DNA from: Planctomycetota bacterium
Lineage (GTDB): Bacteria > Planctomycetota > Planctomycetia > Planctomycetales > Planctomycetaceae
Direction of reading: 5' to 3'
DNA: 62,070 nt
NCBI GenBank assembly: GCA_003671275.1
Contig: QWPB01000128.1
Span: 1 to 62,070, forward strand
In this document: piece after piece, positions 1-62,070 of the stretch
Numbering within the stretch: position 1 is the stretch's first letter
Layout of the letters: the number at the start of each line of letters is the position of its first letter
Notes under the pieces: generated by a model
What the model was told of the DNA's origin: nothing
What the model saw: only the letters and a program-made list of their open reading frames with translations
The model's database searches: none
Program-made: the position numbers and the translations under genes

Positions 1-2730
1 ATTGTTCCGGGAAAACCGGGCGAAAGCACCGTGTGGGCTCGGGTCAGCTCTACGAATCTCGATGAAGTCATGCCTCCGCCGCATTCCAAAAAGCGGTTGA
101 CGGACGAGCAGAAAGAACTGCTGCGACGGTGGATCGAGCAGGGCGCCCCCTTCGAATCACACTGGGCCTTTCGCCGCATCGAACAGCCGCCCGTTCCTTC
201 GATGGGAGGGCAAGACATCCAACCCATTGATGCCTTCATTCGACAGACGTTGCTCCGCAAGCACTTGCTCCCCTCTCCGGAAGCCGATCGAATCACGCAG
301 ATCCGAAGGCTGTATCAGGATCTGCTGGGATTGCAGCCAACTCCCGAGGAGGCTGACGCCTTCGTCAATGACGGTTCCCCGGAAGCCTACGAACGACTCG
401 TGGACCGACTGCTGGCGAGTCCCCATTATGGGGAACGCTGGGGGCGGCACTGGCTCGACCATGCCCGGTATGCGGACTCTCATGGTTACACGATCGACGG
501 ACCACGAATTATGTGGCCGTACCGCGACTGGGTGATTCATGCGGTCAATGAAGACATGCCATTCGACCAGTTCACCACGGAGCAACTGGCCGGTGACCTT
601 CTACCAGACGCTACAAAATCACAGAAGATCGCCACGGGGTTTCACCGCAATACCCTGATTAACCAGGAAGGGGGCGTCAAACCGGATCAGTTCCGCCATG
701 AGGCCATTATCGATCGCGTCAATACGACGGGGGCCGTCTGGTTGGGACTCACCATGGGATGTGCTCAATGTCACTCTCACAAATACGACCCGATCAGCCA
801 TAGGGATTACTACCAGTTCTACGCATTCTTCAATCAGTGTGCCGATGCCAATAATGAAGCCGATACGGTGTCGGTGCTGGAAGACGAAGTGTTCGGCTGG
901 ACGCCTGCACAGACCGCCGCCATGACACAGTTGCAACAGGTTCGAGGGCGGATTGTCGAACTGGAGAAACAGCTTGCGGCGTCCAAGTCGGTCAATCTGC
1001 TGGCCCATACCTGGAACTGGCAACCGGCAGAGCTGGTCGATTACCGCACGCTGGGAATGGGAGCTTTTCTGAAGCAGTCCGATGGGTCGCTGCTCAGTGA
1101 TCGGAAGGTCCAGCCGAACGACACCTACCAGATCAATATCCGAACGCCCAACGAGCGGATCACGGCGATTCGTCTACGTGTCATTCCCCATGAATCGCTG
1201 CCCTCCATGGGGCCGGGACTGGCTTCGAATGGGAACTTTGTGTTGACGGATGCCGAACTCAAGGTGGCCGACAAAATCACGCGGTTCTCGGCGGCGGCGG
1301 CGGATCACTCGCAGCCCGAATATTCCGTGCTGAATGTGATCGACGACAAGGCCAACACTGGTTGGGCCATCAACGTGGGGGCCGATCAGAAGCTGGCCCA
1401 TCCCGAACTTCAGATCAACGCTCCGCATGAAGCGGTGTTCATTCTCGAAACGCCACTCACGAAAGTGGAAGCCTCCTTGTTTTTGCGGCACGATCTGAAC
1501 AAGGGATATTTGATCGGACGGTTCGCACTGGATGTCTCCGATCAGGAGCCACCGCAGGACGCCAGTGCCGAGATTCAGACGGAACTGGCCGCTGTGCGGA
1601 AGGAAGCTGGGCTCATCGAGGCGGCCCTTCCCGGAGGGGGCAAGACCGTGAAACAGATGGTCATGAAGGATGGGGAAGCCTTTGTGGAGACGTTCCGTCT
1701 GGATCGCGGGGACTTTCTGACTCCAGATAAGACCTCCGGACCGCTCCTGCCGGCAGTTCCCGGAGCCCTCGTTGTGGGGGCTCCATTCGCGGCTCGTTCG
1801 CGATTGGAACTCGCCCGGTGGCTGGTCAGCCGGGACAACCCCCTGACTGCGCGGGTGATCGTCAACCGCGTCTGGATGCGGTACTTTGGCAATGGACTGG
1901 TCCGGACGGAGAATGACTTTGGGGCGCAGGGCACCCCCCCGACTCACCCGGAACTGCTCGACTGGCTGGCTGCGGAGTTCGTGCGGGAAGGCTGGTCGAT
2001 GAAGCGGCTGCACAAACTGATTGTCATGTCACAGACCTATCGTCAGTCCAGTATTGAAACCGCTGATCAGGCGGCTGCGGACCCTTCCAATGAGTGGCTG
2101 GCGAGGCAGTCGCGAGTGCGGGTTGATGCCGAGATTGTCCGCGATCTGATCCTCTCGGCCTCGGGGTCGATGGTCTCCCGAATTGGTGGTCCCAGTGTGC
2201 ATCCGCCACAGCCGGCGGGCGTCTACAGCTTTACACAGAATGTGAAGTCGTGGCCCGAGGCGACCGGTTCGGATCGCTATCGGCGGACACTCTATACGAT
2301 GTTTTATCGGAGTGCTCCCTATCCTCTGATGACGACCTTTGACTCGCCCGAGTTTAGCACGGTCTGTACGCGACGAGCCCGGTCGAACACGCCGCTGCAG
2401 GCACTTGCCGTTGCCAATGACCCGATGTTTATGGAACTGGCTCGTAAGTTGGCGCGGCGAGTGCTGAGCGATGGCGGGATCACTCAGACCGAGGAGGCTC
2501 GCATCGAGCGGATGTTCCGACTCTGTCTGGTACGGCATCCAACAGATGCCGAGCGACAGCTACTCGTCGAGTTCGTGCATCGACAACGTGAGCGGTACTC
2601 TGGGGATGAATCGGCGGCTCAGTCGATGACCCCCGAAGGACTTTCGGAGATCAACCCGGCAGAGGGGGCCGCGTGGAGTTCTCTCGCTCGGTTGCTCTTG
2701 AATACGGATGAGTTCCTGACGCGAAACTGA
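1..2730 (+). CDS. DUF1549/DUF1553 secreted protein with PSCyt1 tail (5' truncated by window)
   Basis: The frame is open to base 1, so the true start lies left of the window. The GTG at 31 is only an internal codon. The first residues (PGKPGES..., then DEVMPPPHSKK) match the C-terminal end of the planctomycete cytochrome-like PSCyt1 domain. A DUF1549 (PSCyt2) block follows, from about residue 65 to 270 counted from base 31. It includes HYGERWGRHWLDHARYADS and the heme-type motif CAQCHSHKYDP. A variable middle region is followed by a C-terminal DUF1553 (PSD1) block with ARWLVSRDNPLTARVIVNR and LHKLIVMSQTYRQS. Such proteins are abundant in planctomycetes and are thought to be secreted or periplasmic. 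They are usually paired with a DUF1501 protein, but here the next gene is a peptidase and the DUF1501 gene lies 25 kb away. The biochemical role is unknown; a redox or polysaccharide-related role is only a guess. Confidence 0.92.
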   Translation: MVPGKPGESTVWARVSSTNLDEVMPPPHSKKRLTDEQKELLRRWIEQGAPFESHWAFRRIEQPPVPSMGGQDIQPIDAFIRQTLLRKHLLPSPEADRITQIRRLYQDLLGLQPTPEEADAFVNDGSPEAYERLVDRLLASPHYGERWGRHWLDHARYADSHGYTIDGPRIMWPYRDWVIHAVNEDMPFDQFTTEQLAGDLLPDATKSQKIATGFHRNTLINQEGGVKPDQFRHEAIIDRVNTTGAVWLGLTMGCAQCHSHKYDPISHRDYYQFYAFFNQCADANNEADTVSVLEDEVFGWTPAQTAAMTQLQQVRGRIVELEKQLAASKSVNLLAHTWNWQPAELVDYRTLGMGAFLKQSDGSLLSDRKVQPNDTYQINIRTPNERITAIRLRVIPHESLPSMGPGLASNGNFVLTDAELKVADKITRFSAAAADHSQPEYSVLNVIDDKANTGWAINVGADQKLAHPELQINAPHEAVFILETPLTKVEASLFLRHDLNKGYLIGRFALDVSDQEPPQDASAEIQTELAAVRKEAGLIEAALPGGGKTVKQMVMKDGEAFVETFRLDRGDFLTPDKTSGPLLPAVPGALVVGAPFAARSRLELARWLVSRDNPLTARVIVNRVWMRYFGNGLVRTENDFGAQGTPPTHPELLDWLAAEFVREGWSMKRLHKLIVMSQTYRQSSIETADQAAADPSNEWLARQSRVRVDAEIVRDLILSASGSMVSRIGGPSVHPPQPAGVYSFTQNVKSWPEATGSDRYRRTLYTMFYRSAPYPLMTTFDSPEFSTVCTRRARSNTPLQALAVANDPMFMELARKLARRVLSDGGITQTEEARIERMFRLCLVRHPTDAERQLLVEFVHRQRERYSGDESAAQSMTPEGLSEINPAEGAAWSSLARLLLNTDEFLTRN

Positions 2731-2779
2731 TCGAAGTGAACTTCCGAAGTGAACCGTGGCTCCATCGAGGAACGGGCCG

Positions 2780-3661
2780 ATGCACATGAGATTTGTTCTG
2801 GCGCTGTGTCTTTGGGGAACCGGTCTCGCCGCGGAAACCACCGGTCCCAAGGAGGGCACGCTGGTTGTGGTGGGTGGGGGACGCATGGGGCACGAGATTG
2901 TCCGGGAATTCATCGACGCAGCGGGCGGTATCGACCAGCCCTTTGTGATTCTGCCCACGGCACTGGAGGGCGAGGACTGGGGGGACTCCTACCGCCATCG
3001 CTCATTTCTGATGCGGGCGGGAGCACGGGATGTGACGGTACTGCATACTCGCGATCCGCAGATTGCCAATACGGACGAGTTCCAGGCTCCGCTCATCCGA
3101 GCCCGGGGCGTGTGGATCGACGGGGGACGCCAATGGCGACTGGCGGATGCTTATCAGGGGACGAAGACGGAGCAGGCACTCCATGCGGTACTGGCACGCG
3201 GCGGTGTGATCGGTGGCTCTTCCGCCGGGGCAACGATTCAAGGTTCCTATCTGGTCCGGGGGGCTCCGGAAGGAAACCAGATTATGATGGCCCCCGGCCA
3301 TGAGGTGGGATTCGGCTTTGTCCGCAACTGTGCCGTCGATCAGCACGTCATCGCCCGGTTACGCCAGGACGATCTGGCTCCCGTGATTGCCGCCCATCCC
3401 GAGTTATTGGGACTGGGGATCGATGAGGGGACTGCCATCATCGTCCGTGGCGGACATCTGCGCGTGGTGGGAACCAGTGCGGTTCTGATTCATCATCGGA
3501 GTCTGTCCCCACAACCAGACGGGAAGAGCTACGAAATGCTTTGGGCCGGTGGAGAGTACGACCTGCCCGCCCGGCGAATCGTCAAAGCCGTTCCGCCGTC
3601 CCCACCCTCCGCCAGGCGACTGCACCGAGCGGCGGTTACCCCTGAGCCTTCCAGGCCGTAA
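2780..3661 (+). CDS. Secreted cyanophycinase-like peptidase (S51 family)
   Basis: A 293-residue protein starting with a signal peptide (MRFVLALCLWGTGLAAE). I chose ATG 2780 (or 2786) over the GTG at 2756 because the leader begins there and GAGG lies just upstream. The body shows the S51 fold: GTLVVVGGGRMGHEIVREF near the N-terminus, and the nucleophile elbow GVIGGSSAGATIQG with its serine at about residue 150. GLGIDEGTAIIV follows later. Family members hydrolyse cyanophycin (poly-Asp-Arg) or other isoaspartyl and dipeptide substrates. A secreted form would attack external polymer, so storage-polymer turnover is less likely. It lies 49 bp after the DUF1553 gene and may be cotranscribed with it. 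Its 3' end overlaps the small gene on the other strand by 26 bp. Confidence 0.85.
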   Translation: MHMRFVLALCLWGTGLAAETTGPKEGTLVVVGGGRMGHEIVREFIDAAGGIDQPFVILPTALEGEDWGDSYRHRSFLMRAGARDVTVLHTRDPQIANTDEFQAPLIRARGVWIDGGRQWRLADAYQGTKTEQALHAVLARGGVIGGSSAGATIQGSYLVRGAPEGNQIMMAPGHEVGFGFVRNCAVDQHVIARLRQDDLAPVIAAHPELLGLGIDEGTAIIVRGGHLRVVGTSAVLIHHRSLSPQPDGKSYEMLWAGGEYDLPARRIVKAVPPSPPSARRLHRAAVTPEPSRP

Positions 3662-3809
3662 TCTCGGCCTGGAGCTTCGCAATCTCTGCCTCGATCCGGG
3701 GCACTTCCCGGGGATCGTCCGGCTGCTGCTTGGCGCCCGTCAACTGCTGCTGCAGTGCGGTGATCTTTTTACGCGCGACTTCGATCTGCTTCTGGATTTT
3801 CTTGTTCAT
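3636..3809 (-). CDS. 57-residue charged coiled-coil protein
   Basis: A short open frame reading MNKKIQKQIEVARKKI, then a Gln-rich stretch (TALQQQL), a short proline break (QQPDDPREVP), and a second heptad helix (RIEAEIAKLQAEITAWKA). The composition and the two amphipathic helices around a turn look like a genuine helical hairpin. The strand opposite has no such pattern. I do not recognise a named family, though its heptads resemble SlyX-like or prefoldin-like small coiled coils. It runs tail-to-tail into the cyanophycinase gene with a 26 bp overlap. Function unknown. Confidence 0.6.
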   Translation of the reverse strand: MNKKIQKQIEVARKKITALQQQLTGAKQQPDDPREVPRIEAEIAKLQAEITAWKAQG

Positions 3810-4053
3810 GGTCTGTGATTCAGTGGGGCAAGAACATCACGGGACTGTCGGGACACAAAATCACTTTTACTGCAATCGCTCCGATGAGCAAAGCGGAAAT
3901 GGGAGCCCCGGGGGCTGGGACGTCAGGCGTCCTGCTTGCATTGTTGTTCGTTCATCGGAGTCTGTATTAGCATTTTGAATCAGTTGTCCCTTGGCGACTG
4001 CTGACAGCGGGTGACCGGACAAAGCTCTTCCACGTTCTCATCGAGTCGAACAG

Positions 4054-5919
4054 ATGACTGACTATTGGCTATGGATTTTGTTGTTTCTGGTGGGGTGTGG
4101 ATCTGGATCGGGCAAAGTGCCATCGGGGATCATCGAAGGGACGCAAGCGGGGGAGATCCGTGAAGTGACGTTGCCAGGCGGCGTGAAGGTGACCATGGTC
4201 TGGTGTCCGCCGGGCACGTTTCAGATGGGCTCACCCCTGACAGAGCCCGATCGGGACGAAGACGAAGATAACTCCTCCCAACCAGGCGGTGAGCCCGTAT
4301 CCGTCACGCTGACGCAGGGGTTCTGGCTGGCCCAGTATGAGACAACACAGGAACAATACACTGCCATGATGCAGAAGGCCCCTTGGGTGGGGATTGCCGG
4401 GCACGAATTATTTCATACGGGACCGAATTACGCCGCCGTGGGAATGTCACACATACAGGCTCTGGAGTTCTGTGCCCAGTTGACGAAGATCGAGCGGGCC
4501 GCAGGTCGCCTGCCCGGCGGATGGGCCTATACCCTGCCGACGGAAGCCCAATGGGAATACGCCTGCCGCGCAGGAACAACAACGCGATACAGCTTTGGGG
4601 ACAATGCCGCACTTTTGGGTGAGTATGCCTGGTTCAACGACAACGCAGGCAGCACCGGCGATCGTTTTGTTCGTCCTGTGGGCCTCAAGAAGCCCAATCC
4701 CTGGGGGTTCTACGACATTCACGGAAATGCAACGGAATGGTGTTACGATGAATATGCCTCTGCACTACTGGGGGGCATTCACCCCGTCGTCGAGCCAGAC
4801 CTGTGGCTCATTCGAGTCTCCCGCGGTGGGTGCAGCCTCGATCCCGCGAAGTACTGCCGGTCAGCTCGCCGCTATGGCAGTCGACCGGAAACAAATGAGC
4901 CAATCTTCGGATTTCGCCTGGCATTGGGCTCCACCGCATATGCAGAAGAACGCCAGATCGAGCAGCAGGTCCGAGTTCAATTGAATGAACTCAAGTGCCT
5001 CGTCGAGCGGGATGACACACTGCCCGGCAGCCCGACAGGGAAGGTCTCCTTTATTCCACCGGGGTCGGTCCGGCAGGTCTTGAACACGATCAAGCCCTTG
5101 CGGCACGTGAATACGATTGAGTTCACTGCATACGATGAACCGGACAGCATATTTCGGGAACTCAAAGCCCACCGTAAACTCAGTTCGATCAAGGCTCCGT
5201 TCCTCGCATTCACGGAAGAGGGGCTGAAAGAGCTGCTCGACATCCCCACACTGAGGAAAGTTGATCTGGGCGGCAGTGAAACGAAGATTACCGCGGCTGG
5301 ACTTCAAGTATTGTGCCAGCATCCCGGAATCACGGATGTCGATCTGAGTGCTGTGCCTCTTTCCGATGTGGGGATTCAACATTTGAAGCAACTGAAAGCA
5401 CTCACCAGCCTCAGACTGATGTTTTCCGACATTTCGACAGCCGGGATGAAGGAGATCGGACAGATTCCCAATCTCACCACACTGGATTTGTCGTACGCGC
5501 ATATCACCGACGAGGGAGTGCGGGAACTGGGGCAGGCTCGGAAACTTTCCACGCTACTTTTGACGAGCCATGAAATCTCCGGGAAGGGGTTGTCTCTGCT
5601 CACGGGGTTAACCGATCTGGAGGCCGACTCGACCGAAATCACGGATGCGGGACTGCGAGAAATCAGCACGCTTCCGAAGCTGGCCAGGCTGTATGTCACC
5701 AGCCCCCACATCACGCCCGCCGGATGGAATGCGCTGCTCGATATGCGAAGCCTGACGGATCTGCGAGTGGACGGACACGAATGGACCGATGAGCAGGTTG
5801 AATTGCTGATTCAGCTGAAAAATCTGAAGCAGCTGCAAGTGACAAAATCGAAGTTGACTCGCGAGGGAAAGGCACGACTGAAGCAGTCGCTTCCGAAGAC
5901 GATCGTCGAGATCCGTTAA
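4054..5919 (+). CDS. Lipoprotein with SUMF1 domain fused to leucine-rich repeats
   Basis: 621 residues. The N-terminus (MTDYWLWILLFLVGCGSGS) is a lipoprotein signal with the lipobox LVGC. Residues about 35-290 are a formylglycine-generating-enzyme-like (SUMF1) domain: WCPPGTFQMGSP, YTLPTEAQWEYACRAGTTT, NPWGFYDIHGNATEWCYD, and the closing FGFRLAL. Residues about 340-620 are ribonuclease-inhibitor-type leucine-rich repeats of 22-24 residues, with recurring ITDEGVRELGQ and ITDAGLREIS units. The segment VSRGGCSLDPAKYCRSARRYG lacks the paired redox cysteines of true FGE enzymes. It is therefore more likely a binding or structural protein than a sulfatase activator. LRR-SUMF1 mixes are typical of planctomycetes. 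The gene stands alone, with about 240 bp upstream and 290 bp downstream before ilvB. Confidence 0.85.
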   Translation: MTDYWLWILLFLVGCGSGSGKVPSGIIEGTQAGEIREVTLPGGVKVTMVWCPPGTFQMGSPLTEPDRDEDEDNSSQPGGEPVSVTLTQGFWLAQYETTQEQYTAMMQKAPWVGIAGHELFHTGPNYAAVGMSHIQALEFCAQLTKIERAAGRLPGGWAYTLPTEAQWEYACRAGTTTRYSFGDNAALLGEYAWFNDNAGSTGDRFVRPVGLKKPNPWGFYDIHGNATEWCYDEYASALLGGIHPVVEPDLWLIRVSRGGCSLDPAKYCRSARRYGSRPETNEPIFGFRLALGSTAYAEERQIEQQVRVQLNELKCLVERDDTLPGSPTGKVSFIPPGSVRQVLNTIKPLRHVNTIEFTAYDEPDSIFRELKAHRKLSSIKAPFLAFTEEGLKELLDIPTLRKVDLGGSETKITAAGLQVLCQHPGITDVDLSAVPLSDVGIQHLKQLKALTSLRLMFSDISTAGMKEIGQIPNLTTLDLSYAHITDEGVRELGQARKLSTLLLTSHEISGKGLSLLTGLTDLEADSTEITDAGLREISTLPKLARLYVTSPHITPAGWNALLDMRSLTDLRVDGHEWTDEQVELLIQLKNLKQLQVTKSKLTREGKARLKQSLPKTIVEIR

Positions 5920-6208
5920 GCCGGTGGGCCCGCTGGATTTGTCCAAGGCGAGAAAGGAGCTGATAGCACGCCGGAGGCCGGAGCATCGGCCTATCCCCAA
6001 CGATTAGAATGGTTTCCGTTGATTGGATGCTGTTTTTTTCGAATCGGGACTCGTTTTGCGTTTCGGCGGCGGTTAAACTGTGGGGCTTCCAGGTTTTTGC
6101 GAACCTGCCGTGCGATGTTTGAGTCTGCCCCGTGTCCCTTGCGATGTCAAAGTCGCGACCACGTCAAGACTGCTCACCTTTTCACCGCCTTGCCGAGAGG
6201 CCGCGCCC
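5920..6208. other. Leader region upstream of ilvB
   Basis: 289 bp between the SUMF1-LRR gene and ilvB. It contains short GC-rich inverted segments around 5975-6000 and a T-rich run near 6030. I could not identify a T-box, a leader peptide rich in branched-chain codons, or a known riboswitch. The open frame that extends 43 codons upstream of the chosen ilvB start lacks the composition of an acetolactate synthase N-terminus. This is probably an untranslated leader and promoter region. Confidence 0.3.
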
Positions 6209-8023
6209 GTGGCTGCTGCATCGTCCATCGAGACCAAGACCGCCCTGAACGGGGCCGACATCATCATCCAGTGCCTTGTGAAGCACGGCACGAAGACGAT
6301 TTTCGCCTATCCGGGCGGGTGCAGCATGCCCCTGCACCAGGCGCTGCGGAAGTTCAGTGATGAGATCCGCACGATCCTGCCCCGGCACGAGCAAGGGGGC
6401 TGTTTCGCAGCTCAAGGCGTCGCCCGTACGACCAACGAAGTCGGCGTCTGCATGGCGACCAGCGGACCGGGGGCCACGAACCTCGTCACCGCGATCGCCG
6501 ATGCCAAGATGGACAGCATTCCGCTGATCTGCATCACCGGCCAGGTGCCGCAAGCGGTCATCGGGACGGATGCGTTTCAGGAAACGCCGATCGTCGAAAT
6601 CTGTCGCCCGATCACCAAGCACCACTATTTGATCAGTGCCAAAGACTGGCGCTGTCACGACTCGATCCAGGAATGTCTCCGCGCGATCCCGCGGATCATG
6701 AAGGAAGCCTTCCACGTCGCCGCCTCGGGGCGACCCGGTCCGATCCTGATCGACGTGCCGAAGAACATCCAACTGGCCAAACTCGAAGGGGAGATCGACT
6801 GGGATCCCCCGATGAATCTGCCAGGCTACGAGTCCGAGCCGCAGCCGATTCCGGCGGAGACCATCAGCCGCGTCGTGGCTGCGATCAAACGCTCCAAGAA
6901 GCCGATTTTCTACGTCGGCGGCGGAGTGATCACGGCCAATGCGGCGGAAGAATTCACCAAGTTCGCCCGAACCAGCGGGATTCCCGTCGCGACGACCGTG
7001 ATGGGGATCGGGGCCTTCCCCGGGGACGATAAGCAGTCGCTGCACATGCTCGGCATGCACGGGACTGCGTACTCGAACTTTGCGATCAACGAAGCCGACT
7101 TGCTGCTCGCTCTGGGCGTGCGGTTTGATGACCGCGTGACCGGCAAGCTGGAAGAGTTCGCCAAGCATGGGAAGATCGTCCACGTCGACGTTGACCCCTC
7201 GGAGATGCACAAGAACAAGGAAGCCCACATCCCGGTCATCGGCGATGTGAAGCAGTTCCTGACCCAGCTCAACGCCGCCTTCACGACTGCTGACAAGCCG
7301 CAGATCGACGACTGGTGGAAGCAGATCAACGAGTGGCGGGACAAGCATCCTCTGACCTTCAAGGATGACCCCAAGTACATCCTGCCTCAGGCGGCGATCA
7401 AGGAACTCTGGAAGCAAACGATCGACAAAGACCCCCTCGTGGCGGTCGGCGTCGGCCAGCACCAGATGTTCTCCGCTCAGCACTTCCTCTTCCGTCAGCC
7501 GAAGCGCTGGCTGTCGAGTTCGGGCTTGGGCACGATGGGGTTCGGACTGCCCGCCGCGATGGGGATGCAGGCCGCCCACCCGAATCGCATCTGTATCGAC
7601 ATCGATGGCGATGGCTGCATGCTGATGAATGTCCAGGAACTGGCGACGCTGGCCTGCGAAAAGCTGCCGGTCAAGATTCTGCTGCTGAACAATCAGCACC
7701 TGGGAATGGTGGTGCAGTGGGAAGACCGCTTCATGGACGGCAAGCGGGCCCACACGTACCTCGGTCCGATCGACCACCCGGAGTGGCTCGGCGAAGGGGC
7801 TGGGGAACACTACGAGGATACCTACCCGAACTTTGTGCAGGTCGCTGCCGGATTTGGCGTGAAGGCCAAGCAGGTCCGCCTGAAGAAGGATCTGCCCGCT
7901 GCCATCGCTGAGATGATTGCCCACGATGGCCCGTTTCTGCTGGACGTGATCTGTCCGTACCAGGAACACGTGCTGCCGATGATCCCCAGCGGCGGCACCG
8001 TGCGGGATATCATCCTAGAGTAA
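6209..8023 (+). CDS. ilvB: Acetolactate synthase, large (catalytic) subunit
   Basis: A 604-residue thiamine-diphosphate enzyme. It condenses two pyruvates, or pyruvate and 2-ketobutyrate, in the first common step of valine, leucine and isoleucine synthesis. The N-terminal domain carries [24 protein letters not shown] and the catalytic glutamate region [14 protein letters not shown]. The middle FAD-binding-type domain includes [20 protein letters not shown]. The C-terminal ThDP motif runs [15 protein letters not shown]...[16 protein letters not shown] at 6209 is preferred because GAGAGG lies 8 bases upstream and homology begins just after it. No ilvN regulatory subunit is adjacent, so the small subunit must be elsewhere. 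A strong terminator closes the transcript. Confidence 0.93.
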
Positions 8024-8029
8024 CGATAC

Positions 8030-8053
8030 TGCAGAATTCTGAGGAATTCTGCA
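8030..8053. repeat. Perfect 10-bp inverted repeat just after ilvB
   Basis: Arms at 8030-8039 and 8044-8053 (TGCAGAATTC and its exact reverse complement), loop TGAG. It starts 6 bases after the ilvB stop codon. It has no T-tract, so it is not an intrinsic terminator on its own. It may protect the mRNA 3' end or be a protein site. Confidence 0.55.
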
Positions 8054-8073
8054 ACCTGCCGATCAGCTCAACA

Positions 8074-8108
8074 AACGGGGCGGACAATCATGTCCGCCCC
8101 GTTTTTTT
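8074..8108 (+). terminator. Rho-independent terminator of ilvB
   Basis: A perfect 13-bp stem (8074-8086 with 8091-8103, AACGGGGCGGACA and its complement) with a 4-base loop ATCA. It is followed by a run of seven T residues at 8102-8108. It is placed 50 bases after the ilvB stop. Confidence 0.93.
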
Positions 8109-8254
8109 GGAGGGGACCGAAATATCTCGCCTCGCAAATGTTCCAACTTTATTGGTAACACACAGCGACCCGAGTGTGGGCCGAGTGGAGAAATTCGAGT
8201 TCGCATAGCACCGAGGAACGGTGCGACAGCCGTAACGACGGCGTTATCCCACTT

Positions 8255-8617
8255 CTACATGTCGTCTTGGCTAGGTCGTGGCAATCCGGGACCGCCAAAC
8301 AGGAAGCCGATCATTTCCTTAGTTGACATGTTGTTCGGCATCGCCGCTACCGGAAATTTCACGTTGAGATCATCGATCAATGAACCGTTCCGAAATATCT
8401 TGATCGTCGACGTCGGAAATGAGTATACCGCAATGCTGTCATTTGATTCGACGATTTCAATTTGGCCCTCGATTTCGGATTCGATTTCCAGTTCAAACGA
8501 TCCGCCTGCCGCAAGCATGTGATTCATACCCCAAGGTTCGAACCACACGTCAACGGACACATCTCGGATGTTTGATACAACCGCACCCTGCTTGATTGTG
8601 TTGGGTTCTGTCGTCAT
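8255..8617 (-). CDS. Hypothetical protein, 120 residues
   Basis: I do not recognise a family. The protein is acidic with alternating strand-like segments (VSVDVWFEPWGMNHML, SFELEIESEIEGQIEIVES, STIKIFRNGSLIDDLNVKF), suggesting a small beta-rich domain. It ends with a short Gly/Pro tail (FLFGGPGLPRPSQDDM). The ATG at 8617 is preferred over the in-frame TTG nine bases upstream. Its base composition is more AT-rich than its neighbours (about half GC in the lines I counted), which fits a recent arrival or a weakly expressed gene. It is flanked by the ilvB terminator and a region with hairpins, so it is probably monocistronic. There is no signal peptide or membrane segment. Confidence 0.6.
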   Translation of the reverse strand: MTTEPNTIKQGAVVSNIRDVSVDVWFEPWGMNHMLAAGGSFELEIESEIEGQIEIVESNDSIAVYSFPTSTIKIFRNGSLIDDLNVKFPVAAMPNNMSTKEMIGFLFGGPGLPRPSQDDM

Positions 8618-8626
8618 CAAGGGCAA

Positions 8627-8926
8627 CCTGCTCTATGTGGGATAACAGGTATTCGCAGGGTGGCCCCGGTTGCCGCATTGGGCTACCGGGGCGGCGGAGC
8701 CGAAAGAGGTCGTTCCAAACGGAATTTACCTTGGCATTCCTCTTATGCCAAGGCACACCGGTAGGCTGCAAAGCCAGCCAACTGGTGCCACCCCGCGACA
8801 AGCCGAATACGTGTGAGATGGCATAAACGATGCTTCGAGTGACACAGGCTGATTCGTACAACCCACCGATAGCTATCCGTCGACGAATCAGCCTTGCCGA
8901 TGCTTGCGGCGTCTGCCGATCGCAGC
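8627..8926. other. Intergenic region with two hairpins, no gene seen
   Basis: 300 bp without a convincing open frame. It holds a perfect 9-bp inverted repeat at 8729-8737 and 8745-8753 (CCTTGGCAT and complement, 7-base loop). It also holds a GC-rich stem GCCCCGGT...ACCGGGGC near 8663-8693. Neither is followed by a T-run on either strand. The palindromes lie downstream of the large minus-strand gene and could stabilise its transcript or be REP-like. Confidence 0.45.
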
Positions 8927-11900
8927 TCACGCGCCGAGAGTTCCAACCAGACTCTGGAGGTAAGCTGGCTGTTTCACGCGGAGCAGCTCGGTCTGGGCCA
9001 TGGTCAGACGTGACCGCATTTCGCTGAGCATGGCCGCATTCAGGCGGCTGGGGCTGGCCAGTACCTGTTGCAGACTCTCGACGTGTCGCGACCACAACTC
9101 GATATCCCGCTGCTGGCGGGTTTGCAGGCGGCCCTGATACCAAGGACTGGCCAGCAGATAGTCCCGCGTAAACATCTGTCGCACAGCAGGGTGGGTCTCG
9201 TCTTTGCCGTCGTACTGGCCATGGGCCATGATTGAGAGCAGGGCTCGAATCGGAGGGCAGGCCTCATCAATGGAGCCGTCCTCAAAATACTGCAAGGCCA
9301 CTCGCTGATAGGCTTCCATGATGTAATTGATACCGTCGGCGAAACTGGCGGGATCCTGGCGTTCAGGTTGCAGAATGTTGACATCGAATACCTTGTCCGG
9401 GTTGTCGAAGATCCGAGCAAAGTAGTGCTTCACAAACCGTTCGGTGATCCGCCAGCCCAGTCGCCTTGACGGGACTTTCTGTCCGTTGAACTCCACGTCC
9501 TCCACGCGCTCGAGGTATTTGTGCTCGATCAGAAAGGCAGGGGTGCGTTCGTCCTCGGACATGCGGCACCAGACCTCGGGCACCAGCAGCGAGATGTCGT
9601 GGTCAAACCGGTGATTCGGCCCGACATGCCCTGCCGCGGACGAGTACCCTGGCAGATTCGTTAGAATCATCGAGACCAGTGCAGCATTCAAGTCGGCGGT
9701 TGTCCGCAAGGCATTGAATGGTCCCTTGGTCAGGGCCCCCTCGCTGCCCGCGCCGGTCGTGGAAGGACTCTTGCCCGTCAGCGAGCAGATGTAGTCCATG
9801 AACAGCTCGGGCAGTTCCTGGAAATGCAACGGGTTATAGACCGCCAGGCTGCGAATCTGCTTTGCGGGTTCCGGTGGGTTGTTTCGACGACCGGAGATCA
9901 CGGCATTGACGGGAAGCGGGACGGGCTGGCCGTCGGGAATCTGCCGGTAGAGACGCACTCCCAGTTCCGCCAGGTACTTATCGAGCGGACGTACCAGATC
10001 CGGTCGATCCTGGAGGTAGCGGGGATTCTTGGAGGGCACTCCATCGATGCGTCGCGGATTGTCCGAACAGACGATGTACTCACCTTCGCCGAGAGCTTGA
10101 TCCCTGTCCATCGACAGTAACAGTTCCTGCATCGGCTTGGTGAAGGCATCGAAGTCGACCACCTTGGATAACATCTCCTCGACCGTCGCCCGCGACAGTG
10201 GTTCATAGTTTGAGACAAAGTTCACATCCCGGCGGGCCAGATCCGCTTCGGCCTGCTTGTCGAGACCGCGGTGAACCGCATCGTCCGGCCGTTGAAAAAG
10301 CCGTGATTCACAGTTGGCAATGAACTTGAAACTGGTCGCCTCGTAATTGTCATTCAGCCCCGTCAATACATCGCCCGGCACAACGATTGCGGCTGAAATG
10401 TCATCTTCGGTCTGGACTTTGGCGGATGGGGCGAAATCCTGTCGTACCTTGAAGGTGCGCCACCCATGCTCGCCGAACAAACCCACCCGCAGATAAGACC
10501 CTACGATCTTGCGGTCATGCAGCTTGAGTTCGTGCCCCGGCACTCCGTTCACAATGTCGACCCGGAAGTGCTTGCGCCAATCGTCCCCCCAATCCGGCTG
10601 ATACAACCGTTTAATGGCATAGACCAGCGCGTGGATGTGATTGGGAATTTTCGAGAGCCAGAAGTTGTAGTCTTCGTGGTACTCCTCGGAGGGGGTCAAC
10701 AACTTGATGACGCTGCCGAGCGATCGGTCGGCAGACAGCAACGGGCGACTGGGGCGGTCTTGGTACCGATCCTGACGCTGGTCGGGGGATCGCCAGCGAA
10801 CGGAGTAATCCTTGGCGAAGATCATGTCGACGGTTGCGGCGTCCTTCTCAAAATTCTGCGTGTAGATCGGTCCATACTGCATGTAATCGCCGATCGGCTT
10901 GCTGATCTCGCTTTTGCCGCCCCCCGACACCGTACAAGGTTTGTGGATGAACACCCCTTCGCCCGCAGTTCCAATCAGCCGCCACGAGGGAGCCTGTGGA
11001 TGCTTTTCCATCCGCAGCTTGTACCCGCTGGGGGCCACGTAAACCTGGCCTGGGAGCAACGGAATGGACCGCACCGTACCACTCTGGGACCAGGTGATGT
11101 TCTGATCCCGCAGGTCGGCCCGAGCATCTTCCGGGATATAGATCACTTCCGGAAAGTGGCGGTCGATGCCATAACCATGTTCGTGAATGGTGATTCGTCG
11201 GGGATAGTCCCGGAATACGTCCGCAATCGTTCGCCCGTTGTACCGCCGACTATTGAACTGGAACTGCTCCCCCAGACTGAAGCTGGCGAAAACCAGCGCC
11301 CCTCCGGCGTGTTCTTCTTCGACGTTTCCCATCAGATTGGCGGCATAGCTGATTTGGGTTTTGACTTCTTTCTTGCAGTAGCCGTAGTAGTTGTCAGCGA
11401 TGATCGTGACGATCACGCCCGCCTGGGTTCGGCAAGTCACCTTGAACGCGTTGCCCCCGTTATAGAGATCGGACTCGGTGTCCCAGTACATTCCGTCCCG
11501 CAATTGTTGTGGAGTAGCCTGAGCCCGCGATGGCAGCCCCAGCGACTTCTTGGTCAGTTGGGTCAGATGCGGGGCCAGAATCACACAGCCGGTGTGACCG
11601 GTCCAATGCTCGACATCCAGGGCGGAATCGTTTGGGAGCAGGCTGGGATCTCCGGCGTTTCCAAAGATCGACTCGACGAAGTCCAGGTTGCTGACCAGGC
11701 TGCCGGGGGCAAAGAAACGGATCTCCATGGTGCGCTCCGCGGAGTATCCTTCAACAGCCGGAGCGACAATTGGCCGCAACAGCAACGAGACCCAGGTTCG
11801 CGTCGGGGACGTTTGCTTCGCCGTGAATGGCAGTTCCAGCATCTCCGGCGGCGGGGTGACAGCTGCCTGAAGCAAGGCAAGATAGGTGGCTCGTGGCACC

Positions 11901-12400
11901 GCCAGCTTGTCACCCGGGACAGGCAGTCCCCCTTCACAGATGTGAAAGGTTCCCTGGGTGGTGCGCCGATCCGAACGGGGATTGTGCAGCACCCCGTTTC
12001 GGACGCGATAGGAGGTCAGCAGTTCACTTTCGTAGACTGATCCGTCGGCGGGAATCGACATCACCCGGGCGACGCCGTGTCGATCCAGCTCCAGGGAACT
12101 GACCGGCAGACGGGCCTGTCCCCCTCGTGGCTGGTCAGCAAAGTGAGAGCGTAGAAAGGTCTCGATTCGCTGATCCACGGGGCTACGGTATGCTCCCAGC
12201 AACCGATTCTTTTCTACCACGCGATCTACCAGCGATTCAGCGACTTCGAAGAGATGGGTCTGCTCGGAATCGCTCCAGTCAGCCACGGGCAATCCCTGAC
12301 TGGCCAGCAGCAAGTTCGCATATCGCCGCAAGTTCCGCCAAGCCTCGGCGGTCAGGCTGCTCTGATGATTCTGGAAACCAAGGGACTTCTCCTGAGGCAT
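8927..12400 (-). CDS. Very large cytosolic protein, candidate PPi-type PEP carboxykinase
   Basis: 1157 residues from ATG 12400 (MPQEKSLGFQNHQ...). The in-frame extension to 12457 does not look coding. No signal peptide or membrane helix. Conserved-looking blocks include GNAFKVTCRTQAGVIVTIIA, NYYGYCKKEVKTQISYAAN, FWLSKIPNHIHALVYAIKRL, NPLHFQELPELFMDYICS and the glycine-rich TGKSPSTTGAGSEGALTKGP (about residues 870-895). Size and these blocks fit my recollection of the 130-kDa pyrophosphate-dependent PEP carboxykinases of Entamoeba and Propionibacterium. Those convert oxaloacetate plus PPi to PEP, phosphate and CO2, or the reverse. No ATP- or GTP-PEPCK kinase motif is visible. The family call rests on memory and not on a search; otherwise it is a conserved hypothetical protein. 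It stands alone between two intergenic regions of about 300 bp. Confidence 0.6.
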   Translation of the reverse strand: MPQEKSLGFQNHQSSLTAEAWRNLRRYANLLLASQGLPVADWSDSEQTHLFEVAESLVDRVVEKNRLLGAYRSPVDQRIETFLRSHFADQPRGGQARLPVSSLELDRHGVARVMSIPADGSVYESELLTSYRVRNGVLHNPRSDRRTTQGTFHICEGGLPVPGDKLAVPRATYLALLQAAVTPPPEMLELPFTAKQTSPTRTWVSLLLRPIVAPAVEGYSAERTMEIRFFAPGSLVSNLDFVESIFGNAGDPSLLPNDSALDVEHWTGHTGCVILAPHLTQLTKKSLGLPSRAQATPQQLRDGMYWDTESDLYNGGNAFKVTCRTQAGVIVTIIADNYYGYCKKEVKTQISYAANLMGNVEEEHAGGALVFASFSLGEQFQFNSRRYNGRTIADVFRDYPRRITIHEHGYGIDRHFPEVIYIPEDARADLRDQNITWSQSGTVRSIPLLPGQVYVAPSGYKLRMEKHPQAPSWRLIGTAGEGVFIHKPCTVSGGGKSEISKPIGDYMQYGPIYTQNFEKDAATVDMIFAKDYSVRWRSPDQRQDRYQDRPSRPLLSADRSLGSVIKLLTPSEEYHEDYNFWLSKIPNHIHALVYAIKRLYQPDWGDDWRKHFRVDIVNGVPGHELKLHDRKIVGSYLRVGLFGEHGWRTFKVRQDFAPSAKVQTEDDISAAIVVPGDVLTGLNDNYEATSFKFIANCESRLFQRPDDAVHRGLDKQAEADLARRDVNFVSNYEPLSRATVEEMLSKVVDFDAFTKPMQELLLSMDRDQALGEGEYIVCSDNPRRIDGVPSKNPRYLQDRPDLVRPLDKYLAELGVRLYRQIPDGQPVPLPVNAVISGRRNNPPEPAKQIRSLAVYNPLHFQELPELFMDYICSLTGKSPSTTGAGSEGALTKGPFNALRTTADLNAALVSMILTNLPGYSSAAGHVGPNHRFDHDISLLVPEVWCRMSEDERTPAFLIEHKYLERVEDVEFNGQKVPSRRLGWRITERFVKHYFARIFDNPDKVFDVNILQPERQDPASFADGINYIMEAYQRVALQYFEDGSIDEACPPIRALLSIMAHGQYDGKDETHPAVRQMFTRDYLLASPWYQGRLQTRQQRDIELWSRHVESLQQVLASPSRLNAAMLSEMRSRLTMAQTELLRVKQPAYLQSLVGTLGA

Positions 12401-12697
12401 CGCACAGCTTTCAGACACGAGAGAACGGAGCGTCCCGGGGGAGCATCGGGGCAACACTGCATTCTATCTGTTCGCCGCCCGCTGAGAATCGACAAACTTG
12501 GATGCGGCATGACCGCTGGGGGCGTCAGGAAAGTCGGTCGCAGGGGCGGCAATCTGGCCTGCCTCGCGATCAGAAAGCGAACAGGGCCTCGGGGTGTGTG
12601 CGACCGTCTGGATTGTCTGTTGCACTGGTTTTCCGGAAACTCGCACATTCCACGTGGACTCAATCGCACCGTGTTCCTGTGACGACTGATAGGCGAT
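12401..12697. other. Intergenic region carrying an interspersed repeat copy
   Basis: About 300 bp upstream of the large minus-strand gene. Short open frames here do not look coding. The region holds copy B of the repeat family described at 12543-12651 and presumably the promoter of the gene that starts at 12400. Confidence 0.5.
12543..12651 (+). repeat. Interspersed repeat, copy B
   Basis: About 109 bp that can be aligned by eye with segments at 42512-42618 (same strand) and 59504-59610 (opposite strand). Shared blocks include GGCAATCTGGCCTGCC, GCGATC followed by AAAGCGAACA, TGCGACCGTCTGGATTGTCTG and TTTCCGGA, ending CGCACATTCC. It is non-coding and lies between genes. Similarity drops outside these limits. 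Confidence 0.65.
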
Positions 12698-14023
12698 TCA
12701 CTGCACCCCAAAGCTCCGCAACACGATGCCGGCCACATCGGTGTCTTTCACACTGCTCGTAGATATCCCATTCGCATCACTGGCGAGCAGCACTCCCGAG
12801 CGGGTGCCGTCCTTGTCGGGGTAGCCGTGGGAACCTTTCACGAGGGTCGCGTTCAGTGGAATGGCACGGGCGGGCATGTCGATGAACATTTCGACAGGGT
12901 CGTAGCCGGGTTTGCGGTGGATGTCGACGGTGCGGGCGAAGCTGGGAGCTTTGGCGTCGTCGAGCCACCAGTAGTAGGCGAACCAGGCGTTCGGCTTCGA
13001 GATCAGCACAATCTCGCCGGACCGCTCGTGATTCAGACCGTACTTGCCGCGTTCGGCTCCGGCGAGAACCTCTTCCACTTGCGGATCGGCTTTCAGCAGG
13101 GCAGCGACCTTGGCCACATCGGCAGGGTTCTTCACGAAGACGTGGGCCAGCTGATGGTCGACCATGGCCCAGGCCGCGGAATCACCCGGAACGAGGTACT
13201 CCAGTCCGTTTTCTTCGCGGATCGAAAGCAGCCCCGCCTGTCGCAGGATGCGGTTGGGATACGACACCGCATTGACATTGTTGATCACGTATTCACTGGC
13301 GGCCAGCCACAGGACATCGTTGATTCCCGCCTCGGCATATCCCTCGACGAGCTTGCCGATGCATGCATCGAGATCGCCGAGTGCGGCCAGAGCCTGCGGG
13401 CTGTCGGGGCCGAATTTCTGAGCGGCGTAGTCGAGGTGCGGCAGGTAGATGTAGCTGAACCGGGGTTGAAACTTCATTGCCCCGACGATGGCCGAATCGA
13501 CGATCCACGCGGTTGATTTGATGTTCGCCATCGGCCCCCAGAAGTTCATCAGCGGGAAGTGCCCGATCGCATCACGCAGCTCGCCATACAACTCGGTCGG
13601 GACGGTGTAGCACCAGAGTGACTCCGACCCGTCGGGGTTGTGAATCGGGGCCGGGGTGCAGATGAAATCAGCCTTGGCCCCTTTGCTGTGCAGAGGGAAC
13701 CAGACCGCCGAAGTCAGTGCGGGATCATGCTCCTTCAACGCCTGCCACAGTTGGGGGGCCTGGATGCATTCGTTCCAGGCGGTCCACATCTCGACATCGC
13801 CCTTGTCGCGATAGTAAAAGCCATTGGCGATCACGCCGTGCTGTTCGGGGCCGACGCCGGTGGTCATGTTCGCCTGGACCGGACAGGTGACGCAGGGGAA
13901 TCCGGGCGAGAGCGGAACCGTGATTCCGGAGCCCATGAGAGCTGACAGACGCGGCATCGCTGCCAGATCAGACTGTCGGAGACCGGGGATCGAGAGTAGA
14001 ACTGCCGAATGATGCCGAGCCAT
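12698..14023 (-). CDS. Alkaline phosphatase/nucleotide pyrophosphatase family protein, EboF-like
   Basis: 441 residues of the alkaline-phosphatase superfamily (type I phosphodiesterase/NPP branch). The nucleophile region [18 protein letters not shown] carries the catalytic Thr at about residue 45. Later blocks include [49 protein letters not shown] and [20 protein letters not shown]. This C-terminal [10 protein letters not shown] pattern is one I associate with EboF-type proteins. The first strand reads [12 protein letters not shown] where active NPP enzymes usually have a metal-binding Asp (DG). Metal binding or activity may therefore differ. ATG 14023 follows GGTGG at good spacing, and there is no signal peptide. 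The gene is not in a visible ebo cluster, but an EboD-like gene is at 41.2 kb. Confidence 0.8.
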
Positions 14024-14125
14024 CAAAACCACCCATCAAGGACGCTGCCGGTTGGAACCCGCATTGGGACAACTGTGTGGCAGATGGTACCGGGTCACCG
14101 GGACTGACGCGAGTTGCTTACAGGG

Positions 14126-15277
14126 CTAACCCGCATCCGGGGCACACGGCGACAAGAGGGACGCCAGCTTTCGTGCGGTTACCGATAAAGGGCGGTCAAT
14201 CAGACGCTCCAGGGGAATCCATTCATGGTCGGCGGGTAAGGTCTTTTGCCGGGTGGTCGATGTCGAGACCCACGTGCCGCGAAACCCATGCAGCCGAATC
14301 CGGTAACGCGTTACCGCATGTTTGATCTCCAAAATCTGTTCGAGATCTCGCACCGTCAGTCCGTAAGCCGCCATCAGCTGGGAACGAATTAAGCGAGCGA
14401 AGGCGGGCGAATCGAGGGGCGTGGGCGAGGCTTCGCAAGCAAACCGGGGGAAGTCCCACATCCCCGCCCAGCGCTCATCGGGACCGCGTTGCCGCAAAAG
14501 GACACGATTGGCATGCAGTACAGCCACCGTTAACTCGGTCACATCGGTGATCTTCGGACGTTTGGCCTTCTGCGGGATCTGGTCTTGATTTCCCAGGGCA
14601 GCTGACCGACAAACCGTCAACAGTGGACAGCGCGGACAGGCGGGGCTCTGCACGGTGCAGACCGTGGCTCCCAGGTCCATCAGTGCCTGGTTAAAGGGGC
14701 CCGCTGCGGAGAGAGGCAACAAAGTCTCCGCGAACCCCCACAACAAGGCTTGTCCTCGGGAGTTGCGGGGATCTCCCGTGAAACCCAGCAACCGGCAATA
14801 GACTCGCAGCGTGTTGGCCTCGACGATCGGGGCTCGCATGTCGAAGGCAAACGACGCCACCGCCCCGGCCACATACCGCCCCACCCCCGGCAGCCGCTGG
14901 AGTTGATCGGGAGTCCGAGGCCAGACGCCGCCAAATTCATCGACAATCATGCGGGCCGCCAGTCGGACGTTGCGTCCGCGACTGTAGTAGCCGAGCCCCT
15001 CCCATAGCCGCAGCACTTCCTCTTCGGAAGCGAGTGCCAACGACTCGACCGTCGGGAAGCGATTCAGGAATCGCTCGAAGTACGGCTTGACCGAGGCGAC
15101 GGTGGTCTGCTGGAGCATGATCTCGCTGATCCAGATACGGTACGGATCACGCGTTTCTTTCCACGGCAGATCGCGGGCAAACCGGCGAAACCAGACGGGC
15201 AGGCTTCGACGAACCAGGGCGGTCTCGGCGGCAGTCCAGGCGGCGATGGGTTCTTGCTTGTTCGCCGAGGAATCGAT
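14126..15277 (-). CDS. mutY: A/G-specific adenine DNA glycosylase (MutY), start uncertain
   Basis: The frame encodes a full MutY: RDLPWKETRDPYRIWISEIMLQQTTV (given in two parts: RDLPWKETRDPYRIW, then ISEIMLQQTTV), the helix-hairpin-helix LPGVGRYVAGAVASFAF, and the [4Fe-4S] ligands CTVQSPACPRCPLLTVC (C-x6-C-x2-C-x5-C). A C-terminal Nudix-like 8-oxoG recognition domain starts around LTVAVLHANRVLLRQRG. MutY removes adenine opposite 8-oxoguanine. The catalytic Asp of E. coli (in LDGN) is Glu here (IVEANTLRV, codon at 14819-14821). No ATG, GTG or TTG is in frame between the tRNA and the conserved N-terminal helix. The coordinate given starts at a possible ATC at 15277, seven bases after GGAAG; a CTG about 60 bases further in is an alternative. 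The frame is also continuous with the upstream gene (next entry). Confidence 0.88.
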   Translation of the reverse strand: MDSSANKQEPIAAWTAAETALVRRSLPVWFRRFARDLPWKETRDPYRIWISEIMLQQTTVASVKPYFERFLNRFPTVESLALASEEEVLRLWEGLGYYSRGRNVRLAARMIVDEFGGVWPRTPDQLQRLPGVGRYVAGAVASFAFDMRAPIVEANTLRVYCRLLGFTGDPRNSRGQALLWGFAETLLPLSAAGPFNQALMDLGATVCTVQSPACPRCPLLTVCRSAALGNQDQIPQKAKRPKITDVTELTVAVLHANRVLLRQRGPDERWAGMWDFPRFACEASPTPLDSPAFARLIRSQLMAAYGLTVRDLEQILEIKHAVTRYRIRLHGFRGTWVSTSTTRQKTLPADHEWIPLERLIDRPLSVTARKLASLLSPCAPDAG

Positions 15278-15973
15278 TCTTACACTTCCGTCGCCGGGGG
15301 CGTAGCTCAGTTGGCAGAGCGCAGCGTTCGCAATGCTGAGGTCGAGGGTTCGACTCCCTTCGCCTCCACTGGCCACTTCGCCTCCATTGGCCAAGTGCAA
15401 AGCGTCTTTCGAGGGATCTCGAGGGACGCTTTTTTTATGCGCGGCGGAAACGGACCGTCGAGGCATTTTTCGCGATGGCTCTGTCGCCATACCCGGAAAC
15501 AGCTGGAATAACCGCTTGAGCAGAGTGACCGCCGACTGATAGATACCCGGCGAGCTGCTCTCCCGCGGCCCCGCGACATTCAATCGGCTTAATGCTGACC
15601 GCGCAATCCAGTCGGCAATGCGTTGGGCAGCCCCCCGTCGTTCCGTCGGGTCGGCCAGATCAATCCGCATGCTGGGACGCCGATGCTTGCGGACCATGCG
15701 GACCGTCAGATCGGTCCCGCCTACGGGGCGTCCATAAGTCAACAGCAGCGTGCCGTCAGTGTCGCGAACGTTCCACTCGGTGCGTTCTGGATAGCGAGCG
15801 GTTGGTGTCTCTCGCAGCGGATAGAGCAATGGCAATGGGCCATCTTCCGCCAACCGCCCGCGCGGGCACCAGCCATCAACGGGAATGCCGAGCTTCAATG
15901 CCGCATCAAGAGCAGCCCGGTCCACGCCGGTCTGCCCGCCACTGACAATCACCAGTTGGGGCCGTGGGGTCAT
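14126..15973 (-). CDS. Continuous 615-codon frame: putative molybdenum-carrier domain running through an antisense tRNA into MutY
   Basis: From ATG 15973, residues 1 to about 160 (down to about 15493) match the putative molybdenum carrier family: VIVSGGQTGVDRAALDAALK, GWCPRGRLAEDGPLP, YPLRETPTARYPERTEWNVR, GGTDLTVRMVRKH and LNVAGPRESSSPGIY. Residues about 165-232 are low in homology. They include translated antisense of the + strand terminator (15399-15436) and of the tRNA-Ala gene (GGEGSRTLDLSIANAALCQL). From residue 233 the frame is MutY. No stop codon separates the parts. Either the carrier protein is translated as a long fusion with MutY, or an assembly or evolutionary change removed a stop. 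I annotate the carrier and MutY modules as confident, and the physical fusion as unproven. Confidence 0.6.
   Translation of the reverse strand: MTPRPQLVIVSGGQTGVDRAALDAALKLGIPVDGWCPRGRLAEDGPLPLLYPLRETPTARYPERTEWNVRDTDGTLLLTYGRPVGGTDLTVRMVRKHRRPSMRIDLADPTERRGAAQRIADWIARSALSRLNVAGPRESSSPGIYQSAVTLLKRLFQLFPGMATEPSRKMPRRSVSAAHKKSVPRDPSKDALHLANGGEVASGGEGSRTLDLSIANAALCQLSYAPGDGSVRIDSSANKQEPIAAWTAAETALVRRSLPVWFRRFARDLPWKETRDPYRIWISEIMLQQTTVASVKPYFERFLNRFPTVESLALASEEEVLRLWEGLGYYSRGRNVRLAARMIVDEFGGVWPRTPDQLQRLPGVGRYVAGAVASFAFDMRAPIVEANTLRVYCRLLGFTGDPRNSRGQALLWGFAETLLPLSAAGPFNQALMDLGATVCTVQSPACPRCPLLTVCRSAALGNQDQIPQKAKRPKITDVTELTVAVLHANRVLLRQRGPDERWAGMWDFPRFACEASPTPLDSPAFARLIRSQLMAAYGLTVRDLEQILEIKHAVTRYRIRLHGFRGTWVSTSTTRQKTLPADHEWIPLERLIDRPLSVTARKLASLLSPCAPDAG
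15296..15368 (+). tRNA. tRNA-Ala (anticodon CGC)
   Basis: 73 bases fold into a standard cloverleaf. The acceptor arms GGGGGCG and CGCCTCC contain the alanine identity pair G3-U70. The D-arm is GCTC...GAGC. The anticodon stem CAGCG/TGCTG has loop TTCGCAA (anticodon CGC, reading GCG). The T-arm is GAGGG-TTCGACT-CCCTT and the discriminator is A73. CCA is not encoded. It is transcribed against the mutY/carrier frame and followed by a terminator. Confidence 0.96.
15358..15393 (+). repeat. 18-bp tandem duplication of the tRNA-Ala 3' end
   Basis: CTTCGCCTCCACTGGCCA (15358-15375) is followed directly by CTTCGCCTCCATTGGCCA (15376-15393), 17 of 18 bases identical. The first copy includes the tRNA 3' acceptor strand and discriminator. 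It could be a slippage duplication or the scar of an element that used the tRNA end as an att site. No integrase is nearby. Confidence 0.8.
15399..15436 (+). terminator. Rho-independent terminator of tRNA-Ala
   Basis: The arms AAAGCGTCTTTCGAG and CTCGAGGGACGCTTT form a long stem with two G-U pairs and a short loop. Seven T residues follow (15430-15436). It lies 30 bases after the tRNA on the same strand, within the minus-strand frame. Confidence 0.88.
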
Positions 15974-16021
15974 AGGCCCGGGATTGTAGAGGCGGGGCCA
16001 GTACCATTCGACAGACTGCCA

Positions 16022-16570
16022 CTATTTCCCCAAGGGGGGCATCAGAAGTTTGAAGGGAGCCACACCGATGATCGGTGCGTCGTCCTGAATCATGGTGTTG
16101 ACCTGAAAACAATGACTGATCACGCCCTTGTCATCGAAGGCCAGAGACTGCCGATGAAACTCGGGCACGGGTTTGGACAACAGGTCAGCCGCCACTTTGT
16201 ATAGTTCATCAACGGTCCGGACGGGGGCTCCTTCATCGGAATGGGAGCCCAGGTCTTTACCAGTCTCTTTCCACTTCGGGGGCATCGGCACCTTCTTTTC
16301 ATCGTCTGGCGGGAGAAGCACTGGGATTCCGAACTTTTCATAGATTCGTTCCACAACCTTGTTCTCTCGAACCACGATGGTTGTCCGCGAACCCGCCCCG
16401 ATGAACGAGGAATGCGACACTTGATAGGTGTAGTTCCCCTGGTGCTTGTCGCGAAGCGTTTCCCAGATGGTCAGGCTTTGCTTCAATCGATCCGCATCGC
16501 TGATCACGGGGTCGGCAGCTCGCACGGTCAGTGCGAAGAACGTGAAGAGGGCAAACATCCAACGGTTCAA
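16022..16570 (-). CDS. Secreted protein, DUF6174-like
   Basis: 182 residues with a signal peptide (MNRWMFALFTFFALTVRAAD). The mature part shows WETLRDKHQGNYTYQVSHSS, then IVVRENKVVERIYEKFG, and VRTVDELYKVAADLLSKP, ending in HRQSLAFDDKGVISHCFQVN. The order Y-x-Y-x-V, a strand giving a conversion factor, then 'TVDELF' resembles DUF6174 lipoproteins, but the usual cysteines are absent. Function unknown. The gene is probably monocistronic. The upstream gap (16571-16845) holds two hairpins and an imperfect palindrome. Confidence 0.7.
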   Translation of the reverse strand: MNRWMFALFTFFALTVRAADPVISDADRLKQSLTIWETLRDKHQGNYTYQVSHSSFIGAGSRTTIVVRENKVVERIYEKFGIPVLLPPDDEKKVPMPPKWKETGKDLGSHSDEGAPVRTVDELYKVAADLLSKPVPEFHRQSLAFDDKGVISHCFQVNTMIQDDAPIIGVAPFKLLMPPLGK

Positions 16571-16692
16571 GATTCGATCCTTTCAAGGATAGGAAGGCAC
16601 GTCTATCAATGAGTGTCTTCTCGATCCTGAAAAGTTCCACAATCGTTGACGGAATTAGGCGAGCGCCGTTTTAGAATTGGTTAACTGGCCGG

Positions 16693-16743
16693 CAGACGGG
16701 AATGTCCGCTCCACGGATTCCGTGGCACAGACATTCCTGTCTG
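16693..16743. repeat. 24-bp imperfect palindrome
   Basis: Arm 16693-16716 (CAGACGGGAATGTCCGCTCC...) and arm 16720-16743 are reverse complements at 20 of 24 positions, separated by 3 bases. Each arm resembles the CAGACAGGATTGTCTG core found in repeat copy A at 42.5 kb. It lies between the DUF6174-like gene and the DUF1598 gene and is non-coding. Confidence 0.65.
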
Positions 16744-16779
16744 AGTGATCTGAAGACCGATTTCGAATCTGCCGAATGA

Positions 16780-16814
16780 CACAAGCCGCCCAGCGGATGC
16801 AGGGGCGGCTTGTG
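16780..16814 (-). terminator. Strong stem-loop after the DUF1598 gene, probable terminator without T-run
   Basis: A perfect 12-bp stem (16780-16791 with 16803-16814, CACAAGCCGCCC and its complement), extended by CGAATG/CATTCG after an internal loop. It begins 32 bases past the DUF1598 stop on the minus strand. No T-tract follows, so termination efficiency is uncertain. Confidence 0.5.
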
Positions 16815-16845
16815 ATGACCATTCGAATTTGCAGTGGGAGCTGAA

Positions 16846-18555
16846 TTACTTTGCGTCCCACCACCAGCGGCCTGTGGGCACCGGGGACGACGCTGGCTTG
16901 GTCAGGGTTGCCGATTCGCGGGTTAGCGATTCGTCGGAAACGACGGAGGCCACATCAGCCCGTACACCACCGGCCACTTGGACAACAACATCCCGACCGT
17001 TGAAAACTCGGTGGTTGACGACGGTGTCGACCTGCTTCGGAACGTTGTACGCGGTCACCTTATAGGTTCCACCGGAGGCGAACGCTCCCCGGTCCCAGCC
17101 GGTCTTTCCATCGAGGTCTTCCCGTTCGATGAGCGCGGCCACCAGAGCCATGTCGAACACCGATTTCAGATCGCCAAAGACGGCATCTTTCGCGACCAGT
17201 TCATCGTAGTGTTCCGTAAAGTTCTTCGCGAACATTTCGTTGATCGGCTCGGCCTTGCCGGTCACCACGCGTTCCCCGTTTTCCTTGAGAAACTGATTTT
17301 CCGACCGGCACTGCACCGACGCCCCCGCGATCTCGAACGCTGTACGATCCGGGCTATGCAGGACAGCCTCGTACTTCATTGTCAGCCACCAGCGGAGGGC
17401 TTCCAGATTGCTGCTGGCGAACTCGGGATGTTTTGCGGTCAGCTCGAAGTAGTCGGGAATATTCGATCCCCCTTCGAGCTTTCCGACACCAATCAGCTTC
17501 ATCCGGTAGTCAGCTTCGAGAATGACACGGGCCACGTGCGAGTTGGTTGGGACGCCGTAAATCGTGATGTCCTGACGACCGAGCTTCTGACCGATTTTGG
17601 CCGCCCAGGTCTTGGCTCCCCCGGCAGGCAATGGCCCGGAATTCTGGGACTCGGACACGAATTCCTTGACGGCCTTCAGGCCTGCGGCATTCGGATCGAT
17701 CGAGCAACCGAACATCTGACGAGCACCCGGAGAGAAGGTCCGCAGCAGCGTGACCATATCATCCAGCTGGAGCGTGGGCTTGCCGGAGGCACTTCCCACA
17801 GCCACCCCGGCGGCATCGTACTTCCAGCCTTCCGCAGGGCCGGCGATGATGATTTCCCGGGTGGCCGGATCGACGAAAACGAACTTAATCTGGGAAAGAC
17901 CGGCGAGCTTCTGCATCGACTCGACGACGGGCTCACCCGCTTTCATCCGGCGGGTGACTTCCGCCTCCAGACGAGTCAGCGAAACCATCCGCAGATCGGA
18001 GGCGCGGCTCATGTCTTCATTGATGTCGGCGGTTCGGGCCTTCATCCCCAGAGCGGCCAGCCGTCCCGTTTGCTCTTCCCGAGTGAGACGGTACAGGACA
18101 CCCTTCGGGTCCACGCGGACCCCGCTCTCGAATTCGCTGATCGTCCCGGTGCCGGGCTCATCGGCGTCCCACGGGCCGCTGGTTTCCTGCTCGATCAGGG
18201 CGATCAGCTGGGTGAAGTCAGCCCCCGATCCCCCGCCCAACTGAACCTTTTCCTGAGCTTCGACCTTCCGATCACTCAAGGAATCAAGCGTCTGCCGGGC
18301 GGCCGAGACCTCGCCGCTGGCGGCTTGAGCCTGGGCAATACCCTTGAGTGCTGCATCGCGGCCAGCCCCTGCGGGGATGACTTGAGCGGCCTCGAAGGCC
18401 AGCCCGAACTCACCGGCTTCCAGATGGGCCTTGATCTGAGCGTCCAAGGCGTCGTCGGCTCGCAGTTCGCCTCCGCACCAGACCGCCGAAGCCGACAATA
18501 CACCACAAGTCAGAAAGCGGCCCAGCGACCGGAAAGAGCGTCGAACCATCATCAT
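16846..18555 (-). CDS. Secreted DUF1598-type protein
   Basis: 569 residues. ATG 18555 is chosen because GGAG lies 5 bases upstream and a signal peptide follows (MMMVRRSFRSLGRF..., then cleavage near LRADD). Residues about 40-90 are an Ala-rich helical segment (ALDAQIKAHLEAGEFGLAFE). The block RLTREEQTGRLAALGMKART and RASDLRMVSLTRLEAEVTRR match my memory of the planctomycete-specific DUF1598. The C-terminal half contains VILEADYRMKLIGVGKLEGG and RWWLTMKYEAVLHSPDRTAF. Function unknown; a periplasmic or surface role is inferred from the leader. It is divergent from mutM, with about 290 bp between the two starts that presumably hold both promoters. Confidence 0.78.
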   Translation of the reverse strand: MMMVRRSFRSLGRFLTCGVLSASAVWCGGELRADDALDAQIKAHLEAGEFGLAFEAAQVIPAGAGRDAALKGIAQAQAASGEVSAARQTLDSLSDRKVEAQEKVQLGGGSGADFTQLIALIEQETSGPWDADEPGTGTISEFESGVRVDPKGVLYRLTREEQTGRLAALGMKARTADINEDMSRASDLRMVSLTRLEAEVTRRMKAGEPVVESMQKLAGLSQIKFVFVDPATREIIIAGPAEGWKYDAAGVAVGSASGKPTLQLDDMVTLLRTFSPGARQMFGCSIDPNAAGLKAVKEFVSESQNSGPLPAGGAKTWAAKIGQKLGRQDITIYGVPTNSHVARVILEADYRMKLIGVGKLEGGSNIPDYFELTAKHPEFASSNLEALRWWLTMKYEAVLHSPDRTAFEIAGASVQCRSENQFLKENGERVVTGKAEPINEMFAKNFTEHYDELVAKDAVFGDLKSVFDMALVAALIEREDLDGKTGWDRGAFASGGTYKVTAYNVPKQVDTVVNHRVFNGRDVVVQVAGGVRADVASVVSDESLTRESATLTKPASSPVPTGRWWWDAK

Positions 18556-18845
18556 TACGACTCCAAGGAGCCACCGGGGCGGTAAGTGTGAGTACCATCT
18601 GACAGGATCGATGACTGAGAATCCAGTCTCCCGCGCCAGACGACACATCACCTAGAATCGTCGTCTGCCCTCGCCACGTCAAGAATTTTCCGCCGAAATG
18701 GCCAGAAGCTGCACGGCTGGGCAGTCGGGGGCGAAAGATGTGGCATAGCCGATACAATAGGCCTCGTCTGAACGCCTCCCGGTCGGACTTCCGCTGTTTG
18801 GCGGGGAGGGACCGGGCTCTCTTCTTCTTTCCGTGTTCATTCCGC

Positions 18846-19691
18846 ATGCCCGAACTTCCCGAAGTTGAAACGATGGTGCGTGGCATTCGTCCGACCCTGG
18901 AAGGGGCCCGGCTGATGGCCTTGGAGGCATGTCCATGTGCCTGCCGACCGTTGACCATCCGTCCGGGTCTGCCCTCCATTGTCCGACAGGTTGTCGGTCA
19001 CGCGATTACGCGAGTGGTCCGGCGGGCCAAGCGGATTGTGATGCAGTTCGATACCGGATCAGCCCTGGTCATCGAGCCCCGGATGACTGGTTTGATGCTG
19101 GTCAGCGAGCCCCCGAACGAGACCCACTTACGGCTAGTCTGGACCGTCCAGCACCCGTCGGATGAATTGCGGCAGGTCTGGTTCTGGGACCAGCGCGGAT
19201 TGGGAACCGTCTCGCTGTACTCACCGGAAGAAGTCGACCGACTGTTCCGCCATGGCCAATTGGGCCCCGATGCGCTGGAGATGACGCTCGACCACTGGCG
19301 GGTGATGTGCAGTGCGACTCATCGACCGATCAAGGTGGCGCTTCTCGATCAACACCGGGTGGCGGGGATCGGCAACCTGTACGCCAGCGAGATCCTGCAC
19401 CTGAGTCGCATTCACCCTGAGACTCCCGCTGATGAACTCACGCTCCACCAGAGACGGCGGATGGCCGATTCCACAACAACCATCCTCAACGAAGCGATCC
19501 GTTACGAAGGTTCCACGCTGGGAGATGGCACCTATCGCAACGCCCTGAATCAATCAGGCGGGTACCAGAATTCCCATCGCGTCTATGCCCGCGAGGGAGA
19601 GACCTGTCCCACCTGTCACCGGACCGCGATTCTGCGGATCGTGCAGGCTCAGCGGTCGACCTTTTACTGTCCCCGATGCCAGCGCTCGTGA
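18846..19691 (+). CDS. mutM: Formamidopyrimidine-DNA glycosylase (Fpg)
   Basis: 281 residues. ATG 18846 gives the invariant N-terminus MPELPEVETMVRGI, where Pro2 is the catalytic nucleophile and Glu3 the acid. The open frame extends upstream but this start is unambiguous. The basic RRAKRIVMQF carries the conserved lysine (near K57 of E. coli). The H2TH segment is LLDQHRVAGIGNLYASEIL, and the C-terminal zinc finger is CPTCHRTAILRI...FYCPRCQ. It excises 8-oxoguanine and formamidopyrimidines. Together with mutY 3.5 kb away, the window holds two of the three GO-system genes. Confidence 0.96.
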   Translation: MPELPEVETMVRGIRPTLEGARLMALEACPCACRPLTIRPGLPSIVRQVVGHAITRVVRRAKRIVMQFDTGSALVIEPRMTGLMLVSEPPNETHLRLVWTVQHPSDELRQVWFWDQRGLGTVSLYSPEEVDRLFRHGQLGPDALEMTLDHWRVMCSATHRPIKVALLDQHRVAGIGNLYASEILHLSRIHPETPADELTLHQRRRMADSTTTILNEAIRYEGSTLGDGTYRNALNQSGGYQNSHRVYAREGETCPTCHRTAILRIVQAQRSTFYCPRCQRS

Positions 19692-19816
19692 TGAAAACCG
19701 GACGCTCTCGTGATAGCACTCTCCGAAAAAGAGCGGTATGGTGTGCCGATGGACCACGCTATGTGAATTGTGTCATGATTCCAGCCCCGCAGGTCATCCC
19801 CGGAAGCACACACCCG

Positions 19817-20212
19817 ATGAACATCGTGGATGAGATCATCAGGCAACTGGGCGTATCTCGCGATCAGGCCGAAGGTGGTCTGGGGTTGATTCTCAAACTG
19901 GTTCAGGAAAAGCTGGGAACTGAGTTTTCAATGGTCAGTCAGGCCATTCCGGATGCTCATCAATTCATTGGAAAAGCCCCCGGAGGTGAACCGACATCCG
20001 GAAGCGGACTGATGGGAATGCTGGGAGGCATGGCCGACAAACTCGGGCTGGGCCCACTTGGGAACTTGGCTGATCTGGTAGCGGGGTTTCAACAGCTAGG
20101 ACTGAATGCCGAGGCTGTGCGGAAATTCATCGATGTGGTCATGTCGCTCCTCGATCAATCCGGCGGTCCGGTCCTGAAAGAACGGTTTGCCAAGGCTCTG
20201 GCTGGCCATTAG
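19817..20212 (+). CDS. DUF2780-like small protein
   Basis: 131 residues from ATG 19817 (MNIVDEIIRQLGVSRDQAEG). The open frame begins earlier but overlaps the mutM end and is not protein-like there. The sequence GGLGLILKLVQEKLGTEFSM, a Gly-rich linker (GSGLMGMLGGMADKLGLG) and a terminal helix pair (AVRKFIDVVMSLLDQSGG) fit the DUF2780 (VcgC/VcgE) pattern, whose function is unknown. No signal peptide. It lies 125 bp after mutM and 73 bp before the next gene on the same strand. Confidence 0.7.
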   Translation: MNIVDEIIRQLGVSRDQAEGGLGLILKLVQEKLGTEFSMVSQAIPDAHQFIGKAPGGEPTSGSGLMGMLGGMADKLGLGPLGNLADLVAGFQQLGLNAEAVRKFIDVVMSLLDQSGGPVLKERFAKALAGH

Positions 20213-20285
20213 TCCGTGAGTACCATCGGTCGAGCTTGTCGCTCGTCCGCGTTGAACACTCCTGGCATCCTGCACAGGTTTCGCC

Positions 20286-20987
20286 GTGAACACTCCTGCT
20301 CCTCCTGTCAAACCAGATGCGATTCTGAACCTTCTGCGCCAATACGGGCTGCTCAAGCCGAAGTGGGTGTTTACGTTCCTTGTCTTGCTGTTGCTGTATT
20401 CCACAGTCGGGCCATGGGTGGCGCGGAACTACGGTCTCGAACTGCCCGGGATCACAGCGACCCAGCCAGCCGATCACGGGCATGGGGCGGCTCCCGAAAA
20501 GTCGACGGCCTCCCCAGCGAGTCCAGAAACTACGGGCTTACACCCACCGCTGGTCATCCCGGATTCTCCGTCCGCTGATGAGTCGCCGGAGCCCGTGCGA
20601 GGCGTACTCAAGCCCCTCGGTCGCGATGTTTACCAATCCACAGCGGGCCTGATCTATCGTCCTGGAAGTGAAGAGGGGCACCGCATCGACCACATCATGC
20701 ACCATGCACGCGATGACCTGGACAAGCCCGTGCATGGAGTGTTTGACGGAGACAAGGAACAGATTTTGATGGTGATCGATGAGGCTTGGCAGATTGCCCG
20801 GAAGAACGGTCCCCCGCAAGTCAGACTCGAAGAACAAGGCGACCGGACGACCTATACCGTCATGATGAATCGCCAGATCGGTTTCAAAGGCGGCCAGGCG
20901 GGACAGCGCCAGCGAAACCCAGCCTTAAAACGAATCAAACTGGTCCTGGAGGGGCACGATGTAATCACCGCTTACCCCACGGAGTAA
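20286..20987 (+). CDS. Membrane-anchored protein with possible BECR (RNase-like) domain
   Basis: 233 residues. A cytoplasmic N-terminus is followed by one membrane helix (WVFTFLVLLLLYSTVGPWVA, about residues 27-46) and a Pro/Ser/Ala linker to about residue 110. The C-terminal domain (about 125-233) reads EEGHRIDHIMHHARDDLDKP, VHGVFDGDKEQILMVIDEAW, RQIGFKGGQAGQRQRNP and the end VLEGHDVITAYPTE. His-rich N-terminal helix, 'HGVF', a central beta segment with 'IG..GGQ' and a final 'VITAYP' strand recall BECR-fold nucleases (barnase/EndoU/colicin-like) at the tips of CDI toxins. This is pattern memory and not a search. It may instead be an inactive conserved domain. No immunity gene is visible. Confidence 0.75.
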   Translation: MNTPAPPVKPDAILNLLRQYGLLKPKWVFTFLVLLLLYSTVGPWVARNYGLELPGITATQPADHGHGAAPEKSTASPASPETTGLHPPLVIPDSPSADESPEPVRGVLKPLGRDVYQSTAGLIYRPGSEEGHRIDHIMHHARDDLDKPVHGVFDGDKEQILMVIDEAWQIARKNGPPQVRLEEQGDRTTYTVMMNRQIGFKGGQAGQRQRNPALKRIKLVLEGHDVITAYPTE

Positions 20988-21074
20988 TGAGCCCAGGCCG
21001 AAATGATCAAGATGATCGGCTTCGGGCTGTCGTTCCTCCCGCGGATCGATCCGACGGGGGTGACTGATCGCTTG

Positions 21075-24000
21075 TTAATAGTTGCCCAGCATGGAACTAC
21101 CCTGCGATGTCATTGTCTTGTTGCCGATGCGTGGTTCGATCATCAGATTCAGGCTCAAATTGTCGCGGCTGCGGTCGTAACCGGCCCCGACATGAAACAG
21201 CATGTACTCGCCAATGCGGGTAATTGTCAGAGACTGGCCGCGGTCACGGCCTTCACCGACATCAAAACTGGCCCCGACGGTGGAGAGCCACTTCTCGCTC
21301 ATCCGGTACGTATAGCTGCCGGTGATCAGGCGGCTGTCGACCGGCCCCGCATGTATCTCCCGATAACCAAAATACAGGCTGCCGCGTGGTCCTCGCTGGG
21401 ACAACAATCCCAGATTCCAAACCCGCTGTCCCTCATGGAACGGATCGACCACGGCATTCGCCAGTAGCTGGGTTCGTTCGCCAACCTGCCACATCGAACG
21501 ACCGGTCAGCAATCCCAGCGTCTCTCCAAAGTTGTCCCGATTCGCATCCGGGAAGATGCTGGCTTCCAGATCCAGCGTTACCCAGTCCTTAATGCGGGGG
21601 TTCTCGATCGGCCCTTCCTTGGTCTGCCAGCGGTGCCGCATCCCCAGTCGTAGAACCTGCTGGTCATCGACCAGTTCGTGGTAGGCCGCCGTCACATCCC
21701 GCCCGGCCCCACTGCGCAAGGCGTAGTACCGCGGATCGAACTGCGGGGGCAATACTCCACCGAACTCCAGGTCAAGGAACCGCGAACGGAACCGCTCCTG
21801 AGCATCGTCATCGATCGCGTTGTACTGCGGGATATCATCCAGCGACTCGGTGGCCTGCGAGTAGGAGTAATCGACATCAAACACCACTTTATGTGCCAGG
21901 CCATTCAAGCCGAGAATCGAACTGCGAATCTCCGGTTGAACGTTCCAGAACTCGACACTGGCTCGTACCCCGGCACTGCCATAGAGTCGGGTCAAATCGC
22001 TCTGGGTCATGTCTTCTTGCCAGTGAGCTGCTTCTCCCAAGGCATACGGAGCGACATGGACGGGCCCCAGGTCAAATGGCAAACTGACTTCATGCCGCGT
22101 GGAAGCGACCAGCCCTTCGACCTCGGGGAAATACGTGAGCGGGGCAAACGTATCCAGCGGATCCACCGGCGGTGTCTCCGGTCGCAAGCGTCCGTAACCG
22201 ACCGAACTGCGGCTGCTCCACGTCATCAGCCCTCCCAGTAACGGCTCGCCGAGAATGGTGAGGTCCGCCCGGGGCAGCCATTCGGTCTGAGTGAAGACAT
22301 CGTTCAACCGAGTCTGAAACAACACGCTGGCTGTGATATTGTCGACCTGCTTTGACAGGTGAACGAGGTTCTCCTGATCTTTGCCCCGATCCCACTCCGG
22401 TTCATACCACTGTTCCAGGAAATTGCGGTCATCGTTGAAGATGTACGACAGTTCGCTGGATAGCGTGACCCCGGCGGGCATCTCCATCCGATTGCGCCAC
22501 AACGCCCGGCCGCGATTCGAGTCCGGAATATCCAGCTTGTTTCGTCCGAGTCCCAGACGGTCTTGCCCTTCATCGTGAACGTAATACAGCAGCCCTTCCC
22601 CTTTCATTTTGGTGGACATTCCAAAGAACTGGCCCCAAGCTTCATATTCTCCACGCGTCCCGATGGCCGGTCCCCGCTTGGTGTATCCGTCGACCAGCAA
22701 GTCCCAATCGGTTCCAGCAGGCAGGTCGAAACCAAACAGTTTGTCGACACTCCAGACCGTATTAACCTCAGTTCCAAACATGCCACTGTATCCCGCGGAG
22801 GCGGTCTCCAGCGGAAACGGCGTCTCTTCTACTGGACCACTGATCCGTGGCAGGTAGAACACCGGAACATCTTCCACAAAAAGCGTATTGCCCGAGCTGC
22901 TCAGATGCTGCGAGGTCGCGAGCTGGCCGGTCAGGGGGTCGACGCCGCCGTTCCAAAAGCTGGGGCGTTCCTCCAAGGTCACCAGGCTGGACTGGACCCG
23001 GTATCCCGGCTTGCCAAACTGGCTGCTCGTGACCCAGGCGTTATGGGCCTGGAAGCTGGTCTGCGAGGTTTGCCGAATGGTTTCCGCACGAATCCGCAAG
23101 AATGTGTCAAACTCGGGGACATAGGTTCGCAACTCGCTATTCACGAGCAGGCCCCGCTGCCCGCGAATGTCGTAGAAGGCATGGCTGGCCGTGGCCACGC
23201 TGTTGCCTTGTCGGGCGACGATGTCTCCTTCGAGATAGACTTGGAACGGTGTGTTTTCGTTGATCTCAACGCCGCTTCCCGCATTGCCCACGCCATCGGA
23301 AGAAGTCCAGACGACAGCCCGGTCTGCCGACAGATCCAGGCGGGTCAACACCAGTTGGCCGTTCACGGTGATCGGCACATTCTCGACGATGATGTTCACG
23401 CCTCCTTGAATCGTGGTCCGCGATTCCGGGGGCGATTTGGTGTCATCCACATCGCTATGTACCTTGAAGTCCGCCCCCAAATTCCGGGGGTTGATCGTCA
23501 CGCGGCGGGGATAAGCCAGTGCGTACGAGGAGTCGAGCATCGGCGAACCGCCGTCCTGGGCAAAAGCCTGTTCGGGAGTGAACCCGACCTGCTGTGTACT
23601 GACCAACTCGCTGCGACTGGTTCGGCGCCGGTCATTGCCTCGCACATAGGTTGCCGCATCGGCCATCGATCCATCGATCGGCTTTCGACTCAACTTGATC
23701 GCTTCTCGCGTCTGCAGGTGGGCCAGAAGGGAGGAATGACGGACGGTCCGTCCCGGTTCGCTCCACTGGGCTTCACCTTCCAGGTAGATCGTCAGCCGCT
23801 CTTCTTCCGCCGCGTCCTCCGCTCCTCCCCAGATCACTATCTCTTGAGCGCTCAGCAGCGTCTGCCCCTGGCTGATGCGGCAATTCCCACGGAGGAAGAG
23901 CATCATCTTTCCGTCCTCTTTCCACTTCCAGGCGTACTGTGACTGGATCTGGATCGGATCGGTCGGCTGGGGGCCGCTGTAGTCAGCAGAGGGGGAACCG

Positions 24001-24167
24001 GCAGAGGAATCCACCGGAAGCGTCGTCGTTTCGTTGCCCTGAGTTACCAGCGGGCGTTCGACTCGCGACAGAGAAGGCCAGCTGTGTCGGATCGCGGGAG
24101 CCTGTGCCCAGATTGCTCCCACCGCGCAGACGACAACCGTCAGCGCGACGAGCGCTTTGCGGGCCAT
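21075..24167 (-). CDS. LptD/OstA-like outer-membrane protein
   Basis: 1030 residues from ATG 24167, with signal peptide MARKALVALTVVVCAVGAIWA. Residues about 80-300 are OstA/LptA-like beta-jellyroll segments (KMMLFLRGNCRISQGQTLLS, ENTPFQVYLEGDIVARQGNS). The LptD hallmark GNTLFVEDVPVFYLPRISGP appears near residue 435. The rest is a long beta-barrel-type sequence of alternating strands ending near the C-terminus. LptD inserts lipopolysaccharide into the outer leaflet. Homologues in planctomycetes are divergent, so substrate is uncertain. The gene is divergent from the GspE-like ATPase. Its 3' end faces the convergent gene ending at 20987. Confidence 0.82.
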   Translation of the reverse strand: MARKALVALTVVVCAVGAIWAQAPAIRHSWPSLSRVERPLVTQGNETTTLPVDSSAGSPSADYSGPQPTDPIQIQSQYAWKWKEDGKMMLFLRGNCRISQGQTLLSAQEIVIWGGAEDAAEEERLTIYLEGEAQWSEPGRTVRHSSLLAHLQTREAIKLSRKPIDGSMADAATYVRGNDRRRTSRSELVSTQQVGFTPEQAFAQDGGSPMLDSSYALAYPRRVTINPRNLGADFKVHSDVDDTKSPPESRTTIQGGVNIIVENVPITVNGQLVLTRLDLSADRAVVWTSSDGVGNAGSGVEINENTPFQVYLEGDIVARQGNSVATASHAFYDIRGQRGLLVNSELRTYVPEFDTFLRIRAETIRQTSQTSFQAHNAWVTSSQFGKPGYRVQSSLVTLEERPSFWNGGVDPLTGQLATSQHLSSSGNTLFVEDVPVFYLPRISGPVEETPFPLETASAGYSGMFGTEVNTVWSVDKLFGFDLPAGTDWDLLVDGYTKRGPAIGTRGEYEAWGQFFGMSTKMKGEGLLYYVHDEGQDRLGLGRNKLDIPDSNRGRALWRNRMEMPAGVTLSSELSYIFNDDRNFLEQWYEPEWDRGKDQENLVHLSKQVDNITASVLFQTRLNDVFTQTEWLPRADLTILGEPLLGGLMTWSSRSSVGYGRLRPETPPVDPLDTFAPLTYFPEVEGLVASTRHEVSLPFDLGPVHVAPYALGEAAHWQEDMTQSDLTRLYGSAGVRASVEFWNVQPEIRSSILGLNGLAHKVVFDVDYSYSQATESLDDIPQYNAIDDDAQERFRSRFLDLEFGGVLPPQFDPRYYALRSGAGRDVTAAYHELVDDQQVLRLGMRHRWQTKEGPIENPRIKDWVTLDLEASIFPDANRDNFGETLGLLTGRSMWQVGERTQLLANAVVDPFHEGQRVWNLGLLSQRGPRGSLYFGYREIHAGPVDSRLITGSYTYRMSEKWLSTVGASFDVGEGRDRGQSLTITRIGEYMLFHVGAGYDRSRDNLSLNLMIEPRIGNKTMTSQGSSMLGNY

Positions 24168-24491
24168 CCGAAAATCGGCAGGGAGGATCACTCGATCAAC
24201 TTAACCCAAGACATTGTAGAGCAGAGGTTTGTGGCTGGTGGATCTCCAGTTCGAGACGGACGAACGAGAGCGTTCACGTTGCTCCTGAGAACCTCTGATG
24301 GGCGGCGGGACTATAGGAGCGTTTCTGAAAAAGTGTCAATAACTCTTTCGCTGAACAACTTTCCCTAAAGATTAGTTGTGTATAGAGTTGCAACCAACTC
24401 ACAAGAATCACAAAAAAGGGGGATGCCGCGCCCTGATTTCTCCCTTCCCCCGCGTACGCTAGTCCATTCGTCCCGCTTCGGTTTTCCTGCC
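24168..24491. other. Divergent promoter region between lptD-like and gspE-like genes
   Basis: 324 bp. An AT-rich segment (about 24310-24400) is the likely promoter area for both directions, and TATAGA at 24381 could be a -10 box for the + strand. No well-spaced -35 box is evident. Upstream in-frame codons of the ATPase gene do not look coding. Confidence 0.35.
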
Positions 24492-25700
24492 ATGCACACC
24501 GTCCATGTCCTTCGTGAAACGCTCTCTCAGCTCGACGCCCAATCCGACAGATTCGCCGTGGATGTCGTCTCCCTGTTGCTGTCAGCGGCTCGTGAAGCGC
24601 GGGCCAGTGACATTCATTGGCTGCCTCTTCCCAACCGCCAACTGGATATTCTGTTTCGCATCGATGGCCTGCTGCAGCCTATCGTCCGGATGGAAACGGC
24701 TGGCCCCAATATCATCTCACGACTCAAGGTACTGGCGGAATTGTTGACCTACCGCACCGACATGCCCCAGGAAGGTCGAATTCGCCAGAACCTCGACGAT
24801 AACGAGATGCGTGTCAGCACATTTCCAACGGTTCACGGGGAAAAAGCCGTTGTGAGGTTGTTCGTGGGTTCCGGAAACTACTTGCGGGTCGACGATCTTG
24901 CGTTCCCTATGGATGTCACCCACCAGCTGCGGCGATGGCTCAGCCAAACGCAAGGGGTGTTGATTGTCAGTGGTCCCGCGGGGGCCGGAAAAACAACAAC
25001 GTTGTACGCCGCACTCCGCGAGTTACTGGCCGCCAGTGCCAGCCCGCGGAGCGTTTGCTCCCTGGAAGATCCCATCGAGGCTCTGGTTCCGGGAGTGGCC
25101 CAGTCGGCGATCCACCCGGCAGCGGGCTTCACCTACGAAGTGGGCCTGAAGTCCCTGCTCCGGCAAGACCCGGAAGTGCTCATGGTCGGAGAGATCCGGG
25201 ATCGCGAGACCGCCGAAGTTGTGTTTCAGGCATCCTTGACCGGGCATTTAGTGTTAACCACTTTCCATGCCGGTCGAGCGGCCGAAGCGTGTGGACGCCT
25301 GCTAGACATGGGGATTGAACCCTACATCCTCAAAAGCGGGCTCCTGGGGATACTCTGCCAGCGGCTGGTCCGCAAATTGTGCCCGACTTGTTCGCGAGAG
25401 CCGTCGTCCGAAGAATTGGCATCACTGCCGATGCGTGCCGCCCGAATCCCCTCGGGCTGCGAAGCCTGCGGCCAATCGGGCTACTCAGGGCGGTTGCCGC
25501 TTATCGAATCACTCGATCCACATGAAGGCGGATTTGGCTCGGCGATCCTGGCGCGGGCGGATGTGCAGCGTCTGAATCAAGTGGCCCTGGCTGCGGGGAT
25601 GCGTTCGCTCAGCACGCATGCCCAAGCTCGGATGGAAGAAGGGGAAACCTCATGGATCGAGATCCTTCGAGTCCTGGGAACCCTGGAACGAACCCCCTGA
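24492..25700 (+). CDS. GspE/PilB-family secretion ATPase (orphan)
   Basis: 402 residues from ATG 24492 (MHTVHVLRETLSQLDAQSDR). The N1-like segment ARASDIHWLPLPNRQLDILF is followed by Walker A GPAGAGKTT, the Asp box SVCSLEDPIEALVPG, Walker B VLMVGEIRD and the His box LTTFHAGRA. The C-terminal zinc motif is CPTC...CEACGQSGYSG. It powers type II secretion or type IV pilus assembly. It is short (typical GspE about 500-550) because the N-terminal GspL/GspM-binding domain is missing. No gspF, gspD or pilin gene is adjacent; the DUF1559 pseudopilin-like protein is 29 kb away. It may serve a pseudopilus built from unlinked genes. Confidence 0.9.
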   Translation: MHTVHVLRETLSQLDAQSDRFAVDVVSLLLSAAREARASDIHWLPLPNRQLDILFRIDGLLQPIVRMETAGPNIISRLKVLAELLTYRTDMPQEGRIRQNLDDNEMRVSTFPTVHGEKAVVRLFVGSGNYLRVDDLAFPMDVTHQLRRWLSQTQGVLIVSGPAGAGKTTTLYAALRELLAASASPRSVCSLEDPIEALVPGVAQSAIHPAAGFTYEVGLKSLLRQDPEVLMVGEIRDRETAEVVFQASLTGHLVLTTFHAGRAAEACGRLLDMGIEPYILKSGLLGILCQRLVRKLCPTCSREPSSEELASLPMRAARIPSGCEACGQSGYSGRLPLIESLDPHEGGFGSAILARADVQRLNQVALAAGMRSLSTHAQARMEEGETSWIEILRVLGTLERTP

Positions 25701-25751
25701 TGCCGAATTGAGCTAAGCCAAACTGAGCATGGCTCCCCGGCGAACGCTCTC

Positions 25752-26933
25752 TTACTTCTTACCCTTCAACTGTTGCACAGCTGTGGGGAGTGCGGGGTCC
25801 ACGATTCCGTACACTCCTCGGCCCGGGACACGACCGTCAACATCCAGCTGGAGCGACTCGGAATCGATATTCCAATACAGCTCGATCTGCTCCCGCGGCA
25901 ATTCATCGATCGAACGCAGTAGGCGGAATCCGATGCTGCGACAGGGATCATCGGTCATCCACCACGGGCTCTTCGGCAAATTCGGATCCTGCAACTTCCA
26001 ATCTTCGTAGACCGAACCCAGACGGGACGCACTACGGCATTCGGCGGCTGGCGAAGACCACGCTCCTCCCTTCACCACACGGGAATCGTGAGTTTTTGGT
26101 CGCCCCAAGACCTCCAGTGGTGACAGAGGACCGGCATCGGCCCTGGCCCGCAGCGACGCATATCCATCGGCCAGCAATTCGTCCTGGACCCATTCCGCGA
26201 CATTTCCGTGCATGTCGCACAGGCCAAAGGCGTTCGGCCTTCCCTGCCCCACTTTGCGGGGCCCCGTGTCCATGCTGGTTTCAGCGTACCAGGCATGGTC
26301 CTTCAAGGGGGAGGGGGCGTCACCAAACGAGTAAGCCGTTTGAGAGCCCGCCCGTGCTGCATACTCCCACTCGGCCTCGGTGGGCACGCGGTATTGCTGC
26401 CCCGTCACGGCGCTCAGCCACTTGGTGTACTGCCGGGCGGCATAGAGGGTCATCGATACGGCGGGGAGATCCGGATCTTCCCCGAATTCGAACGTGAAGT
26501 CTGGCATGTACAGCTCCGTTGGAGCTGTGATGGCATCAATCTTATTGGCGTCTGTCACGGGACGAATCTTGGCCGTCTCGAACTTTTTGAACACGTTGTA
26601 CAGGCCCATGTACTCCTTATATTCGGCCCAGCAAACCTCATTCTTCTGCATCCAGAAGGGGCGGGTCTTGATCCGAATCTGCGGGCCCTCGTTGGCGTTC
26701 CGGCCCGTCTCAGTCTCCGGGCTGCCCATCAGGAACTCGCCACCCGGCACGGGGACCATTTCAAAGGTCACCTTTGTTCCGGGGATCGTCACGGTGTAGG
26801 GGACCATGTAGCCCCCGTTGATCGCAACAAACGGTCCGCTGGCAGGCTGATCATGGGCCAGCCCGGGAACATCGCCTGCCTGCAAAGAGGAACCGATCGC
26901 GAAGGCCAGTGCCAGAGAGGAGAGCAAGCGCAT
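25752..26933 (-). CDS. Secreted SUMF1-domain protein
   Basis: 393 residues with a signal peptide (MRLLSSLALAFAIGSSLQAG). The SUMF1 domain covers about residues 50-345: VPVPGGEFLMGSPETETG, YRVPTEAEWEYAARAGSQTA, NAFGLCDMHGNVAEWVQDEL, VVKGGAWSSPAAECRSASRL and SIGFRLLRSID. As in the other SUMF1 protein at 4 kb, the two Cys of the FGE active site are not present, so maturation of sulfatases is unlikely. Its substrate is unknown. The gene is convergent with the ATPase gene and 63 bp upstream of it lies hisI's stop; the two may be in one transcript. Confidence 0.85.
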   Translation of the reverse strand: MRLLSSLALAFAIGSSLQAGDVPGLAHDQPASGPFVAINGGYMVPYTVTIPGTKVTFEMVPVPGGEFLMGSPETETGRNANEGPQIRIKTRPFWMQKNEVCWAEYKEYMGLYNVFKKFETAKIRPVTDANKIDAITAPTELYMPDFTFEFGEDPDLPAVSMTLYAARQYTKWLSAVTGQQYRVPTEAEWEYAARAGSQTAYSFGDAPSPLKDHAWYAETSMDTGPRKVGQGRPNAFGLCDMHGNVAEWVQDELLADGYASLRARADAGPLSPLEVLGRPKTHDSRVVKGGAWSSPAAECRSASRLGSVYEDWKLQDPNLPKSPWWMTDDPCRSIGFRLLRSIDELPREQIELYWNIDSESLQLDVDGRVPGRGVYGIVDPALPTAVQQLKGKK

Positions 26934-26996
26934 GGCTATTTCCTGGAAGTGAACAGGCAGGAGATTCGGCAGCGTCCGGGTGACGACCGCGCGGGG

Positions 26997-27377
26997 TTAT
27001 TTATGATAGACCTTGGCGGGGTCAAAGACACGCTCGCCGATCACGCTCACGTCCCGACTGGCGGGGTCGACCTGTCGAAAGAAGCAGCTTTTGAACCCTT
27101 CGTGACAGGCCGCACCGCCGACCTGCCGCACCTTGACGAGGATCGCGTCCGCGTCACAGTCAAAGTGGATCGAGATCAGCTGCTGGACGTTGCCGCTTTC
27201 TTCGCCCTTGCGCCACAACCTCTTACGGCTGCGGCTGTAATAGCAGACACGCCCTGTACTGAGCGTCTCTTCGTACGACTCTTCATTCATGTAGGCCAGC
27301 ATCAGAACATCGCCGGAATCGGCGTCCTGGGCGATGCAGGGCATCAGTTCCGCTTTGCGGAAATCGGGACCGGTCAT
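26997..27377 (-). CDS. hisI: Phosphoribosyl-AMP cyclohydrolase
   Basis: 126 residues. It opens the adenine ring of phosphoribosyl-AMP in the third step of histidine synthesis. Key motifs: [38 protein letters not shown], and the metal-binding [19 protein letters not shown] and SCFFR. The start has GAGG 6 bases upstream. There is no HisE fusion. Other his genes are not nearby, which is normal for dispersed his genes in this phylum. Confidence 0.95.
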
Positions 27378-27502
27378 GGGGGGCCTCGGAGGTCAGGGAT
27401 TCAAAGAGGCACTGTAACCTTTGGCGGGACTTTGGGCCAAGTGTCGCGGTCGTCACCGTCCCAACCTGCTTCATTTTCATATGTGTGGTCCCCAATATCC
27501 GA

Positions 27503-28702
27503 TCATTTCCATAAGGCCAGCGTGGGATGGTTTCCCTGCAGAACGTGACCGGGCACCACTCCCAGCCAGTCCTGGAGCAGGCTCGCATACACCGACCGAA
27601 AGTCCGTATGGAACTTCAGATCACCCTGATCCAGATCTTCAAATGACGGGTGTTTGCCATGCAGGCCACCCTGGACTGCGGCTCCCGTGAGGAAGACGGG
27701 GGCTGCGGTGCCATGATCGGTCCCTTGCGAGCCGTTCTCCGCCACACGGCGTCCGAATTCGGAGAACACAAACCCGACGACTCGCTCGCCGTGGCCGTGA
27801 GACTTCAGATCAGAATGGAATGCCTCCAACGCATCGCCGAGCGTCTTGAGCAGTTGCCCATGTGAAAGTTGCTGGGCCGCGTGCGTGTCGAACCCATCGT
27901 GGCTCACGTAGTAGACTCGCTGTGGCAGCTTGGCATCGATCAGCTGGGCGATCAGTTTCAGCCGTTGGGCCAGTGGGGTCTGCGGGTAGTCAATCGCCGC
28001 TTTATACTCGGCGGCGACTTCTCGAATTCGGGCTGCTGAGGCAAACGATTGCTTGGCAGACGACTGCACGAACGAGAGCAGGTCATCGCCCCCATTCGAC
28101 TTCTCGGAGAGTTGTTCGACCGCTGCCCGGCGGCGATCTCCATCCGCCCCGCTGCCGGTCTTGAGTTGGAAGTCCTGGATCGACCGCATTGAGGGGGCAT
28201 ACCCGGTGGCACCATAAACTGCCAGCGGCGGTTCGCCATCGCCGATGTGCAGGACGGCATCACCCGCTCCGCCGAGTTCGGGAGCACAGCGGCCCAGCCA
28301 GCCGTACTTCTCGCTGGCCGCAGTGGTCGCCTTGTGCCAGATATCCATCGACTCAAAGTGCGAGCGGTTCGGCTGGGCGTAACCGACGCCCTGCACAACG
28401 GCAAGCTGTCCGGCTTCCCACAGAGTGCTGAACCCCTTGAGCGTCGGAGCGAGCCCCAGCCCCTGCTCAAGCTTGAGGACCGACTGCGATGCGATCTTCA
28501 GGGTCGGCCGAGCCTTGGTGTAGGCCGCTTCGTTGTACGGCACGACGGTGTTCAGCCCGTCGTTGCCGCCGGAAAGCTGGACGACGACGAGAATCGAGTC
28601 CTTGCCCGTCGCTTCGTTGGCAGCGCGGGACATCCGCTGGAAGACGGTGGGCAGGGCCAGGCCAGCTGCGGTGGTGGTGAGGAAGTGTCGGCGGGTGGAC
28701 AT
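27503..28702 (-). CDS. DUF1501 protein with Tat-like leader
   Basis: 399 residues from ATG 28702 (MSTRRHFLTTTAAGLALPTV), a twin-Arg-type signal. Blocks: ILVVVQLSGGNDGLNTVVPY, VQGVGYAQPNRSHFESMDIW, FDTHAAQQLSHGQLL, GFVFSEFGRRVAENGSQGTD and GTAAPVFLTGAAVQGGLHG. DUF1501 belongs to the alkaline-phosphatase/sulfatase-like superfamily but its reaction is unknown. It is the downstream partner of the DUF1800 gene, the usual pairing. A REP-like palindrome pair lies between the two genes. Confidence 0.92.
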   Translation of the reverse strand: MSTRRHFLTTTAAGLALPTVFQRMSRAANEATGKDSILVVVQLSGGNDGLNTVVPYNEAAYTKARPTLKIASQSVLKLEQGLGLAPTLKGFSTLWEAGQLAVVQGVGYAQPNRSHFESMDIWHKATTAASEKYGWLGRCAPELGGAGDAVLHIGDGEPPLAVYGATGYAPSMRSIQDFQLKTGSGADGDRRRAAVEQLSEKSNGGDDLLSFVQSSAKQSFASAARIREVAAEYKAAIDYPQTPLAQRLKLIAQLIDAKLPQRVYYVSHDGFDTHAAQQLSHGQLLKTLGDALEAFHSDLKSHGHGERVVGFVFSEFGRRVAENGSQGTDHGTAAPVFLTGAAVQGGLHGKHPSFEDLDQGDLKFHTDFRSVYASLLQDWLGVVPGHVLQGNHPTLALWK

Positions 28703-28721
28703 GATGCGTTTCACAGGTAGG

Positions 28722-28819
28722 CCAGCGAGCGACGGACGTGAGTCCGCCGTGCCAGAGTGAAGTCGAGTCTACAGTCACGATCCGCGAAACACGGGGGGCT
28801 CACGTCCCCCGCTCGCTGG
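28722..28819. repeat. REP-like paired palindrome between DUF1501 and DUF1800 genes
   Basis: Arm 1 (28722-28751, starts CCAGCGAGCGACGGACGTGA) and arm 2 (28790-28819) are reverse complements at 26 of 30 positions, with a 38-base spacer. Each arm also folds on itself: CGGAC/GTCCG in arm 1, and GGGG/CCCC in arm 2 read in the same direction. One base pair of the inner stem is changed on both sides, so the fold is kept. It ends directly at the DUF1800 stop codon. The organisation is like bacterial BIME/REP elements. Confidence 0.75.
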
Positions 28820-30217
28820 TCAACTCAGTTGGGCTTCGGGCAGCGCCAGCACGAGATGCGCTGCCAGTCGGGCGAGTCTGGCCTGATTCTCACGCTGCGC
28901 GAACGGTCTGTCACTGGCACTTTCGATCTCCGCCTTGAGCTGGGTAACGATCTGCTCGCGGGCGGGCGACTGGGTTTGCTGAACGAACATGTTCAGGAAC
29001 AGATCGGCGATCTGATCCGGAGTCTTGGCCTGGTACTTGACTGCCAGCCGGGCCGGGTCGAGTCGTGCGGCCTCGTCGCGGCCCTTGGTGATCTCGAATG
29101 CGACGTTCTGCCGTAGCAGCAGGGTGGTCGAACTGATCCATTCCCGTCCGCCATCCCACCCTTTCACATTGGGCGGGAAGTACAAGCTTTGGCCGAGCTG
29201 AGCACAGACTTCGGACGCCTGCAATGGACTGATCGTTCCGCTCAGCGAGCGAACGGTGCCCACGACGAACTCGATTGGTGATTTGATCCGCTGATGTATC
29301 GAGGCTTCGGAGTAGAACAGCCAGCTCGAAAGCATCCGCTTCACCAGCCAGCCCGTATCGTAATCTCGCAATCGATACTCGATGGCCAGCGGCTCGATCA
29401 GGGCATCCGGCGGCAGATCGTGGTCGTTGATCAGCTCGCGGAACAGCTTGCGGACGATGAACCGGGCACAAGCGGGCTGACTGAGGGCCAATCGGACGAC
29501 ATCGCCTGCGGTGAAGGCTCCCTTCTGGCCGAAGATCGTCTTCTCTCCCGCATCGTATTCCGCTGGATTAAAGAACGGCTGTTCGTCTTTGGCGCTCCAG
29601 CCGGTCAGAGCGAGGGCGGCTTCCTTGATGTCATTTTCGGTGTAGTGACCGGGGCTCAGTGAGAACAGTTCGAACACTTCGCGGGCGTAGTTCTCGTTGG
29701 GAGCGCCCTTGCGGTTGGTGTTCGAGTCGAGCCAGATCAGCATGGCTGGGTCGAACGTCATCTCCCGCAGCAATCCCGCGAAGCTGCCCAGTGCGTACCG
29801 CCGGAGCGTGTCGTTCTGGCTGTGCATCAGCCGGACAGAGTTGACCTTCGCGTGTGAAGTCGCGAAGTGATTGTGCCAGAACAGCGTCAGCTTCTCTTTA
29901 AGCGGATGCGGCGAGTTCAGCAGCCGATACATCCACAGCCCCTGCAGCTCGCGGGAGTTGTTGGATTCGAGCGTGCCCAGTGTCAGGCGGGCGATGTCAC
30001 CTTCGAATCGCTCGATTCCGTCACGGCCGCGGATCACGTTCTCGACAGCTTCGACCGGAGTCAGAGCGGCAGCGGCTTCGATGACATCCCACGGAGCTCC
30101 GAACGCGGCACGGCGGTAAAGGTGAGCGGCCTTCTCGACGCTCCAGCGGCTCTTGCGAGTCGGCGTGAACGGCTCCCAGGCAAGTTCGGGGCGGATGCTG
30201 GCAAGGAGTGGGGACAT
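28820..30217 (-). CDS. DUF1800 protein
   Basis: 465 residues from ATG 30217 (MSPLLASIRPELAWEPFTPT). Codons upstream in the same frame are not protein-like. Blocks: WSVEKAAHLYRRAAFGAPWD, LTLFWHNHFATSHAKVNS, NENYAREVFELFSLSPGHYT, FRELINDHDLPPDALIEPLA and PNVKGWDGGREWISSTTLL. DUF1800 is always found with DUF1501 in planctomycetes and many Gram-negatives; function unknown. No clear Shine-Dalgarno is present. No signal peptide is seen, although some relatives have one. Confidence 0.9.
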   Translation of the reverse strand: MSPLLASIRPELAWEPFTPTRKSRWSVEKAAHLYRRAAFGAPWDVIEAAAALTPVEAVENVIRGRDGIERFEGDIARLTLGTLESNNSRELQGLWMYRLLNSPHPLKEKLTLFWHNHFATSHAKVNSVRLMHSQNDTLRRYALGSFAGLLREMTFDPAMLIWLDSNTNRKGAPNENYAREVFELFSLSPGHYTENDIKEAALALTGWSAKDEQPFFNPAEYDAGEKTIFGQKGAFTAGDVVRLALSQPACARFIVRKLFRELINDHDLPPDALIEPLAIEYRLRDYDTGWLVKRMLSSWLFYSEASIHQRIKSPIEFVVGTVRSLSGTISPLQASEVCAQLGQSLYFPPNVKGWDGGREWISSTTLLLRQNVAFEITKGRDEAARLDPARLAVKYQAKTPDQIADLFLNMFVQQTQSPAREQIVTQLKAEIESASDRPFAQRENQARLARLAAHLVLALPEAQLS

Positions 30218-30266
30218 AGGGAGCCGATTGATGGGGGATGGGGGATCGACGGCAAGGCAGTCTGCC

Positions 30267-32012
30267 CTACGGTGGGGGGCCTCCGGATGGGCCGATGAGC
30301 AGCTCGATCGTAAATCCGTCCGCGTCATCCCCCATCTGAACCCGTGCCTCGCCCAGCGAGGCCAGCAAATCCAGAGCGATCTGGTATTCGCGTTCCGCCT
30401 GCTCCACGGTCCAGCCGGTGCTGAAAACGATGCGCCGGATCGCCCCAGTCTTCATCCGACCGAACTGCCGAGCCAAGGCGGAAAAGTAGAACAGTTGTTG
30501 TTCCGTCACCTGACTGAGAGCGGGGCGCGTGTCGGCGGGACGATCGAGTTCATCGATCACTGCCTGGACCAGGGTCGGAGTTGTTCCCAGGATGAAGTGC
30601 TGCCGCGTGATTGCGGCTGACACGCGGAGATTGTATTGGTCACGAGCCCGCATCCGAACTTCAGCATCGGTCTCGCGAAACACAAAGCTGAGGATACTGG
30701 CCCCCTTGTAGTCTTCGCGGACGGTTAATACTCGCTGTTCACCTCCTTGAATCAAACCCAGGAGACGCACAAAGGGATCAACCATCTTGCGAAACTTTTC
30801 CTCATCCCGCAGATCCACCAGAAACGCGGCAGCAGGCAGGACATTGTCAACGGCCACCTTGTCGTACGGCCCCTGTTCCTGCTCGGTCACCACCACGCGA
30901 AAATGCGGTCCCAGCTGGGCAATCAACTCACTGGGAGTGAAACTGGTGCCGAACACCTGAAGCATTTTGCCCGCGTCTTCATCCCCTTGCTCGGCTTGAT
31001 GGCGAGCCTCTTCGCGGGCTAGCTGCTCGCGGTTGTTCCAGAGTCCGATGTAATCGCGATACCAGGAGAAACTCTGAATCGTGCCCGGAGGAATAAGAGG
31101 GGGAGCGATCTGTTCTTGTCCATGCACAAAGAATGGAGCCAATGCGGTGGACCGGGGCTCTGTCGATTCGCGAAACCCGACCTTCATCGACAAGGATTCA
31201 CCGGCTCCGGCATGGAGGCTGATCGAGAGACGCTCATGCCGCCTCAACAAATCGATCCACCCGCCAAAGAACGTGATGAGCCCAAGATCCCCCCCGGGAT
31301 TCTCTAAACCTTTGGCAAAACCTGGATTCTTGCGGACCATCGCCAGCGAGACATGCAGATCGGCCAGCAACGTCGGATCGGTCGCCGCCACCGCCTCCGC
31401 CGGTACGCTTTTCACGTGAGCCAGCACATGAGCCATCGCAGCCGCCTGATTGGCCCAGACGACACGGTGCCCCAGCACGGCCACATGCAGATCGCCCGCC
31501 GCGAGCACGGGAGTCCCATCAATCACCTGTGGTTCGTACTTGAGCCCGAGTTCCGTTTCAGCCCACTGCTGCAAAATCTCGGCGAAAGCCTTGGCGGAGG
31601 CATCACTCTCCGCCAGAAAGACGCCTCCCGAAGTCGGATTCTGTCCTTCCCCGACAGCAAGTAACGCCCCTCGTTTCCACAGAGCCTTAATGCCCTCGTT
31701 GATTCCAACGCTCTTCAGCTGATGATCCACAAACCGAAAGGCTTCCGTGAATTGAAGCAGACCAACCGTTTCCTGATGAACACGTTGCCATTCCTGGCTG
31801 GTGGTGAGCAGGGCATTGATCCGCTGCATCAGCGGATGTCCTTCCAGGCGGGCCGGGTCAATCACCCGGGTATGCATCACCAGACCGGGAGGAAGCGGGC
31901 GCTCCAGGAGAGGGTCAATCGATGGAATACCTTCCGCACGGAGTGATGTGGCCCACAACACCACCAACGCCCAGCTGGTCAGCCAGAGCTTGCGACGTGA
32001 CATCCCACCCAT
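30267..32012 (-). CDS. Large secreted protein of unknown function, DUF3352-like
   Basis: 581 residues. ATG 32012 is chosen because AAGAGG lies 6 bases upstream; a second ATG is 9 bases inside. A signal peptide follows (RRKLWLTSWALVVLWATSLR, cleavage after AEG). The mature chain has long alpha/beta segments such as RDYIGLWNNREQLAREEARH, TSFTPSELIAQLGPHFRVVV and NVLPAAAFLVDLRDEEKFRK. The pattern 'protein with F..L..LG....V' resembles DUF3352 proteins. No catalytic motif stands out. It is 50 bp upstream of the DUF1800 gene on the same strand, so it may be part of the same transcript. Confidence 0.75.
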   Translation of the reverse strand: MGGMSRRKLWLTSWALVVLWATSLRAEGIPSIDPLLERPLPPGLVMHTRVIDPARLEGHPLMQRINALLTTSQEWQRVHQETVGLLQFTEAFRFVDHQLKSVGINEGIKALWKRGALLAVGEGQNPTSGGVFLAESDASAKAFAEILQQWAETELGLKYEPQVIDGTPVLAAGDLHVAVLGHRVVWANQAAAMAHVLAHVKSVPAEAVAATDPTLLADLHVSLAMVRKNPGFAKGLENPGGDLGLITFFGGWIDLLRRHERLSISLHAGAGESLSMKVGFRESTEPRSTALAPFFVHGQEQIAPPLIPPGTIQSFSWYRDYIGLWNNREQLAREEARHQAEQGDEDAGKMLQVFGTSFTPSELIAQLGPHFRVVVTEQEQGPYDKVAVDNVLPAAAFLVDLRDEEKFRKMVDPFVRLLGLIQGGEQRVLTVREDYKGASILSFVFRETDAEVRMRARDQYNLRVSAAITRQHFILGTTPTLVQAVIDELDRPADTRPALSQVTEQQLFYFSALARQFGRMKTGAIRRIVFSTGWTVEQAEREYQIALDLLASLGEARVQMGDDADGFTIELLIGPSGGPPP

Positions 32013-32098
32013 GTGAAACCTCTTCCTGGAGCACACCATTCGCCGGTGTTACCCCTCGAAGCGTCTCCTGGGTTTCAGCTTATCGATGGGAATGGCGG

Positions 32099-33178
32099 CT
32101 ATTTCAGTGATCGCAGGAAGAATTCCACAAAGTTCCGGTGGAAGATTCTGGCGATATCATCCGAAGAGTATCCCCGTTGCTCAAAGGTCTGACGCATCTG
32201 GATGACGTCGGCAATCGTATCCAGATCACCGGGCGACTGCTCGCGGCCATAACCACCATCCAGATCCGTGCCGATGCCACAGTGACGGGCATTCCCTGCG
32301 ATCTGGCAAATGTGGTCAATGTGGTCCACAATTTTCGACATCGGCACTTCGGAAGACGGCGTCACGTACTTCTTGTAACCCGGCACAATCATCCAGTTGT
32401 CGAATGCCGCCCCAATGACCGCCCCACGGGCAATCAGGGCTTTGATCTGCTCGTCCGTCAACTGGCGATCACCGGGTACCAGTGAGCGGCAATTATGGTG
32501 GCTGGCCAGAACGGGGCCACCAAAGATGTCCAGAGCTTCCCAGAACGACTGATCCGCGAGGTGCGTCGCATCCAGCAGCATCCCCACGCGGTCCATCTCC
32601 TTCAGCAACTCCCGACCATCCGCTGACAAGCCTCCCGCGCTGCCGGTCCCATGGCAATATTCATTGGGACCGTAGTGCGCTGGCCCTACAATCCGCAGTC
32701 CCCAATCAAACCACTGCTGCACCTGCTGCGGATCCAGAATGGGGGGAGCCCCCTCCATGGACAGGATAAATCCGATCGACGGGTTCTGTGAGATATCCGC
32801 GGGATGAGCGGCAATCGTGGACTGCCATCGGTCATACTCTCGTTGCAGCGTCTGCTGATCGGGAATCTCCGTCAACACTCCCTTGCGAACCAGCGCTCGG
32901 TAATACGCCAGCTGCCCCAGCGCGGCCCCGTGGGCTGCTTCTCGCGACTGATAAAACGTCAACTCCTTCTGCTTGCGATGCAGTCGGGGAAGCAAGGTGG
33001 CCACGCACAGTCCCACACGACCCCGATGCATTTCCGGAAATGACACCGTGCAATCTCCGGGCACGATCTCTGGGAAGTGCTTCTCAAACTCCCGAATCCG
33101 GGTACAGGGAAGCTCCAGATTGCGGTTCCATTCGACTCCATTCCACGCCAGATCAAGGTGCGCATCAAAAATCAGCAT
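32099..33178 (-). CDS. Membrane-dipeptidase family zinc peptidase (M19)
   Basis: 359 residues from ATG 33178, with GAGG 8 bases upstream. Metal-site motifs are in order: FDAHLDL (His-x-Asp), SMEGAPP (bridging Glu), and PVLASHHNCRSLVPGDRQL. GIGTDLDGGYG follows near the C-terminus. M19 enzymes hydrolyse dipeptides, often with D-amino acids. There is no signal peptide, so it is probably cytoplasmic. The gene lies 86 bp upstream of the secreted protein gene on the same strand. Confidence 0.88.
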   Translation of the reverse strand: MLIFDAHLDLAWNGVEWNRNLELPCTRIREFEKHFPEIVPGDCTVSFPEMHRGRVGLCVATLLPRLHRKQKELTFYQSREAAHGAALGQLAYYRALVRKGVLTEIPDQQTLQREYDRWQSTIAAHPADISQNPSIGFILSMEGAPPILDPQQVQQWFDWGLRIVGPAHYGPNEYCHGTGSAGGLSADGRELLKEMDRVGMLLDATHLADQSFWEALDIFGGPVLASHHNCRSLVPGDRQLTDEQIKALIARGAVIGAAFDNWMIVPGYKKYVTPSSEVPMSKIVDHIDHICQIAGNARHCGIGTDLDGGYGREQSPGDLDTIADVIQMRQTFEQRGYSSDDIARIFHRNFVEFFLRSLK

Positions 33179-33391
33179 CAGGGAAACCTCACGAACAGTT
33201 GTTGACCAGACAATGAACTCGAAGAATAGAACGAACAGCCGCTCTATCCCCACCATGTGACTAGTGCGACATCCAAGCTATAGGTACTGATTGAATCCCA
33301 TCAGCCGATGGGCGGCCAACCCATGGTTTTCACGAAGAAACCAGACTCTAGCGCGTTCCGGCTAATCCCGAAGGTTTCGCATGGACGCAGC

Positions 33392-35272
33392 CTAGCGACG
33401 GCGGCGACTCTTCGGCTGGGCGGGTTTCGCCTCTCCGTTAGGAGTGTCTCCCTGGGGAGCCGGAGCGCCCGCACCGGGTGGAATTGCTCCCGCCGGTGGT
33501 GCTGCGTGTCCCGCGGGGGCGCCTCCTCCGGGGGGGATCGCTCCGACGGGAATTGCTCCCGCTGGCGGAGAAGCGTGTCCCGCTGGCGCGCCTCCTCCGG
33601 CGTTCTGCTGTGCTGCAGCCGCCCGCATCAATGCGTTCGGATCAGCACTTGACGGGGGCGTTGCCGCGGAGTGCCCCGCCGGGGCTCCTTCGTTCATCGC
33701 CGCTTGAATCGCGGAGTTGTGCTGATCCGCGCTGTTCTCAGCTCGAGTTTGAGCACTGTGCCCCGCGTTGATGACCGTGGATGGATAGTTCATCACGTCC
33801 ATGGCGGAATTCCCAATGGGCGCGGAGGGGGCAGCCATCGGAGCGGCCGCCGCAGACTGCTTGACCATCTCGTCAATCTGTGCCGTGATCATCGGCATGA
33901 ACGGATTCATCGCTGCCCGCGCATCGCTGATCAGCTTTCCAGAAAGGGTCATTCGCGTACACAGGTTGGAGCCTTCAGCGGTAACAGTACCCGACTTGAG
34001 CATGGTCTCCACGTGCGTCAGTAGAGGCTCAACCTGACCACGGAATAGAATGGGCACCTCGTTCAGCAGGCCCGCTTTCTGAATCTGAAACCCGCTCTGA
34101 GCTTTGGCAATCTCTTCTTTCTTGGAGTCGACCGACCCCGACACCATCGAGCGACTCATATTGGTCCGCTCTTCGTAGACAATGTCACTGTTCAACGTCA
34201 CCTGAAACGCCTGTCCATAAATACTAGTGATGTCGCTCGTTTCGGTGGTTAGATTGCCCTTCACCTGAAACTGCTTCATTCCCACTGATTTCAGTTTGTT
34301 CAAATCCTTGGGAGCCATCGCCACAACCACCGTCGCGGTCTCATCCGCAAAGGCATAGCGTGACCGCGCGGGTGAGCTTCCACCGGCATCGACCGCAGCT
34401 TTCAGCTCCACATCACTACCAAAGACGATGGTGCTGCCATCAACGGGATAGACCAGCACTCGCGGGTTCTGTAGACCGGCCAGCGCATAGATCGCTTTGC
34501 CCGAGTAGTCCTCTTTGACCATGGCATTGGCGGGGGCCTGCTCAAATTTGGTCATCTCCAGAGGAGTCTTGAGTCGAATCACACCCACGAATTTCTGGGA
34601 CTGCACCGATGAGAATCCCGAGAATCCCATCGATGGTGGCGAACCTGCCGCAGCCAGTGCGTTAACCTGCCCCACGGTTACGGACTCGATATCCGAAAGC
34701 TTCAGATTCAATCCCTGGATGAACTTCAAGCCGGGATCATCGCCACCTGTCGGCACGCCGGGATTGTCAAGCAATTTCTTGAAGACCGGGTCAGCCGTAA
34801 ACGGCTGAAACACCGGGGCGTTCATCGCATCCGCCACGCGGACCCGAACCACCAAGTCCGTCTCTTCCGGCAACCACTTGACCCAGCTGTTGCCGCCGCC
34901 GGAACTGCCAATCAGTGAGATGGTTCCATAGACCAGCCCTCCCAGCAACCCGATGCCGAGCAGAATCCCGCCCACCATCATGGCGATCCGGCCCGCATTC
35001 CCACTGCCCTTGGATTTCTTTTTCCCTTTGCCTCCTTTGGCTTTGCCGGTGGATTTGGGACGAGGCATTTCGGGAAGCTCGTCGTCGTCTCCCGACTCGT
35101 CCATGGCCCCGTAGTCATCATCAACCTCACCAAAGAGGTCATCTTCGGGCGGCTCCACCTTGAACGGCGTCCGGCACTTGGGACACGGCACTTTCTTGCC
35201 GACAAAGTTCTGATTCTTCAGCTTCAGACCAGCTCCGCAATGCGGACAGGAAACAGACATCGGCCCCGACAT
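33392..35272 (-). CDS. Zinc-ribbon, single-membrane-helix protein with Pro/Ala/Gly repeat tail
   Basis: 626 residues; ATG 35272 has GAGGGG 6 bases upstream. N-terminus: a zinc ribbon SCPHCGAGLKLKN...VPCPKC (two CxxC pairs). An acidic then Lys/Gly-rich linker follows, then a membrane helix near residues 95-117 (IAMMVGGILLGIGLLGGLVY). The large extracytoplasmic domain contains LPEETDLVVRVRVADAMNAP, which is similar in style to the DUF3352-like neighbour. The last 110 residues are low-complexity repeats of AGHA(A/S)PPAGAIP type, then a basic end SRRRR. The opposite strand also has open frames over this tail, but those are artefacts of GC-rich repeats. Function unknown. Confidence 0.75.
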   Translation of the reverse strand: MSGPMSVSCPHCGAGLKLKNQNFVGKKVPCPKCRTPFKVEPPEDDLFGEVDDDYGAMDESGDDDELPEMPRPKSTGKAKGGKGKKKSKGSGNAGRIAMMVGGILLGIGLLGGLVYGTISLIGSSGGGNSWVKWLPEETDLVVRVRVADAMNAPVFQPFTADPVFKKLLDNPGVPTGGDDPGLKFIQGLNLKLSDIESVTVGQVNALAAAGSPPSMGFSGFSSVQSQKFVGVIRLKTPLEMTKFEQAPANAMVKEDYSGKAIYALAGLQNPRVLVYPVDGSTIVFGSDVELKAAVDAGGSSPARSRYAFADETATVVVAMAPKDLNKLKSVGMKQFQVKGNLTTETSDITSIYGQAFQVTLNSDIVYEERTNMSRSMVSGSVDSKKEEIAKAQSGFQIQKAGLLNEVPILFRGQVEPLLTHVETMLKSGTVTAEGSNLCTRMTLSGKLISDARAAMNPFMPMITAQIDEMVKQSAAAAPMAAPSAPIGNSAMDVMNYPSTVINAGHSAQTRAENSADQHNSAIQAAMNEGAPAGHSAATPPSSADPNALMRAAAAQQNAGGGAPAGHASPPAGAIPVGAIPPGGGAPAGHAAPPAGAIPPGAGAPAPQGDTPNGEAKPAQPKSRRRR

Positions 35273-35489
35273 GGAATGCCCCTCGATGGTCGTGGGTAGA
35301 AAACATCAGTCATCAACATATCTCGCCCGAAGTGCGATGTAAATCCGCTTCTCGGAAAGGTCTGCGTTAAGCGATCCCGGAACGGTTCACCACCATATTC
35401 CGTTGCCATGGTGGTCGACTGAATCGAGGACCGTTACTTTAACTTCCGAAGATCTCGCGTTCCGCAATGCTCTCGATCGGAGTTCACGG

Positions 35490-36233
35490 ATGATCGACCT
35501 GCGTGATGTCACGAAACAGTACGGATCAACCATTGTCCTGAATGGCGTGAGACTGAGTGTGGCCCGTGGCGAAGTCTGTGTCCTGCTGGGGCCGTCGGGC
35601 GGCGGCAAGAGCACTCTGCTGCGGACGATCAACGGGCTGGAAACGTTCGATTCGGGAACGATTGAAGTCGACGGGATCATGTTGCGCGGTGGGACCGATC
35701 CGAACCGCCACCAGGCTCTTCCAGAAATTCGTCGCCGGGTCGGAATGGTCTTTCAGCAGTTCCACCTGTTTCCGCATCTGACCGCGATTGAAAACATTGT
35801 CGAGGCCCCCATCCACGTATTGCGACAGCCGCGTGACGTGGCACTGGCCGAAGCTCACCGACTGCTCGACCGAGTGGGTCTGCTGAATAAAGCCGACTCC
35901 CGGCCAGCGTCCCTATCCGGGGGCCAGCAACAGCGGGTGGCCATCGCGCGAGCCCTTGCCATGCACCCCCAGGCGATCCTCTTTGATGAGCCGACCAGTG
36001 CCCTGGACCCGCAGATGACTGCCGAAGTGACTGCCGTGATCGCCGATCTGGCCCACGAGGGGCAGACCATGATCGTCGTTACTCATGGGATGGAATTTGC
36101 ACGGGCTACGGCGCATCGCGTCCACATCCTGCACGGGGGAACCATCATTGAATCGGGCAGCCCGGACCAGGTGTTCGACGCTCCGCAACACCCCGTCACA
36201 CAGGCCTTCGTTCGGAAAACCGAGTTTTCATGA
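35490..36233 (+). CDS. ABC transporter ATPase, polar amino-acid type
   Basis: 247 residues from ATG 35490 (MIDLRDVTKQYGSTIVLNGV), with CGGAG 7 bases upstream. Walker A GPSGGGKST, Q-loop VGMVFQQFHLF, signature SLSGGQQQR, Walker B AILFDEPTSALDP and H-loop VVTHGMEFA are all present. The closest type is GlnQ/HisP (uptake of glutamine, histidine and similar). No permease or binding-protein gene is adjacent, so it is an orphan component. It is divergent from the zinc-ribbon gene. Confidence 0.9.
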   Translation: MIDLRDVTKQYGSTIVLNGVRLSVARGEVCVLLGPSGGGKSTLLRTINGLETFDSGTIEVDGIMLRGGTDPNRHQALPEIRRRVGMVFQQFHLFPHLTAIENIVEAPIHVLRQPRDVALAEAHRLLDRVGLLNKADSRPASLSGGQQQRVAIARALAMHPQAILFDEPTSALDPQMTAEVTAVIADLAHEGQTMIVVTHGMEFARATAHRVHILHGGTIIESGSPDQVFDAPQHPVTQAFVRKTEFS

Positions 36234-36379
36234 TCCCCGAATGACAAGTAACTCACGGAAGTCCCGGAGGCGATTGCCCCGATTGCCCGCCGGACCCGCT
36301 GGTCGAGGTGCTCCTCTATGAGACAGTCCCCGGCGAAGGTGTCGTGTGTTACACTCCCCTCGCCCACTGAGATTCTGCC

Positions 36380-36862
36380 ATGAGCCAGTCCAAAACCAGA
36401 CCCGGTGATCCCGATCGGGTTGTCTGTCGTAACCGCAAAGCGCTGCACGAATATGAAATCGTGGACCAGCTTGATTGCGGCATCATGTTGCATGGCAGCG
36501 AAGTCAAAAGCGTACGCAACAACAAAGTGACACTGGAGGAAGGCTTCGCCCGGATCGAACGGGGCGAAGTGTGGTTGTACAACGTCGATATCGCCGAATA
36601 CTCGGAGGCGAATCAGATGAACCACCCGCTGCGGCGTCCTCGCAAGCTGCTGCTGAAGAAGAAAGAAATCACCAAGTTCGCGGCCCGAGCGGACGAATCG
36701 GGGATGTCACTCATCCCACTGGATGTGCATTTCTCGCGAGGATTCGTAAAAGTGCGTCTCGGTGTCGGCAAGGGGCGCAAGCTGCACGACAAGCGTGAAA
36801 AGCTGAAGTCCGATGACGCGCGTCGCGAGATTCAGCAGGCCATGCGTCAGCGGAATCGTTAA
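36380..36862 (+). CDS. smpB: SsrA-binding protein
   Basis: 160 residues. SmpB brings tmRNA to stalled ribosomes. Motifs: VCRNRKALHEYEIVDQLDCG, GIMLHGSEVKSVR, NQMNHPLRRPRKLLLKKKEI, the C-terminal basic GKGRKLHDKREKLKS and the unfolded tail REIQQAMRQ. Full length with normal N- and C-termini. The gene encoding tmRNA is not in the window. Confidence 0.96.
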   Translation: MSQSKTRPGDPDRVVCRNRKALHEYEIVDQLDCGIMLHGSEVKSVRNNKVTLEEGFARIERGEVWLYNVDIAEYSEANQMNHPLRRPRKLLLKKKEITKFAARADESGMSLIPLDVHFSRGFVKVRLGVGKGRKLHDKREKLKSDDARREIQQAMRQRNR

Positions 36863-36921
36863 GTCGCACTGCGTCAGCCCCTTCGGAATGGATCGTTCCT
36901 TCTCGGGTTGTTTCCGATCCC

Positions 36922-39900
36922 ATGCTCGACCCGCAACTCAGTCTGAAGCTGCTCACCCCCGGCGGACTGCCAGACGCCGTTGCCGTCAGCGCACTGAGCG
37001 AAGTTCCCTTTGATCAGGCCGTCACGGCCCTCAAACGGCTGCGTGAGATCCCCCGGAATGATCAGGAACTCGCGATCTTCGCGCACATCCTGCCCACATT
37101 AGCCATCAGCCTGGAAGAAGCCGCCACCCCGGACATCTCGCTCATCAACCTCGAGCAGTATCTGGGGGCCTGTCCGGACCGGATCGAGATCCTGTCATTC
37201 CTCGCCAATCAGCCCCGGGCGGTCGAAATTCTGGTGCGGCTGTTTGTCGGTAGCCAGTATCTGACCGGGATATTGATGCAGAATCCCAAGTATCTGCCTC
37301 AACTGACTCAGCACAACCGGCTGGCCGAAATCAAGAGCCGACAACAATTCGTCGAGGAAGGCCGGATCGCCACCGATCCCGCCCGGACATGGTCCGAACG
37401 CCTGATCTCCCTGCGCCACTTCCAGCAGTGGGAACTGCTGCGGATTGCCGCGTGCGACACGTTTGGCCTGATGGATTTCAAGGCCACCACGCTCCAGCTG
37501 TCACTGCTGGCCGATGGCATCACCCAGCTGGCGTTGCGGTTTGCGGCGGAAGAGACTCGCGTCGATCCGGGCGACTTCGTCGTCCTGGCACTCGGTAAGC
37601 TCGGTGGCGAGGAACTGAACTATAGCTCCGATATCGATCTGATCTTCGTCTCTCGCGAAGGCGGTCCCGAGTTGGTGCCACTTGCTCAGCGACTGATACG
37701 CGCCCTGTCCGAACCCACAACGGCGGGCTTCCTGTATCGCGTTGACATGCGTCTGCGCCCGTGGGGGCAGGCGGGGGCGCTGGTCACGACAGTGGCCAGC
37801 TGGAGTGATTATCTCCGACGACACGGAAGGCTGTGGGAGAAACAGGCCCTGCTCAAGGCTCGACCGATTGCGGGCGATCTGTCGTTGGGGCGGGCGGTCC
37901 TGCGGGAATTGGATTCTCAAATCTATCAGGTGGATGCCGAAGCCGTTCGACAGAACGTGCGGCAGATGAAGCAGGAAATTGAACGCTCACTCACCCAGCA
38001 TGGTCTGCCATGGAACGAGGTCAAAGGGGGCCCCGGAGGGATTCGGGACATCGAATTCCTCACGCAGTCGCAGCAACTGATTCATGGCGGTGACCTCCCG
38101 GAGGTCCGCAGCATCAATACCCTGGATGGACTGGTGCGGCTGGCAGACCGTGATTTCATTCATGCCAATGAGTATCGCCAGCTGGCCAGCGGATACGTCT
38201 TTCTGCGGACAGTCGAGCATTCACTCCAGCTGCTCTACAACAAGCAGGAGCACGCCCTGCCCAGTGGTTCTCGCGAGTTGACTGCGCTGGCCAAACGAAT
38301 TGACTTTCCGGGACCGACGGAATTCCTGGCCTACCACGATCAGCACCGCCGCGAGATCCGTAAGGTGTTTGATAAGTACCTTGGCGGTGGCAGTGCCACC
38401 AGCAGCTCGGTTGTCCCGGAGGACTCGTTCGAACGACATCTGGGAGCGGCAGCCACCAAATATCGCGAACTGTTTCCGGAAGACCGAGCGGCCCGTGATC
38501 TGGCCCTGCTGGCTCGCGTGGATGCACAACATCCGGTGTGCGTGGCCGCTCAACTGCGAGAACCGGGGCGATGGGAACTCACCATTGCGGGTTACGACCA
38601 GATTGGCGATCTGTCACTGATCTGTGGAGTGCTGCTGGCTCGTGAAATCAACATCGAAGCGGGCGATGTTCTGACCGGATCTGATTTGCCGTCCACCCTC
38701 CCCGGACAGACCGCCTTGCCGGTGGCTCCCCGCCGCAAGTTCATCAACGTATTCCAGGTCACGGGCCCCGCAACTATTCCAAACGATTTCTGGAAGGAGT
38801 ACGAGCAAGAACTGACCGAGTTATTACTGGCAGCTACTCCCGGTTCCCCGGAAGCCACTCAGGGCCGACTGATTCGCCGATTGGCCAGCATTGTCCGCTT
38901 TGAGCCGGAGTCCCGCTCCGCCCTGCTGCCGGTACATATCGTCATCGACAACGATTCCTCTTCCGAGGCCACAATCTTACGGATTACCGGGGAAGACTCG
39001 ATCGGCTTTCTTTACGAACTTTCCAATGCACTGGCCCTCAGTGGGATTTCGATCGAGCGGGTCTCCGTGCGATCCGAAGGGCGTTTGGCCCGTGACACCC
39101 TGGCGGTCACGGACGAGCAGAGCCGAAAGATCACGGACCCCGGACGGATCGCCGAGCTGCGCACGACAATTACGCTGATCAAGCACTTCACACATCTGCT
39201 GCCGCAGTCGCCCAATCCGGAAGCCGCCTTACGGCATTTCCGAGAGTTCCTGTCCCAGTTTTTCGCCCGTGTTGACTGGTCGGAGCAAGTGGCCTCGCTG
39301 GGGCGATCCGATGTCCTTGTCGCCTTGTCTCGCGTGCTGGGGGTCAGTGATTTTCTCTGGGAGGAGTTCCTCCGACAACAGCAGCCCGGGCTCGTTCCGC
39401 TCGTTACTCAGACGGATGGTGGCGAGGCTCGCACGCTGGGGGAACTGGCCACCGACCTCCGCAGCCAATTGTCGGGGACGACTGATTACGAGGAACAACG
39501 GCGGCGACTGAATAACTTCAAAGATCGTGAAATGCTCCGTGTCGACATGCGACATATCTTGGGTGACCAGGACACCTTTCGCGGGTTCTCACAAGAGCTG
39601 ACTGATGTCGGGCAGGTCGTGGTCCAGGCGGCTTTGGACATCAGCCAGGCGGAGTTGTCCACGCTCCATGGCCAGCCGCAGCTGGAAGATGGTCGTGCCT
39701 GCCGCCTGAGTGTTTGTGCGCTGGGTAAGTTTGCCGGTTGCGAGTTGGGGTTCGCCTCGGATATCGAATTGATGTTTCTGTTCGAAGGCTCCGGAATGAC
39801 GACCGGGTGTGAACCGCTTACCAATCAGGAGTATTACGAGCGGATGATTGATCAATTTGTGAAATCGATTCACGCTCGTCGCAAGGGAATCTTTGAAATC

Positions 39901-40560
39901 GACCTGCGGCTGCGGCCTTATGGCAAAGCTGGCAGCCCGGCAGTGCTGCTGGACACGTTCCGCCGGTACTTTGCCCCCGAAGGTGCCGCGTGGCCCTTTG
40001 AACGGCAGGCACTGGTCAAGTTTCGCCCCCTCATCGGTGATCCGGAATTCAATCGGCAAATCTTGGAAGAACGGGATCAGTTGATCTTTGCTCCCGGCCA
40101 ATTCGATGTGGCTGCCATGCGCGCCATGCGCGACAAGCAGATCCGCCAGCTGGTCCAGCCAGGTACGTTCAACGCCAAGCTCAGCCCCGGGGGACTGGTT
40201 GACATCGAGTATCTGGTTCAGGGGCTGCAGTTGCTTCACGGGGGATTGCACCCGCAGGTCCGAACCGCCAATACCCGGGAGGCAATGCGGCAACTGGAAG
40301 CCATCGGAATTTTGAGTACCGAGCAGCGGCTGGGGCTCAAAGATGCGTATCGCTTTTTACGGCGACTGATCGACGCCCTGCGGATGGTTCGGGGGGATGC
40401 CCGCGACTTGACGGTACCGCCGATGCAGTCTGAGGAGTTTCGGTTCCTGGCCCGGCGAATGCGATTGTTTCGGGACTCCACCGACCTGGTCGCTGATCTG
40501 GAATCGTACACGGTCATCGTGCGTGATCTGTGCCAGTCCCTGCTGCCCTCGTCGAACTGA
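36922..40560 (+). CDS. glnE: GlnE-type glutamine synthetase adenylyltransferase with internal tandem ACT domains
   Basis: 1212 residues; normal GlnE is about 940-1000. First nucleotidyltransferase half: LALGKLGGEELNYSSDIDLI (D237, D239) with RVDMRLRPWGQAG. After about residue 520 a 200-residue insertion carries two ACT-like units: ACT1 about 550-614 (WELTIAGYDQIGDLSLICGV) and ACT2 about 668-733 (TILRITGEDSIGFLYELSNA, then LSGISIERVSVRS). The second half resumes with CALGKFAGCELGFASDIELM (D947, E949) and IDLRLRPYGKAGSP. GlnE adenylylates and deadenylylates glutamine synthetase in response to PII and glutamine. ACT pairs of this kind are the glutamine sensor of GlnD. The second metal Asp is Glu949 here. 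Smaller downstream nrdR is convergent. Confidence 0.93.
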   Translation: MLDPQLSLKLLTPGGLPDAVAVSALSEVPFDQAVTALKRLREIPRNDQELAIFAHILPTLAISLEEAATPDISLINLEQYLGACPDRIEILSFLANQPRAVEILVRLFVGSQYLTGILMQNPKYLPQLTQHNRLAEIKSRQQFVEEGRIATDPARTWSERLISLRHFQQWELLRIAACDTFGLMDFKATTLQLSLLADGITQLALRFAAEETRVDPGDFVVLALGKLGGEELNYSSDIDLIFVSREGGPELVPLAQRLIRALSEPTTAGFLYRVDMRLRPWGQAGALVTTVASWSDYLRRHGRLWEKQALLKARPIAGDLSLGRAVLRELDSQIYQVDAEAVRQNVRQMKQEIERSLTQHGLPWNEVKGGPGGIRDIEFLTQSQQLIHGGDLPEVRSINTLDGLVRLADRDFIHANEYRQLASGYVFLRTVEHSLQLLYNKQEHALPSGSRELTALAKRIDFPGPTEFLAYHDQHRREIRKVFDKYLGGGSATSSSVVPEDSFERHLGAAATKYRELFPEDRAARDLALLARVDAQHPVCVAAQLREPGRWELTIAGYDQIGDLSLICGVLLAREINIEAGDVLTGSDLPSTLPGQTALPVAPRRKFINVFQVTGPATIPNDFWKEYEQELTELLLAATPGSPEATQGRLIRRLASIVRFEPESRSALLPVHIVIDNDSSSEATILRITGEDSIGFLYELSNALALSGISIERVSVRSEGRLARDTLAVTDEQSRKITDPGRIAELRTTITLIKHFTHLLPQSPNPEAALRHFREFLSQFFARVDWSEQVASLGRSDVLVALSRVLGVSDFLWEEFLRQQQPGLVPLVTQTDGGEARTLGELATDLRSQLSGTTDYEEQRRRLNNFKDREMLRVDMRHILGDQDTFRGFSQELTDVGQVVVQAALDISQAELSTLHGQPQLEDGRACRLSVCALGKFAGCELGFASDIELMFLFEGSGMTTGCEPLTNQEYYERMIDQFVKSIHARRKGIFEIDLRLRPYGKAGSPAVLLDTFRRYFAPEGAAWPFERQALVKFRPLIGDPEFNRQILEERDQLIFAPGQFDVAAMRAMRDKQIRQLVQPGTFNAKLSPGGLVDIEYLVQGLQLLHGGLHPQVRTANTREAMRQLEAIGILSTEQRLGLKDAYRFLRRLIDALRMVRGDARDLTVPPMQSEEFRFLARRMRLFRDSTDLVADLESYTVIVRDLCQSLLPSSN

Positions 40561-40603
40561 ATCGTCGAGAGGACGCGGACCAATGACCCAGCGACTCGAT
40601 TAC

Positions 40604-41095
40604 TCAGCGGTCCACAGATTTACCGCGTCCACGAGGTGAGTCGGGCCGCTCCCGCAGAATTGGTTGCAGCTCCTGCACAAAATCGTTGACATCCTGAAAC
40701 GACCGGTACACCGAAGCGAACCGCACGAAGGCCACTTGATCGAGCCGTTTCAGCGATTCCATCACTCGTTCGCCGAGATACCGCGAAGGGACCTCCCGCT
40801 CGAAGTGGGCGTACACGTCGCGTTCGATGTCGGACACGATTCGTTCAATCTGATCCGGGCTGATGGGCCGCTTGTAGCATGCCTTTTCCAGGCCGGCCCG
40901 GATTCGCTCGCGGTCAAAGGGCACCCGGGCTCCGTCTTTCTTGATGACCTTAAGAGGGGACTCCTCGATCTTTTCATAAGTTGTAAAGCGCCGACCACAA
41001 TCCAGGCACTCCCGCCGACGGCGAATCACGAACTCCTGGCTTCCGCGGGAATCGACGACTTTGGTCTCGCCCTTCTGGCAAAACGGGCAGAGCAT
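40604..41095 (-). CDS. nrdR: Transcriptional repressor NrdR
   Basis: 163 residues. The N-terminal zinc ribbon is [17 protein letters not shown]...[13 protein letters not shown]. An ATP-cone follows ([60 protein letters not shown]). NrdR represses ribonucleotide reductase genes through NrdR boxes when dATP is high. No rnr gene is in the window. It is convergent with glnE, with a 43-bp gap. Confidence 0.96.
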
Positions 41096-41204
41096 TGAGC
41101 GAATCTCCTGATCACGGCATCACGGAACATCGGCATCATAGAGCCTGTCCAGCCACAGGGCGAGCCGTCTTCCGGGGGCTATGAAGAAGGGGGCCCCTTC
41201 GCGA

Positions 41205-42389
41205 TCACGCCACGCTGATCGATTGATCTGCGGTGCGATTGAACTCGGTCACCCGCTCGATGGCCTTCAACATCTGCACGCGGTCCACCTCATGCACATC
41301 GAGCTTTTGCCCGACATCGGACAGCATCGTCAGAGTCAGTCGCCCGCCCAGATGCTGCCGGAACTCTTCCAGCCCCCGAAACAGAGTCCATGTCTCATGC
41401 AATACGGGATGATCCAGATCCAGTTGCAGATCCTTGAGGGCTCGCAATACGCGGTGAGCCTCGTCCATTGGAAATCCATGGACGAGTGAGCTGTAGACCG
41501 TGTCCACTGCCACACCGATGGCGACCGCTTCGCCGTGTCGCAGAGAAAAATTGGACATCACTTCCAGCTTATGCGCGGACCAGTGGCCAAAGTCGAGGGG
41601 GCGGGCCTCCAGCATCTCGAACGGGTCGCCCCCCCGAGTAATGTGATCCAGATGCAACTGGGCGGACCGACGGATGACCGGTTGGGCGGCTGACATGTCG
41701 CGCTGACCAATTCGGGAAGCCAGTCGACAGACCTCATCAAACGCTTCGCGGCATTTCAGAACGGAGACCTTCACGGCCTCTGAGAAGCCGCAGCGATAGT
41801 CCCGATCCGGCAACGTCGTCAGTAGGCGGGCATCATTGATCACCCCCCACGGAACCGCGAACGTCCCCAGCCAGTTCTTTTTCTGAAAGAGGTTCACGCT
41901 GTTCTTCACACCCACCCCGGAATCCGCCTGGGCCAGCGTCGTGGTGGGAAGCCGGATCAACCGAATCCCACGGTGCGCAATCGCGGCCGCAAAGCCCACC
42001 GCATCCAGCACCGCGCCTCCTCCAATGGCGATCACATAGCTGCGCCGATCAAGATCATCGGCGTTAATCATCTGGAGCATCCGCTCCAGGACGTGGACGT
42101 CGTTTTTGACGGACTCGCCTCCACAGGTCATCTGAATTGGGCCGGGAGAGGACACCCGATCCCCCCATCGAGCCAGCAACCCCTGGATTCGGAGGACTAG
42201 CGACTTGTCTGCCTGAGCAACGGACTCGTCCACCCAGAACTGCACCCGGGGGACCATTCCCTCGGACGCCTGAATCAGATCCAGTAATACCCGCTCTTCC
42301 GATCCGAGCACGTCTTCCGTAAACCGCAGCCGATGCGTAAAGGGCACGGCGAAGCTGACATCCTGGCGACTGGTGCTTGGTTCAGACAT
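41205..42389 (-). CDS. Sugar-phosphate cyclase of the 3-dehydroquinate synthase family, EboD-like
   Basis: 394 residues. Motifs: NAD-binding [20 protein letters not shown], the [20 protein letters not shown] block, [20 protein letters not shown], and the metal and catalytic region [13 protein letters not shown] with [11 protein letters not shown] and [16 protein letters not shown]. It is longer than AroB and lacks its shikimate-pathway neighbours. [10 protein letters not shown] is what I recall as typical of EboD. A bona fide AroB is expected elsewhere. EboD functions in the ebo pathway for export or synthesis of cryptic metabolites. A possible EboF-like gene is at 12.7 kb. Separation from other ebo genes leaves the role uncertain. 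Confidence 0.8.
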
Positions 42390-42708
42390 CGGTGGGGAGG
42401 TTCAGGAGGCATTCTGGCAAGTACGAATTCATTGTGAAGCGTCCCGGAACAGGCTGCAACTCTGAGCCGAAATCTCCACGGCTGGCCAGTTTGTGAAACT
42501 GCCAGCTCGGTGGGGCAGGCAACCTTGCCTGCCCCATGATCTCCAGGAAAACGATCTCCTGTGAGGCGTGCGACAGACAGGATTGTCTGCCGTACTGACT
42601 TTCCGGACGCACACCCATTGCGGTAATCGATGGAATTCCTCACTACACCGACGTCTGCATCCCCAGTAGGATAGTGATCTCCCGACGGACCGCTGGCTTG
42701 AGAAAAGC
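42390..42708. other. Intergenic region carrying interspersed repeat copy A
   Basis: 319 bp between divergent genes. Besides repeat copy A at 42512-42618 it holds the start regions of both neighbours. Short overlapping frames here are not protein-like. Confidence 0.5.
42512..42618 (+). repeat. Interspersed repeat, copy A (two perfect hairpins)
   Basis: About 107 bp. Hairpin 1: 42512-42522 with 42525-42535 (GGGGCAGGCAA and complement, perfect 11-bp stem). Hairpin 2: CAGACA-GGAT-TGTCTG near 42574-42589. Ends with TTTCCGGACGCACACCC. It aligns with copies B (12543-12651) and C (59504-59610, opposite strand). Confidence 0.7.
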
Positions 42709-43587
42709 ATGTCATTTCGTTCCCACTCAAAATCTTCGACACACTCGAAGGATCGTCGCCGCCGAGCGATCCTTCGGGGGCAGGGTCTGGACTCGTTGCC
42801 GGAAACGATCGAATCGCCAGCCGATCCGTCGGATCAGGTGACGATGATTCACGTGCCCCGCCCCGAGATTACGCCACGCGAATACCATGCCCCCCGCAGG
42901 ATTTCCGATCTGTTGTCCGATGACTGTCCTGCCAATTGGTTATTTATTGGGGACAGCTACACTCCGGTGGGGGATGCTCTCTCGTCGCAGTGGATGACCA
43001 GCCCGACGCTGGTTTCGGCGTCTCTGCGGAAACAGTTCGCCCGCCCCCGTGACGTGTACATTGATGCCACTTATCCCGGCTCGCGGGTCTCGGAAGTCCT
43101 GTATGAGTTTGAGCGGCGAGTGCTGCGGTTCGAACCGGATCTGGTGTTTCTGGCAATCGGTACCCCCGAGGCCACCTCACACGACACGGCTCGGTTCGAG
43201 CAGACCATGTCCCGGTTGATCCGCTGGGCCCGAAAGATGGGCTGTCAGATGGTCCTGCAATCGCCGCCCTGCATCCCCGGACGCAGCGACGGTGAACTGA
43301 CCCGGAGCCTGATCCTTGTCGAGGCCATTCGTGGGATCTCCCGCGAACACTCCGTCCCTCTCGTCGATCACTGGGAATATTGGGAGGGCGCCGCGACCAC
43401 AGCCGATAACATTCATGAGTGGTATGACGCCGCGACCGCGACCCCAGGGGCCATCGGGCATCAGCAACTGATGCAACGGATGCTTCATGAATTGTACGCT
43501 CAGCAAGCCTCGACCCGGCAGGCACCGTCAGCCACATCGAGCGGAGTGACTCCCGCAAACGCCGGACTCGATCACCGAATTTTCTGA
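42709..43587 (+). CDS. SGNH/GDSL-type hydrolase
   Basis: 292 residues. Block I is [10 protein letters not shown] (Ser nucleophile in GDS). The middle block is [11 protein letters not shown] (GTPEA in place of the usual GTND), and the final His is in [15 protein letters not shown]. The N-terminal 80 residues are charged and low in homology ([15 protein letters not shown]). Family members are esterases or acyl/peptidoglycan deacetylases. No signal peptide is seen. Its last 16 bases overlap the sulfatase gene on the other strand. Confidence 0.8.
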
Positions 43588-45074
43588 TCGGGCAACCCGC
43601 TCTGAATTCCTTCATCCACGGGCATCTGATCCGGCACAGCTCCGGCGGCCCGAATCAATTCGTCCAGCTGCAGTGACAGCTTCGCGATCCGCAACTGGTG
43701 CCGGGAATCCTTGATCAGGTTCTTTCGCTCGGTCGGGTCGGCGCTGATGTGGTACAACTCACCCAGATGGGGATCCGGGCGGCTGTCTCCGGACGGGTAG
43801 CGAATATACTTCCAGTCTTTCGTTCGGATTCCACGGACATTCGGTGTGTAGGGGAACTGTTTCTCGTAGTTGTATTCGTAGTACCACGCCCCGCGCCATT
43901 CCGTTTTGTGATCCTGCTCCTGAGCCAGTGGCTTCCACGAACGTCCGTGAGCCTTCGGCAGCGATGGAGCACCACAGACATCGAGGATGGTCGGAGCAAA
44001 ATCGAGCGTCAATACCATCTCGTCGATCACTTTGGGCGACGTGGCGGGAGTTAGACCCGGATACCGTACGACCAATGGAGTGCGAATGCTCGGCTCGTGC
44101 ATCGTTCGCTTGTCAACCATTCCATGCTCACCAGCCAGCAGCCCATTGTCGGCGGTAAAAATGAACAACGTGTTATCGAGCTCGCCCAGTTCCTTCAGCA
44201 GGGCATACAGCTGTCCGACGCTGTCGTCGACGGACAGGATCGTTCCCCAGTACGAACGGTTCATGGCGGCAAAGTCCTTCACCGCTGCGGGGCTGCGGTC
44301 CGGAAACTTCTTGCGGTAATCAAATAGCGGACCATATATCCCGTGCCACGTATCCAGCCGGAGCTTGAACCAGTCCGGTTTGTCATCGAGCAGGAATGCC
44401 GTTTCTGGATACGAACTGTCCGCATTGTCGAAGGTGTGCTCGTATTGGGGCTCCGGCAGGTAAAAGCTGTGCGGAGCCTTGTGGCCGAGCATCAGCAGGA
44501 ACGGCTGCTCGCCGGGAGCCTGCTGTCGAATCCACTTTTCGGCGAGGTCCGTCACGACATGCGTGTAGTACCCCGGCAGGACTTTTCGATCACCGTCCAC
44601 GTTGAACTCCGTGTCGAAGTATTTCCCCTGTCCTTTGTGTGTGACAAAGTAGTCGAACCCTGGACGCTTCTCGTCGTTGTTCTCCCCCATGTGGTACTTG
44701 CCGATGTAGCCCGTCCGGTAGCCTGCCGCCTGCAGCTGGCGGGGGAAGCTGGGCATCGACTCGGGGTATTCCGTGAAGTTGTTGGAGACTCCGTGGGAGT
44801 GGGCATACATCCCGCTGAGGATTGAGGCCCGGCTGGGAGAGCAGAGGGATGTTGTGCAGAATGAGTTGCGAAAATAGAGCCCCTCCGCCGCGAGGCGATC
44901 GATGTTCGGAGTTTTCAGATACGGGTGCCCCGCCCCGCTCATACAGTCCCATCGCATGTCGTCCGTCAGGATGAAGACGACATTGGGACGCTCCGCGGCA
45001 CGGGCCGACAGTCCTGTCAGCAACCATAGACATGCCGCGAGCCATCCGAACAGTTTGCGGGTCGTGCGAAACAT
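43572..45074 (-). CDS. Secreted sulfatase
   Basis: 500 residues with signal peptide ([20 protein letters not shown]). The Cys-type formylglycine site is [19 protein letters not shown]. Other marks are [40 protein letters not shown] and [20 protein letters not shown]. It hydrolyses sulfate esters, likely of marine or plant polysaccharides, but the substrate is unknown. It needs FGE or anSME for Cys oxidation; the two SUMF1 proteins here lack the FGE cysteines. It is convergent with the SGNH gene and divergent from the next gene. Confidence 0.93.
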
Positions 45075-45236
45075 CTGTGAGCCTTGAAACGGGGTGGTGA
45101 ATCAATGCCAAAATGTAATCCATTTGTATCGATTTAGCCTGTTCGACTGCTCGAAAATGCCATAATCCAGTACAGTAAACAGCACGTCTGAACGTGTCTT
45201 TACCCATGGTGTGTCCGGTCACGGGGAGTGATTCGC

Positions 45237-46895
45237 GTGTCAACGGAACGAGTCCCCCGACCGCTGACTGTCGAAACTCTGCGGAACGGAGATGTCTCAT
45301 TTATTTCGCATGCCCCTCGGGAACCAGAGGAGGGTCGCGAACCACGGTCCATCGTCTCCGATCCTCCATTGCCGCCCGAGGATTCCGAATGGGCAGGGCC
45401 CCGCGAAACAGTTGAGCTGACGGTCCCCAGCAACCCATCGCGATGGAAGACGAACCACTCTCCCCCGGGTGATCCGCGACCCCAGACGATGTCCCCGCGT
45501 CAGAAATGGGGAGCCGCCAGCATCAGCCTCTTTGCGCATCTCGTTCTAATCGCCATCGGCTCGATGATCGTATTGCGTTCCCCAAAATCAGTCGTTGACA
45601 TCTTCACCGAGATCCGGACTGGTGAAAGCGACAATTCGGCGATCATCGCCGACCCGCTTCCGGATCAGCCCGTCGAACTCAACATGGGGCAGACCAACAG
45701 TCTGGCCGCACCGATTCCCCTGGAACGGGCGGCCGCCGATCAACCATCGCTCATTGAACTGGATATCAACACCGATCCTGTCGAACAAATCATCGATGCC
45801 GAAGCGTTCCTCGGCTCGATCGCCAAATCCGATCACCTTGCGGGACGTACTGAAGAGGCCCGCGCGATGATGGTGGCCGCGCAGGGCGGTTCAGCCTCGA
45901 CAGAAGCTGCCGTCAATCAGGGGCTGGTCTGGCTGGCTCAGCATCAGCAAGGCGATGGGCATTGGAATTTCCGGCACGACGGGCCGGGATGTGATTGCCC
46001 CCACCATGGCAGCCTTTCCGAGGCGTCCACAGGAGCAACGGCGATGGCCCTGCTGTGCTATCTGGGAGCCGGGCACACCCATCTCCGAGGCAAGTATCAG
46101 CCTCAGGTGGCCCGGGGACTCAAGGCCCTGACAAACGACTTTGACAAGGCCTCGGTTCCCGGTGATCTGCGACAGACATCGGCGGGAAACTCAGGGATGT
46201 ATACACAGGGGATTGCCACGATCGTACTGTGCGAGGTCTATGCCCTGAGCGGGGACCGCGACATCGGCAGACGAGCGCAGAAGGCCGTCGACTTTATCGT
46301 GGCCGCTCAGTATCCGCAGAACGGGGCCTGGCGGTACGAACCGCTGGATCGCCTGGGCGACACCTCGGTGGTCGGTTGGCAGGTGATGGCCCTGACCAGC
46401 GCCCGCATGGCTAAACTGAGTGTCCCGGCCAAGGTTGGACGTGCAACGGACCGGTTTCTAACGCTGGTACAACTCGAAAACGGAGCCTACTACGGTTACA
46501 CCGCCCCGGAGAAACGGCCCACCACGACAGCCATTGGCCTGCTCTGCCGGATGTATCAAGGCTGGCAGCCCATCCGTCCCGCCATGAAAAAGGGAGTGGC
46601 CTACCTGGCGGAGATCGGTCCGAACCGGGACAACATGTACTACAACTATTACGCCACGCAGGTTCTGCACCACTGGGGGGGGGAGGAGTGGAAGACCTGG
46701 AACCGCGTGCTCCGCGAGCAGCTGGTCACGACGCAGTCCACCACCGGACATGCCAAGGGCAGCTGGGCTCCACGTGATCCGCACGCGGGTGTCGGGGGAC
46801 GGCACTACATGACGTGTCTCGCAATCCTGACCCTGGAGGTCTACTACCGACATCTGCCGCTGTATCAACGCAAATCCATCGAACCCGCCACATGA
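45237..46895 (+). CDS. Squalene-hopene cyclase-repeat protein with N-terminal membrane helix
   Basis: 552 residues. GTG 45237 is preferred over 45228 because GGGGAG lies 8 bases upstream. Residues about 85-115 contain a membrane helix (AASISLFAHLVLIAIGSMIV). The C-terminal 300 residues are prenyltransferase/squalene-oxidase-type repeats: LVWLAQHQQGDGHWNFRHDG, ALLCYLGAGHTHLRGKYQPQ, NGAWRYEPLDRLGDTSVVGW and the closing GVGGRHYMTCLAILTLEVYY. The aspartate-rich DxDD of true cyclases is not seen. It is probably a planctomycete surface or envelope protein and not a hopene cyclase. Divergent from the sulfatase. Confidence 0.82.
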   Translation: MSTERVPRPLTVETLRNGDVSFISHAPREPEEGREPRSIVSDPPLPPEDSEWAGPRETVELTVPSNPSRWKTNHSPPGDPRPQTMSPRQKWGAASISLFAHLVLIAIGSMIVLRSPKSVVDIFTEIRTGESDNSAIIADPLPDQPVELNMGQTNSLAAPIPLERAAADQPSLIELDINTDPVEQIIDAEAFLGSIAKSDHLAGRTEEARAMMVAAQGGSASTEAAVNQGLVWLAQHQQGDGHWNFRHDGPGCDCPHHGSLSEASTGATAMALLCYLGAGHTHLRGKYQPQVARGLKALTNDFDKASVPGDLRQTSAGNSGMYTQGIATIVLCEVYALSGDRDIGRRAQKAVDFIVAAQYPQNGAWRYEPLDRLGDTSVVGWQVMALTSARMAKLSVPAKVGRATDRFLTLVQLENGAYYGYTAPEKRPTTTAIGLLCRMYQGWQPIRPAMKKGVAYLAEIGPNRDNMYYNYYATQVLHHWGGEEWKTWNRVLREQLVTTQSTTGHAKGSWAPRDPHAGVGGRHYMTCLAILTLEVYYRHLPLYQRKSIEPAT

Positions 46896-46900
46896 GCCAC

Positions 46901-46973
46901 GGGCAGCCCGCCGGGAGGCGAGCCACCTGCGGGGCTCCGTGACTTATCGAGAACCGAGGCTTATCGAGAACCG
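46901..46973. repeat. GC-rich hairpin and 17-bp tandem duplication at convergent gene ends
   Basis: 46901-46942 can fold as an imperfect GC-rich hairpin (CACGGGCAGCCCGC with GCGGGGCTCCGTG). Immediately after, CTTATCGAGAACCG occurs at 46943-46956 and again at 46960-46973 with a 17-base period. The second copy is the 3' end, including the stop codon, of the DUF1080 gene. A possible bidirectional terminator, but without T-runs. Confidence 0.45.
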
Positions 46974-47767
46974 GCGGCCAGAGTCTCTTCGAAATCGGTC
47001 TTCGGCGTTTCCAGGTTCAGCTCCTTGATCCAGATGTTGCGGTAGCGGACATCGTGCCCTTCGCATTGGAGTTTCAGGCCGCCGGGCGTATCGGTGATCC
47101 CCTTGCCGCCGTTATTACCGCCATCGATCCCGGAGTTCGGTCCGCCCCAGACCTGGTTGATTTCAAACTCCGTGTGCGCTTTCTTGCCGTTGAAGTACAT
47201 TGTGGCTCGCGCCTTCTCACTCCGCTGACCATTCTGAAAGCGGGCTGCCCGGAACACCACATCATAGGAGTTCCACTTGCCCACTCCGTTGTACAGGGCG
47301 TAGGGCGATTCACTCTCGTTGATGATTGCCCCCATCCCGTGCGGGGACTTGTCTCCATCCAAAACTTGAATCTCATGGCGATTTTGCAGGTAAACGCCAC
47401 TGTTCCCCCCGGGGTTGACGATCAGAAATTCGACATGCACCCGAAAGTCTCGGAACTCTTTCTTTGTCACGAGATCCGCAGCTCCGAACCGTCCACCAGC
47501 GGCAGCCGGGTCATCGGTCTGCATGACTGTTCCGCCATCGACGGGGTCATCCACAATCTTCCATTTGACCGGCAGTGAGGACTTAAACCCCGGTCCCTGC
47601 CAGTACGTCCACTTTTCATCGAGGGTTTTTCGGGTGCCATCGAACAGGACTTCCGCCCCATTGATCGGCTTGGCTCCCACGCCCACCTCTGCGGAAGCTG
47701 CCTGAGCGTTGATGATCAATAACGTCGCCGACAATGCGGCACGATGAATCCAATTCAAACGGTTCAT
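46961..47767 (-). CDS. Secreted DUF1080 protein (3-keto-disaccharide hydrolase family)
   Basis: 268 residues with signal peptide (NRLNWIHRAALSATLLIINA, cleavage after ASA). The single LamG-like domain carries EVLFDGTRKTLDEKWTYWQG, FRDFRVHVEFLIVNPGGNSG, VYLQNRHEIQVLDGDKSPHG and WGGPNSGIDGGNNGGKGIT, ending GHDVRYRNIWIKELN. DUF1080 proteins bind or cleave glycans; some are 3-keto-glycoside hydrolases. The context gives no partner Gfo/Idh gene next to it, although one lies at 56 kb. Confidence 0.92.
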   Translation of the reverse strand: MNRLNWIHRAALSATLLIINAQAASAEVGVGAKPINGAEVLFDGTRKTLDEKWTYWQGPGFKSSLPVKWKIVDDPVDGGTVMQTDDPAAAGGRFGAADLVTKKEFRDFRVHVEFLIVNPGGNSGVYLQNRHEIQVLDGDKSPHGMGAIINESESPYALYNGVGKWNSYDVVFRAARFQNGQRSEKARATMYFNGKKAHTEFEINQVWGGPNSGIDGGNNGGKGITDTPGGLKLQCEGHDVRYRNIWIKELNLETPKTDFEETLAAGSR

Positions 47768-47958
47768 GAAACCCCCCAGGAGGACCAGTCAATCAGTGGA
47801 CAAGTGACACCATGGCGAGTCTATCAGCGACCCCATCTTCATCCAACTCTCCCATGACCGCACGCATCACGCGGAAGCAGATATGCCACCCGGTGGTGCC
47901 AGTTTCAGGCCCTGCAGAACGGACTGTTCGTGAAGGGCCATTCTCGCTGCTCGGGGGC

Positions 47959-50859
47959 TCATTCTGCGTTCGAGGAGGGGGTGAAGCTCATGACTCGCTC
48001 CCGTCCTTCTATGGCGATGCCTCGGAACGGCAGCTGGAGATTCGTCATCCGTTGCTGGCGACCACTGGGCCAGTCGATCACAAGCTCGTCGATCTGACGG
48101 GCGGATGACAGTCCCCAGGCTATCGAAGATTCGTTGGTCGCCTGATACCCGCCCCCACCGATCAACTGTCGAACCCAGCGGCGCTCACCACAGCGAATCG
48201 TGACGATTGTTCCCACGGCGTCCCGCGCTGAATCGCGAGCGACAAGACGCAAGGACAATGATCCCCGTGTTGCCGGACTGGTGTTTGTCAGGAGTTTCGT
48301 CGTGTCATCGAGATGCGAGACCAGTAAGTCTAAAAGCCCATCCTGATTCCAGTCTCCCACGGCAGCCGCTCGAGCCAGCCATTCGGATTGGAAATATTTC
48401 CCCAGTGACGGTGGATGAATCTCTTCGAATCGTTCTCCGTTCCATGCACAGAACAGCGGAGGCATTCGATATGGGCGACCAAGTCGGCTCAGATCCTGGA
48501 TATGTCCGTTGGCCAGGAACAGTTCCAGTTGCCCATCGCAGTCCGCATCGAAGAACTGGGTTCCGAACCCGAGCCGATTGAGGGTCAATTCCCGCAGTCC
48601 CGTTTCGCGGGCCTGATCCTGGAAGTTCAGGTCATCCTTCGCTCGATAGATCGCAAACGATTCCGCCAGAAAGTTGCTTACACATAAATCGAATCGCTGG
48701 TCCTGATCGACATCACCAACGGCGATTCCCATGCTGCCCTGAGGTTTTCCATCCTGGCTGAGCGCCACCCCTGCCAAAATCCCCTGTTCCTCCAGCTGCC
48801 AGTGCCCGTTCTGCTGCCTGGGAATCCATAGAAAATTCGGAGTGGTATCGTTCGCCACGAAGACACAGAGTTTCTCCGCAAGGGCAGGCCGCCAGGCCAC
48901 GACACCTAGACCCTTCCCGTCGGCGACCCGTGAGAGGATCGCTTTTCCATCGACCCATTGCCCCGCTCCCGAGTTGATCCAGACTCGATCAGGTTCCGCC
49001 TCAAAATCAAACGGCATGCACTGAGAATCCGAGCCATCGGCATGCTTGCAGATTCTTTCGAACAGCTGGTTTCCTTGCAGGTAGTTGACCTCATACAGAT
49101 CGGGATGGCCATCCTGGTTCAGATCGGCGATGACACTGCTGGTGGTCCAGACGGCTCCCTGCAATCCCCAGTCACTCGAGGCTTCCACGAAAGTTCCATC
49201 CCCCTGGTTGATCCAGAGTGCGTTCTCTCCAATGTTGCCAACAAACAGATCCGGGAATCCATCGGAGTTCAAATCCCCCACGGAAACTCCCTGACCGAAA
49301 CCTTGCTCCTGAATCCCTGCCGGAGTGCTACGATTCTCGAAGCGAACACCGTTCTGGTTTCGAAAGAGCTGATCGCTGCGATCGGTTGGATACAGAGGCG
49401 GTTGCGTTCCCCCCTGACTACAGAAGACATCGGGAAAACCATCGATGTCGTAGTCCAGAAACGCGATCCCGCCCCCTGTGATCTCATGCATGAGTCGGCG
49501 TGGCCCGCGAGCCCCATCTTCGTATCGGAAGTGAAGCTGTGCCGCTGTGGATTGCTCGTCAAATGAGATGAGCGTCGAAGCGGCATGTTTACCTTCTGAA
49601 TGCGGGTTCTCGCGAGTTTCTATACCAGGCAGCGGAAGGGCGGAAAAATCGAGCCCCGTTGCGGGATTCCATTGCGGTGCGGTCAGTGTCAGGGGCAGGT
49701 TCACCGTATCGCGTGTCAGGACTGACAGTTGTTCAGCAGCTGCGGATTGATTCGGATTCATCGCAGCGGCCAACCGACAGAGGGCCAGCGCTTCCCATAG
49801 ACGTCCGGCATCGTGATACCGCTTCACCAGCCCGAGCAGCGAACCCAGATCTCCCCCAGCCTGTGAGGAGAACGCCCGGTCCTGTGCCGTTTCCAGAGCG
49901 AGCAGCTGTTCCAGGTAGACCTGACAGCGCCGCGCCGGCTCAGTCTGTCCGGCGTCCGCCAGGAGTTGGGCGAATCGCATGGTAGCCGGTCGTGTCTCTG
50001 GGCTGCGACGGACACATTCCCAATAACATCGGAGTGCCGCATCTTTGTCACTCTGGGTGTCGGCCCACTCGCCGCGAGCCCGCCAGACATCCGGATGCAC
50101 CTCCGCCGATGCCGGACAGGTTGTGACCCATTCGCGCCAGGGACCAATGGACTTTCTATCGGCCAGCCACCGCCCCCAGGCGGCCCACGTCGCGGGAAGT
50201 TCCGGCCCCAGCCGAAGGGCCTCTTTCAGCAGCAATTCGGCGTCGGCATGCCGCTCTTCATTGATTGCATGCCAGGCCTGCCCCAGCACGGGACGTGGGT
50301 CGTCGGGCAGGGCCATTCTTGCCCTGCGCAGCTTCTCGTCGTCTTGGATGATGCCCCGTTCCCGCCCGAGCAAGAGAATCAAATCAGTTTCTTCTCCTCC
50401 GCGGATCATCTCCAGGACATGCGGGATGGCTTCGAATCGCCTCGCAGTCAGACCGTACTGCTTCGCCAGCAATTCATGCGTTCGGAGGTCTCCGGGGCTT
50501 TGTTGAAGAATCGACAGGCCGGCCAGTTCGGCATCTCGTAGACGGTGAAGGGGGTCTTCCGCCAGCTTCGCTCGCAGCCGCGCCGCATCGAGATGCCGAG
50601 GAGTGCCCTGGGGCACCTGTTCCGTCCAACGGAAGGCTTCTTCCGCGTGATCGGCCTGCGCGGCGGAAACAGCGGCCAGCCAGGCGAATTCGGGGTTCTC
50701 AGGGAAATGAACGATGGCATCCGTGGCCAGCTTCTCAGCAGCGACATAGTCGCCCCGTCGGATCAACTGTTCGATCTGACGCAGTTCCTCCGCCGAGTCA
50801 GGGCCAGCCTCCAGCCAGATCAGGACCACTACCAGGAAGCTGAATACAAGCAGCGCCAT
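47959..50859 (-). CDS. TPR - FG-GAP - ASPIC/UnbV protein (CRTAC1-like), second paralogue
   Basis: 966 residues from ATG 50859. N-terminal membrane anchor MALLVFSFLVVVLIWLEAGP, then tetratricopeptide repeats to about residue 390. VCBS/FG-GAP repeats follow: FLDYDIDGFPDVFCSQGG, GVSVGDLNSDGFPDLFVGNI, VIADLNQDGHPDLYEVNY and CVSNFLAES. The ASPIC/UnbV C-terminus is SLRLVARDSARDAVGTIVTI with IDWPSGRQQ. An AGGAG followed 6 bases later by CTG (50898) allows a start 13 codons upstream giving HRRRN before the helix. It is the last gene of the DUF1559 operon and in the same frame as its upstream paralogue. Confidence 0.88.
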   Translation of the reverse strand: MALLVFSFLVVVLIWLEAGPDSAEELRQIEQLIRRGDYVAAEKLATDAIVHFPENPEFAWLAAVSAAQADHAEEAFRWTEQVPQGTPRHLDAARLRAKLAEDPLHRLRDAELAGLSILQQSPGDLRTHELLAKQYGLTARRFEAIPHVLEMIRGGEETDLILLLGRERGIIQDDEKLRRARMALPDDPRPVLGQAWHAINEERHADAELLLKEALRLGPELPATWAAWGRWLADRKSIGPWREWVTTCPASAEVHPDVWRARGEWADTQSDKDAALRCYWECVRRSPETRPATMRFAQLLADAGQTEPARRCQVYLEQLLALETAQDRAFSSQAGGDLGSLLGLVKRYHDAGRLWEALALCRLAAAMNPNQSAAAEQLSVLTRDTVNLPLTLTAPQWNPATGLDFSALPLPGIETRENPHSEGKHAASTLISFDEQSTAAQLHFRYEDGARGPRRLMHEITGGGIAFLDYDIDGFPDVFCSQGGTQPPLYPTDRSDQLFRNQNGVRFENRSTPAGIQEQGFGQGVSVGDLNSDGFPDLFVGNIGENALWINQGDGTFVEASSDWGLQGAVWTTSSVIADLNQDGHPDLYEVNYLQGNQLFERICKHADGSDSQCMPFDFEAEPDRVWINSGAGQWVDGKAILSRVADGKGLGVVAWRPALAEKLCVFVANDTTPNFLWIPRQQNGHWQLEEQGILAGVALSQDGKPQGSMGIAVGDVDQDQRFDLCVSNFLAESFAIYRAKDDLNFQDQARETGLRELTLNRLGFGTQFFDADCDGQLELFLANGHIQDLSRLGRPYRMPPLFCAWNGERFEEIHPPSLGKYFQSEWLARAAAVGDWNQDGLLDLLVSHLDDTTKLLTNTSPATRGSLSLRLVARDSARDAVGTIVTIRCGERRWVRQLIGGGGYQATNESSIAWGLSSARQIDELVIDWPSGRQQRMTNLQLPFRGIAIEGRERVMSFTPSSNAE

Positions 50860-50901
50860 GTTCCGTCGACGATGCAGTGCTGGTGCGGATTGATTCAGGG
50901 C

Positions 50902-53898
50902 TCACTCCTGATGAGTCGTCATGACATCTCGATGGACAGAGTGTGAACCATGATCCATGGTCCAGCAATGACGAGAGCCTTCCACAATGATCCAGGTCTG
51001 GTCGATGAGCGGATTCGCGATGCGGGAGATCGATCCCGATGGCCATCGAACCTGCAGTTCTTGCAGACTCGATTCCGGGCCCAGGCCGAACTGGATCAGG
51101 CGTTCATTTGACGCCATATATCCATCGCCTGCCAGCTGGTATCGAATCCATGAACGTGTCTGGCTGAAAGTTACGGTGACTTGGGCCCCGATGGCATCGC
51201 GGGCCGAGGTTGTCGCCACCAGCCGGACATTCAGGTAGTGCCCGGCATTCGTTGTCGTATTGGTCACCAGAGACGTTCGCTGACCGATCGATGAAACAGC
51301 GAAGTCCATTAATCCGTCCTGATTCCAGTCCAGTCTGGCCAGTCCGCGTCCCCGTCGGAGCTTTCCGAAAAACTCACCGGCGTCGGGACTGAATCGTTCG
51401 ACAAACCGACCGGCGCGTTCCTGTTGGAGGAGCTGAGACCGCATCTCAAACTCGCCGCCCGTATCCCGGTAATCGTCCACATGTCCGTTCACAACGATCA
51501 GGTCCGGAAGTGCATCGCGATCCGCGTCCAGAAACTGAGTCCCCCAGCCCACCATGTCGAGGCCCGCGCCTTTGAGACCGAATGCGTTGGAGGCATCGAC
51601 AAAAAATCCGGGCGAGTCTTGGAGATAGAGCGTATTCGGCTCATCCTTGAAATTGGTCACGAACAAGTCTATCAGTCCATTGGAATCGACGTCATCGGCG
51701 GCAATCCCCATTCCCGCCATGGCGACGCCATCCAAGTTGTAGGCGGCCCCCCGAATCATCGCTTCATCGAGCAGATCAAACTTTCCTCCGCCGGGGATCG
51801 TCTGATTTCGTAAGAACTGATTGGCGACCTGATCGTTGGAGACGAAAAGCGACAGCATTTTCGGGGATTCGATCGGCAGACAGACGGCCCCCAATCCCTT
51901 TCCGGGGAGCATGGCGGAGCCGTAGGGAACGGGAAGAAACGTCCCTTCTCCCTGATTGGCATGAAGCTGGGAAAACGACCCCTCGAACACTTTCGGTGAG
52001 CAGGCGCGATCCTGGCACAGTATCTCGTAGACCCGGGGGCCGGTGACATAGTTCACGTCAAACAGATCCGGGTTCCCATCCGCATCGAGGTCGGCGATGA
52101 GGGTGCTGGCCGTCCAGGTATCCTGCGGTGAATCAGGAGTCACATCCTCAAACGTTCCATCTCCCAGATTATGCAGCAGCTGATTCCGTCCGATATTTCC
52201 GATGTAGAGATCGGCGAAACCATCGTTGTCAAAATCACCGGCAGCCGCTCCCTGGCCGAAACCGATGTCCGCAGGCAACGAGTACAAAGTCACATCCCGA
52301 TAACTCAAATCGGCGTCTCGACGAAACAGGCCGTCGCGGTGATCGGGAGTTTGGGGAGGCCGCGATTGACCCGTTGGCCAGCTTCCTCCCTGGGGCAAAA
52401 ACAGATCCGGGGCCCCGTCACAATCGTAGTCGATGACTGCGACCCCACCGCCTGTTTGTTCGAACATCCGAGCACCGCGAGTCGCGGGATCGGCACCACT
52501 TTCGTAGACAAACTGCGGTCCGTTGAATTCCTCAGAAAATTGAAGGACTCCCGCCTGCGAGGGTTCAGCCGAGTCCTGCGATTTCAATCGAATGCTCTTC
52601 ACGAGTTCATCGAAGGAGGGCAGGTGGGAGAGGTCGTGACGTAAGGCGAGATTTTCCGTCGCCCGCATGAGCGGAAGCAGTGGCGTCAACTCGCCCTGAT
52701 GCCTGCTGAAAATGGCGGATGGCCAGCTCGATTCAGGAAACCGCTGTTGGGCCAGCACCCCCCAGGCACACGATTCCCAGACTCGCCCCATCCGTTCCAG
52801 AATCTCTGCGACCTCGCGCACAGGAGGTTCCCGTTCGGCCTTCTGCTGCAGGATTTCATCGATCAGCTGCGTCAGGCGGGATAGTTCTTCGGTCCGCTTC
52901 TGAAAATCCGCATGGGCCGGGTGTTTCATCTGAAGAAGAACCTGTGACAACTGCGTTACAGCACGGCGAGATGTGGGCTCGCGTGTTAGGGCTTCCCAGA
53001 AGCAGCGGGCGGCCACTTCGAGTACCGATTGATGCCGAGCCCACAGCCCGCGAGTCAGCCAGATCCGGGGATGCTCCACCGCATTGGCAGGTAACGCGTC
53101 ATGCCATTGTAAAAACTCCGCTGGCGACCGCGTCACCAGCAGTTCACCAAGCATTGCCTGGCCCGCCATCAGCGTGGGATGCCTGGCCAACAGCTCTCTG
53201 AGGGCGAGTTCAGCCTCCCGCTGATCTCCCTCCCAGAACCGATGAACTGCAAGTCCCAACTGGACGATTGGATCTTCGGGGGTCTTGAGGCTGCAGCCCT
53301 TCAGGTATTCCTTCTGATCAACGCTGCGTTCGAGATCCCCCAGGAGGCACAGATCCGTGGGGGTTGCGGCACCCGCCATCACGATCGCCATGAAATGAGG
53401 TGTCGCCTCCCAGGCTCGTCCCGACGTACTCAGAATAAATGCAATTCGTTCGCGAGTCGCAATATCTTCTCGGACCGCCGAGAGAACCTGTTGATAGCCG
53501 GCTTCCGCCAAAGACAGACGCCCCAGTTCTCGTTCCAGTTCGGAGAGAAAAAAGCGGGCCCGCGGCGCATCTTCATCCTCAGGTGCCTTATCGATGATCA
53601 GGCGATAACTGGCCATCGCCGCTTCCCATTGTCCCGCTTTGGTCAGGGCTTCTCCCAATTGCAGACGACAGTCTACCCAGACGGGTGAGTCCTCGGGGAT
53701 CTGCTCGGCCCATCGTCCAGCGGCGGGCCAGTCGCCGCTGGCGATCGCCAGTTCACATTTCTCCGCCAGTTCGCCGGGCGCAGGGGCTGCGTACCGACAG
53801 CCTGAAATCATCATCAGGCATCCAATGAAAACAGCGGATGTATGAAAATACATCCGCTGTAGGAGATTGCGATTCGTCGATGGGCTGGTGAGCATCAT
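50902..53898 (-). CDS. TPR - FG-GAP - ASPIC/UnbV lipoprotein (CRTAC1-like), first paralogue
   Basis: 998 residues from ATG 53898, one base after the stop of the small lipoprotein gene (translational coupling). A lipoprotein signal ends in MMISGC. TPR-like helices run to about residue 430. FG-GAP repeats: VIDYDCDGAPDLFLPQGG, AAAGDFDNDGFADLYIGN, LIADLDADGNPDLFDVNY and FVTNFKDEP. The ASPIC/UnbV end is LNVRLVATTSARDAIGAQVT and VRWPSGSI. The TGA stop at 50902-50904 is followed in the same frame by the next paralogue. These proteins are thought to bind extracellular calcium or glycans. Function is not proven. Confidence 0.88.
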   Translation of the reverse strand: MMLTSPSTNRNLLQRMYFHTSAVFIGCLMMISGCRYAAPAPGELAEKCELAIASGDWPAAGRWAEQIPEDSPVWVDCRLQLGEALTKAGQWEAAMASYRLIIDKAPEDEDAPRARFFLSELERELGRLSLAEAGYQQVLSAVREDIATRERIAFILSTSGRAWEATPHFMAIVMAGAATPTDLCLLGDLERSVDQKEYLKGCSLKTPEDPIVQLGLAVHRFWEGDQREAELALRELLARHPTLMAGQAMLGELLVTRSPAEFLQWHDALPANAVEHPRIWLTRGLWARHQSVLEVAARCFWEALTREPTSRRAVTQLSQVLLQMKHPAHADFQKRTEELSRLTQLIDEILQQKAEREPPVREVAEILERMGRVWESCAWGVLAQQRFPESSWPSAIFSRHQGELTPLLPLMRATENLALRHDLSHLPSFDELVKSIRLKSQDSAEPSQAGVLQFSEEFNGPQFVYESGADPATRGARMFEQTGGGVAVIDYDCDGAPDLFLPQGGSWPTGQSRPPQTPDHRDGLFRRDADLSYRDVTLYSLPADIGFGQGAAAGDFDNDGFADLYIGNIGRNQLLHNLGDGTFEDVTPDSPQDTWTASTLIADLDADGNPDLFDVNYVTGPRVYEILCQDRACSPKVFEGSFSQLHANQGEGTFLPVPYGSAMLPGKGLGAVCLPIESPKMLSLFVSNDQVANQFLRNQTIPGGGKFDLLDEAMIRGAAYNLDGVAMAGMGIAADDVDSNGLIDLFVTNFKDEPNTLYLQDSPGFFVDASNAFGLKGAGLDMVGWGTQFLDADRDALPDLIVVNGHVDDYRDTGGEFEMRSQLLQQERAGRFVERFSPDAGEFFGKLRRGRGLARLDWNQDGLMDFAVSSIGQRTSLVTNTTTNAGHYLNVRLVATTSARDAIGAQVTVTFSQTRSWIRYQLAGDGYMASNERLIQFGLGPESSLQELQVRWPSGSISRIANPLIDQTWIIVEGSRHCWTMDHGSHSVHRDVMTTHQE

Positions 53899-53899
53899 C

Positions 53900-54388
53900 C
53901 TACTTGATGTCAATGTTGTAGACGTTGTCCTTTTCTTCCACCTTGAAACTGAGTGGCGTGCTGGCGGAGTCAGAGTACTTTGCCGGAACGAGATTTCCAT
54001 CGTTCACGCCTGACTTGGCGACAGTGGCATTGTGGCTGGAGGAAACCTTGACATTCACACCGTGGGCAGCGCTCGCAGGGTCAGCGGTCGACGACGCTGC
54101 GACAAACCTCGAGACCGTGACAGCATAATTCCCGGCAGCGGCCCCGTCTCCCTGCTCGTAGGTGGTCAGGGAATAGTTTCCTTCGTCATCGGTACGCCCA
54201 ATCGCAACGGGCTGGGTCTCTTTGGGACCGAACGCCACAGTGGCTCCGATCAGCGGACCGCCAAGCAGGGTCACCTTACCAGTGACCTTGTAGACGGTCG
54301 CACGCTTGCCGCCCTCGGTGCCATCCGAGCAGCCAGCGATCGTCAGGCAAGCCAATGCCAGGCCAAGGAACAGTCGAGTAGAAGTCAT
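53900..54388 (-). CDS. Small lipoprotein with carboxypeptidase-regulatory-like domain
   Basis: 162 residues. Start at ATG 54388; an in-frame GTG 15 bases upstream is less likely. Lipobox LTIAGCSDG at about residue 20. The domain (about 33-100) reads ATVYKVTGKVTLLGGPLIGA and TDDEGNYSLTTY, a transthyretin/CarboxypepD_reg-like beta sandwich. A tail rich in polar residues follows. In planctomycetes such proteins sit just after DUF1559 genes. Its stop is one base before the next ATG. Function unknown. Confidence 0.85.
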   Translation of the reverse strand: MTSTRLFLGLALACLTIAGCSDGTEGGKRATVYKVTGKVTLLGGPLIGATVAFGPKETQPVAIGRTDDEGNYSLTTYEQGDGAAAGNYAVTVSRFVAASSTADPASAAHGVNVKVSSSHNATVAKSGVNDGNLVPAKYSDSASTPLSFKVEEKDNVYNIDIK

Positions 54389-54475
54389 TGTCGTGGAACT
54401 CACCTTACGGGAAAAACCGATGGGAACTGGAAGCCAGTTCCCATCGCAAAACTCACGGAAACCAGCAGTCAGAGA

Positions 54476-55564
54476 TTAGAACTCTCCGACGACTTCATTA
54501 CCACGAACAGATCCCAGGGCACCCCACACGCCGTAAGGGCTGATCTGGCTGCCCGAAGGAGAGCCAGCCGTCAGGTTACCGGTGTGGATATTTTCGCTGA
54601 TGAAGCGAACGGCTCCGTCACCCATCAGACACTGGGCTCCCCCCGTATGGAGGCTGGTCGGGTCGAAGATACCGTCCCGGTCGTCGTTGCCCGGATCGGT
54701 ACAGCTCGGCTTGTTCGGACCGACAATCGTCGTACAGCCGGTCATCGTGTTCGTTCCGTCGATCCACCGCAAGCCAGTGTAGACTCGCACCGTCCCGGAG
54801 TTGTTGTAGACGCCCGGACCGTTGGTTCCAGCCGTCGCGAGACAGGAGGCCGCATTGGCCCGGTAAGTGGCCTGACCCAGGTCACCGCTGATACCACCGT
54901 CCCGAACGGTCAGCGCACCCGGCTTGGCCTTGATACGTTCGGACACACAAATCGTGTTGCTCAACCCGTCCGTCACGTCACGGAATCCACGAGTCCCCGA
55001 TCCCCCTGTCCCCCCGACGAAGAATCCACGCAGACCGCGTCCGCCGTTTCCATTCCACTGCGGGCAGGTATCCCACGACTGATCGCCGCGAGAGAACATG
55101 TAGTTGGTCGTCCCGCGAGGAGCCTGGGCGTTGGTGTCGCCGTCTGACGGGCACAGCAGTGCGGGGATGATGGTCACCACAGCACGGTGGTTGTTATCCC
55201 ACGGAACAAACGAATTTCCGACGTAATTCTGAGTTCCGTTGACAGATGCCGCAGTTCCGCCACCAGCAATCAGGTTCGCCAGTGGCGCCTGATCCAAGTA
55301 CGGGAGCATCCCCACAAACGGACTATGACGTTGACCACCAGGGCCGCCATTCGGTCCGACCATCGGGACCAGATTGAAGACATCGTGGTAGTTATGGATC
55401 GCCAGACCAATCTGCTTCAGATTGTTCTTGCACTGCGAACGACGAGCGGCTTCGCGAGCCTGCTGGACAGCTGGCAGCAACAACGCGATCAGAACTGCAA
55501 TGATCGCGATCACGACCAGCAATTCGATCAGCGTAAAGCCGCGCCGAATTCGAGACATCAACAT
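54476..55564 (-). CDS. DUF1559 pseudopilin-like protein (first gene of operon)
   Basis: 362 residues; AAGG lies 7 bases before ATG 55564. The type IV pilin/pseudopilin leader and N-terminal helix [20 protein letters not shown] is processed by prepilin peptidase at G|F. It continues [20 protein letters not shown]. The DUF1559 body has [50 protein letters not shown] and ends with an [20 protein letters not shown] segment. DUF1559 proteins are very numerous in planctomycetes and probably form surface or secretion pseudopili. It heads an operon of four genes. Confidence 0.93.
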
Positions 55565-55598
55565 TGTTCACCTTTGAAGAAGAGAGAGAAGAGAGAAC

Positions 55599-55627
55599 CT
55601 GTACGGAATTTGTTGCAGTACGTCAAT
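55599..55627 (-). promoter_or_regulatory. Putative sigma-70 promoter of the DUF1559 operon
   Basis: On the minus strand the -35 box TTGACG (55622-55627) is 17 bases from a -10-like TACAGG (55599-55604). It is followed by a pyrimidine-rich leader (CT repeats, about 55578-55597) and the Shine-Dalgarno of the DUF1559 gene. Spacing is ideal; the -10 is weak. Confidence 0.5.
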
Positions 55628-56233
55628 CAGAGGGGAAATTCGCCCGTTGTGCCAGATAAATCTCAGAATTGTTCGAAGTTGAGACTTGCGAGCCACATTT
55701 TCCCACCGATGACATCCACTTGACCAACTGGCGAAGCCTCTGCGAGTCAGGAACACTGCTTTCGGCGAGTGGCGCGGACGCAGCGGGTGTGTTTTGGATC
55801 ACTTGCTGGGCACCGCAGGGCCCACTCCGACAAAACAATTCTGGAGTCATCAACGGAATGTCATTGAGGGCATGGGGTTGTGTTGAAGTTCTGGTGCGTC
55901 ATCGCCTGCGTACTCCCCTCGGACAAACACACAGCGTGCGAACACTCCTGGGGATAGAACTGTGACCCGATACCGATTTCCGCAGGGAAATTGGTAATTG
56001 ACCTGACGTGAAGAATTATCGCCCAATTTTCTGCCGTAGAAAAGTCATTTGAGAATTCAACTAACTATATTTTCGTAAATACTGTTAAGGTAAGGTGTCA
56101 TTCTGACGAAAAGTGATGGTTTTTTTGGCGCATCAATAATAATTGATCCGATCCCGGTTTCTCTGCCAGGGGGTGTGAGAGCCTGACAAGGGGAGGAGGA
56201 GGGGGCCGAATCCAATAACCCGCAAGCCCTCCA
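55628..56233. other. Long intergenic region upstream of the DUF1559 operon
   Basis: About 600 bp with no convincing gene. Its right half (about 55985-56160) is AT-rich and may hold regulator sites. A 98-codon + strand frame at 55669-55965 is judged non-coding. A GC-rich stretch before 56234 is downstream of the oxidoreductase gene. Confidence 0.45.
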
Positions 56234-57295
56234 CTACGAAACGCTGAGTCCGCTGGCCCGCAAAATGGTTTCCTGAACGGCCAGATCATGGGCGGGGCCA
56301 AACGTCGCCGGGCTTTCTCCGCGAATAATGCGGGCCATGTCGGCGGCATCACCGATGTAACGCTCGTATTTGGGGAACTGGATCACCTGCGTTCCGGCCT
56401 TGTACTTCTCGCGGGGCTGGTCCAGCGAGATCGTAGCTGTAGGGGCATCCAGAGGCTGAATGTGGAATGTCCCACCGGTCCCCACCACGCTCAGGTGCCG
56501 CCGCGAAAACCCTTCCACCTCCAGCCCGGTCGCTCGGACCGATGCCGTCGCGCGCGGGTACTCGAACACGGCCAGCATGTTGTCCACGAGCCCATCGGGA
56601 GCCGGGCTGCTTTGACGCGGGAACGCGGTCACCTGATCCGGCTGGCCGAGAATGCCGACCACGAGATCGATCACGTGACATCCCAGCTCGAACATCATGC
56701 CGCCGGGGTAGCGGGCATGGGCTTTGCGCCCCGCCGGTGTGACGACTTTGCTCATCACGCCATGCACTTCAAAGACCTCTCCGAGCCAGCCGTGATTCAA
56801 AAACATCTTCAGTAACAGCACGGCGGGATTATACCGGAACATGTAACCGGTCTGGACCAGTCGCTGTCGTTTCGTTGCCAGGTCGAACAGTCGTTTCAGC
56901 TGGGGTAAGGATTCGCCAGCGGGTTTGTCGACGTGGACATGCATTCCGGCCTGAACACAAGCTGCGGCGTGCTCCAACGAGTCCCGCATCTCCGATTCGA
57001 TCAGTACCGCCTGCAGGCCAGGCAACGCCAGCAGTTCCTCGCGACTCAGCCACGGAAGACCTCGACACCAAGGCTGTTCGGCGACCGACCGGCGAAGGGC
57101 CGCATCTGGTTCACACAAGCCAACGACTTCATAATCGGCACTCTGGCGGTAGATACCCAACTTGCTGGCATGCCCATGCGACACGCCGATCTGGGCGACC
57201 TTGATCCGCGGCTGCGGCTCAGCCGCGCGAGCCGGTGCCCCAGCCCACAAGGCCCACGCAACTCCCCCCATCTGACCGAGGAACCGACGACGCAT
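56234..57295 (-). CDS. Gfo/Idh/MocA oxidoreductase with Tat-like leader
   Basis: 353 residues from ATG 57295 (MRRRFLGQMGGVAWALWAGA), a twin-Arg-type signal (RRRFLGQ). The NAD(P)-binding segment is IKVAQIGVSHGHASKLGIYR. The catalytic-type motif is HVDKPAGESLPQLKRLFDLA. Substrate-domain blocks are FRYNPAVLLLKMFLNHG and MMFELGCHVIDLVVGILGQP. The usual GxGxxG is altered to GVSHGH, so the cofactor may be bound differently. Family members oxidise sugars and related compounds. It probably acts outside the cytoplasm. Confidence 0.9.
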   Translation of the reverse strand: MRRRFLGQMGGVAWALWAGAPARAAEPQPRIKVAQIGVSHGHASKLGIYRQSADYEVVGLCEPDAALRRSVAEQPWCRGLPWLSREELLALPGLQAVLIESEMRDSLEHAAACVQAGMHVHVDKPAGESLPQLKRLFDLATKRQRLVQTGYMFRYNPAVLLLKMFLNHGWLGEVFEVHGVMSKVVTPAGRKAHARYPGGMMFELGCHVIDLVVGILGQPDQVTAFPRQSSPAPDGLVDNMLAVFEYPRATASVRATGLEVEGFSRRHLSVVGTGGTFHIQPLDAPTATISLDQPREKYKAGTQVIQFPKYERYIGDAADMARIIRGESPATFGPAHDLAVQETILRASGLSVS

Positions 57296-57423
57296 AACCA
57301 CGCTCCACGAGTGATGATGACGGCTTCCCCGAAGTTGCCCGGGGAAACGAACGGAGACGTTCGAGCAGAGTCAGATTCTGGCTCCCGTATCCACAGACAG
57401 GCAGGGCTGGGCCACTGATCGGC

Positions 57424-57446
57424 AGGGTCGACAGATTGTCGACCCT
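57424..57446 (-). repeat. Perfect 10-bp inverted repeat after sppA
   Basis: AGGGTCGACA (57424-57433) pairs with 57437-57446 around a 3-base loop GAT. It lies 29 bases downstream of the SppA stop on the minus strand. No T-run follows, so a weak terminator or stability element is likely. Confidence 0.6.
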
Positions 57447-57474
57447 CTCAAGGTCTCCCCCACCTGGAGCAGCG

Positions 57475-59382
57475 CTAGTCGATCAGAACGCCGGGCATGG
57501 CCAGGATCGCCCGCTCCTGCTGGACCTGGTCCAGATGCCGCAGAGCCTGCAGAACCAGACGGGTACGTTGCGGGTCGAGTCCCTCCAGCAGCGGCAGCAC
57601 CTGCTGCATCAGCGGATCGTGGGGCAGGGGTGTCGCAAGACCGCGAATCTCTCCGCCATCCAGTTCCAGATGCTTGTTCTCATCCTTCTTGGGAGATCCG
57701 GCTGCGAGATCACCAAACAGCGATTCCAGAGGGTTGGTCGGACGTGGCATGACCTGCAATTCGTAATCGCTGGTCTTGGCCTGAGCTGCGGCGTAGGCGA
57801 TGGCGTCCTTCAGCGTACCAATTTCATCAACGAGACCGATTTCCAACGCCTGAAGTCCGGTGTAGACGCGGCCTCCCGCGAGATCATCAATCGGCTTCTT
57901 CAGATGCTCACCGCGTCCGGCGACGACGTGCCCCTTGAAGACCCCGTAGATCTCGTCCATCCATGCCTGCATCTGCTGCCGCTCGCCATCGGTGAACTTG
58001 CGTCCCGAGAACAGCATGCCCGCCTTTTCGCCGCGTTCGTTCCCCTGAAAGTTGATGCCGATCCGGTTCCATAGGTTCTGGGTTCCCAGCTTGCCCCCGA
58101 GCACCCCGATGGAACCCGTGATCGTAGTCGCATCGGCGTAGATCTTGTGGGCGCTGCAGGCGACATAGTACCCGCCACTGCCTGCGACACTGCCCATGGA
58201 GACGATCAATGGCTTCTTTGCTTTCACCTGATTCGCAGATCGCAAGATCACGTCACTGGCAGTTGCGGACCCCCCGGGGGAATCAACACGCAGCACGACA
58301 GCTTTTACCTGGGGATCATCAGCGGCCTGTTGCAGGGCTTTGCGGAGGGGCTCGCTGTAGGCGCCCCCCGAACTGGTCAGCGAGAAGGGCGAAGATTCGG
58401 GACTGCCGAGCGAGATGCCCCCCTCAATATAGACAATGGCGATCTGATCCTTTGTCGAGCGGCGTACTTGGGGACCATTCAGAATCTGAGCCCAGACCTG
58501 CAGCAGGGCGAACGGGTTGTTCATGTCCACCTGCATCCCCTTGGGCTTGGCGTATCCTTTGTCAAAGACCAGGTTCTCGCCATATGTCTGACGCAGATGG
58601 GCTTCCAGTGCGAGCCGTTCCTCCGCGGCGTCGATCAGGCCCGCCTGGACTGCCGACTCCGCTGAAAACAGGCCGGTTTGAATCCAGTTCTGAACCTTGT
58701 CCGCCGGGACGTTTCGCCCCGTGGCCATCAGGTCGACCACTCGGGAAAACAGTCCATCGTACAGCCAGGTATACATTTCCTTGGCAGCATCGCTGGGACC
58801 GCTGCGGGTGTACTGCTCGGCGGCACTCTTGTAGGCCCCGCAGGTCATGAAGTCCGGCTCGATTCCCAGCTTGTCAAACAGGCTTCGCAGATACATCTGC
58901 TCGCCGTAAATCCCAGTAATCCACAGATCCCCGGTGGGGACGACACTGATCCGGCTGGCTCCCGAAACCAGAGCGTAACTTTTGGTGTCGAGACTGTCCG
59001 AAAAAGCATAGATCTTCTTGCCTGCGGCCTTGATCCGGTCAAAGGCCGCTCGCAGTTCTTCCACTTGGGCGTAGTTCAACTCGGGGGAACTCAACAGGAC
59101 CACGACGGCCTTGACCGACTCATCCGCAGCGGCCTTGTCCAGTCGTGTGATGAAGGAGTTCAGCGACTCCAACCCGGCCGCTCCGAAAAGCGGGTCATCC
59201 GGAATGGGGGTTTCGAGCAGTGTGCCTTTAATGCCGAAGACCGCTGCGAGAGGCGGCTTGGCTTGGACGGGCTTCTCGGTTTTTGCCGGGGCGGGCTTCT
59301 CCTGCCCATAAATCATTGAGGGGGCCAGTCCGCCCGCCAGAATCACACCCCACAAAATCCAGCCACGAATGAAACGCTGCAT
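57475..59382 (-). CDS. sppA: Signal peptide peptidase SppA, 67-kDa type
   Basis: 635 residues with signal peptide (WILWGVILAGGLAPSMIYGQ). Two tandem S49 domains. The catalytic Lys is K185 (TCGAYKSAAEQYTRSGPSD) in the first half. The nucleophile Ser is about S402 (SMGSVAGSGGYYVACSAHK) in the second half, as in E. coli SppA (K209, S409). RVDSPGGSATASDVI is also conserved. It degrades cleaved signal peptides and is anchored at or secreted into the periplasm. The C-terminal 80 residues (PTNPLESLFGDLAAGSPKKD onward) are an extension of unknown role. The gene is monocistronic. Confidence 0.92.
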   Translation of the reverse strand: MQRFIRGWILWGVILAGGLAPSMIYGQEKPAPAKTEKPVQAKPPLAAVFGIKGTLLETPIPDDPLFGAAGLESLNSFITRLDKAAADESVKAVVVLLSSPELNYAQVEELRAAFDRIKAAGKKIYAFSDSLDTKSYALVSGASRISVVPTGDLWITGIYGEQMYLRSLFDKLGIEPDFMTCGAYKSAAEQYTRSGPSDAAKEMYTWLYDGLFSRVVDLMATGRNVPADKVQNWIQTGLFSAESAVQAGLIDAAEERLALEAHLRQTYGENLVFDKGYAKPKGMQVDMNNPFALLQVWAQILNGPQVRRSTKDQIAIVYIEGGISLGSPESSPFSLTSSGGAYSEPLRKALQQAADDPQVKAVVLRVDSPGGSATASDVILRSANQVKAKKPLIVSMGSVAGSGGYYVACSAHKIYADATTITGSIGVLGGKLGTQNLWNRIGINFQGNERGEKAGMLFSGRKFTDGERQQMQAWMDEIYGVFKGHVVAGRGEHLKKPIDDLAGGRVYTGLQALEIGLVDEIGTLKDAIAYAAAQAKTSDYELQVMPRPTNPLESLFGDLAAGSPKKDENKHLELDGGEIRGLATPLPHDPLMQQVLPLLEGLDPQRTRLVLQALRHLDQVQQERAILAMPGVLID

Positions 59383-59730
59383 GAGACTTCCTTCCCGGCG
59401 ATGACGACGAGTGCCATGGATGATCGACGCACCCGCGTACCTAGTTGCCGTCAGTGTAGCGATCCGGGAATGTGCAAAGAAGGTGAGCCCCGCGTGTAGC
59501 CGAGGGGATGTGCATTCGGAAAGCGAGGCCGATCAACAATCCAGTCGGTCACATGCCCTCAGAGGCGATGTTCGCTTCCAGATCGCCGGGCAGGCCCGAT
59601 TGCCCGTCCGACGACATCCACTCCTGGTGTCGACCGATTACCGGGGGATACGCGGGTGGCGAATTGACAGTTTGTCCGGTGAATTTCTAAGCTGTTTTCG
59701 AATTCAGTTCCGGTCCCCAGAGACAGAGTA
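59383..59730. other. Intergenic region carrying interspersed repeat copy C
   Basis: 348 bp between sppA (minus) and the next + gene. It holds repeat copy C at 59504-59610 and no protein-like frame. It presumably contains promoters for both flanking genes. Confidence 0.5.
59504..59610 (-). repeat. Interspersed repeat, copy C
   Basis: Read on the minus strand, this segment has GGGCAATCGGGCCTGCC, GCGATCTGGAAGCGAACA, GCCTCTGAGGGCATGTGACC, GACTGGATTGTTG and CTTTCCGAATGCACATCCC. The blocks match copy B (12543) in order and spacing, and copy A (42512) less closely. It is inverted relative to the other two. Confidence 0.65.
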
Positions 59731-60000
59731 ATGGCCAAACGGAAAGCCAGTCGGTCCTTTGAAGGGCAGAAGGTACGGGTCAAAGAGGGTGTGGTGATGC
59801 CCGAATTCGAGAGTATCGCCATTCAGGGGTGGACCGGTACGATTGTGGAAGCGGGTGCCGGTGAGGCCCCTCAGCTGATCGTGGAATGGGATGCCGACTC
59901 GATGGCAAAAATGCCGAGCAGCTACCAAACGCATTGCGATTCCCAGGGGCTGTATGCGGGGATGGCTTGTTTGCCGTTCGCGGATGTGGAGATTCTGTAA
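59731..60000 (+). CDS. Small cytosolic protein, 89 residues
   Basis: A compact beta-rich protein: SFEGQKVRVKEGVVMPEFES, IAIQGWTGTIVEAGAGEAPQ, LIVEWDADSMAKMPSSY and CLPFADVEIL. It has no signal peptide. The composition (turn-rich strands, 'GWTGTIVE', 'VEWD') looks like an SH3-like or KOW-type small domain. I do not recognise a named family. It is convergent with the next gene, with an 11-bp gap. Confidence 0.75.
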   Translation: MAKRKASRSFEGQKVRVKEGVVMPEFESIAIQGWTGTIVEAGAGEAPQLIVEWDADSMAKMPSSYQTHCDSQGLYAGMACLPFADVEIL

Positions 60001-60010
60001 TCGGAGGACG

Positions 60011-60478
60011 TTACTCCAGCGGGGTAAACTGTCCCTGCAGTCGCGAGGTGGCGTCTGAGGCGTTCATATTGAACAGAGCCTTGCCGCCCGTGCCCCAGCG
60101 GCCCCGTTGATAATGGAAAACCGCACACGCATCCCGCACGGTTGAGACGGCAGCGACATCTTCCATGTCGCCTCCTTCAATCGCTTCGAAGTGCAATTCA
60201 ATCGACACGAAGACCGTAATCAGCCCCGTACGAGCTTCTCGAGCCCATGCGACTAGTGGCTGCCAGTCGCATTTGACCCACCGCAGTCCACGGGGTTTGC
60301 CAGAAATGGCTGCCAATTCGAAGAAGCGAGCTTCGAGGGCCTCACGCTGCCGGGTAAAGCTGGTCTGCGCTGCGGCCACCTCACGTCGTTGCAGCCAACG
60401 GGCCAGCGGGATGGCAGTGACCATCACAACCACAGCCCCGAGACCCAGAATGGCAGCCAGCACTGGCAACGAAATCAT
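60011..60478 (-). CDS. Single-membrane-helix protein of unknown function
   Basis: 155 residues from ATG 60478 (MISLPVLAAILGLGAVVVMV), chosen over upstream in-frame ATGs because a GGAAG precedes it and a membrane helix starts here. A coiled segment follows (RWLQRREVAAAQTSFTRQRE). A soluble domain has GLRWVKCDWQPLVAWAREAR, VFVSIELHFEAIEGGDMEDV and TVRDACAVFHYQRGRWGTGG. I see no catalytic motif. The domain pattern recurs in planctomycete genomes as I recall, function unknown. Confidence 0.72.
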   Translation of the reverse strand: MISLPVLAAILGLGAVVVMVTAIPLARWLQRREVAAAQTSFTRQREALEARFFELAAISGKPRGLRWVKCDWQPLVAWAREARTGLITVFVSIELHFEAIEGGDMEDVAAVSTVRDACAVFHYQRGRWGTGGKALFNMNASDATSRLQGQFTPLE

Positions 60479-60626
60479 CGGCTCAGCTTCCCCAGTGGAC
60501 GAGACATACACCTTCATCGTGACGAGCACACGACAGGCTGTCCACACTCGGTGCCGAATCCCTGTTGGCGATGCAGTCTCTCGGTATTCGAGAGTGGCGC
60601 GGCCGATCCCAACGAATGCCATGCGA

Positions 60627-62070
60627 CTATTGAACCGACATCTCGATGTCAACAATTCGTGCGGTTGGCTTGATCAGGTCAATCGGAATGGCCTGTTCCG
60701 AATCCACGTGGGTCACGTTTCCAGCCAGGTCTCGGGCCTCGATCCGAATAAATACCGGGCTGGTGATTCGCGTGTCGACGGTCCACAGGTAGCGACCGCT
60801 ATTCTCCACCCAACCGCTGATCGGCTCCCACGGACCAGTCGGTGAATACGCATAGGACAGCAAGACGGGCTGGGCAGGCAGGTCGTTCTCGATCAGCGTC
60901 CAGTTGATTTGCAGCTGGTTGTGTGCCGGTCCGAGTCCTTGCTGAAACGAATTCAACTTGGGGCGAGGGGGAACCGTGTCGATGACAATAACAGTATCCG
61001 GCAGATCGCCCGGAACGGGAGGATCGATTGAGAGTCCAATCCCGCTGCGGGCTCGGATGGAAAATCCGTACTGTCCACTCTTCCGCAGCGACACGGTAAA
61101 CGGTGAGGACTTGTCGGGATCACTGCCGTAGTGAAACCAGCTGCGACCGTTATCTTCAGTGATATACAGGTCCACGGCACCGACCCCCGAGGGGCCCACC
61201 TGGTCCAGTGCATAGCCCAGGTTGAAGCTGGTCGTGTGGATGACCTTGGTGCCGGTCGGGTAGGGAGATGTGTGATGGCTGGTCGAGGGGTTCACCTGGA
61301 TCGGCGAGTTCGAGGACTGGCTGACCGGCTGGGGAATTGGGCGCGCCGACTGCGACGGGGAGGAGGCCACATGCGGATTCACCCGTGGCAATTCAGAGAC
61401 TCGCAGTGGTCGAAGGTCAGCGACCGGTTCACTGAAGTCGGGCTCGGTGGTTGTGCCTGGAACCGAAGCCGCCTTGGTTGTGGTATTTGCTGAGACCGTA
61501 ACTTCATTTTTGGCAAGGTCGGATACCCGTCCCGCGACGTAGAGAGTGGTGGCTTCATTCACGAACAGATCGGTCTGTCCCACAGCTGTCGAGGCTCCGT
61601 CCACTGCTTCCCACGCGCCCGTCTCTCCCACGCGGTACTTGAACTGTAATGTCGACAGGTCCAGCGCTTCGTCGTCCGCCTGCCATTTGAGTTCGACCCG
61701 GCCGGGGCCCAGTTCTCGCACCTTGATGTCGAGTGTGGGAGCCGTATCGTCCACATGGACTTTGAGACCCACCTGGACGGCTCCCGGCTGGACGGGGCGA
61801 CTCTGGCTGTCGACCAACTGAACGGCAAACCAATACTCGCCATTGTCGGCGGCGTTGTAACGAAACAGGCGATCGTTCGGCTGGGCTTTAGCCGCGGTGT
61901 TCCAGCTCTTGCCGCGATCGGTTGAGACCAGCAAGCGGACTTCTGTGGCCCGCAGTTGTTTCAGCAGTTCGGGCTGGTATTCGAACGGGATTCGCAGTGC
62001 GTGACGCCCCGTGTAGACTTTTGATTCCGCCACGACTAGCGAAACCATACTCAAAAAAGCCGCAGCCGCA
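60627..62070 (-). CDS. Secreted beta-domain protein (5' truncated by window)
   Basis: At least 475 residues and open at the right edge. In-frame codons at 62055-62069 continue an Ala-rich signal peptide (AAAAF then LSMVSLVVAES), so the true start is outside the window. The protein contains repeated fibronectin-III- or BNR-like strands: VRLLVSTDRGKSWN, DNGEYWFAVQLVDSQ, VDLYITEDNGRSWFHYG and KSGQYGFSIRARSGIGL. A Ser/Pro/Thr-rich linker (about residues 220-270) separates two halves. The phrase 'TDRGKSW' is typical of sortilin or sialidase Asp-box repeats, but no catalytic residues are seen. Probably an exported adhesion or binding protein. Confidence 0.8.
   Translation of the reverse strand, partial: AAAAFLSMVSLVVAESKVYTGRHALRIPFEYQPELLKQLRATEVRLLVSTDRGKSWNTAAKAQPNDRLFRYNAADNGEYWFAVQLVDSQSRPVQPGAVQVGLKVHVDDTAPTLDIKVRELGPGRVELKWQADDEALDLSTLQFKYRVGETGAWEAVDGASTAVGQTDLFVNEATTLYVAGRVSDLAKNEVTVSANTTTKAASVPGTTTEPDFSEPVADLRPLRVSELPRVNPHVASSPSQSARPIPQPVSQSSNSPIQVNPSTSHHTSPYPTGTKVIHTTSFNLGYALDQVGPSGVGAVDLYITEDNGRSWFHYGSDPDKSSPFTVSLRKSGQYGFSIRARSGIGLSIDPPVPGDLPDTVIVIDTVPPRPKLNSFQQGLGPAHNQLQINWTLIENDLPAQPVLLSYAYSPTGPWEPISGWVENSGRYLWTVDTRITSPVFIRIEARDLAGNVTHVDSEQAIPIDLIKPTARIVDIEMSVQ

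Follow-up and report, generated by a model that had tools for sequence, protein, structure and literature searches.

The window analyzed in this study is a 62,070-nucleotide stretch of DNA from a bacterium of the phylum Planctomycetota. It carries a glnE gene with smpB (36380-36862) on one side and, on the other side and the opposite strand, nrdR (40604-41095). The glnE open reading frame ran from an ATG to a stop codon over 1212 codons without interruption or frameshift. Pfam matches to GlnE (PF03710, E 1e-95) and GlnD_UR_UTase (PF08335, E 7e-38) flanked an insert and were found in both halves of the protein, so that two tandem GlnE nucleotidyltransferase domains, each matched by PF03710 and PF08335, are present in one chain. 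The model for the bifunctional GlnE equivalog (NF008292) scored 484.3 bits against a cut-off of 487, with the match interrupted by the insert. No other two-halved GlnE was found in the host genome. The gene product was confirmed as a GlnE that bears a GlnD-type linker helix and tandem ACT domains between its AR and AT halves (Table 1).

Table 1. Coordinates of the glnE gene and its features in the window
Feature	Residues	Position	Strand	Basis
glnE gene, order AR-ACT-ACT-AT	1212 aa	36922..40560	+	Intact ORF; Pfam/NCBIfam GlnE
AR half (deadenylylation)	~103-485	37228..38376	+	PF03710 103-327, PF08335 348-485
AR catalytic motif LNYSSDIDLIF (D-x-D)	232-242	37615..37647	+	Conserved in 66 relatives
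Helical linker before ACT1 (YRELFPEDRAARDLALL...)	~508-547	38443..38562	+	Likened to GlnD pre-ACT linker
ACT domain 1, beta1-alpha1 loop D559-x-x-G562	~548-640	38563..38841	+	AlphaFold, structural matches, conserved D/G
ACT domain 2, motif ITGEDSIGFLYELSNALALSG, loop D692-x-x-G695	~668-762	38923..39207	+	PF01842, NF003467
AT half (adenylylation)	~770-1205	39229..40536	+	PF03710 at 39322-40068; E. coli GlnE C-half alignment
AT catalytic motif LGFASDIELMF (D-x-E)	942-952	39745..39777	+	Relatives' alignment

The protein resembles E. coli GlnE (b3053; PDB 1V4A and 3K7D) in the order of its AR and AT nucleotidyltransferase halves, in its catalytic motifs, and in the presence of the target tyrosine of glutamine synthetase (GS) in the same genome. 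The AR half aligned with 1v4a, the E. coli AR domain, with an E value of 1e-48. Both active sites were intact and contained the metal-binding carboxylates [DE]-x-[DE], as SDIDL in the AR half and SDIEL in the AT half. The D-x-D of the AR half was kept in all 66 full-length relatives, and among the same relatives the listed forms of the AT motif were D-[IV]-E. In the alignment, E. coli GlnE has SDLDL at the position of the AT motif and thus D-x-D, in contrast to D-x-E in the host protein. Because the superfamily motif is degenerate and permits [DE]-x-[DE] (PMC8097203), an AT half with D-x-E is expected to be active. In the alignment to E. coli GlnE, the insert follows the AR half and coincides with the central regulatory region. 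The E. coli protein (946 aa) has no ACT domain, whereas the host protein has approximately 230 residues of a GlnD-type sensor between the halves. As a negative control, E. coli GlnE had nothing at this place (score -2.9) and lacked the segment in the alignment, in agreement with the original prediction.

The insert was searched against ACT profiles. PF01842 (ACT) matched residues 684-734 with E 9.8e-5 for the whole protein and E 7e-6 for the insert alone, the latter at a score of 26 bits, slightly below the Pfam cut-off of 27 bits. The GlnD tail model TIGR01693 spanned both units of the insert (model positions 645-845, E 1.5e-10), and the GlnD tail model NF003467 matched ACT2 (E 3e-12). The first unit by itself was weak in Pfam, with a match to PF22629 at residues ~559-584 (E 0.002). 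In the family alignment, PF01842 was matched by 57 of the 67 members and PF24931 by 64. Alignment of the 67-member insert profile with the tail of the host's own GlnD by hhalign covered 207 columns and both units (E 6.7e-10). This alignment and the TIGR01693 match both began at the linker before ACT1, and the likeness to the GlnD tail extended over the linker helix, ACT1, and ACT2. The D and G of the ACT2 loop were invariant in the 67 sequences, and those of ACT1 were conserved. Matches of the insert to adenine phosphoribosyltransferase among PDB sequences (E 0.016 to 0.09) were considered to be due to chance, given the ACT fold of the AlphaFold model and a family profile that matched almost only ACT domains. 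Unlike GlnD, which is encoded by a separate gene in the host, the 1212-aa protein showed no HD hydrolase domain in Pfam and hence no nucleotidyltransferase-then-HD order, and its tail lies inside the chain, flanked by two adenylyltransferase halves. A PII-modifying role is not expected for this ACT-GlnE.

Structure modeling was in line with these results. The AlphaFold2 model of residues 500-790, built with the 67-sequence alignment (pLDDT 90.8, pTM 0.89), consisted of two beta-alpha-beta-beta-alpha units, the first spanning residues 550-637 and the second 684-762, preceded by linker helices H11-18 and H21-32, and showed a tandem ACT fold rather than a different one. In ACT1, strands were located at residues 550-558, 577-585, and 606-614 and helices at 563-573 and 623-637. 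In a near-full-length model (pLDDT 86.5), the ACT pair and the two catalytic halves were all retained; its pTM of 0.63 leaves the relative placement of the domains uncertain. The internal ACT pair had been predicted from the sequence with units at residues 550-614 and 668-733; the profile searches and the model bear out the pair, its boundaries, and the reading of its motif, and the model extends the ACT2 helix to residue ~762.

The top VIA-align matches were tandem-ACT regulatory regions, including those of aspartate kinase (Z 10.6) and threonine dehydratase (Z 8.1 to 8.7). In these enzymes and in the CASTOR1 arginine sensor, a tandem ACT pair likewise gates an enzyme or complex of an amino acid pathway. 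In contrast to other ACT-regulated proteins, the output of ACT-GlnE would be the covalent modification of GS, with two opposite activities flanking the sensor. Glutamine sensing by GlnD is attributed to its ACT pair (PMC3173338). Because the insert corresponds to the GlnD ACT-ACT tail, a direct amino acid input to GlnE, most likely glutamine, is the natural reading. The pair could instead sense another amino acid, such as glutamate or a branched-chain or aromatic end product, and add a further metabolic input to GS modification. ACT domains as a group bind a wide range of amino acids, or no amino acid at all, and a fold search cannot tell the ligand; the top structural matches themselves vary in this respect (aspartate kinase, threonine dehydratase with isoleucine, CASTOR1 with arginine, and SerB2 with serine). 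ACT1 is also less similar to GlnD than ACT2 is and has few Pfam matches by itself. However, the nearest sequence relatives of both units are GlnD tails, and the GS pathway makes glutamine the obvious feedback signal. We therefore consider a different ligand unlikely, and glutamine remains the most likely ligand as judged from sequence.

The original prediction had also proposed that the protein senses glutamine directly and partly replaces GlnD. The first idea gains from the identity of the insert with a GlnD ACT-ACT tail; as a novelty it does not stand, since glutamine is already known to act allosterically on E. coli AT/AR through a third site, without ACT domains (PMC5448240). The second idea fails for the host, in whose genome every part of the classic cascade was found. 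The host GlnD is complete (580 bits; cut-off, 519) and lies on contig C144 in a run with the order amtB (partial), glnK, glnB, and glnD. Both host PII proteins have the T-loop YRGAEY with the uridylylatable Tyr51, and the adenylylation site of the single host GS detected by PF00120 reads PLDKDIYGLSPEE, with the tyrosine present. Thus, GlnD is not replaced by ACT-GlnE in the host, where the ACT pair can be no more than a further input alongside an intact GlnD/PII system.

Next, we examined the GlnE architecture in other planctomycetes. Sampling of the host family covered 32 genomes, of which 31 had the fused gene; the single exception (G305) had no GlnE at all, and GlnD was present in all 32. 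Other families of the class had an ordinary GlnE of ~1050 aa without ACT domains, together with GlnD in families f5 and f7, while no GlnD was found in families f2 and f3 (e.g., G058 and G038). Because these GlnD-lacking planctomycetes use an ordinary GlnE, ACT domains are unnecessary for living without GlnD. An apparent tandem duplication of GlnE in other planctomycete families was discarded, as PF03710 matches and ORF lengths showed one ordinary GlnE of ~1050 aa. A half-type with the order ACT-ACT-AT only (~700 to 800 aa) was found in G290, G114, G270, G138, G052, G041, G039, and G084 and as a fragment in G312. It was the only GlnE homologue found in the first five of these genomes, in which genome searches also found no GlnD. 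A rule that the half-type occurs only where GlnD is missing is broken by G039 and G041, which have both genes. In alignments, Tyr51 of the PII T-loop was replaced by M, I, or F in GlnD-less G114, G138, G290, G312, and G052, whereas GlnD-bearing planctomycete genomes retained it in at least one PII, which is independent evidence that the former genuinely lack GlnD. The glnA gene was beside or near the half-type gene in G290, G114, and G052.

Relatives of the insert beyond the phylum were sought by a scan of 84,980 species genomes, which found 218. Among the best 80 of these 218, the AR-ACT-ACT-AT order was observed in Chloroflexota (Anaerolineae and Ardenticatenia), Calditrichota, and a metagenome-assembled genome (MAG) of Spirochaetales. 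An isolate, Anaerolinea thermolimosa IMO-1, also carries the fusion. In an Abditibacteriales (Abditibacteriota) MAG, AR and ACT-AT were split over two adjacent ORFs. In a maximum-likelihood tree, all ACT-linked AT halves formed one clade on a long stem, apart from ordinary AT halves (SH-aLRT 100), a result that favors a single origin of the ACT-AT unit. The deepest branches of this clade were half-types, with patchy support, long branches, and many open forks, and the AT tree is compatible with either the half-type or the full type as the ancestral form.

The co-occurrence of ACT-GlnE with GlnD and PII was different in Anaerolineae. None of 200 Anaerolineae genomes had a GlnD over the cut-off, the remaining matches covering the HD part alone, while at least 40 of the 200 had a GlnD-tail match, nearly all within a frame of GlnE length. 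Both halves of the Anaerolineae ACT-GlnE were intact where read. PII was found at E<=1e-8 in 46 of the same 200 genomes and, among 40 listed genomes with ACT-GlnE, in 10 plus one weak case; in the other 29, neither GlnD nor PII was detected at this threshold, although most Chloroflexota genomes are MAGs, in which absence is weaker evidence, and completeness is not stated for genomes reached through loci. GS was present in all 17 other ACT-GlnE genomes checked, and in 16 of them the best GS had the adenylylation tyrosine within a DKDLYxLPPEE-like motif, the motif of G270 being divergent. In the fetched stretches, glnA was beside the ACT-GlnE gene at 10 of 35 Chloroflexota loci, at one of two Calditrichota loci, and at the one Spirochaetota locus (the Spirochaetales MAG). 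The idea that GlnD has been replaced thus has a stronger case in the Anaerolineae relatives than in the host.

These data also bear on the possibility that the ACT pair binds no small ligand and serves as a structural or dimerization module or as a docking platform for PII, with PII and PII-UMP still carrying the signal. In E. coli, the two reactions have different drivers, PII for adenylylation and PII-UMP for deadenylylation (PMC12409994). The ACT pair occupies the place that the central regulatory region has in E. coli GlnE, GlnD is retained in the host and its family, and the host PII proteins retain Tyr51, all of which would suit such a role. However, the 29 fusion-bearing Anaerolineae genomes with neither GlnD nor PII detected indicate that PII docking cannot be the general purpose of the pair, and the D and G of its ligand loops are invariant or nearly so among relatives, which speaks against a module without a ligand. 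We regard this explanation as quite improbable. An assembly, binning, or search artefact behind the fusion or behind the missing GlnD and PII is suggested by the many MAGs among the relatives and the unstated completeness noted above, but it is largely refuted and very improbable: the host ORF is intact, the same architecture occurs in many single-contig genomes (G003, G020, G034, and others) and in the Anaerolinea isolate, zero GlnD in 200 Anaerolineae genomes cannot be random loss, and Tyr51 is lost from PII in the five GlnD-less planctomycetes.

We therefore return to the glutamine-gated switch as the preferred reading and consider it probable, if well short of certain, that a bifunctional GlnE acquired a complete GlnD-type sensor tail between its halves and that this tail gates GS adenylylation and deadenylylation. 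Glutamine would bind the ACT pair. With ample glutamine, the pair would favor the C-terminal half, and GS would be adenylylated and of low activity; with little glutamine, it would favor the N-terminal half, and GS-AMP would be deadenylylated and active. In the host, this switch would act beside the intact GlnD/PII cascade. In those Anaerolineae that lack GlnD and, for the most part, PII, ACT-GlnE may be the main or only input of nitrogen status to GS modification. The gene, its domain order, the GlnD-like ACT fold, the conserved catalytic carboxylates, the target tyrosine in GS, and the distribution and co-occurrence patterns are direct results of the analysis; from them we infer the ligand, the direction of its effect, the independence from PII, and the share that PII retains.

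A broader form of this proposal, which we put forward tentatively, is that the GlnD-PII-GlnE cascade has collapsed in some lineages. GlnE of Anaerolineae and relatives would then be a PII-independent glutamine switch, and the ACT-ACT-AT protein of deep planctomycetes without GlnD, where no AR half was found, would carry out a one-way, glutamine-gated adenylylation of GS. The GS gene adjoins the half-enzyme gene in some genomes of these planctomycetes.

A search of the open-access literature found no description of a GlnE-ACT fusion. Metabolic signaling by covalent modification has its textbook case in the GlnD-PII-GlnE bicyclic cascade, and a widespread sensor-bearing GlnE in organisms where GlnD, and often PII, is absent would show how such a cascade can shorten. 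In addition, a single purified protein would allow direct measurement of glutamine control over two opposing activities. The usual annotation of the fused genes as ordinary GlnE is corrected, and Chloroflexota and Planctomycetota gain a concrete, testable mechanism of nitrogen control.

The adenylylation (AT) half of the ACT-bearing GlnE subfamily carries D-x-E, in contrast to D-x-D in E. coli GlnE. The comparison set positions 39745-39777 of the window against the corresponding alignment column of 66 relatives, and on this alignment D-x-E is a signature of the subfamily. The exception seen was locus L071, which reads SDLDL.

Six loci encode a GlnE of half size that lacks the deadenylylation (AR) half, and in several of the genomes carrying this form no other type of GlnE homologue was found. 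In one of them, G290, glnA adjoins the half-size gene. An Abditibacteriales MAG carries the AR half and the ACT-ACT-AT half in adjacent ORFs, either because the gene is naturally split or because of a frameshift. In the host family, G305 was the only one of 32 genomes to have GlnD and no detected GlnE.

GlnE of the ordinary type, without ACT domains, is still present at loci L072 and L073 and in planctomycetes G058 and G038 (families f2 and f3). The PII proteins of G058 and G038 lack Tyr51, and no GlnD was detected in these two families. In planctomycete genomes without detected GlnD, Tyr51 of the PII T-loop, the residue that is uridylylated, is replaced by M, I or F; in GlnD-bearing planctomycete genomes, it is retained in at least one PII.

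Loci of half-size GlnE, split GlnE and PII lacking Tyr51
Feature	Locus and coordinates	Genome	Arrangement
Half-size GlnE	L062:3577-5889		ACT-ACT-AT
Half-size GlnE	L063:3809-6118		ACT-ACT-AT
Half-size GlnE	L064:3215-5620		ACT-ACT-AT
Half-size GlnE	L065:269-2614		ACT-ACT-AT
Half-size GlnE	L066:4826-7213	G290	ACT-ACT-AT
Half-size GlnE	L067:914-4186		ACT-ACT-AT
Split GlnE	L122:3-512 and 530-2758	Abditibacteriales MAG	AR; ACT-ACT-AT (separate ORFs)
PII without Tyr51	L165, L173, L174, L170, L169	G114, G290, G138, G312, G052	

Residues 1-155 of the AlphaFold model m013309e5eda3 (window 38419-38883) span the pre-ACT1 linker through ACT1. Mycobacterium smegmatis has a 180-kDa glutamate dehydrogenase whose N-terminal region this part of the model also resembles, with Z about 8, a match between structures hinting that a sensor module may be common to nitrogen enzymes.
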